Of a stretch of DNA of 32,297 bases, positions 1 through 32,297 are shown in pieces; position 1 is the stretch's first letter; every line of letters begins with the position of its first letter. Under the pieces are notes generated by a model that was not told the origin of the DNA, made no database searches, and saw only the letters and a list, made by a program, of their open reading frames with translations. The DNA lies in NCBI RefSeq assembly GCF_900010725.2, contig NZ_LR734880.1, positions 33,297 through 65,593 of the forward strand, given 5' to 3'. The DNA comes from Planktothrix serta PCC 8927 (lineage in GTDB: Bacteria > Cyanobacteriota > Cyanobacteriia > Cyanobacteriales > Microcoleaceae). The position numbers and the translations under genes are program-made.

Positions 1-58
1 GGTTTCTCGGAGGTGTTGGTGGGGGGTGGGGGTCAGAAACCGGGTTTTCTATGTTCGA

Positions 59-98
59 TCCTGATAATTGCGATTATTGCGGATATTGCGGATATTGC
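59..98. repeat. Short tandem repeat of ATTGCGGAT type
   Basis: Imperfect tandem copies of a 9-bp unit (ATTGCGGAT/ATTGCGATT) lie upstream of the first gene. No function is visible. The preceding bases 36-51 (agaaaccgggttttct) form a small dyad, and a related string recurs near 921. Confidence 0.5.
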
Positions 99-129
99 GT
101 TTATAGCTAAGTAGTGTTATGATGATCGT

Positions 130-233
130 CATATATAGCAAGTCTATTTAAGTTATACAAATCAAACCCATGTACCAAACTCTTACCCCGTAAGCATAGC
201 TATGATACAAATGATTTAGATCTGCTATATATG
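130..233. promoter_or_regulatory. Paired dyads upstream of the HTH gene
   Basis: CATATATAGCA at 130-140 is repeated as its exact reverse complement TGCTATATATG at 223-233. A perfect 10-bp palindrome, CATAGCTATG, sits between them at 195-204. They lie directly upstream of the start codon at 260. HTH antitoxins commonly repress their own promoters, so these could be operator sites; that function is inferred from position and symmetry only. Confidence 0.4.
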
Positions 234-259
234 ATTACTTTTTAGTTTAAGTAAAAATT

Positions 260-727
260 ATGTTGAAAAATAAATCAAACTGTGTGCAACTGACTGCATA
301 TCAAGAAGAAAGACAATCTATTGAACAGTTAGAACATCTTCTTGAAGCTAGTAATTCACATCCTCGACTTGTTGCTAGTACCGGAGAAGAAATTTTATTA
401 CCTAAATCAGTTTATGTTGCATTACGTCAAGTGGTTCACGCAATGGTTTTAGGGCAGTCCATTACTATTTTTCACCAGGAGGAGGAAATGACGACACAAC
501 AAGCGGCTGACTTTTTAAATGTATCGCGTCCTTATTTAATTAAACTGCTTGAACAAGGAGAAGTTCCTCATATTAAGGTAGGTTCACATCGGCGAATTCG
601 GTTCCAAGATATTGCCACTTATAAACAACAACGAGACACAAAACGTCGTCAACATCTTAATGAAGTGACTGCTTTTTTACAGGACGAAGGCTTCTATAAT
701 CAGCAAAGTTCTGAGCTAATGCTGTAG
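260..727 (+). CDS. Excisionase/MerR-like HTH protein, probable orphan antitoxin
   Basis: A 155-residue protein with a helix-turn-helix of the excisionase/MerR-like type at about residues 75-125 (MTTQQAADFLNVSRPYLIKL, then a wing-like GEVPHIKVGSHRRIRF and QDIATYKQQRD). Proteins of this layout in cyanobacteria usually act as DNA-binding antitoxins next to a PIN-domain toxin gene. The N-terminal 70 residues resemble the dimerisation part of that family. Downstream, 728-946 holds no ORF that looks like a toxin, so the gene appears to be an orphan. The start is the first ATG and lacks a clear Shine-Dalgarno sequence. The dyads at 130-233 may be its operators. The family call is firm; the antitoxin role is inferred. 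Confidence 0.7.
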   Translation: MLKNKSNCVQLTAYQEERQSIEQLEHLLEASNSHPRLVASTGEEILLPKSVYVALRQVVHAMVLGQSITIFHQEEEMTTQQAADFLNVSRPYLIKLLEQGEVPHIKVGSHRRIRFQDIATYKQQRDTKRRQHLNEVTAFLQDEGFYNQQSSELML

Positions 728-946
728 AAGTCGTGAGTTTAATTATGGTCATAAGTAGGTAGTTATAGATATTTTTTATCAAAATTGCGATCGCATTACC
801 TTCAAATAATTTCCCAAAACTGATCCTGATAAAAAACACGGTTTCTGTCTTTATCTTTCCTTCATTTCTTCGTGTCTTTGGGGTTATTTATACACTTAAA
901 ACAATAGCAAAAGATTACCAGAAACCGGATTTTTTACCCCGATTAA
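728..946. other. Intergenic region, no gene seen
   Basis: AT-rich spacer with one HIP1 octamer (near 787) and a CTTCGTGTCTTTGGGGTT string (near 867) that recurs in variant form near 28028. No toxin-like reading frame is visible after the HTH gene. Confidence 0.5.
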
Positions 947-3064
947 TTAACCCACTTGTACCATCCCGTATTTACTGGTTAATTTATCTAACTGATTGAC
1001 TAACAAACTCAGGAATAGTCCCACGTCGGTAACAACCCCAATAGACTCCACAGAGCCGCGATCGCTAAGTTTAGTCACCACCGCCGGGTTAATATCCACA
1101 CAAACCATCTTCACCCCGGAAGGCGTCATATTACCAACCCCAATGGAATGTAGCATCGAGGACAACATCAGAATCATATCAGCGCCCTGCAACAGTTCCG
1201 CATAATGTTCTTGGGCCTTAATTAAGTCCATTTGCGTATCCGGTAGGGGGCCATCATCTCGAATCGAACCCGCCAAGGAGAAGGGAATATTATGTTTAAC
1301 GCATTCATACATCACCCCACTCTTGACCAAACCCTGTTCAACGGCGGCGGCAATACTCCCATAACGGCGAACACTGTTAATCACTTTAAGGTGATGGCGA
1401 TGCCCTCCTTTAACGGCGATACCTTGTTTCATATCGACACCGAGGGAGGTTCCCATGATCGCTTGTTCCATATCGTGAACGGCGATCGCATTTCCCCCTA
1501 ATAACGCCTGCACATAGCCTTGGCGGATCAGATGGGATAAATGTTGTGCCCCTCCGGTATGAATCACCACCGGGCCAGCCGTCACGACAACTTTACCGCC
1601 TCGATCCCGAATTTGGCGCAGTTCCCAGGCGACCTGTTCCACAATTAACTCAACCCGGCGTTCACTGGAAACCCCAGCAGACATAAAGCTGAATTCCTGG
1701 GGTGCATTCCGAGCTTCCCGTGATTCGGTTTTGCGGATGGTGCGAAGACCAACGACATCCACAACCACCCGTTCTCCGAGTTTTAAATCCCGCAGAATCT
1801 TACATTGGGCGACTAGACCGTTGGGGGTTTCGGAAATGGCGATCGCACCGTCCATGCGTTGATTTTGTACGGTGATCCATTCTCCATTGACCCGAACTTC
1901 CGTGGGGTAAATCGTGGAGACGTAGAAATCATCAGGGCCAACACCATCTTGTTCAACAGGTTGTAAGCGGGCGTCGCGTTGGTCTTCTTCTAAGGACACC
2001 ACGCCAATATCAATTAATTGGCTAATAATTTCTTCCATCACCTCATGGGAAGGAGCCGAAATTTTAATCTCGGCTTTCGAGGTGCTTTGGCGTTGTTCCC
2101 CTAAATTGAAGTTAAGGACTTTGAAACTCCCCCCGCCTTCAACCACTAAATCTAAGGCGCGGTTAATTAACCCAGCGTCTAATAAATGTCCTTCCATCAG
2201 GACGGTGTGGCTTTCAACTTTAACCACCGCATGACGATCGACAATCACGGGTTCAGTGACGCGCAGGGTTAAACATTTGGCAGCTCCGCCTGCTTTTAAA
2301 AACTCAGTTAAGGGAGTTTCTAGGACAGTAAAACCAGATTCTTCAAGTCTGGCTTTTAGGTTTTCGCTAACTTTATTCATAATCACCCTCTGATTGATAT
2401 TGACGGTGTTACAAGCAAAGTTAACGGCGTCGGGTTCTTCTACAATAATCCGTTTTTCGGGAGGAATTCGCAGTTCAATTAAGCGATTTGAATAGGAATC
2501 AAAAGCGGGAGGATAATACATTAAATACCCGCCTTTTAAGGGACAGAAACAGGTATCCAGATGATAAAAACGTTCATCCATTAACCGCAAAGATAGGACT
2601 TCAATATCCAGCCATTCGGCAATTAGGGGGTGAGAATCGAGTTCAGACCGGAAGCCATATCCCGCCCATAAATAGCGTCCTTCCCGGTCAAATAAAGCAT
2701 CTCCAGCACCTTCAAAGGGGAGGTCTTTCGGGAGTTCGTGAACGGTAAATCCTTGACTTTCAAACCAGGTTTTGAAATAGGGTTCTTCCCCCTGACGTTC
2801 TTTATGATAAAAACGACTAAGAACGACGGTTTTATCGAGCACTAACCCGGCGTTGGCGGTAAATACCATATCCGGCCAACCTTTGGCGGGCGTTACTAAG
2901 TCAACAATGGCGTGTTCTTTGATAAGATGGTACAAATTTTGCCATTGGTCTCTAGCCTTGTCAAAGGAGGATTTGTGGATATTCCCCTCCATCCAAGGAT
3001 TGATTACATAGTCCACGTCATAGTGGTCTGGAGAACACATCAGAAAGCGAATTGATTCTGTCAT
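947..3064 (-). CDS. argZ: Arginine dihydrolase ArgZ/AgrE (TIGR00300 family)
   Basis: ArgZ hydrolyses arginine to ornithine, CO2 and ammonia, feeding the cyanobacterial ornithine-ammonia cycle and cyanophycin nitrogen turnover; the Anabaena homologue AgrE also makes proline from ornithine with its C-terminal domain. The open frame continues to 3175, but I place the start at the internal ATG (3064-3062). Numbered from there the protein is 704 residues, like its homologues, and the guanidine-modifying-enzyme catalytic residues fall at Asn71 (FTANAG), His168 (FYHLDTCFCPL) and Cys264 (GGAAKCLTL), the published positions in Synechocystis ArgZ. The C-terminal half is the conserved LOR/SDH-like, ornithine-cyclodeaminase-related domain, with a glycine-rich VVVTAGPVVIHTGGAQH stretch. 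The gene is monocistronic. Whether this copy has the cyclodeaminase activity cannot be told from sequence. Confidence 0.93.
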   Translation of the reverse strand: MTESIRFLMCSPDHYDVDYVINPWMEGNIHKSSFDKARDQWQNLYHLIKEHAIVDLVTPAKGWPDMVFTANAGLVLDKTVVLSRFYHKERQGEEPYFKTWFESQGFTVHELPKDLPFEGAGDALFDREGRYLWAGYGFRSELDSHPLIAEWLDIEVLSLRLMDERFYHLDTCFCPLKGGYLMYYPPAFDSYSNRLIELRIPPEKRIIVEEPDAVNFACNTVNINQRVIMNKVSENLKARLEESGFTVLETPLTEFLKAGGAAKCLTLRVTEPVIVDRHAVVKVESHTVLMEGHLLDAGLINRALDLVVEGGGSFKVLNFNLGEQRQSTSKAEIKISAPSHEVMEEIISQLIDIGVVSLEEDQRDARLQPVEQDGVGPDDFYVSTIYPTEVRVNGEWITVQNQRMDGAIAISETPNGLVAQCKILRDLKLGERVVVDVVGLRTIRKTESREARNAPQEFSFMSAGVSSERRVELIVEQVAWELRQIRDRGGKVVVTAGPVVIHTGGAQHLSHLIRQGYVQALLGGNAIAVHDMEQAIMGTSLGVDMKQGIAVKGGHRHHLKVINSVRRYGSIAAAVEQGLVKSGVMYECVKHNIPFSLAGSIRDDGPLPDTQMDLIKAQEHYAELLQGADMILMLSSMLHSIGVGNMTPSGVKMVCVDINPAVVTKLSDRGSVESIGVVTDVGLFLSLLVNQLDKLTSKYGMVQVG

Positions 3065-3216
3065 TTTAGATAAAATAGGGTAGACGCTACGGTTTTCTAC
3101 CGATAAGAGATTTGAGTCACTACAAAATCCCACTTCTACGGTTGAGAAGGGGGTTTTGGTTCTATAAAAAGCCAACTGTTAATTATATCATCCGAATGTG
3201 GACAAGCCTTGCGATT

Positions 3217-3257
3217 CAATGTGAGGAAAACTTGACATGAACTCATGTATCACATTG
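3217..3257. promoter_or_regulatory. Nested dyad upstream of argZ
   Basis: CAATGTGA (3217-3224) pairs with TCACATTG (3250-3257), and inside it ACATGA-AC-TCATGT (3235-3248) is a second perfect dyad. The site is in the divergent spacer between argZ and the gene at 3420. It could be a regulator site or an RNA hairpin. No canonical GTA-N8-TAC NtcA site was found in the spacer. Confidence 0.35.
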
Positions 3258-3419
3258 ATTTCTGTTTAATCGGTTTGAAAAAAAGTGGTTTCATTTTCTT
3301 GAGTCCGTAGTAAAATAAAATTTTATACCGCTACCCACGATTTTTTTTGTTCAAAGTACGACTCAACGCTTAGAGGTTGGGAACAGTTTTGTATACCCAG
3401 ACAATTTTAAGAGGATTAA

Positions 3420-4508
3420 ATGATGTCTTCAGATAATTTAGCAATTTTTCAAATGACAACTTGTTCTCTGAATCATGAGGAGAAAACAGGTAAGGTTTTA
3501 GCGATCGCAACCTATGGAGATAGACGAAAAATTGTCTGTTTTCAAGTTGATAGTATGGATCAAGGTCAATGGCTTCCTGCGACTGCGTTATTAGATTTTG
3601 TTGATGAACCCGTTTCTCTGACAAAAACAGAAATTGAAGCAGAAGTTAAGGAAGATATTAATAAATTAGGTCAGTTTTTGGCAGATCTCAAAAAAATTCT
3701 AGATAAAGCTACTGAAGACATTCAATGGACTCTAGAACAAGCCAAAAAAACAGTAGAAGAAAGCTTTAAAGTATCAAGTAAAGCGGTTGGGTATACAACT
3801 CAACAAATTACCAATATCCTTAATGAAATCACTAAAACATCAGAACAATTTGTTAAACAATTACTGCAACAAATCATTAACTATTGGAATGAATATTGGA
3901 AAGAAAGGATTTTAGAGTGTATTTTGAGTATGGATCTAGCGGAAAAAGCACTTACTATTATTAGTAAAGTCAAGAAAAATAATCCGAATTTTTCAAGTAG
4001 CAAAATAGCTCAAAATGCCATCTATGAAAAACTTTTGTATTCTTTAATTATTGGTATGGGTAGTGCAGTCCCAGGATCTACCCTAGTTGTAGACTTAAGT
4101 TTTACGACACCCTTATTAATTCAAATGGTTTATGAAATTGCTTATGCTTATGAGCAAGATATTAAATCCTCTGAATCAATACAGGAGATTGTAGCAATTT
4201 TAGGTTTAACTTTGACCGTTGATAATTTACCCAAAATGGGTTTAGGATTTTTACTCAAACATACTCCGATCGCAAGTTGGGCAATTAATCCAATAATTAA
4301 TGCAACCCTATTTTTAGGGGTTGGATATGCAGCTTGTCAGTATTATGAAGTGAAATTAACTGGTAAAGATCCTCTTTCACAAGAAACTTATCAAGAGTTA
4401 ATTGCTGAAGTTAATAGCTATTTTGATCAATTAATTACCGAAGGTAAGAAAGTTCAAGAAATAGTCAATCAAGCAATTGCTTTAAAAGATAAGTTACCAG
4501 CAGCAACT
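3420..4508 (+). CDS. Coiled-coil protein with DUF697-like C-terminus
   Basis: A 363-residue protein (stop at 4509-4511). The first ~65 residues look like a small beta-rich domain. Residues ~70-160 are Lys/Glu-rich and strongly helical, suggesting a coiled coil. From ~195 to ~335 there are hydrophobic segments (IIGMGSAVPGSTLVVDLSF; IVAILGLTLTVDNLPKMGLGF; WAINPIINATLFLGVGYAAC) whose order resembles the membrane-associated DUF697/YcjF family. An AGAGG Shine-Dalgarno lies 6 bp before ATGATG. The resemblance to DUF697 was judged by eye. The function is unknown, and neither neighbour suggests a pathway. Confidence 0.6.
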
Positions 4509-4569
4509 TAAGAATAATCGAGGTTGATTTACTTGAAATAAGAAAATTAACCTCAATTTTAGTTTGTTG

Positions 4570-5022
4570 CCCTGAAATAAATTTCGGGCTAAAAGCTCAA
4601 ACCATCTAAAGATGGTTAAAAATTCCCAAAATAACCCGTTTTAACGGGTTTAAGCTCTAAGCCGGAAATTGATTTCACGGCTCTATCTGGATGGGAAAGG
4701 TTGAGCTTTTAACTTAACCCGCTCAAAATCTGAGTTACCCTGAAATAAATTTCGGGCTAAAAGCTCAAACTATCTAAAGATAGTTAAAAATTCCAAAAAA
4801 TAACCCGTTAAAACGGGTTTAAGCTCTAAGCCGGAAATTGATTTCACGGCTATATTTGGATGGAGCAGATTGAGCTTTTAACTTAACCTGCTCCCAATCT
4901 GAGAGTTGCCCTGAAATAAATTTCGGGCTAAAAGCTCAAACTATCTAAAGATAGTTAAAAATTCCCCAAATAACCCGTTAAAACGGGTTTAAGCTCTAAG
5001 CCGGAAATTGATTTCACGGCTC
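4570..5022. repeat. Three tandem hairpin-rich repeat units (~170 bp)
   Basis: Units begin at 4570, 4738 and 4909, each with CCCTGAAATAAATTTCGGGC; the spacings are 168 and 171 bp and the third unit is cut short. Each unit holds a series of small dyads: the entry hairpin, AACCATCT/AGATGGTT (4600-4617) or AACTATCT/AGATAGTT (4768-4785, 4939-4956), AACCCGTT/AACGGGTT, and AGCCGGAAAT/TTTCACGGCT. AAAGCTCAA and TTGAGCTTT can also pair over longer range. The stem change C-G to T-A between unit 1 and units 2-3 is compensatory, so folding is conserved. A diverged single unit lies at 27845-27960. Confidence 0.85.
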
Positions 5023-5036
5023 AGAGCTTAAAGCAT

Positions 5037-5456
5037 CTAATCCTTGTCTTGATAATCTGGTTCTAAACCCAAAATTGTAGTCCCATAAGAATGATGTTCT
5101 TTTTGATTATTCACATAAGCCTTTGCATCTTCCAATTGCTTACCTCCTAATGTCAAAACCCCATACCCATGTTGCCAACTAAACCCTAACCCCGAAGTTG
5201 AAGGCGTATGATTCAAATGATAAGCACTACTCCCTTTAATCGTTTTGACAAATTCAGAAACCGATAATTTTGGTGGAATAGAAACTACAAGATGAATGTG
5301 ATCCTCCACACCCCCAATTGCATGAACAATACACCCCAGATAATCGGCTTTACCGATCATATAACCATAAAGTTCTGATTCTCGATCAGCCGTTATCAAA
5401 GGTTGTCGATTTTCTGTTGCCCAAACTAAATGATAATAGGTACGCCAAAACGCCAT
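5037..5456 (-). CDS. Y1 (HUH) transposase, IS200/RAYT-like
   Basis: A 139-residue single-domain transposase of the Y1_Tnp family, which cuts single-stranded DNA at hairpins through a covalent tyrosine link. The HUH motif is H53-I-H55 in EDHIHLVV. The nucleophile is likely Tyr114 in AKAYVNNQKEHH. It is full length for the family and starts with a plausible ATG. No tnpB accompanies it. Its 3' end is 15 bp from a tandem array of hairpin repeats (4570-5022), the arrangement expected for REP-associated tyrosine transposases and their repeats. Whether it belongs to the RAYT clade or to solo IS200 elements needs a phylogeny. It looks intact. Confidence 0.88.
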   Translation of the reverse strand: MAFWRTYYHLVWATENRQPLITADRESELYGYMIGKADYLGCIVHAIGGVEDHIHLVVSIPPKLSVSEFVKTIKGSSAYHLNHTPSTSGLGFSWQHGYGVLTLGGKQLEDAKAYVNNQKEHHSYGTTILGLEPDYQDKD

Positions 5457-5589
5457 ATCAAATCCATCAATACCGTCTTCTCAGAATACAGCTAATTTTT
5501 AAAATAGTGAAGAAGTTGGGTTTCCTTCCTCAACACAACCTAAAATTTATGTTAAAATTGTTTAAACGTCTTTAAACTATAAATAGCTT

Positions 5590-5901
5590 ATGAAAAATCC
5601 CAGTAAGATTTTAAATCAGTTAAAAATTTTAAAAGCACTCTATAGCCAAGAAAATCAAAATGAACTTATTGAACGTTACTTAGATGAAATTATCACCCAT
5701 GAAATTAATATTGCTCAACAACAGATAGCCGAAATTGAAACGGATTTAAAACAATTTGAATATCAATATCAAATGTCATCAAAAGATTTTTATCGGCGAT
5801 TCAAAAGGGGAGAATTAGGTGATGACATAGATTTTGTAGAGTGGAGTGCTTTTTATCAAATGTGGTGTTCTGCTCAGAAACGCTTAAAACTTATACAACC
5901 T
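5590..5901 (+). CDS. Small antitoxin-like protein
   Basis: A 104-residue, highly helical, charged protein (stop at 5902-5904) with the C-terminal signature MSSKDFYRRFKRGELGDDID followed by FVEWSAF. Short cyanobacterial proteins with this ending resemble the antitoxin half of TumE/TumA-type toxin-antitoxin pairs. This assignment is from memory of the family and is tentative. Directly downstream, 5910-6000 contains two overlapping fragments that read like the start of a partner gene interrupted by a frameshift. If so, the antitoxin has outlived its toxin. Confidence 0.5.
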
Positions 5902-5909
5902 TAGCCAAA

Positions 5910-6000
5910 ATGATAATTTCAGAACAGTATATTAATGACTATTATCGAAGTGATTGATCAGATAGCGTTAGAGATTAATAATATTTCTGATTTGAGTTAA
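5910..6000 (+). pseudogene. Possible broken partner (toxin) gene start
   Basis: An ATG at 5910, 5 bp after the previous stop, encodes MIISEQYIND and ends at 5957. The +1 frame from 5935 encodes MTIIEVIDQIALEINNISDL and ends at 6000. Joined through a frameshift they would make one helical N-terminus of the kind seen in small TumE-like toxins, after which the frame is lost. The segment is short, so confidence is low. Confidence 0.3.
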
Positions 6001-6546
6001 AAACAAAAAAACCCGAATTTGAGACAGAAATCCCTGTTAAAATAATTGGCTGAAATTCTAACTTAATGCAGATGACAGTAAGGTCTATCTGTGTATCAAT
6101 TCCTGAGTGATAATTTCAGCGTATGGTTTCATCAGAAGATAGAACATTTTCCCACCCTGACAACAACTCTCCTGACTATTTTAGAAACGAACTGATGAAC
6201 TGAATACAAGTCAATTACCGGGATTCAATAGTTGATCACAAGCACTAGAGGAAAGCAAGAAAGAGTTTTCATTCCTTTAAGCTTGTTTAGGAAATCGTTA
6301 AATTCTGGAAAAGTTAACGCTTCTCCATCACAATAGAAATATTGATAGCCATATTAAATGATGACCGTTTACTCTCTGAGTGTGATGTGAGGGCAAGGAA
6401 ATCACGGCAAATTTGCATATCCGGTGGAATGACCCAGACAGATAAATGTACTGTTCACACACAGCTTAGGGATTTATCCGTTTCCTGTAGGGAGTTTACA
6501 CCCAGACGCTGTAAGTAGATGATCTCATCTGGAGGATTTACGTTTT
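6001..6546. other. Long 5' region of the kinase gene, no gene seen
   Basis: About 545 bp with no convincing ORF or RNA gene. It presumably carries the kinase promoter and leader. A GGAGG Shine-Dalgarno at about 6531-6535 precedes the ATG at 6547 by about 11 bp. I see no riboswitch or clear terminator. Confidence 0.4.
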
Positions 6547-9500
6547 ATGTCTCCCCAAGCTGACCTCCAAACCTTTATTCAGGTCGTACCTGTTTGTCGC
6601 CATGATGCTCCCCTAGAGGCGTTACGGTTTATTTTTGCTCAGGGTAACTGTGAACTGGTCGTGATTGTCAACGCCCAAAATCATCCCTTGGGAATGATTT
6701 CTCTGCATCGGTTCCTTCCCCATCTCCTCAATCGTGTCAATACGTTCTCCCATTTTGTCCAACCTGCGAACCCCGCAGAACATCCAGAAGTCCCCAACAC
6801 CGAACCCTCACTCCCCGATGTGTTTTCTGCCTTAATCGAGCCTCTGATTGGAGTTCCATCCCATTTAAGCCTAGAAGAATTTTGGCTGTATTTGCAATAT
6901 CAGAGTTTCCATCCTGTGATCGAAAATCCTCAACATCAAAGTGTACCCCTAGCTTTAGTGAATCAGAGGGGAGAATTTATTGGGTTAATCAATAGTTTAC
7001 AGGTGTTGGGATATTTAGCGAAACATCCTCAACGGTTTACCCAAGTTCAACAACCTAGACCTTCCCCTCTAGGTAATTCTGACTTCAATGCAGAACCCCA
7101 AGAACGCTTAGACCGTTCATCGGCGGGAAATTTTCCCATGTCTGAGCGTTTAATTCGGTTTTTGGATGAACTACCGATTCCGTTAATGATTCAAGGCGAT
7201 GATGGCAGTATCATGGGTCAAAATTTAGCATGGCGATCGCTAATTGGCCGAGGATCAGAATTAGTGCAGGAAGTTGCTGAATCTGTAACCCGTTGGTCTG
7301 AAACAACGGCGTTTTTCCCTGCTGAAAAATCCCCGACTCCGCCCTTAGAAACCTCTGTAGATTCTGGATTTTCGACCAGCCGTTTAACAAATATTTCTCA
7401 ACCTTTAACCTCGAATACACCCTCCTTACAAATGCCGAATTGGTGTCAATTAGGCAGTCAACCCGATACTTATATTTGTATTTGTCCCATCAGCCACAAT
7501 CAAGAACGGGTTTGGCAATTTACCCGTCAACGGTTAAACCCGGAATGGGAGATGGCTTTATGTTTAGCCAATGGCGAAAATGACCTGTGGTTAGTATTAG
7601 CTCAAGACATTACAGAACAGCATCGAGTCGCCCAAGAACTAACAGCAAAAAATACCGATTTAATTCAACTTAATCGTCTCAAAGATGAGTTTATGGCTTG
7701 TATTAGTCATGAATTAAAAACGCCCCTTACCGCAGTTTTAGGCCTATCAAGTTTGTTAAAAGATCAAGCATTAGGAGAACTCAACGAAAGACAAGCCCGT
7801 TATGCCCAACTCATTCATAAAAGTGGTCGTCATCTGATGCTCGTAGTTAACGATATTTTGGATTTAACCCGAATAGAAACCGGACAGCTAGAATTAGTCT
7901 CGGAACCTTTACAAATTCAGGCAGTTTGTGAACGAGCTTTTGAAATGACACTTCAACAATATCAAAGCCAAGATAAATCCGATATCAAACTCCAAGCGGA
8001 AATCCTAGCCCAAACCAAAGGTCGATTTACCTTAGAGATTGAACCCGGTTTAGAAACATTAGTAGCTGATGAACTCCGTTTACGACAAATGCTAGTCAAT
8101 TTGTTATGTAATGCCCTGAAATTTACCCCCGATGGCAGTGAATTTGGTTTAAAAGTTGGTCAATGGGAAAACTGGATTGCTTTTACCGTTTGGGATCAAG
8201 GAATTGGGATTCCTGATGATAAACAACATCTGATTTTTCAAAAATTTCAACAACTGGAAAGTCCCTTAACTCGTAAATTTGAAGGCACAGGATTAGGGTT
8301 AGTTTTAACTCAACGTTTAGCACGACTTCATGGGGGAGATGTTAGCTTTATTTCTAAACTCGATAAAGGCAGTCAATTTACCTTATTATTACCGCCCAGT
8401 CCCCCCCGTTGCAATTGGGAATTAGGCAATAAGATCAGTAGTGAAGAAACAGGATTTTCGTCTTCTGCTCATTCAACTTTCCCTCAACAATCTCGTTTAG
8501 TATTAGTTGCAGAAACCGTTCCCCATTTTATTCAAACCTTGAGTGAACAACTCACCCATTTAGGTTATCGGGTCGTGATTGCCCGTTCAGGAACAGAAGC
8601 GGTTGAAAAAGCCCGGCGCCTACAACCAAGAGTGATTTTGCTCAATCCTTTAATTCCTTTATTGTCCGGTTGGGATGTGTTAACCCTATTAAAAACCGAT
8701 GTTCAAACCCATCAAATTCCGGTAATTGTTACTGCAACTTTAGGGGATAAACAACGGGCAATAGTGAATCATTGTGATGGCTTTCTCAATCTTCCGGTTC
8801 AAGGTTCAGAGTTAGAAAAATTGCTAGGGGAATTGTTACCAGAAGTTTCATCTTCTGTTCCTCAACCGTTAATGATTCTTTGGTTAAGTTTATCGGGAGA
8901 TCAACATAACTTAAGTTCAACAGAAACACTAGGAAATAAAAACTCAATTTATCATTCAGCTTTATTTTTATCTCAGTTTTCCCATTGTCGAATTTTAGAA
9001 GCGGATGATATTAATCAAGCCGCCCTGATTGCTCGAATTTGGCATCCAAATGTGATCGTTTTAGAACGAGATACAGCCGTTAAAAATCCGTTGAATCTGC
9101 TGAATGAAATTAGTCTTCAAGAAAGTTTAGCCCATTTACCCATTGTCACCCTAGACCCTGTAACCACTCAAGTTGCTAATCAAGTTAAAAACTTATCAAT
9201 TTTTCCCTGTTTAGCGAGTCCGTCTGAAGACTCCACAAAGAGTAAAATCTTTTCTCTCTCCATGAGTTCAGCTTTATTAGAAGTGATCCAAATTGCCACT
9301 CGTTTAAGTTGGAAACCGAGTATTTTAGTTGTGGATTCTTCTGTTTTACCGCAACAACAATTAGGTAATCGTTTAAAAACTAATCACCGAAATTCAAAAC
9401 CAACATTTAAGCCCAAAGTAACAACCTCATCTTCCCAGATAAACTATTCCACTTCTATCAAGCCTTCAACGGTTAATTCTGACAATCTTGATTCCTCTTA

Positions 9501-9936
9501 TAATACTAATCTGAAAATTGAGCAAGCCTTAGTTCAATATATTGAAATTGCTGGATTTCGCAGTATTATGGGCAAAGGTTGGGAAGAAATTCTTCAGAAA
9601 ATTCAATGCAAAAGTTTGGATTTAATGTTAATTTGTTTTGAAGAAAAATCTTTTACTAATCTGGTTGAAGCCTTATCCGTTTTAGAAAAAATGGAAGCCA
9701 AAATCCCGGTGATTATTTTAGTAAAATCGGAGGTAAAGTTCAAAGGTAAAGCTGTAGAAAAAAAACGTAAACTTAAATCCTCATCTCCTGTTGAATTACA
9801 GGATTGTATTGGGGATAAAATCGCTATTCATCTCCAAAACTTTACCGCTAGTTTTCCCGTTAAAGTGTTACCCTTTAATCTCTCAGTAGAGTCTCTTTTA
9901 GAAGAAATTAAAATTCTATTAACTCACCTTCAACCT
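6547..9936 (+). CDS. Hybrid histidine kinase with CBS domains and degenerate receivers
   Basis: A 1130-residue protein (stop at 9937-9939). Residues ~10-165 form a CBS pair, suggesting adenine-nucleotide or energy sensing. A PAS-like domain starts near 200 (SERLIRFLDELPIPLMIQGDDG). The HisKA dimerisation helix has phosphoacceptor His388 (ISHELKTPLTAVLG), and HATPase_c has the N box at Asn522 (NLLCNALKF), the G1 box at Asp550 (DQGIGIP) and GTGLGL. The C-terminal ~450 residues contain up to three receiver-like folds, all with altered acidic sites; the first has Asn700 where the phospho-Asp should be (VILLNPLIPLLSGWD) and VLVAET in place of the usual VLVVDD. No transmembrane segment is evident, so it is probably cytoplasmic. 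The kinase core looks active. The signal and partner regulator are unknown. Confidence 0.88.
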
Positions 9937-9958
9937 TAGAAACCAAAGGATTACAGTT

Positions 9959-9986
9959 GTAGAGACCGATCATGGCGCGTCTCTAC
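9959..9986. repeat. GTAGAGAC palindromic repeat
   Basis: GTAGAGAC and GTCTCTAC are inverted around a short centre containing ATGGCGC, just after the kinase gene. A close relative lies at 25503-25524. It may act as a terminator-like hairpin, but it has no U tract. Confidence 0.55.
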
Positions 9987-9995
9987 TAAATCCTG

Positions 9996-10025
9996 TTCCC
10001 TATTCCCTATTCCCTATTCCCTATT
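9996..10025. repeat. (TTCCCTA)n heptanucleotide tandem repeat
   Basis: Four perfect copies of TTCCCTA plus two bases. Heptanucleotide short tandemly repeated repetitive (STRR) sequences are a known feature of filamentous cyanobacteria. Confidence 0.85.
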
Positions 10026-10110
10026 CTAAGAGTGCGTAGCCCTATAGAGTTTAAATTCGTAACAGTTTAATCCCTAATTTCACCCATCAACTTTAGTATC
10101 TGTTAACATT

Positions 10111-11934
10111 GTGATTAAATCATTGGGGCGCATTTTACAACAAAGTTATTTAGAAGACTTAAACCCGTATTCCGAAAAAATTGATCCCACTATGAATCAA
10201 CCCTTATTTCCGATGAAACCCCAATTTAACTTAACATCAAATCTTCTGTTCAATCAACGTAGAATTATATCCCTACTCGGTGGAGTTTTCGCCCTAGCTA
10301 TGACTTCCTTTCCAGTTCAAGCCGCTGAGAAGGTGTCTTTAGCCTTTGGACAAGCTAAAATATCCGTATCGGTAAAAGCCTTAGAAACCTATGCCAAATC
10401 AGGAACTATTGAGCCGGAATTAAAAAGTTTTTTACTCTTATTAAATTCCGAAGATCAACAGCAATTTAAAAATGTGTTGCTTGACAAACATCAAATAGAC
10501 TCCGTGATGGTTTCTCAATTTTTAAACTCCCCCACAGGTGCGTTATTTCTAAATAAACTCGGAGATATTATTGAATCGGAAACCGATTCGCTAAATTTAT
10601 CAACCGTTGAAAATGGTTCTCAAGCAATTAAAATTGCTTTAATCAGAGCGAATCAAGATGCAGAAGGAATTACCTTACTGAATATTTTACGTCAATTTCC
10701 TAGCCCAGAAATTCAACTGAATACCCAAAAAATATTTCAACTGCGAGAACAACTCAATACCCAAGTTCAACAAACAAATTCTGTGATTACAGAAATTGTA
10801 AAATTATCATTAGAAGAATCAACCTTATCCCCTACCGTTAATTTTAGTAAAAAACCGGATTTGAGGCAGGTTGGTGATTTTGATGTTACCCAGAAAACCT
10901 TAACTTTAACTGACCCCAAACGTCAGCGAAAATTAACGGTAGATCTTTATATTCCCACCCCACTCAGTACCGTAAAACGGGGAAAAACTAATGCAATTCC
11001 CGTGATTATTATTTCCCATGGATTAGCTGCTAATCGCACAAATTACAGTTATTTAGGTCAACATTTAGCCTCACAAGGATTTTTTGTTGTCCTCCCTCAA
11101 CATCCAGGAAGTGATACCAATCAACTCCAAGCTTGGCTATCCGGTCAAGCATCCGATGGATTTCAAGTCAGCGAATTTATTGACCGACCCCTAGATATTC
11201 ACTTTTTACTTGATGAATTAGAACACCTGAATACAATGGAATTTCAGGGTCAATTAAACCTTAAAAAAGTAGGGGTAGCAGGGCATTCTTTTGGCGCTTA
11301 TACCGCCTTAGCCTTAGCCGGAGCAGAACTAGATTTTAATAACTTAAAAAAAGAATGTACCTCGACGTTTAATTCCGTTAATTTAGCTCAAATCTTTCAA
11401 TGTCGAGCTTTGGAATTACCTCAAGAAAAATATCAGTTTAGAGATCAACGAGTTCAAGCAATTTTTATCATCAATCCAGTTAATAATAGCATTTTTGGAC
11501 AACAGAGTTTAAGCAAAATTCAGATTCCGGTATTCTGGAAAACCAGTGGTAAAGATAACGTTGCTCCTGTTGCGTGGGAACAAGTTCGATCCTATACTTG
11601 GTTAACAACACCCAATAAATATTTTCTTTTAGCAGAAGGTGATCACCATATTTATCTTAATTTAACCGCCATGAATCAAAGCGTTAGTGCCTCTTTAAAA
11701 GAAATTGTAGCCCCAGTTCCCGAACCTGTAAATGACTATATTCGTGCCTTTAGTCTGGCTTTTTTTGAGGTTTATATTGATCAAGATTCCACCTATCAGC
11801 CCTACTTACAAGCTACCTATGCTAAAACAATTAGTCAAGAAGCCTATCCCCTGAGTTTAGTACGTTCTCTCTCCTTAGACCAATTTCTTCAAGCGGTAAA
11901 ACACGTTAAAACGCCAGGAAATTCACACAATAAT
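10111..11934 (+). CDS. Secreted alpha/beta hydrolase, DUF1400 type (paralogue 1)
   Basis: The open frame begins with GTG at 10111 (608 residues). The ATG at 10192 is an alternative start that places the Sec signal (RRIISLLGGVFALAMTSFPV, then QAAE) nearer the N-terminus; neither start has a clear Shine-Dalgarno. After the signal comes a DUF1400-like helical domain (KVSLAFGQAKISVSVKALETY...). The hydrolase core has oxyanion motif IISHGLAANR, nucleophile elbow GHSFGAYTALALAG (Ser393 from the GTG), a likely acid in SGKDNVAP and a likely His in AEGDHH. Family members are annotated as esterase- or lipase-like with unknown natural substrate. It is the first of three tandem paralogues in the same direction; the next starts 46 bp downstream. 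Confidence 0.85.
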
Positions 11935-11983
11935 TAAAGGTTAAATTGTCAATATAAACATTTTATTAATAGGTAAGTCCTCT

Positions 11984-13636
11984 ATGCGATGGTTATCATC
12001 TTTTGCCTTAACAATAGCGTCTATCCTCTTGGCTAATCTCCCCGGAGTGGCAGCAGAATCTATTGTTTTCCCCTTGGGAAAAACCCATATTTCTATATCC
12101 CTTGATTCCTTAGAAAATTATGCCAACCAAGGCACAATTAACCCGAAAGATCCCTTGGCTACCTATCTAAAATTATTGAGTCCTGAGCAACAACAAAGTT
12201 TACGACAACTCTTACAAATCCATTATACCCATCAAGACATTTCTACTGAACAATTTTTCAATTCCCCCTTAATTCTGGCATTTTTAACCCCTCTCGGAAA
12301 TATCATTCAAACTCAGTCTGAAGAAAATGGAGCCGATGCGATTCGGACTGCTCTAGTTGAAGTTTCTAATACACCCAATGGTTTTACTGTTTTAGAGGTT
12401 ATACGTCAGTTTCCAAGTCCAGAAATTCGCTTAAATATGGAAAAAACCTTAGAAGTTTTAACGAAAGTTTTTGCCTTTATTCGACAAACCTATGGGGTAA
12501 CACAATCTTTAGAAGCTTTATCGAAAATAGAAGCCGAAAAAGCTGATTTTACTGATTTTAGTAAAATCCCTGATTTACGACAAGCCGGAATATTTAAGAT
12601 CAATAAAAAAACAATAACTGTTAATAATCCTCACAATAATCGTCAGTTTGATGTTGATCTTTATTTACCAGAAATTCCCCCGAATTCCCCTAAAAGTTCG
12701 GCTGTATTATCCTTTCCTGTGATCATTATTTCTCATGGATTAATTTCTGATCGCTCCCGCTTTCAAAGTTTAGCTCAACATCTTACTTCCTCTGGTTTTG
12801 CGGTTGCTGTTCCCCAACATCCAGGGAGTGATTACCAACAATTACAATCCTTACTTCAAGGAGAAGTTAAGGATTTATTTGAGCCCGAACAATTTATTGA
12901 TCGACCCAGAGATATTACCGAACTTCTCAATCAATTAGAAAAACTTAATATCAGTGAATTTAACCATCAATTAGACCTACAAAATGTTGGCGTATTGGGT
13001 CATTCTTTAGGGGGATATACGGCTCTGACTTTAGCGGGAGCTACCCTCGATTTTACCCAACTCAAAACCGACTGTCAACAACAAGATATTCCCTTAAATC
13101 TCTCCATCTTTCTTCAGTGTCGAGCATTAGAACTTCCCCCAGAAAATTATCGCCTACAAGACCCTAGAGTCAAAGCTATTTTTATATTAAATCCTGTCAA
13201 TAGTAGTATTTTAGGAAAATCAGGTTTAAGTCGGATTCAAGTTCCTGTTTTCATTTCAGCAAGTACAGCAGATTTTTTAGCTCCGGCTATATTAGAGCAG
13301 TTAAAATCCTTTACTTGGTTAACAACTTCTCATAAATATTTACTTCTCCAAAATCACGCCAATCATTTTTATGATATTACCGAACAAAACTCTTCTAAAA
13401 TATCAGGAATTTCTGAATTTATTACCCCAGTATCAGAGATTACTAGACATTATATTAAAGCGTTTAGTACGGCATTCTTTAAAACCTATTTAACTCAAGA
13501 TTCTGAATATAAACCCTATCTTAATGCGGCTTATGCTCAAAGTATTAGCGATCCAGCTTATCCCCTCAGCTTAATTCAATCTCTGACTCCTAACCAATTA
13601 ACGAATGCCATCAATGGTGTAACCTCTGATCAAAAA
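11984..13636 (+). CDS. Secreted alpha/beta hydrolase, DUF1400 type (paralogue 2)
   Basis: A 551-residue paralogue (stop at 13637-13639) colinear with its neighbours. It has a signal peptide (MRWLSSFALTIASILLANLP, then GVAAES), an N-terminal DUF1400-like domain (ISISLDSLENYANQGTI), the oxyanion motif IISHGLISDR, nucleophile elbow GHSLGGYTALTLAG (Ser341), a candidate acid in STADFLAP and a His in LQNHANHFYD. The conserved QHPGSDYQQLQSLLQGEV segment and the FIDRP motif match paralogue 1. It probably shares a transcript with paralogue 1. Paralogues 1 and 2 look closer to each other than to the third by these motifs. The substrate is unknown. Confidence 0.85.
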
Positions 13637-13712
13637 TAAAATTATTCAAAACAATTGACAAAACTTCGATTTTAAGGGTATTATATTTTAATAAATATTA
13701 TCCAGCTATTCC

Positions 13713-15395
13713 ATGTTAAAATTCTTAAAAAGTGGGGGTAATTATCAACCTCATAAACAGAATAAAACGATTCGCTCTATCTCTAATCCCTTTTTTGAAT
13801 TTTGCTTAGGAATAGCATCAGTTTTAATCGCCACAACCCATTCAGCGATCGCTGCCGAAACAATTGCTATCCGGTATAATATTAGCAAAGCATTTATTTC
13901 CGTTAAAGACCTAGAAACCTTTGCAAAAACCGGAGATGTTTCCCCAATTTTATCAATTTATGGAAAAGCCTTAAAAGTTGAAGATGGCGAAAAACTACGT
14001 CAACTTTTACTAACTCCCATGACCGCCAGCCCTTGGAGTATTGAACAATTTAATAATACTCCAATGGGGATGACAATTTTAACTCGCTTTGGGAATTTCA
14101 TCCAAACAGATAATGATCAAAAGGGTGTAAATGCGTTAAAATCTGCGATTAATCAAGCCTCTAATCTTCCGGGGGGTTTGACTTTACTGGGTGTTTTACA
14201 AAAATTTCCGGGTCAAACCCTAGAAATTGATGTCAACTTTGCTATTACAGCAATTCGAGATTTATCTCAAGTTATTTATGAAGATAAATCTGTGATCAAT
14301 TGGATTAACCAACAGGCGAAAACACAAATCGATAATCCTGCTATTAATAACCGACCGACTCAGTTGAAAGATCCGGGTACAATTCAATGGAAAAAAGAAA
14401 CATTTACTTATGAACATCCTCAACGAAATATATCTTCTCCCGTTGATGTTTATATCCCCCAAGTTTCTACTTCCACCCCCGTGATTGTGATTTCTCATGG
14501 TTTAGGTTCCGACCGAACAACCTTTAAATATTTAGCAGAACATTTAGCCTCTCATGGGTATTTTGTTGCAGTTCCTGAACATTTAGAAACCAGTTCTACT
14601 GGGTTAGCTAATTTCTTAGCAGGGAATGCTCCTCCTCCGGGCCCAGAAGTTTTTATTAATCGCCCATTAGATATTACTTCTGTCCTCAATCTTTTAGAAA
14701 AAAAAGCAAAAAGTTCTGCTTTTCCCAGTGAATTACAGTTAAATAATGTCGGTGTTTTAGGTCAATCCTATGGCGGTTATACGGCTTTAGCGTTAGCGGG
14801 AGCAGGGTTTAATACCACGAAAATTAATCAGGAGTGTGAACAATCAGCCAACCGACAACTCACATTAAATATTTCAATATTACTGCAATGTCAAGCCACT
14901 TCTATTGCAAATAAAGGTTATGATCTTAAAGATGAACGAGTCAAAGCAATTATTGCGATTAATCCGATTACCAGTGTTGTTTTTGGTCAAGAAGGGATGA
15001 GTAAAATCCAAATTCCAGCCTTAATGATTGGCGGAAGTGATGATTATATAGCCCCCGCAGTTCCTGAACAAATTAATCCCTTTTCTTGGTTAACCAGCCT
15101 CAATAAATACTTGATATTATTAGATCGAGGAACCCATTTTTCCTTCTTAGAACCCGGAGAAGAATCCGTGCTTCCGGTGCCCCCTCAACTCATTGGCCCT
15201 GATCCCGAATTAGCTTTTCCCGTGTTGAAAGCGATCAGTCTGGTATTTTTTAATAGTTATATTCGCAATCAAACCGAATATTTACCCTATTTGAATGCAG
15301 GTTTTATTCAAGGAAATGAAACCACTCCTTTTAATTTAAGTATTGTTAATTCTTTAACTCAAGAGGAGATTCAATCAGCAATTAGTCAACACCGC
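13713..15395 (+). CDS. Secreted alpha/beta hydrolase, DUF1400 type (paralogue 3)
   Basis: A 561-residue paralogue (stop at 15396-15398). The N-terminus has an extended basic region before a hydrophobic signal segment (FEFCLGIASVLIATTHSAIA, cleavage likely near AAE). The core has VISHGLGSDR and a nucleophile elbow GQSYGGYTALALAG (Ser352), so the usual His before the nucleophile is Gln. A candidate acid lies in GGSDDYIAP and a His in LDRGTHFSFLEPGEE, followed by an insert (LPVPPQLIGPDPELAFP) absent from the other two. It is the most diverged member of the tandem array and may have a different substrate. It ends before a convergent Uma2 gene, with a MITE-like repeat between. Confidence 0.85.
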
Positions 15396-15482
15396 TAATC
15401 ATTCCTCGTCGGGTGCGTAGTCCCTATTGATTGAGGATTGCTGTCCAAATCCGTTGTATAAATGGCTTGAAACCCCATTCAT

Positions 15483-15607
15483 CGTAGGGTGCGTAAGCGC
15501 AGCGCACGCACCATCTAACATGAAATTCAAAAATATTTGCTCTTGATGATTACATCATAATTCTATCAAAGAAATGGTGCGTGCGGCTTCGCCTTACGCA
15601 CCCGACG
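15483..15607. repeat. MITE-like element, copy A
   Basis: About 125 bp bounded by inverted arms: CGTAGGGTGCGTAAGCG at the left and CGCCTTACGCACCC at the right. Each arm is itself a small hairpin (GTGCGT...ACGCAC). The core (AAAAATATTTGCTCTTGATG..., CATAATTCTATCAAAGAAATGG) is nearly identical to that of copy B at 16255-16485, in the same orientation. It sits between convergent genes and could also act as a terminator. Confidence 0.85.
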
Positions 15608-15629
15608 CTCCTAATTCTTAATTCTCCTT

Positions 15630-16205
15630 TTATTCTGCTATTAAAACTTGCTCAACGGTTAAATTGAGGTCGGGGAATAGTTGACAAATAATTTGTTGTT
15701 GACCTGTAAAAACAGTATTCTGATAACTTCCATTCATCAAAAAATTAACAATAACTTGCTCTGTTAAAGGATCAATAATCCAATATTCACAAATCCCAAA
15801 TTCAGCATATTCAGTCATCTTTTTAACATAATCTCGGTTTTCGTTATCTTCCCCTGGACTCACAACTTCTACTACTAATAAAGCCGGAACTTCCAGAATG
15901 GCTGATTTTTTAAACTGTCGTAACCGTCGCCAATCTTCTCCTTGAATAATAGCAATATCTGGTTGTCGGGAGCGACTTAATCTAGTTCGTATCCCCACAT
16001 CTCCCTGTTTTACTTTTAAATCTAAATTCCGTCTTTGAATTTCCTGATAAAAACAGATAAACAAAAACCCGATAATATCAGAATGAATCGGACTCGCAGG
16101 TGTCATTGGAATTAACACCCCATCTTCAAGTTCATAACGATTATCTGTTCCGTCATCGTAGGTTAAATACTCCTCAAACGTTAACTTTACAGGGGTCTGA
16201 GTCAT
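15630..16205 (-). CDS. Uma2-family (DUF820) PD-(D/E)XK nuclease-like protein
   Basis: A 191-residue member of the Uma2 family, very abundant in cyanobacteria and of unknown cellular role. Family motifs are visible: YELEDGVLIPMTPAS near residue 24, RQPDIAII (catalytic Asp of the PD motif) near 78, LLVVEVVSPG (catalytic Glu) near 107, and EYWIIDP. The length is normal. It starts at ATG 16205 and lies between two direct copies of the same MITE-like element (A and B), which suggests movement or duplication as a unit. The fold is secure; the enzyme activity is inferred. Confidence 0.88.
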   Translation of the reverse strand: MTQTPVKLTFEEYLTYDDGTDNRYELEDGVLIPMTPASPIHSDIIGFLFICFYQEIQRRNLDLKVKQGDVGIRTRLSRSRQPDIAIIQGEDWRRLRQFKKSAILEVPALLVVEVVSPGEDNENRDYVKKMTEYAEFGICEYWIIDPLTEQVIVNFLMNGSYQNTVFTGQQQIICQLFPDLNLTVEQVLIAE

Positions 16206-16240
16206 GTTGTCACCTCAACTTTCCAACGTCCGTTTTCTAT

Positions 16241-16485
16241 TAACTTAATTAAACCGTAGGGTGCGTAAGCGGAGCGCACGCACCATCCCATCTAACTTAA
16301 TTAAACCGTAGGGTGCGTAAGCAGAGCGCACGCACCATCTAACATCAAATCCAAAAATATTTGCTCTTGATCATTACATCATAATTCTATCAAAGAAATG
16401 GTGCGTGCGGCTTCGCCTTACGCACCCTACGCTCCTTCATTGCATCAAAGAAATGGTGCGTGCGGCTTCGCCTTACGCACCCTAC
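16241..16485. repeat. MITE-like element, copy B, with doubled arms
   Basis: Same core as copy A, but both arms are duplicated outward. The left unit (TAACTTAATTAAACCG through CACCATC) occurs at 16241-16287 and 16293-16339 with one difference. The right unit (ATCAAAGAAATGG through CACCCTAC) occurs at 16389-16430 and 16444-16485 and is identical. The result is a nested, symmetric inverted repeat between the Uma2 gene and the 3' end of the next minus-strand gene. Confidence 0.85.
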
Positions 16486-16489
16486 AATT

Positions 16490-19393
16490 TTAATTTTTAA
16501 TTCTTCTTTCTCCATAACGCAATAACATCTCAATACTCGCCAAACGATTTCCCCAACTCGAAACTTGATAGGGACGTTCTAAGGCTTGTAAACGCATAGA
16601 AATTTGGAATTGTTTTTGAAAGGTTGCTAACTTTTGTTGAGCTATTCCTAAAGTTTGAGGAGAGGGATTATCCTCTAATTGTTTTAAAGTTTGTGCTAAA
16701 TCTTCCGCTTGGGTACTTAAGGCTTTTAGTTCCCCATCTCGAATCCAAAGCTGCTCATTGGCTAACAGAAAACTCCACTCTCGTTTTAACGCTAAATAGC
16801 GAGCCTGAGCCGATGCAAAAGGCTGTCGATAGGGAATTGGAGGTTGAGTTTTTGCAGAAGAATTTTGAGTCCGGCGAAAATAGTTTTGTAAATTATTACC
16901 AATGGTTTCAACGGCAAAAATTGAATAACCTCCGGTGGGTAAATCCCGTAAGGATTGTAATTGATCAATTGCTACAATTTCAGGAAGATTCAATAATTTA
17001 ATCGCCGGACTAATTAACGCCGAACCTAACCGTTGTTGCTGGGTTAAAGGCTGAGTAATTCGTTGTAAACGATTGGTATCCATCGCATAAGTCATGGGAA
17101 CAATTAAATCGACATAGCCTTGTTTTGCCCAAACTTCCCACTGTTGTTGAATTTTCAAAATCCTTTCCTGTTCAGGATGGGAAAACACCGCAACGGATAA
17201 AATTACATTCGGTTTTTGTTGCTTTAAAAATTGTGAAACTTCCGCGACAAAGGATGTGACTTGATTGGTTTTAAATTGTAACCATTGATTCCATAATTGA
17301 TGATTTTTCGGCGTAATATTAACGGGGTCAACTCCTGTTAATTGTTGAAATTGTTCCCGTCCGGCTCTCCCATATCCATAGGTGTAATTTCCGCTTGGGT
17401 CTTGGAAGGGATAGCGAATATAATCTAACTGTAACCCATCCACATTATAGGCTGTAATTTCATTAATTAAACGCAGAATATAGGCTCTGGCTTCTCGGTT
17501 CGCTGGATCGAGATAAACTTTGCGATCGCGGCTATTTCTTAACTCGCCATAATTATTAATATTCACCCAATCAGGATGGGCTTGAATTACCGGACTTAAA
17601 AAACTACTGGGTTGTCCTAAAATTTCATTATGACGGTCATTTCCTACCGCAAATACCCAAATCCAAGCGTGTAATTCTATCCCCCGTTCATGGGCTAATT
17701 TCACCGCCGATTCTAAGGGGTTCCATCCTCGAATTAAGGGGTTTTGTTGAGGAGCAACACGACTAGGATAAATGGGATAACCTGCATTCAAAGTTTCAAA
17801 ATAAACCGTATTAATTCCCGCCGCCGCTAACCGATCAAAGACTTGTGCTAGTCCGGCTTCACCGCCAGCTTTAACAATCGTTCCTCGGTCTAACCAAACC
17901 GCCCGAATTTCTGCTCCTAATCGTTCTCCTTCTGTGGGATAATGTTGCCATAATTGTTGACGAATTTCTAACCATTGCCGACGAGCTTCTGCCCAATTTT
18001 GCTGCGCGACTAATTGAGGAAAATCCTTAATCACTTGTCGAGCTTTCGTCATCATTTGATCTGATTGTTTGAAAATAGAACTGGTTAAACTTCCTCCAGA
18101 TCCTGCCATTAATTGAGTAGAAGCTACCTGTAAATTAATCGGAACATTACCTGAATTAGAGGCAATTAAAGCATTCTCAAAACGTCCTAATAAATCGACT
18201 AATTCCTGACGCATTGCGATCGCCGTTAATTCCTCAATCGGTTCATTTCCGGGCTGTACAACTAACCCCGCCGGGGCTGTTTGTTCAGAAGGATCAATAA
18301 AACTATTGGGAATGGCGGGAGTATTCGGTAACGTCCGAGTCGCCGTTCTCGTTGGGACAGGGGGCGGTGTGGTTGTACGAGGGGCCGAAGGGGGTACTTG
18401 GGGAACTATTGGGGGTGCGACGGGACGGGACGCCGGGACAGTCGCTGCTTGCTGTAGCGTTGGTGTGATTGGTTGGGGCAGGTTTGTGGGGTTGGGACGG
18501 GTGGCTACTGGTGGCTCCGGTTTGGGGTTGGGACGGGTGGCTACTGGTGGCGGTGGTTTGGGGTTAGGACGGGTGGCTACTGGTGGCGGTGGTGGGGAAG
18601 TGGGAACCAGACGGGTAACAGGTGCGGGTGGCGGGACAACGGGAGAACTAGCGACGGGAATAGTCGAGGTTGCACCTAAACCATGACGACTGACGGCGGC
18701 TTGTAACCAAGCAATATCAACCTCCGTTGAGGATTGACTTCCCCAACGCCAGCCTAAATAGGTCGCTTTTTGGGTGGTAATGACGGCCGGAGAACTGCCA
18801 CTGGCTTCCCAAATGCCTGCGGTATAACTTTCTAAGGTGGTGGGAATCAAAACCCCTCCTTCAACAGCGTTAGAATTTTGTTGAATTGGCCCCCAAGTGG
18901 TGAGGGTCGGGCAAAGGGTATCTCGACTGCGACAGCGATTTTTAGCAATTTGGGGTTTAGCGGGAACGTTGAGGGGAAAGGCCCAATAGGAACCTAAAAT
19001 CGATCGCAACAGTTGACGAACTAACGGGGTAGACCGTTCTCCCACCGGGCCACTCGCAATCACCTGTCCCCCTTGTTTAGCCCAATCTTGTAGAACTTTG
19101 GCTTGTTCGGTTTTAATAACGGTTGTATTGGGTAGGAATAAAACTCGAATTCCTTGCAGATCAGCAACGGTTTTAATATTGTTTAAATCGATAGTTTGAT
19201 AGGGAATTCGACTGGCTTTTAAGCGTTGTTCAATGCTATTCCATTCGGCGAGTTGTTCGGTATCACGAATTACCCCTAACGTCACGTTGGCTTGGCTGAG
19301 GGAGGTTAGGGGAATCGATAACTGTAAAATTGTACTGGCAAGGGTTCCCAGAAGAATCTGTTGGAAAAACGTTTGCGATCGCCGTTGAACCAT
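16490..19393 (-). CDS. Exported GHL10/DUF187 glycoside-hydrolase-like protein
   Basis: A 967-residue exported protein. It has an N-terminal signal segment (FFQQILLGTLASTILQLSIP), then at ~35-140 an alpha/beta domain (VTLGVIRDTEQ...VLFLPNTTVI...WAKQGGQVIASGP) reminiscent of glutamine-amidotransferase-like sugar-binding folds. Residues ~245-370 are a proline-rich linker with a PPPVATRPNPKP repeat. The catalytic-type GHL10 (DUF187) TIM barrel runs from ~495 (RAVWLDRGTIVKAGG) to ~840, with YFETLNAGYPIYPS, ELHAWIWVFAVGN, DGLQLDYIRYPF and VDLIVPMTYAMD. GHL10 proteins are thought to act on extracellular or cell-wall polysaccharides; the substrate here is unknown. The last ~100 residues are helical. 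The MITE-like copy B ends 5 bp from its stop codon. Confidence 0.85.
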   Translation of the reverse strand: MVQRRSQTFFQQILLGTLASTILQLSIPLTSLSQANVTLGVIRDTEQLAEWNSIEQRLKASRIPYQTIDLNNIKTVADLQGIRVLFLPNTTVIKTEQAKVLQDWAKQGGQVIASGPVGERSTPLVRQLLRSILGSYWAFPLNVPAKPQIAKNRCRSRDTLCPTLTTWGPIQQNSNAVEGGVLIPTTLESYTAGIWEASGSSPAVITTQKATYLGWRWGSQSSTEVDIAWLQAAVSRHGLGATSTIPVASSPVVPPPAPVTRLVPTSPPPPPVATRPNPKPPPPVATRPNPKPEPPVATRPNPTNLPQPITPTLQQAATVPASRPVAPPIVPQVPPSAPRTTTPPPVPTRTATRTLPNTPAIPNSFIDPSEQTAPAGLVVQPGNEPIEELTAIAMRQELVDLLGRFENALIASNSGNVPINLQVASTQLMAGSGGSLTSSIFKQSDQMMTKARQVIKDFPQLVAQQNWAEARRQWLEIRQQLWQHYPTEGERLGAEIRAVWLDRGTIVKAGGEAGLAQVFDRLAAAGINTVYFETLNAGYPIYPSRVAPQQNPLIRGWNPLESAVKLAHERGIELHAWIWVFAVGNDRHNEILGQPSSFLSPVIQAHPDWVNINNYGELRNSRDRKVYLDPANREARAYILRLINEITAYNVDGLQLDYIRYPFQDPSGNYTYGYGRAGREQFQQLTGVDPVNITPKNHQLWNQWLQFKTNQVTSFVAEVSQFLKQQKPNVILSVAVFSHPEQERILKIQQQWEVWAKQGYVDLIVPMTYAMDTNRLQRITQPLTQQQRLGSALISPAIKLLNLPEIVAIDQLQSLRDLPTGGYSIFAVETIGNNLQNYFRRTQNSSAKTQPPIPYRQPFASAQARYLALKREWSFLLANEQLWIRDGELKALSTQAEDLAQTLKQLEDNPSPQTLGIAQQKLATFQKQFQISMRLQALERPYQVSSWGNRLASIEMLLRYGERRIKN
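18486..18600. repeat. 36-bp in-frame tandem repeat in the proline-rich linker
   Basis: The string GACGGGTGGCTACTGGTGGC recurs with a 36-bp (12-codon) period starting near 18491, 18527 and 18563. On the coding (minus) strand each copy encodes PPVATRPNPKP. Local GC is much higher than in the flanks. Copy number is likely to vary between strains. Confidence 0.85.
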
Positions 19394-19649
19394 TGGTTTC
19401 GATTAATTTTTTAGTGATTAAATAAACTGAAAGGCTGTATCATAAATAGACAGAATTGTCAAGTCTATTTTTCTAAGCTAAACCTTAAATTCTGCCTAGA
19501 AAAACCTGATTCCAATTCGATGCCCCTAAAATTGGATAAGCGCTAAACAAACCTTCACCATTTTACAAGGTATTCTGACATCAAGGAAGGGTGACTTAAC
19601 AGGGGCGATCGCTTGTCGGGGTATTTACTGTTGAGAATAGCTCCTAACC

Positions 19650-19741
19650 CTGTCATTCTGAACACAGTGAAGAATCTCTTGCAGGAATGTAAGGAGAAAT
19701 AGAGATTCTTCCTTACGCTGACGCTTCACTCAGAATGACAG
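19650..19741. repeat. 92-bp inverted-repeat (MITE-like) element
   Basis: CTGTCATTCTGA (19650-19661) is inverted as TCAGAATGACAG (19730-19741), and inside it GAAGAATCTCT (19669-19679) is inverted as AGAGATTCTTC (19701-19711). It lies in the 378-bp spacer between two minus-strand genes and is the only structure I see there apart from a HIP1 octamer near 19604. Confidence 0.8.
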
Positions 19742-19771
19742 TTTCAGGTTGTATTGTTAATAAAAAAGTTC

Positions 19772-22309
19772 TCATCTGTCATCTTGACAAATTTTTAAAC
19801 GCTCTCGCTCATCTGGACGATTAGCAAAGAAACTTGATAACCAATTACAACCTCTTTCCAGTAGTTCATCTAAGTTTTGAGGAACAGACCAAACGACAAC
19901 TTTATTATCTTCTCCACCGATAGCTAGATACCGTCCATCAGGGCTAAACTTTACAGTTATTCCATTCCTAGGATCAAAGTTAACTTTCCATAGTGCTAGT
20001 AATTGACCTGATAAATTCCAAATCCTAACTTTTCCATTTCGAGTTGTGATGGCAATATACTGGGAATCTGGACTAAGAGTTGATTCCACAATTTCTCCAT
20101 CATAATCCTGAAGTGTAATTTTCTTTTCACCGAATTGATCTCTAATAATGACTGTACCCTCTTCTTGATTGTCTAATTCGACTTTAACAGAAGAATTTGA
20201 TTTATAATCCCATTTTTTGATATCATTTTTATTAATATTTTTCAAAAAATTACCTGATAAATTCCATAGACGAGCGGTATCATCATTTCCATAGGAAAGA
20301 AGATTTTTATTGTCGTGACTAAAGAATAAATCTGTGACATCTTCCTGATGTCCTTTAAGTTCTACTAACTCTTGACCTGATAAATCCCAAACACGAATTG
20401 TTAAATCTGAACCCCCAGTTGCAATGTATTTCCCATCCGGGCTAAAACTTACTCCGGTCACAGTTCCTTGATGTCCTCTAAGTTCAACTAACTTTTTCCC
20501 AGACAAAGACCAAACATTAGTAATACCATCTTTTCCACCTGTAGCTAGAAGTTTTCCATCCGGGCTAAAACTCAAGCCCCAAACTCCAAATTTATGCCCT
20601 TTAAATTCTCTTAATTGTTTACCTGATAAATCCCATAAATAGGCTTTATCATCATCAGCCGTTGCAATGTATTTCCCATCAGGACTAAAGCTAATATGAT
20701 AGCCTTTGAGTTTTGCTATTTGCTGACCTGACCAATCCCAAATCAAAACACCTGAACCTGCTCCAGATCTATACAAATACTGATGATCAGGGGTAATATT
20801 CAAGCCTGTAGATTCAATCTCACTATCACTAGGAATCCAAGTAACTTTGGTTAATATTTTACCGGATACATCTATAATATATCCTTTATTTTCCATTGAC
20901 AAATCTAAAACAAGACGTTTACTATCATAACTAAAGTTTAAATTTACGACTTGATCCTTATCTCCCTTGAACTCTCCTAACTTTTGACCTGACAAATCCC
21001 ACCAGCGAACTATGCTATCTTGGCTATCTTCTCCAAGGGCTGCTAAATATTTACCATTAGGACTGAAAATAATACGGTTAGCAGTACCTTGATAAGCTTT
21101 AAAAGAAGCTGACTGTTGGCCTGATAAGCTCCAAAGGCGAATTACACCATCATTTCCTGCTGTTGCTAAAGATTTACCATCGGGACTAAAAGTAACATCA
21201 TTGATAAGACCTGGATCTGCTTGAAACCTTGTTAACTGTTGATTTGACCAGTTCCAAAAATGAAGATTTCCATCTTTATTCACTGTTAAAAAATTATTCT
21301 TTTTAGGACTAAACTCAAGCCTTTTTAGAGATCTAAATTGATTCATTTCATGAATATTGTCTAGGATTTGCTGTAATGTAAATAAAGGAGCTACGGTTAA
21401 ATATTGTTGATCGAAAGGATTATTTTTTGATAGTTCTTTCAAACCTTTGGTAGCTTCCATGACTGACAGTAAAGATTTAATTTCTCCTCTATCCGACTTA
21501 AACTGTTGTAATGCACCAACCCTATTTTGTTCCAATTCTATAACTTTCACTGAATATTTGAGTTTTTGTGCTGTATCTCTCCAACTCAAGCTAATCCACA
21601 TCATTGATATTCCCATTAGAAATGAAATTACAGAAGCGATATCTAAAATCTTTTTTTCTCTCTCTTTTTTATGACTTTTATTTATAAAATCTATATATTC
21701 GCTTGCTAAATTTTTATCCTGTTGCCATAGTTCTGATTCTTTTAATCTTTTGCCTTTTAGAAGATATTTAGGATCTTTACTATGTTGTAACCAAATTAAT
21801 AGATCTTGCTTATAAGGACATAATATTGAACAAAACCACTGCAATAAAGTTTTGTATTGACTTAATATTTCGCTATCTACTTCTTCAAAGTTGAGAATCA
21901 CCGTTTTATGGTTTTGCTGTTTTGCATAATTTAGTAAACGATTTAATAATAATGTTTTTCCCATTTTTCTAGGTGCTTTTATCCGAATTAAAGCTCCTAA
22001 ATTCAATATTTCTTGATAACATTTTGATTCGGTTGGAGGATGTTCAATATAAAAATCAGATGGTACTAAACCTAACTGTTCACCAATTTTCAATAAATCT
22101 TTCTTTAGATTGGGGCGACGTTCGTTATGATTTGTAGGAGTATCAAAGTCAACCCCTAAAATTGATCTTTGCTTTCTAACCGTCTTTGTATCTATTTCCA
22201 TAGCTTCAGCAATTTCAGCATCAGTTTTTCCTTGACAAGTTAACAGGAATAATTCTTTACGCTTTTCTGGTAACTCATTAAATATTTGTAACGGTTCTTT
22301 CTTCAGCAT
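19772..22309 (-). CDS. HTH / AAA-like remnant / TM / WD40-repeat protein
   Basis: An 845-residue protein. Residues ~10-50 form a LuxR-like HTH (LFLLTCQGKTDAEIAEAMEI). Next is the front of an AAA_35/STAND-type ATPase: a Walker-A-like APRKMGKT (near 118) and VILNFEEVDSEILSQYKTLL. The middle of the ATPase, including a Walker B, appears missing, because the chain passes straight to the post-ATPase linker (DPKYLLKGKRLKESELW). One transmembrane helix follows near 225-245 (IASVISFLMGISMMWISL). From ~320 there are about 11 WD40 repeats (FSPDGKYIATGG...IRVWDLSGQ). The ending LLERGCNWLSSFF is typical of these cyanobacterial WD40 proteins. Related proteins are thought to be signalling or conflict sensors. 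It is divergent from a PLD-fold gene across a shared palindrome. Function unknown. Confidence 0.8.
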   Translation of the reverse strand: MLKKEPLQIFNELPEKRKELFLLTCQGKTDAEIAEAMEIDTKTVRKQRSILGVDFDTPTNHNERRPNLKKDLLKIGEQLGLVPSDFYIEHPPTESKCYQEILNLGALIRIKAPRKMGKTLLLNRLLNYAKQQNHKTVILNFEEVDSEILSQYKTLLQWFCSILCPYKQDLLIWLQHSKDPKYLLKGKRLKESELWQQDKNLASEYIDFINKSHKKEREKKILDIASVISFLMGISMMWISLSWRDTAQKLKYSVKVIELEQNRVGALQQFKSDRGEIKSLLSVMEATKGLKELSKNNPFDQQYLTVAPLFTLQQILDNIHEMNQFRSLKRLEFSPKKNNFLTVNKDGNLHFWNWSNQQLTRFQADPGLINDVTFSPDGKSLATAGNDGVIRLWSLSGQQSASFKAYQGTANRIIFSPNGKYLAALGEDSQDSIVRWWDLSGQKLGEFKGDKDQVVNLNFSYDSKRLVLDLSMENKGYIIDVSGKILTKVTWIPSDSEIESTGLNITPDHQYLYRSGAGSGVLIWDWSGQQIAKLKGYHISFSPDGKYIATADDDKAYLWDLSGKQLREFKGHKFGVWGLSFSPDGKLLATGGKDGITNVWSLSGKKLVELRGHQGTVTGVSFSPDGKYIATGGSDLTIRVWDLSGQELVELKGHQEDVTDLFFSHDNKNLLSYGNDDTARLWNLSGNFLKNINKNDIKKWDYKSNSSVKVELDNQEEGTVIIRDQFGEKKITLQDYDGEIVESTLSPDSQYIAITTRNGKVRIWNLSGQLLALWKVNFDPRNGITVKFSPDGRYLAIGGEDNKVVVWSVPQNLDELLERGCNWLSSFFANRPDERERLKICQDDR

Positions 22310-22363
22310 AGTATTTATGATTTATCACCCTATTCAGTATATCAACTGACGTTTACACAAGCC

Positions 22364-22391
22364 ATACACAAAATTAATCTAATTTGTGTAT
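22364..22391. promoter_or_regulatory. Palindromic operator candidate in divergent promoter
   Basis: ATACACAAA (22364-22372) and TTTGTGTAT (22383-22391) are perfect 9-bp inverted arms around a 10-bp spacer. They lie near the middle of the 158-bp region between the divergent WD40 and PLD genes. A partial half-site (TTACACAA) lies at 22353-22360 and TATAAA overlaps the right arm at 22389-22394. Symmetry and position suggest a dimeric repressor site acting on one or both genes. Confidence 0.55.
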
Positions 22392-22467
22392 AAATTCATT
22401 ATTCTTGTCCATTCGGTGTGTAGCAATACCTATGCAAATATAAAAATGTTCATAACGAGGAATAAAT

Positions 22468-23280
22468 ATGTTTCTACCCAATAACTACGATTATTCTAAT
22501 TTACCTAGCCGTAAAACACCCTCTCTTGATTTGCGTAGCTTGTCACAACTTGACACCCGTTTAGCTCACTGTCAAAACTGCTATGCAATTCACCCCAGCT
22601 TACAACGAAACCAACAAAAACAAATTTTCTGCCCAACTTGTGGAATTCAATATATTGTCAATAGTCCTGAATCTGCAAAATTAATTCAAGCTTATTTCCG
22701 AGATAAAAATCTCTACTTTAATGATAATGACTTTGATATTGAGCAATATAAAAAATTAGGAGCGATCGCACAATGCCTTAATACTGACCCCAATTATCCC
22801 CTCATTACAGCTTTATTCAAAGCAATGAATCTGGCTAAAAAGTTTATCCATTTTACTAGCCTTGGGATTAGTCATCAATTTCTAGGCGCATTAAAAACAG
22901 TATCCCAAGGGATTCCAGTTAAAGGTATTGTTTCGCTAACCTCTAGTCAAACTTATCTATTACCCGAATTATCAGACTACACCCATGAAAGCCCAAATTT
23001 AGAGATTAAACCCATGTGTGAAACTATTTTTAACTGGGATAGGATTCCCCATCAAAAACTAATTGTTATCGATGGATTAATTGCCTTTAAAGGCAGTGCA
23101 AATCTGACCCTAACAGCTTGGCGAAAAGCCGAAAAAAATTTAGAAGAAATTGAAGTGATCACCAATATGGATGAAGTGATTTATCTCCATAATCGCTATT
23201 TTTCACCCGTTTGGGCTGATTTTAGTTCCGATGTAAAAGCCATTATTATTGATCACGATAACCTTGAGAATATGGCAGCT
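22468..23280 (+). CDS. Zinc-ribbon + phospholipase-D-fold (HKD) protein
   Basis: A 271-residue protein (stop at 23281-23283). Residues 35-58 make a zinc ribbon with C35-x2-C38 and C55-x2-C58 (CQNCYAIH...FCPTCG). The C-terminal half carries a single HKD motif of the PLD superfamily, H195-x-K197-x4-D202 followed by GSANLT (HQKLIVIDGLIAFKGSANLT). One HKD per chain is typical of dimeric nuclease-type PLD enzymes such as Nuc and some restriction or conflict nucleases, so nucleic-acid cleavage is more likely than lipase activity. No signal peptide is seen. GAGGAATAA precedes the ATG as a good Shine-Dalgarno. It is divergent from the WD40 protein gene and may be its functional partner; that link is inferred. 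Confidence 0.8.
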
Positions 23281-23336
23281 TAAAAAATATCAATTCCTGT
23301 AGGGGTAACGCGCACTTTTCCCCCAAGATATCCATT

Positions 23337-23383
23337 AAAAAAAAGCGATCGCTCATTAATTTTATCCGGCGATCGCTTTTTTT
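23337..23383. terminator. Bidirectional intrinsic terminator with HIP1 stem
   Basis: Eight A residues plus GCGATCGC (23337-23352) mirror GCGATCGC plus seven T residues (23369-23383), with a 16-nt loop. It sits between the convergent PLD and thrB genes and would form a U-tailed hairpin on either strand. Both stem arms are HIP1 octamers. Confidence 0.85.
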
Positions 23384-23400
23384 AACCCGGTTTCAGATCA

Positions 23401-24333
23401 TTAACAGTTAACTATTTTTGCCCCTTGAGTATCCAGTTGCAGAACTTTAACCTCTGGGTTGACGCCTGCTTGTTGCCAAGCTTGGGTCATAGCGGCTGCT
23501 ACTCCAGACGCCGATGTTGCATCCGTTAACGCTAATAACGTTGGCCCTGCACCACTAATCACTAATTCACAGGCGCCCGCCTTTAACGCCGCCACACGAA
23601 CCCCATCAAACCCTTGAATTAACGATTTCCGATAGGGTTGATGAATTTTATCCTGGAGCGCAACCCTCAACCATTCAGGGTTTCCGGTTTCTAAACCTCG
23701 AATTAATAGCCCCAAATGGGCTGTATTAAAAATAGCATCCGCCCGACTATAGGTTTGGGGTAAAACCCGCCGTGCTTCTGCGGTTGAAAGTTCAAAATCG
23801 GGAATAGCCAGAACAGGCACAATATTAGAATGCCAAGGAATTTGGCAAATTTCCCAACCTGGGCCGTTTTCGCCTCTGGATACAGATAATTGACAATTTC
23901 CTAATAATGCCGGAACCACATTGTCCGGGTGTCCTTCCATTTCAACGGCCAATTGCAGGATGTCTATTTGACTCAAAGGATTTCCCGCTAAGGCATTTGC
24001 CCCCACCAGTCCCCCGACAATAGCCGTCGCCGAACTGCCTAAACCCCGTGCTAAAGGAACCCCTAAATCAATCTCCATCTGAATAGGAGGAGGGGTTTGA
24101 CCGAGATATTGATAAACCTTGACAAAAGCTTGATAAGCCAAGTTACTCTCATCCGTTTGCACTCCGGCGGCTTCTGTACCCTGAACTCTAATCCGAAGTG
24201 TCTCATTTGTGGAGGTTTCTAGGCGGGAAAGTTGCAGGGTATTATACAAGGTGAGGGCGGCTCCAATACAATCAAATCCTGGCCCTAAATTGGCAGTGGT
24301 TGCCGGAACGGTGACAGTAACAATGTTAGGCAT
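23401..24333 (-). CDS. thrB: Homoserine kinase
   Basis: ThrB phosphorylates L-homoserine to O-phosphohomoserine with ATP, the penultimate step of threonine synthesis, in the cytoplasm. The 310-residue protein is full length for the GHMP kinase family. It has the N-terminal motif VTVPATTANLGPGFDCIGAA, the ATP-binding loop PLARGLGSSATAIVGGLVGA near residue 90, the EGHPDNVVPAL segment, and the C-terminal glycine-rich SGAGPTLLAL. It starts at ATG 24333. The upstream minus-strand gene (24403-24657) ends 69 bp before it, with a near-perfect dyad in between. No threonine leader peptide was noticed. Confidence 0.95.
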   Translation of the reverse strand: MPNIVTVTVPATTANLGPGFDCIGAALTLYNTLQLSRLETSTNETLRIRVQGTEAAGVQTDESNLAYQAFVKVYQYLGQTPPPIQMEIDLGVPLARGLGSSATAIVGGLVGANALAGNPLSQIDILQLAVEMEGHPDNVVPALLGNCQLSVSRGENGPGWEICQIPWHSNIVPVLAIPDFELSTAEARRVLPQTYSRADAIFNTAHLGLLIRGLETGNPEWLRVALQDKIHQPYRKSLIQGFDGVRVAALKAGACELVISGAGPTLLALTDATSASGVAAAMTQAWQQAGVNPEVKVLQLDTQGAKIVNC

Positions 24334-24343
24334 TTTATCGGTT

Positions 24344-24374
24344 TAAGATAACAAATCGGCAATTTGTGATCTTA
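24344..24374. other. Dyad between the 84-aa gene and thrB
   Basis: TAAGATAACAAAT and ATTTGTGATCTTA are 13-nt inverted arms with one mismatch around a 5-nt loop. There is no U tract, so it is more likely an RNA processing or regulator site than an intrinsic terminator. Confidence 0.4.
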
Positions 24375-24402
24375 GCCGACAATGCCTACTCATCGTTAGA
24401 GA

Positions 24403-24657
24403 TTAAAGATTTTCCGGGGGCTCATCCCCAGATGTCCCAATTCCTAGGCTTTTTTTGGATGAGCGTAATTTTTTCCAAAGATGTTTGATTTGTTGATAGG
24501 CTTCCTCGGAGCTTACTTTCCCGTTAGTCTCTAGTCCACAAATATAGTTGACTCGCTGGGCAAATTCCTGCAAGTTGGAATTGAAAACCAGCTTCTCCGG
24601 CGTAAATTCTCCGTGGTAGCGACCACGAGGAAAAAGGAAATCATCACGTTCTGACAT
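24403..24657 (-). CDS. Small conserved cyanobacterial protein
   Basis: An 84-residue soluble protein beginning MSERDDFLFPRGRYHGEFTP. I recognise the pattern R-DDFL-PR-RY-G, then NLQEFAQRVNYICGLETNGK and a SxEEAYxxIKxLWKxLxxSKK helix, as a small protein family conserved across cyanobacteria (DUF7219-like). Its role is unknown. The C-terminal tail (GTSGDEPPENL) is polar and probably disordered. It lies just upstream of thrB on the same strand and could be cotranscribed. The conservation claim rests on memory and not on a search. Confidence 0.7.
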   Translation of the reverse strand: MSERDDFLFPRGRYHGEFTPEKLVFNSNLQEFAQRVNYICGLETNGKVSSEEAYQQIKHLWKKLRSSKKSLGIGTSGDEPPENL

Positions 24658-24794
24658 AGCTATCTCCCAACGAATAGGACTGTGGAGTTAAAAGGACGGA
24701 CAATGAACAATTGACCACCCCTGAGATGATAAAACTGGTTAAAGACTGGTTAATATTCTATTGAGCAAAATTCTCATTGTACCTACTATCTTGA

Positions 24795-25002
24795 CATCCT
24801 CCACTGCCTAAAGGCGAGTGGATTCTTCGCCACGCCGCCAGGGTCGCTGAATGGGGTTGACGCTTCGCAGACTGTTGCTACTTTAAAAGTAGTCTTACAC
24901 TTTCTCCACGTCCGTTTTAAGTCTCGGAATGCCCCCCCGCGACTTAAGTTTAACCTCGTTCACGCGCGTTAAACTTGTTGTTGAATTTGTTAATTAATGC
25001 GT
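24795..25002 (-). ncRNA. Candidate residual omega (re)RNA region
   Basis: The sequence between the tnpB relic and the right end holds several dyads: AACGCGCGTGAACGAGGTTAAACTT (described in part; GTTTAACGCG/CG..GTTAAAC arms near 24943-24978), GACTACTTTTAAAGTAG near 24880-24896, and the terminal hairpin at 24802-24822. In intact IS605 elements this interval encodes the guide RNA used by TnpB, with the guide taken from DNA just past the right end. Expression here is untested; the call rests on position and structure. Confidence 0.45.
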
Positions 25003-25134
25003 TCAAGGTTGGATTTCCCATTGCCTTACATCCGCTTCCCCAGTTTCTAATCTCAACCCCACAGGACTTTCAACCTTGTTATTTATTTCGGAGTATCTTT
25101 GATTCGGGCGGGTCTTTTTACAACCAGTAACATA
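25003..25134 (-). pseudogene. TnpB C-terminal fragment
   Basis: The minus-strand frame ends at 25003-25005 and is open back to an in-frame TAA at 25135-25137. It reads ...VESPVGLRLETGEADVRQW and then EIQP and stop, which resembles the extreme C-terminal tail of cyanobacterial TnpB (IS605/IS1341 group). About 43 residues remain of a normal ~400, with no RuvC motif or zinc ribbon left. It lies directly before the retained omega-RNA-like region. Confidence 0.6.
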
Positions 25135-25241
25135 TTAACAGAAAACCACAGTAGTTCGGTAGTTTTGTTATTGATCTTAATAAAAAGTCGTCCTAGAAGG
25201 ACGAGGTTTTAAACCCATTTTTCTGATAAGTGAAATCAGTT

Positions 25242-25274
25242 AACAGTCAACCCCCAACCCCCAACAGTCAACCC
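25242..25274. repeat. STRR-like CAACAGT/CCCCAAC repeat overlapping atx1 stop
   Basis: AACAGTCAACC occurs at both ends of a CCCCCAACCCCCAAC core, matching the heptanucleotide STRR families of filamentous cyanobacteria. The second copy contributes the last glycine codon and the stop codon of the minus-strand atx1 gene (TCA at 25268-25270). Confidence 0.65.
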
Positions 25275-25465
25275 TCTACGGTATGACCAACGGAGGCGAT
25301 CGCTTCTTTAATATCTGTTTCCGAAGGTTTACCATTAATATTGACCATTTTTGTGTCTAAATTAATCTGCACATCCGCCTCATCATCCAAGGATTTTATC
25401 GCCTTAGTAACAGTATTGGCGCAGGCTTGACATACCATAGAAGGAACTTTGATTTCAACAGTCAT
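25268..25465 (-). CDS. atx1: Copper metallochaperone Atx1-like (HMA domain)
   Basis: A 65-residue single heavy-metal-associated domain, complete from beta-1 to beta-4. The metal site is M10-V-C12-Q-A-C15. His61 (SVGHTVEG) occupies the loop-5 position where Synechocystis Atx1 also has His61, and the Cys12/Cys15/His61 spacing is the same. In Synechocystis this chaperone carries Cu(I) in the cytosol between the P-type ATPases CtaA and PacS, supplying plastocyanin and cytochrome oxidase in thylakoids. Neither ATPase lies in this window. The gene ends inside an STRR repeat and starts 67 bp from the 3' end of aroF, so it may lie on the aroF transcript. Confidence 0.88.
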   Translation of the reverse strand: MTVEIKVPSMVCQACANTVTKAIKSLDDEADVQINLDTKMVNINGKPSETDIKEAIASVGHTVEG

Positions 25466-25502
25466 GGGTTTTAATATTTATAAACGATTGTGTTCATGGA
25501 TG

Positions 25503-25524
25503 GAGACGTGCCATGGCACGTCTC
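25503..25524. repeat. Perfect 22-bp palindrome between aroF and atx1
   Basis: GAGACGTGCCA and TGGCACGTCTC abut as a perfect palindrome followed by TACTAAAA. This is the same repeat family as at 9959-9986. It may act as a processing or termination hairpin between two minus-strand genes. Confidence 0.7.
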
Positions 25525-25532
25525 TACTAAAA

Positions 25533-26387
25533 TTATACTAATGCCATCACTGGAGATTCAACCTGAAGAATCTCTCGTCCGACAGCCACCGCAACGGGAC
25601 GTAAATGATTAACCAACTCCGCCATATCCTCTAAAGATAAAGCCTGTCTAGCATCAGAAACGGATTTTTCCGGTTCAGGATGACATTCAATAATTAATCC
25701 ATCCGCCCCACAAGCAATAGCAGCTTTGGCTAAAGGTTCAACTAATTCTCGTTTTCCCACTGCATGAGATGGATCAACAATAACAGGTAAATGGGTTAAC
25801 TGTTTGAGAGCAGCAACAGCCCCTAAATCTAACACATTGCGGGTGAAATTATCGAAACTACGGATACCCCGTTCACATAAAATTACATTAGGGTTGCCAT
25901 GACTTAAAATATATTCAGCAGCCATAACAAATTCTTCTATAGTTGCCGCTAAACCCCGTTTTAATAAAATTGGTTTACCCGCTTTTCCTAACGCTTTTAA
26001 TAATTCAAAATTCTGCATATTCCGGCTTCCAATTTGCAGCATATCCGCATAACTCTCCACAGGTTCAATTTGTTCAATAGACATCACCTCCGTCACAACG
26101 GGAATATTATAGCGTTGACTAATACCCTTTAAAATATGAAGTCCTTCCAAAGCTAGACCCTGGAAGGAATAAGGAGAAGTCCGAGGTTTGAACACACCGC
26201 CTCGCAGCATTTGTACGGAAGTATGAGCCAGATGGCGGGCGACTTGTTCCATTTGTTCTAAACTTTCCACCGCACAAGGGCCACCAATGATTAATAACCC
26301 TTGACCCCCGACAGTCACAGTATCAGAAATATTAATCACCGTTTGATGTTCAGGATGGGTTTTAGAAACCAGTTTAGCGTCTAACAT
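25533..26387 (-). CDS. aroF: DAHP synthase, type I-beta core
   Basis: This enzyme condenses phosphoenolpyruvate and erythrose 4-phosphate into DAHP, the first shikimate-pathway step, leading to Phe, Tyr, Trp and chorismate-derived quinones. The 284-residue protein is essentially just the TIM barrel. It has metal ligand Cys38 in GGPCAVES, LRGGVFKPRTSPYSFQG, KPILLKRG, the metal ligand His in DPSHAVGKREL, and ECHPEPEKSVSDA near the C-terminus. The N-terminal ferredoxin-like or ACT-type regulatory domain found on many relatives is absent, so strong allosteric feedback is not expected. AAGGAG lies 7 bp upstream of the ATG. The gene is preceded by two tandem aromatic-codon attenuators (26428-26707), which would supply feedback at transcription. 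atx1 follows on the same strand. Confidence 0.93.
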   Translation of the reverse strand: MLDAKLVSKTHPEHQTVINISDTVTVGGQGLLIIGGPCAVESLEQMEQVARHLAHTSVQMLRGGVFKPRTSPYSFQGLALEGLHILKGISQRYNIPVVTEVMSIEQIEPVESYADMLQIGSRNMQNFELLKALGKAGKPILLKRGLAATIEEFVMAAEYILSHGNPNVILCERGIRSFDNFTRNVLDLGAVAALKQLTHLPVIVDPSHAVGKRELVEPLAKAAIACGADGLIIECHPEPEKSVSDARQALSLEDMAELVNHLRPVAVAVGREILQVESPVMALV

Positions 26388-26427
26388 GGGAATTCTCCTT
26401 TTTTGTTCGTTGAAACCGTAAGCATTT

Positions 26428-26461
26428 AAAAAGCCCGAAACCTGTTTGAGGTTCCGGGCTT
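26428..26461 (-). terminator. Attenuator terminator 2, upstream of aroF
   Basis: On the minus strand AAGCCCGGAACCT (26461-26449) pairs with AGGTTTCGGGCTT (26443-26431) over 13 bp, with one G-U pair and a 5-nt loop, then runs into TTTTT. It ends 40 bp before the aroF start codon, so if it forms it stops transcription before aroF. Its 5' arm CCCGGAACCT can alternatively pair with AGGTTCTGGG (26500-26491) at the end of leader peptide 2. Confidence 0.88.
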
Positions 26462-26487
26462 GGCGTTCGTGAAAACAGCAGCAAACT

Positions 26488-26553
26488 TTACCCAGAACCT
26501 ATTCGGGGCCAAAAATAAAAGCCATAAAAGTAAGATTGAGTAAAGATTGTCAT
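26488..26553 (-). CDS. Aromatic leader peptide 2 (attenuator of aroF)
   Basis: A 21-codon ORF starting MTIFTQSYFYGFYFW and ending PRIGSG. Eight of residues 4-15 are aromatic (four Phe, three Tyr, one Trp), ending in a compact YFYGFYFW run. No strong Shine-Dalgarno is visible. The final codons (ATA GGT TCT GGG) contain AGGTTCTGGG, which can pair with the 5' arm of terminator 2. A ribosome stalled on the Phe/Tyr/Trp codons would leave that segment free to form the antiterminator; a ribosome reaching the stop codon would cover it and let the terminator fold. This is the classical attenuation design. Too short for usual gene callers. Confidence 0.82.
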   Translation of the reverse strand: MTIFTQSYFYGFYFWPRIGSG

Positions 26554-26589
26554 TGCTGTTTTGCTGTAAAGCCGAGATTGTTGACCATT

Positions 26590-26618
26590 AAAAAACCGCA
26601 GCCTTTGTTTCTGCGGTT
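26590..26618 (-). terminator. Attenuator terminator 1
   Basis: On the minus strand AACCGCAG (26618-26611) pairs with CTGCGGTT (26601-26594) across a 9-nt loop and is followed by a run of T (26595-26590). The 5' arm with its flank, GTGAACCG (26621-26614), is an exact 8-nt complement of CGGTTCAC (26664-26657) inside leader peptide 1, giving an antiterminator alternative. Confidence 0.85.
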
Positions 26619-26647
26619 CACTGGGGAGTTTCCATACACCGATGGAT

Positions 26648-26707
26648 TCACTCTCTGTGAACCGTGCTACACCAAAAATAAAAGTAATAGCGATTAGAAA
26701 CTGGCAT
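26648..26707 (-). CDS. Aromatic leader peptide 1 (attenuator of aroF)
   Basis: A 19-codon ORF encoding MPVSNRYYFYFWCSTVHRE. Residues 7-12 are all aromatic (YYFYFW). It starts about 30 nt after the predicted transcription start of the promoter at 26744-26772 and precedes terminator 1. The codons ACG GTT CAC near its end contain CGGTTCAC, complementary to GTGAACCG at the base of terminator 1. The same codons can also form a local hairpin with GTGAATCC, as a pause structure would. The start lacks a clear Shine-Dalgarno, but an in-frame stop just upstream makes this ATG the only likely one. The module repeats the design of leader 2 downstream. Confidence 0.8.
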   Translation of the reverse strand: MPVSNRYYFYFWCSTVHRE

Positions 26708-26743
26708 GGGTGTTTTGATCAAACTTATATGTTCGTCTCTACG

Positions 26744-26772
26744 ACCCTAGCACAGCGATCGCCCAATGTCAA
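26744..26772 (-). promoter_or_regulatory. Promoter of the aroF leader
   Basis: On the minus strand TTGACA (26772-26767) is a perfect -35 box, followed after exactly 17 nt by TAGGGT (26749-26744) as a -10 box with 4 of 6 consensus bases. The spacer contains a HIP1 octamer. Transcription would begin near 26737, just before leader peptide 1. A MITE-like arm lies about 10 bp upstream of the -35 box. Confidence 0.7.
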
Positions 26773-26781
26773 GCGATCTCT

Positions 26782-26810
26782 GTAGGGTGTGTAAGCGCAG
26801 CGCACGCACC
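26782..26810. repeat. Solo arm of the GTAGGGTGCGTAAGCG repeat
   Basis: GTAGGGTGTGTAAGCGCAGC followed by GCACGCACC matches the left arm of copies A and B (15483, 16255) without a core or right arm. It lies between the aroF promoter and def. Confidence 0.75.
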
Positions 26811-26887
26811 AACCCTCTTTTAATTGTTAAAATCCATTAAGATAAAAGAAGAACCATATTGTTTTAGAAGTTAAGAGCAACCTTTCC

Positions 26888-27451
26888 ATGACATCACAAG
26901 TTTTAGTTGAAAAGAAAAAGTTAGAAAAACCGCCCTTTGAGATCCATTATTTAGGCGATCGCGCCTTAAGAGCCCAGGCTAAACGAGTTTCCCGAATTGA
27001 TGATGAAATTCGCAAACTCGTGCGGGAGATGTTACAAACCATGTATAGTGCGGATGGTATTGGTTTAGCCGCGCCCCAAGTCGCCGTTAATAAACAGGTA
27101 ATTGTCATTGACTGCGAACCCGATAACGCTGCTAACCCGCCATTAGTATTAATTAATCCCACGATTATTAAAAGCAGTGCTGAAATTTCACCCTTTCAAG
27201 AAGGCTGTTTAAGTATTCCGGGGGTGTATATGGATGTGACTCGCCCGGACGTGGTAGAAGTATCATTTAAAGATGAAAATGGCAGACCTCGAACCCTTCG
27301 CGCTACGGAATTATTAGGTCGCGCTATTCAACATGAACTAGATCATTTGAATGGGGTTTTATTTGTAGATCGAGTCGAGAATCAATTGGCATTAAATGAA
27401 GAGTTAGCCAAACATAAATTCTCACCCAAAGCTGTTAAACCCATTAAATAA
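26888..27451 (+). CDS. def: Peptide deformylase
   Basis: A metalloenzyme that removes the formyl group from the initiator methionine of new proteins in the cytoplasm. All three catalytic motifs are present: GIGLAAPQV near residue 58, EGCLSIPG near 110 (metal-binding Cys) and QHELDHLNG near 150 (two metal His and the catalytic Glu). The 187-residue length, with a basic C-terminal tail, is typical of bacterial type 1 enzymes. It is divergent from aroF with the attenuator region between. A small membrane-protein gene begins 17 bp downstream and is probably cotranscribed. Confidence 0.96.
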   Translation: MTSQVLVEKKKLEKPPFEIHYLGDRALRAQAKRVSRIDDEIRKLVREMLQTMYSADGIGLAAPQVAVNKQVIVIDCEPDNAANPPLVLINPTIIKSSAEISPFQEGCLSIPGVYMDVTRPDVVEVSFKDENGRPRTLRATELLGRAIQHELDHLNGVLFVDRVENQLALNEELAKHKFSPKAVKPIK

Positions 27452-27467
27452 TATAGGATAATTCGAC

Positions 27468-27671
27468 ATGGTTGGCACTCCAAAAAGCATGGTTTTGTTA
27501 TTAGGGTCTTGTGTGGCTGCGATCGCCGCAGTCGGTTCAGTTTTTGAACTTTCTTCGGGAGTTCCCCAACTCGGAAGTTTAACCACCAGTATTATTTTAG
27601 CCTTGAGTATTCCATTAGGTGTGTTTCTATTTTTTGCCGCCGTCAAAGATGCTCAAATGAATCAAGAATAA
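27468..27671 (+). CDS. Small two-helix membrane protein
   Basis: A 67-residue protein with two hydrophobic helices, about residues 7-25 (SMVLLLGSCVAAIAAVGSVF) and 38-58 (LTTSIILALSIPLGVFLFFA), joined by a short polar loop (ELSSGVPQLGS) and ending in a charged tail (VKDAQMNQE). I do not recognise the family; it has the size of small thylakoid proteins but does not match PsbZ. It starts 17 bp after def and is probably in the same transcript. A cluster of palindromic repeats follows directly. Confidence 0.6.
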   Translation: MVGTPKSMVLLLGSCVAAIAAVGSVFELSSGVPQLGSLTTSIILALSIPLGVFLFFAAVKDAQMNQE

Positions 27672-27675
27672 CCTC

Positions 27676-27828
27676 GTAGTAAGCCCTTCAGGGCTTCATC
27701 CCCCGACTTCGTAGTAAGCCCTTCAGGGCTTCATCCCCTAAACTTAACACTAATAAATTAAATTTATTGTTATTGATGTTAGGTTTTGCTGCTAAGTCTA
27801 GGGAAGAAAGCCCTGAAGGGCTTACTAC
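27676..27828. repeat. GTAG-type REP palindromes, two direct and one inverted
   Basis: GTAGTAAGCCCTTCAGGGCT followed by TCATCCCC occurs at 27676 and 27711 (35-bp spacing), and an inverted copy lies at 27801-27828. Each carries the palindrome AAGCCCT-TC-AGGGCTT preceded by GTAG, the layout of REP sequences used by REP-associated transposases. The two-direct-plus-inverted arrangement can fold into a large hairpin downstream of the def transcript. Confidence 0.8.
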
Positions 27829-27844
27829 TTTTAGGAGTGTTAAA

Positions 27845-27960
27845 AGCCTTGAAATAAATTTCAGGCTCAAAGGGAAAACCCGTTAAAACGGGTTAATGAA
27901 GAACAGTCTTAGTCATCTTTAGATGACTTCAGCTATTAGCCCGAACTTTAGTTCAGGGTA
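27845..27960. repeat. Diverged copy of the 4570-5022 hairpin repeat
   Basis: AGCCTTGAAATAAATTTCAGGCT-like entry hairpin (in part), AACCCGTT-AA-AACGGGTT at 27877-27894, AGTCATCT-TT-AGATGACT at 27911-27928, and CCCGAACT-TT-AGTTCAGGG at the end. The stems match the units at 4570-5022 in kind and order only partly, and their bases differ in a pairing-preserving way. The 416-bp spacer 27672-28087 otherwise holds only a CTTCGTGTCTTTGTGGTT string near 28028. Confidence 0.7.
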
Positions 27961-28087
27961 TTAATGGTTGAAGTTGGCAAATTTAAACTTTACATCCTAA
28001 TTTTTTTAACTAGGGTTCCTCCTTTCTTCGTGTCTTCGTGTCTTTGTGGTTCCAATCTCTTATGGACGAAGGTATTGTTTTAATCCC

Positions 28088-29926
28088 CTAACTCTGTTGC
28101 CAAATTTTAATTGTTCCATCTCCATGACTACTAGCGAGAGTCTGACCATCGGGGGTAATAAAAGTAACGGAATAAATTGCACCGCCTTGAGGATTTAAAC
28201 TATCAATTAATTCTCCAGTATGTAAATTCCAGATATTAATTGTTTGATCAGAGCTACCACTGGCTATTCTATTACCATCGGGACTAATAGCAACGGTATA
28301 AACGCAATTTTTATGGTGATTTAACGTGCGGAGGAGTTGACCTTTTTGCAAATTCCAAATAAAGAGTTTACCATCATCGCTACTGGTGACAATAAATTGA
28401 TTATTGGGACTAATGGCTAAAGAGCGGATATAAGATCGTTGAATTAAAGTTCGGCAAATTTTCATATTTCTTAAATCCCAAATAATCACTCGTTTATCCC
28501 TTCCCGAACTAACAATAAAATCCCAATTGGAAGTCATATCGACACAATCAACCTCGCCAGAATGTTTATACAAAGTTCTCAGGTTTTCTCCGGTGGCGAC
28601 TTTCCATAACTGCACGGTATAATCCCAACTTCCACTAATTAAATTTTCGCCATCGGGAGTAAATTTTAAACTGGTAATATAATGGGAATGAACCTTAATA
28701 GTTTTAATTAATGCTCCGGTTTTTAAATTCCAGAGTTTTATGGTATTATCACAACTGCCACTGGCTATTAAGGACTGATTGGGATTAATAGCAACGGCAT
28801 AAATATGATCTTGATGTCCTAAAAAACTGTGTAACAGTTCTCCAGTTTGAGGATTTAAAACTTTAACACTTTTATCTTTACTTCCAGTGACTAAAATTTG
28901 ACCGTTGGTGCTGATAGTACAGCAAAAAATATTAGCTGAATGTGCTTTTATAGTTTGGATACAATTCCATTGGGGGAGTGTGGGGAGAGCTTCATTGATT
29001 TTTTGAGCATCTCTAAGCATCACATTAATTTCTTGAACTGCATTAATATTCCCTTGTTTAGAATATAAATCGGAAGCATCTAATAAATTATCAATGGCTG
29101 CCTGTTTTTGACCTAATTTAAAATAAGCAATTCCGCGATAGTGATAAGCATCTGCATAAGTGGGTTTTAGTTGTAGTGCTTTCGTATAGTTTTTAATAGC
29201 TGAAATATAATCTTCCTGTTGTTCGGCACAATTCAACCCAGATTCTAGGTAAAAATCAGGATTATTGGTTAAGCCTTTTAAGAAATTTCTTAGACCGTCG
29301 CCATAATGTAAGTCATTAATCTGCAATTTAACAATACTGTGATTTTGATAATATTCTAAACTGATTTCTTTTTGTTCAATGCGCTTCTGAAGTAAACGAG
29401 CAGGAAGGAAACCTGCAATAATCGCAGAATAATCAGATTTAAACTCATCAAATTTAACAATAGTCTGAGAATTAGAATAAATTAAGATACAAACAATAGC
29501 TTGATTTTTAGTAATTTCTTCCCAACTCACCCACCATTGCGCCATTGTTGGAGAACTATAGCGAGTTTTTACTTGAATTCCGATCGAATAATCCGTACTC
29601 ATACGGAGATCAATGCGACCATCGCCACTTTCTGGGATAATTTCATAGTTAATATTACCGATAAAATCCCCTAAATATTTCTTAACGATTTCTTCTCCAA
29701 GTTTCCCCATCATCGTATTTCTGAAAACCACTTGCGGGTCAGCTTTGCGATATTTTCTAACCATATCCCAAGCGTGTTGACGAATGGGGTTTAAGTCCTG
29801 ACCCGAAAGGGTTTTAATCTCTCCATAGATTCCCTGTCTTTCATAACAGAGTAAACTATTTAATCCATTCTTGAGGCGATGAATAAACTCGGCTTGTTTG
29901 TCTTTGAGATAATCATTCATGTACAT
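28088..29926 (-). CDS. PD-(D/E)XK nuclease-TPR-WD40 fusion
   Basis: A 612-residue, three-part protein. Residues ~70-175 form a DUF4365/Mrr-like PD-(D/E)XK nuclease domain: conserved Glu in GEEIVKKYL (78-79), Asp106 in GDGRIDLRM and Q118-x-K120 in IGIQVKTRY. Residues ~230-300 contain TPR helices (AIKNYTKALQLKPTYADAYH, YRGIAYFKLGQKQAAID). From ~325 to the end there are seven WD40 repeats (ASGSCDNTIKLWN, ASGSSDQTINIWN and others), enough for one complete propeller. No membrane segment is seen. The layout suggests a nuclease whose activity is gated by a protein-binding sensor, as in some conflict systems; the target is unknown. A second ATG two codons in (29920) is an equally possible start. Confidence 0.85.
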   Translation of the reverse strand: MYMNDYLKDKQAEFIHRLKNGLNSLLCYERQGIYGEIKTLSGQDLNPIRQHAWDMVRKYRKADPQVVFRNTMMGKLGEEIVKKYLGDFIGNINYEIIPESGDGRIDLRMSTDYSIGIQVKTRYSSPTMAQWWVSWEEITKNQAIVCILIYSNSQTIVKFDEFKSDYSAIIAGFLPARLLQKRIEQKEISLEYYQNHSIVKLQINDLHYGDGLRNFLKGLTNNPDFYLESGLNCAEQQEDYISAIKNYTKALQLKPTYADAYHYRGIAYFKLGQKQAAIDNLLDASDLYSKQGNINAVQEINVMLRDAQKINEALPTLPQWNCIQTIKAHSANIFCCTISTNGQILVTGSKDKSVKVLNPQTGELLHSFLGHQDHIYAVAINPNQSLIASGSCDNTIKLWNLKTGALIKTIKVHSHYITSLKFTPDGENLISGSWDYTVQLWKVATGENLRTLYKHSGEVDCVDMTSNWDFIVSSGRDKRVIIWDLRNMKICRTLIQRSYIRSLAISPNNQFIVTSSDDGKLFIWNLQKGQLLRTLNHHKNCVYTVAISPDGNRIASGSSDQTINIWNLHTGELIDSLNPQGGAIYSVTFITPDGQTLASSHGDGTIKIWQQS

Positions 29927-30015
29927 GGATCTTTCAATTCCCTCTGACTTGGTGCAATCCCTGGTTTCATTTTAATTGATTGGGGTTATAAATAAAAAAA
30001 ATAGAGGTGCTGGCG

Positions 30016-30666
30016 CTAGGATGGATTACCTGACAAAGTTTTGATCCAGGTTCTAAATTGTTTCATAGTGGCATTTCGTCCTGATGTTTGAATTTGTTGT
30101 AAATATTGAGGAAGAATATCCGTTAAGGGTAAATTGGGGAATGTGGGACTGTATTGTGTTTTTTGATAGTCTCCATTTTGCAAAATATAAATTTTTAAGA
30201 TGCTGTTTTCAAACCGCCAGAGTTCGGGAACACCTAACGTGGCATAAATATAAGGATGGGTACGGGAAGTAATATCAATTTCTAAGGCTAAATCTGGAGG
30301 CGGGTCAACCGTTAAATCTAATCGTTTTTTATTTATGACTAAGGCTTCATTTTGAATATAAAAACAGTTATCGGGTTCTATTCCTTGCTGCATGAGTTGA
30401 TTTTTGAAAGTCGTAGAACCCAAAGGAAAAAATTCGATATCGAGTTCTTCTAGTAACGCTTTAATTAAATCACTCACTAATTCTTTACTAGATTCGTGTT
30501 CAGGTAAAGGAGTCATAATTTCTAAGGTTCCATTTGCATAAGCAATTCGAGATGAACGATGTTCGCCTAATTCTTCTAATAGGGTTTCAAATTCTTGCCA
30601 AGTAATATTATTCAAGAATACGGTTTGTCCGGGGGGAACTGTGATCCGATTTAGTTCTAACAACAT
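30016..30666 (-). CDS. Uma2-family (DUF820) PD-(D/E)XK nuclease-like protein
   Basis: A 216-residue Uma2-family protein, of a different subgroup from the one at 15630. Visible motifs are WQEFETLLEELGEHRSSRIA, YANGTLEIMTPLPEHE, then EPDNCFYIQNE (PD motif), DPPPDLALEIDITSRT (catalytic Glu region) and GVPELWRFENSILKIY. The length is normal for the family and the start ATG is at 30666. It lies downstream of nothing obviously related, with 89 bp to the nuclease-TPR-WD40 gene on the same strand. The family is expanded in cyanobacteria and its function has not been settled. Confidence 0.85.
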   Translation of the reverse strand: MLLELNRITVPPGQTVFLNNITWQEFETLLEELGEHRSSRIAYANGTLEIMTPLPEHESSKELVSDLIKALLEELDIEFFPLGSTTFKNQLMQQGIEPDNCFYIQNEALVINKKRLDLTVDPPPDLALEIDITSRTHPYIYATLGVPELWRFENSILKIYILQNGDYQKTQYSPTFPNLPLTDILPQYLQQIQTSGRNATMKQFRTWIKTLSGNPS

Positions 30667-30859
30667 TGTTAAACCTTCTGTAACAATTAGGATAAATTAA
30701 GTTAAGCCTAGTTTAAATTGTAGAATAAATTCCGCCTTTCCTGCCTAAGCGACTTGATTATCCGCAATGAGAATTCCATAAATGCCCCTTTTATGGCAAT
30801 CTATTAGTTAATAGGAGACACCATTCTGATCGCTTATTGAGATAAATCTATTATTAACC

Positions 30860-32080
30860 ATGCAAACTTTACCTGTTCCAACCCAACCTACATCCGATCA
30901 AACCCCGGTGGATACGATGATTCACCGTCGCCAAACCCGTCCCGTCCAGGTGGGGACTGTTACCATTGGAGGGGGTCATCCCGTTGTTGTCCAATCGATG
31001 ATTAATGAAGATACGCTGGATATTGAAGGAGCGACGGCGGCGGTGCGTCGTCTGCATGAAATCGGTTGTGAAATTGTGCGGGTGACAGTTCCGAGTATAG
31101 GTCATGCTACCGCCGTTAGCAAAATTAAACAGAAATTAGTGGAAACTTATCAACCTGTTCCTTTGGTGGCGGATGTTCATCATAACGGGATGAAAATTGC
31201 TCTGGAAGTGGCAAAATATGTAGATAAAGTGCGAATTAATCCAGGGTTATATGTATTTGAAAAACCTAAAAGCGATCGCACCGAATATACTCAATCTGAA
31301 TTTGATGAAATTGGTGATAAAATTAGGCAAACTTTAGAACCCTTAGTGGTTTCTTTGCGTGATCAAGGGAAAGCGATGCGAATAGGGGTAAATCATGGTT
31401 CTTTAGCCGAAAGAATGTTATTTACTTATGGGGATACTCCAGAAGGCATGGTAGAATCGGCGTTAGAATTTATTAAAATCTGTGAATCTTTGGATTTTCA
31501 GAATATTGTTATTTCTATGAAAGCTTCACGGGTTCCGGTGATGGTAGCGGCGAACCGTTTAATGGTGAAACGGATGGATGAATTAGGGATGGATTATCCC
31601 TTACATTTAGGGGTAACAGAAGCCGGAGATGGAGAATATGGTCGGATTAAATCAACGGCCGGAATTGGGACGTTATTAGCAGCAGGAATTGGCGATACTA
31701 TTCGGGTTTCTTTAACCGAAGCGCCTGAAAAAGAAATTCCCGTTTGTTATAGTATTCTGCAAGCGTTAGGACTGCGGAAAACGATGGTGGAATATGTCGC
31801 CTGTCCGTCCTGCGGTCGCACTTTATTTAACTTAGAAGAAGTGTTGCATCAAGTCCGCGAAGCGACTAAACATTTAACGGGTTTAGATATTGCGGTGATG
31901 GGATGTATTGTTAATGGCCCCGGAGAAATGGCCGATGCTGATTATGGTTATGTTGGCAAACAACCGGGTTTTATTTCCCTGTATCGCGGTCGAGAGGAAA
32001 TTAAAAAAGTTCCAGAAACCCAAGGGGTAGAAGAATTAATTAACTTAATCAAAACGGATGGCCGTTGGGTTGAGCCTTGA
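30860..32080 (+). CDS. ispG: 4-hydroxy-3-methylbut-2-enyl diphosphate synthase (ferredoxin)
   Basis: IspG (GcpE) reductively converts ME-cPP to HMBPP in the MEP isoprenoid pathway, which supplies carotenoids, phytol and quinone tails; in cyanobacteria ferredoxin is the electron donor. The 406-residue protein is full length. The N-terminal TIM barrel starts with the signature [20 protein letters not shown]. The C-terminal [4Fe-4S] domain has ligands in [13 protein letters not shown] and [20 protein letters not shown]. The start ATG at 30860 gives the polar extension [17 protein letters not shown] seen on cyanobacterial forms. It stands alone on the plus strand. Confidence 0.96.
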
Positions 32081-32100
32081 GGGATAGCTAATTTCTATTG

Positions 32101-32180
32101 AGGGGCGGGTTTAGTCAGATTATTGCTCAGAATTGAAGATAATTACAGAACCCGCCCCTACATTTTGTTGTTGAAAAAAT
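32101..32180. repeat. 80-bp GGGGCGGGTTT MITE, copy 1
   Basis: AGGGGCGGGTTTAGTCAGAT starts the unit and AACCCGCCCCTACATTTTGT is near its end, so the ends are inverted (GGGGCGGGTT/AACCCGCCCC). It begins 20 bp after ispG and may serve as its terminator hairpin. Copy 2 is nearly identical. Confidence 0.85.
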
Positions 32181-32217
32181 GCGATCGCATTTGAGCAATA
32201 ATCAACAATTAAACCGT

Positions 32218-32297
32218 AGGGGCGGGTTTAGTCAGATTATTGGTTAGAATTGAAGATAATTACAGAACCCGCCCCTACATTTTGTTGTGGAAAAAAT
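32218..32297. repeat. 80-bp GGGGCGGGTTT MITE, copy 2 (reaches window edge)
   Basis: Direct repeat of the previous unit, differing at about four positions (GGTTAG for GCTCAG, GTGG for GTTG) and separated from it by 37 bp that contain a HIP1 octamer. It runs to the last base of the window and may continue. Confidence 0.85.

Follow-up and report, generated by a model that had tools for sequence, protein, structure and literature searches.

A DAHP synthase gene (aroF) of the cyanobacterium Planktothrix serta PCC 8927 is preceded by two short leader ORFs rich in codons for aromatic amino acids, each followed by an intrinsic terminator whose 5' arm has an alternative partner in the last codons of the leader. 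This tandem arrangement is real, is found once per genome and is conserved in relatives, and it is very probable that it acts as two ribosome-mediated transcription attenuators in series. The stretch of DNA analysed, here called the window, comprises 32,297 nt of contig NZ_LR734880.1. On its minus strand, from 26772 to 26387, a promoter-like site, leader 1, a terminator, leader 2, a second terminator and a Shine-Dalgarno sequence succeed each other before the synthase gene: the order described in an earlier note on this DNA is thus borne out by the exact positions in the sequence (Table 1).

Table 1. Features of the aroF leader region and its surroundings; coordinates are positions in the window.
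Feature	Position	Strand	Basis
Peptide deformylase, divergent neighbour	26888-27451		
Promoter-like site, TTGACA-17 nt-TAGGGT	26772-26767 and 26749-26744	-	sequence; support from relatives
Leader ORF 1, 19 codons, MPVSNRYYFYFWCSTVHRE	26707-26648	-	sequence; kept in relatives
Leader 1 control codons, YYFYFW	26689-26672	-	sequence
Module 1 antiterminator, 5' strand CGGTTCAC, inside the last leader 1 codons	26664-26657	-	8 perfect pairs
Small hairpin TCCAT..ATGGA in the antiterminator 1 loop, between leader 1 stop and terminator 1	26631-26646	-	fold
Module 1 antiterminator, 3' strand GTGAACCG, overlapping the 5' arm of terminator 1	26621-26614	-	pairs with CGGTTCAC
Intrinsic terminator 1	26618-26590	-	sequence, alignment
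Leader ORF 2, 21 codons, MTIFTQSYFYGFYFWPRIGSG	26553-26488	-	sequence; kept in relatives
Leader 2 control codons, YFYGFYFW	26532-26509	-	sequence
Module 2 antiterminator, 5' strand AGGTTCTGGGT, last leader 2 codons	26500-26490	-	alignment
Module 2 antiterminator, 3' strand GCCCGGAACCT, 5' arm of terminator 2	26459-26449	-	alignment
Intrinsic terminator 2	26461-26428	-	sequence, alignment
Shine-Dalgarno of the DAHP synthase gene, AAGGAG	26400-26395	-	sequence
DAHP synthase, aroF-like, 284 aa, catalytic core only	26387-25533	-	TIGR01361; aligns to 1rzm

The alternative helix of module 1 has the eight perfect pairs that the earlier note had counted, and is among the five shortest of the 101 compared. 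That of module 2 exists as well, but the count of 10 pairs with one G-U has to be replaced by 11 pairs with two G-U (AGGTTCTGGGT with GCCCGGAACCT). A simple consensus scan found no promoters and no terminators at the locus, which is explained by TAGGGT having three of six letters, by the 9 nt loop of terminator 1 and by the T run of terminator 2, which is short once the outer A-T pairs are counted. As regards the small hairpin in the loop of antiterminator 1, a similar one (GTTTCC..GGAAAC) was noticed by eye at the same place in many relatives. The gene after the synthase encodes a small CopZ-like protein scoring below its family cutoffs.

A single scan of the genome_contigs collection gave 80 loci, and both leaders are present in 75 of them. 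The other five are four loci with only 47-102 nt of upstream DNA (L022, L029, L040, L080) and an interrupted one (L007). In the latter (positions 1-420; Microcoleus MAG MP8IB2.171) other DNA has taken the place of the beginning of leader 2 and of the region before it; this DNA ends in GTCCTAGAAGGACGGGGCTTTAGACCC, which in our view resembles an IS200/IS605 end, while module 2 is intact from the aromatic run onward. Furthermore, an even draw of the phylum (386 genomes) provided upstream DNA for 35 full-length relatives with at least 69% identity, the window's own being excluded and eight being the same DNA as genome_contigs loci: 33 have both leaders, and the exceptions carry the second leader only (G143) or a single leader of the first type (G116). 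Four genomes were left out of these 35. The gene of G380 is broken, matching at 83% over residues 73-276 only, and no leader with five aromatics in eight codons was found within 2 kb upstream of it; G343, G016 and G001 show identities of at most 61%. In G343 (L139), from another class of the phylum and with 61% identity, one leader only, MMKRFYYFSFYPNALRC, precedes the synthase together with a terminator; inspection by eye also points to a possible antiterminator, GTTGTTA/TAACAAC.

For closer comparison 104 distinct sequences were used, the five loci lacking one or both leaders being excluded as interrupted or short of upstream DNA. Of these, 101 gave a recognisable module 1 (misses L039, L112 and L119) and likewise 101 a recognisable module 2 (misses L111, where the second ORF reads long, L114 and L119); the miss in L039 concerns the search pattern only, the leader there being MLNTNFYLYFSFRVVHRE. 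At positions W-4 to W-1 of module 1, between 96 and 99 of the 101 sequences have F or Y, and there is one Trp codon in module 1 (92/101) and there are two in module 2 (85/101). The aromatic identity is kept while the letters change (TAT:TAC 161:96, TTT:TTC 264:48), which was counted in favour of ribosome-mediated attenuation.

The possibility that such ORFs arise by coincidence was rejected on the basis of a control with 81 sequences (784,828 bases, both strands counted), in which ORFs with at least six aromatic residues in eight codons were collected. The leaders gave 137 ORFs passing this filter, and 28 other ORFs passed; a terminator lies within 130 nt of 74/75 module 1 and 74/76 module 2 leaders, as against none of the 28. 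Among those other ORFs that were listed, 20 of 25 correspond to one antisense ORF inside aroF.

Amino-acid conservation in the leaders extends beyond the aromatic run (VHRE, PRxSSG), as would be expected if the short ORFs encoded functional small peptides and the terminators merely ended short RNAs. This reading is nevertheless very improbable: the conserved tail codons pair with the terminator arm and change jointly with it (A-U to G-C, in one pair and three rows; L078), and in L033, L084 and L092 leader 1 meets an early stop directly after the aromatic run, before the tail, whose nucleotides and pairing are kept all the same. A ribosome at this early stop could still cover the tail.

The distribution of the modules was followed with two RNA models, R1 built from the module 2 alignment (A2, 40/40 representatives) and R2 from the module 1 alignment (A1, 39/40, L033 being out), which were run over 242 genomes of the cyanobacterial class with filtering that misses some weak matches. 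At an E value of 0.01, R2 matched 85 genomes and R1 76, each never more than once per genome; in 74 genomes both matched, on the same contig and strand and 16-177 nt apart. The models leave 11 genomes with module 1 alone and two with module 2 alone, a count in which at least three of the 11 (G463, G472 and G502) do possess a second leader that the model missed; in G414 the first module has diverged. Downstream DNA at 33 match places (16 + 17) shows the synthase as the next gene in 31, a remnant in one and the contig end in one. In the window, R1 scores module 1 weakly (22 bits, E 0.0094) and R2 finds module 1 only; a common origin of the two modules by duplication is possible.

Single modules of both types do occur upstream of aroF, so each can probably stand alone: the second type is alone in G143 and G540, the first in G116 and, apparently, in five members of one family, two of which were inspected by eye. 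About six changes of the tandem/single label are required on a quickly built tree of 56 proteins. This count is rough, since 21 of the 53 inner branches are open and L129 is labelled 'module 2 only' though a diverged module 1 precedes it. The existence of these single-module lineages lends some credit to the idea that one module regulates and the other is a redundant copy, adding a constant leak or a constant terminator. Elsewhere, though, both modules keep their aromatic runs and helices, with double changes in both antiterminators, and a useless module should decay, as has happened in G030 (L123), so this idea is unlikely to hold. G030 is a decaying locus: leader 1 stands there before an aroF remnant (best match to residues 46-104), and the 3' arm of the terminator is damaged.

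The promoter TTGACA-17-TAGGGT proposed in the earlier note is present as a site, and it is the relatives that give it weight. TTGACA is found within 140 nt upstream of leader 1 in 61/101 sequences, against 4.2% in mononucleotide shuffles, and a promoter-like score of at least 9/12 in 86/101, against 37% in shuffles. Between the modules, TTGACA occurs in 2/99 sequences and a promoter-like pair (at least 9 matches) in 2 of the 38 regions longer than 40 nt, against 17% in shuffles, the scoring covering these 38 of 99 sequences since the other 61 regions measure 40 nt or less. Given that TTGACA is frequent before leader 1 and rare between the modules, both modules probably lie on one transcript. 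As for translation, a Shine-Dalgarno-like tetramer (AGGA, GGAG or GAGG) precedes aroF in 97/106 sequences and leader 2 in 40/93, and leader 1 in 0/100 sequences with ATG, so that the translation of leader 1 is unsupported by that sign.

As a check, the earlier note had proposed to align the region upstream of aroF in relatives, and its expectation has held: across many cyanobacterial families the relatives retain the leader ORFs with their aromatic codons and the two alternative helices, with compensatory changes in antiterminator and terminator helices alike, the weakest being those of antiterminator 2. Antiterminator 1 is paired in 95.3% of 429 cells, 5 of its 11 pairs have changed on both sides, and 28 cells are double-changed compared with a mean of 7.5 in 500 shuffles, none of which reached as high (these covariation shuffles, 500 per helix, leave the relatedness of the sequences in place). 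When the partner is slid by 1-3 columns, 26-54% of cells are paired, with 0-7 double-changed. Antiterminator 2 is paired in 91.3% of 400 cells, with 12 double-changed cells versus 3.5 in shuffles (0/500 as high), and slid versions pair in 14-54%. Its pairs with double changes (3) and its pair types (9) are not above shuffles, and three of the six slid versions (those towards the 3' end) give 9-14 double-changed cells at 14-53% paired; for this helix, therefore, pairing is a better argument than double change. At the leader end of the helix, 11 of 40 sequences fail to form one of the two outermost pairs and 10 fail to form the other.

Regarding the terminators, the first is paired in 99.4% of 351 cells, with 4 double-changed (0.2 in shuffles), and the second in 95.0% of 360 cells, with 21 (5.0 in shuffles); in both cases 0/500 shuffles came as high. 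The own pair of tail and arm is better than a swapped one in 5888/9816 cases for module 1 (2712 ties) and in 5232/9874 for module 2 (1724 ties). Because close relatives distort this comparison, as do the cut arms of eight rows in module 2, it was set aside in favour of the column counts. Finally, a local hairpin at the end of leader 1 (TTCAC/GTGAA) is 97.9% paired with no double changes, and could act as a protector.

The spacing between control codons, helix and stop is narrow. The helix lies 6-9 nt from the Trp codon in 97/101 sequences for module 1, and the antiterminator starts 9-12 nt past the last Trp codon in 96/101 for module 2. The leader strand ends 2 nt before the stop in 57/101 (module 1) and at the first base of the stop in 87/101 (module 2), and should accordingly be covered by a ribosome that has reached the stop. 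Taken by themselves, terminators and alternative helices would suit any antitermination device, such as an RNA-binding protein or a riboswitch for aromatic amino acids in place of the ribosome. There is little to be said for such a reader, as the variation falls on synonymous positions and leaves the aromatic residues in frame, and the distance of the helix from both the last Trp codon and the stop stays within narrow limits; we consider it highly unlikely. Riboswitch and T-box were rejected as candidates, since conservation tracks codons and an Rfam 15 scan of the window, amino-acid leaders included, gave no family at the gathering score.

Reading by the ribosome was also examined in folding models. 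With a ribosome at the stop, the terminator is predicted in 100/101 sequences for module 1 and 101/101 for module 2. Partial transcripts were also folded as they would be before the 3' arm of the terminator is made, with codons W-3 to W in the A site and a footprint reaching 6-12 nt beyond. In module 1 the antiterminator forms in 99-101 of 101 such folds with the A site at W-3 to W-1, and at the Trp codon itself in 99/101 with a footprint of 8 nt and 2/101 with 10 nt; with the penultimate aromatic codon in the A site it forms in 22/101 at 10 nt, this codon often being the Trp, because a Phe or Tyr often follows it. A short footprint is thus predicted to be needed if a module 1 ribosome stalled on the Trp codon, or on the aromatic codon frequently found after it, is to permit the antiterminator. 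For module 2, with the A site anywhere from W-3 to W and a footprint of up to 12 nt, 98-99 of 99 folds contain the antiterminator; one codon past Trp it still forms in 98/99 at 10 nt and in 2/99 at 12 nt, so the Trp codon would be the exact limit only at 12 nt. In these models, then, the antiterminator strand is accessible while the ribosome waits at the control codons and is masked once it stands at the stop, with the footprint assumed deciding the case of the module 1 Trp codon.

When the complete leader is folded with a stalled ribosome, however, the minimum-energy structure still has the terminator in most sequences, 83-99 of 101 for module 1 and 63-77 of 101 for module 2 depending on stall point and footprint. 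The switch must consequently be kinetic, the antiterminator winning by being made first. Classical attenuation systems are taken to be kinetic as well.

Each module thus brings together an aromatic codon run, an intrinsic terminator between ORF and gene and a covarying, mutually exclusive antiterminator (weaker in module 2), upstream of a gene whose product makes the amino acids that would be sensed. We infer the following course of events. RNA polymerase would start upstream of module 1, and in each module a ribosome would translate the short ORF, whose Tyr, Phe and Trp codons cluster towards its end. With charged tRNAs plentiful, the ribosome would reach the stop and cover the last leader codons, the terminator hairpin would form and transcription would stop; with a charged tRNA in short supply, it would stall in the aromatic run, the last leader codons would pair with the emerging 5' arm of the terminator and polymerase would continue. 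If both modules are active in the cell, the gene would be reached only when both have been passed, and readthrough would be roughly the product of the two, the two readings combining in series.

The window synthase scores 369.4 bits with TIGR01361 (cutoff 267.75) and aligns only with residues 70-336 of 1rzm, the Thermotoga enzyme, in which feedback inhibition resides in the N-terminal domain. The same genome encodes a second DAHP synthase of 353 aa, 51% identical to the attenuated one, which aligns from its residue 1 with residues 1-334 of 1rzm. The limited alignment indicates that the attenuated enzyme is a bare core without the N-terminal domain of its paralog, and to judge from the sequences this suggests that control may have moved from protein to RNA. 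Upstream of the paralog, a single GTG ORF with four aromatic residues in eight codons is all that was listed. A scan of the viral_contigs collection with the enzyme gave six relatives with 41-45% identity. It may tentatively be proposed, as a conjecture that we hold to be rather doubtful, that the modules, to go by their numbers of Trp codons and the clearance between Trp codon and helix, are two sensors of different reach instead of equivalent copies, module 1 mainly for Phe and Tyr and module 2 for Phe, Tyr and Trp, together making a steep, low-leak gate that replaces the missing allosteric domain.

A widely conserved leader-peptide attenuator in cyanobacteria would mean that transcription and translation are closely coupled in the phylum. 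Moreover, a doubled attenuator for the same signal offers a natural test of how two serial terminators shape a response, and in strain engineering for aromatic products it gives a defined DNA segment to remove.

The design had been likened in the earlier note to the trp and phe leaders of enterobacteria. Control codons, terminator, alternative antiterminator and logic are indeed shared with the E. coli trp and pheA leaders, but the likeness stops at the position of the antiterminator strand, which in E. coli trp lies beyond the leader stop and in the cyanobacterial modules within the last leader codons; nor was a covarying protector helix found in the one module 1 hairpin tested. The same note knew of no cyanobacterial leader with two such modules, and our search of the open-licence literature in PubMed Central, most subscription papers being outside it, found none, nor any cyanobacterial leader-peptide attenuator or same-signal tandem attenuator. 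In the accessible text of Korolev et al. (2016), it is stated that there are no reliable data on attenuation in cyanobacteria. As far as searched, the tandem aromatic attenuator is new on two counts, its host and the doubling for one and the same signal.

Several systems are close to it in one respect or another, as described in those parts of the sources that were available. In the actinobacterium Corynebacterium glutamicum, the DAHP synthase gene of aroR-aroF also lies downstream of a leader peptide (there with a Phe-Tyr-Phe run) and its transcription is reported to rise under Phe limitation; the difference is that one leader peptide is described and that Tyr availability is reported to have no effect (Neshat et al. 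2014; PMC11802643, PMC7356990, PMC4046766). A uORF, a terminator stem and aroF follow each other likewise at uORFC-13-1 of Acholeplasma, where attenuation by the speed of Phe incorporation has been proposed, with one uORF holding at least one Phe codon and a distribution given there as Acholeplasma and unplaced environmental sequences only (PMC8632094). Attenuation sensing Tyr-tRNA has been suggested for aroF of E. coli as a hypothesis (Camakaris 1980) and for a cis-RNA of Shewanella aroF as a prediction, the likeness being one of description only. Finally, the mgtCBR leader of Salmonella, called a singular example in its source, likewise has two leader ORFs and two attenuators in one leader; according to the text available, these respond to two signals (ATP and proline), independently and additively, and there are no hairpins of the intrinsic-terminator kind (PMC3641672), whereas the cyanobacterial modules share one amino-acid repertoire and have an intrinsic terminator in each.
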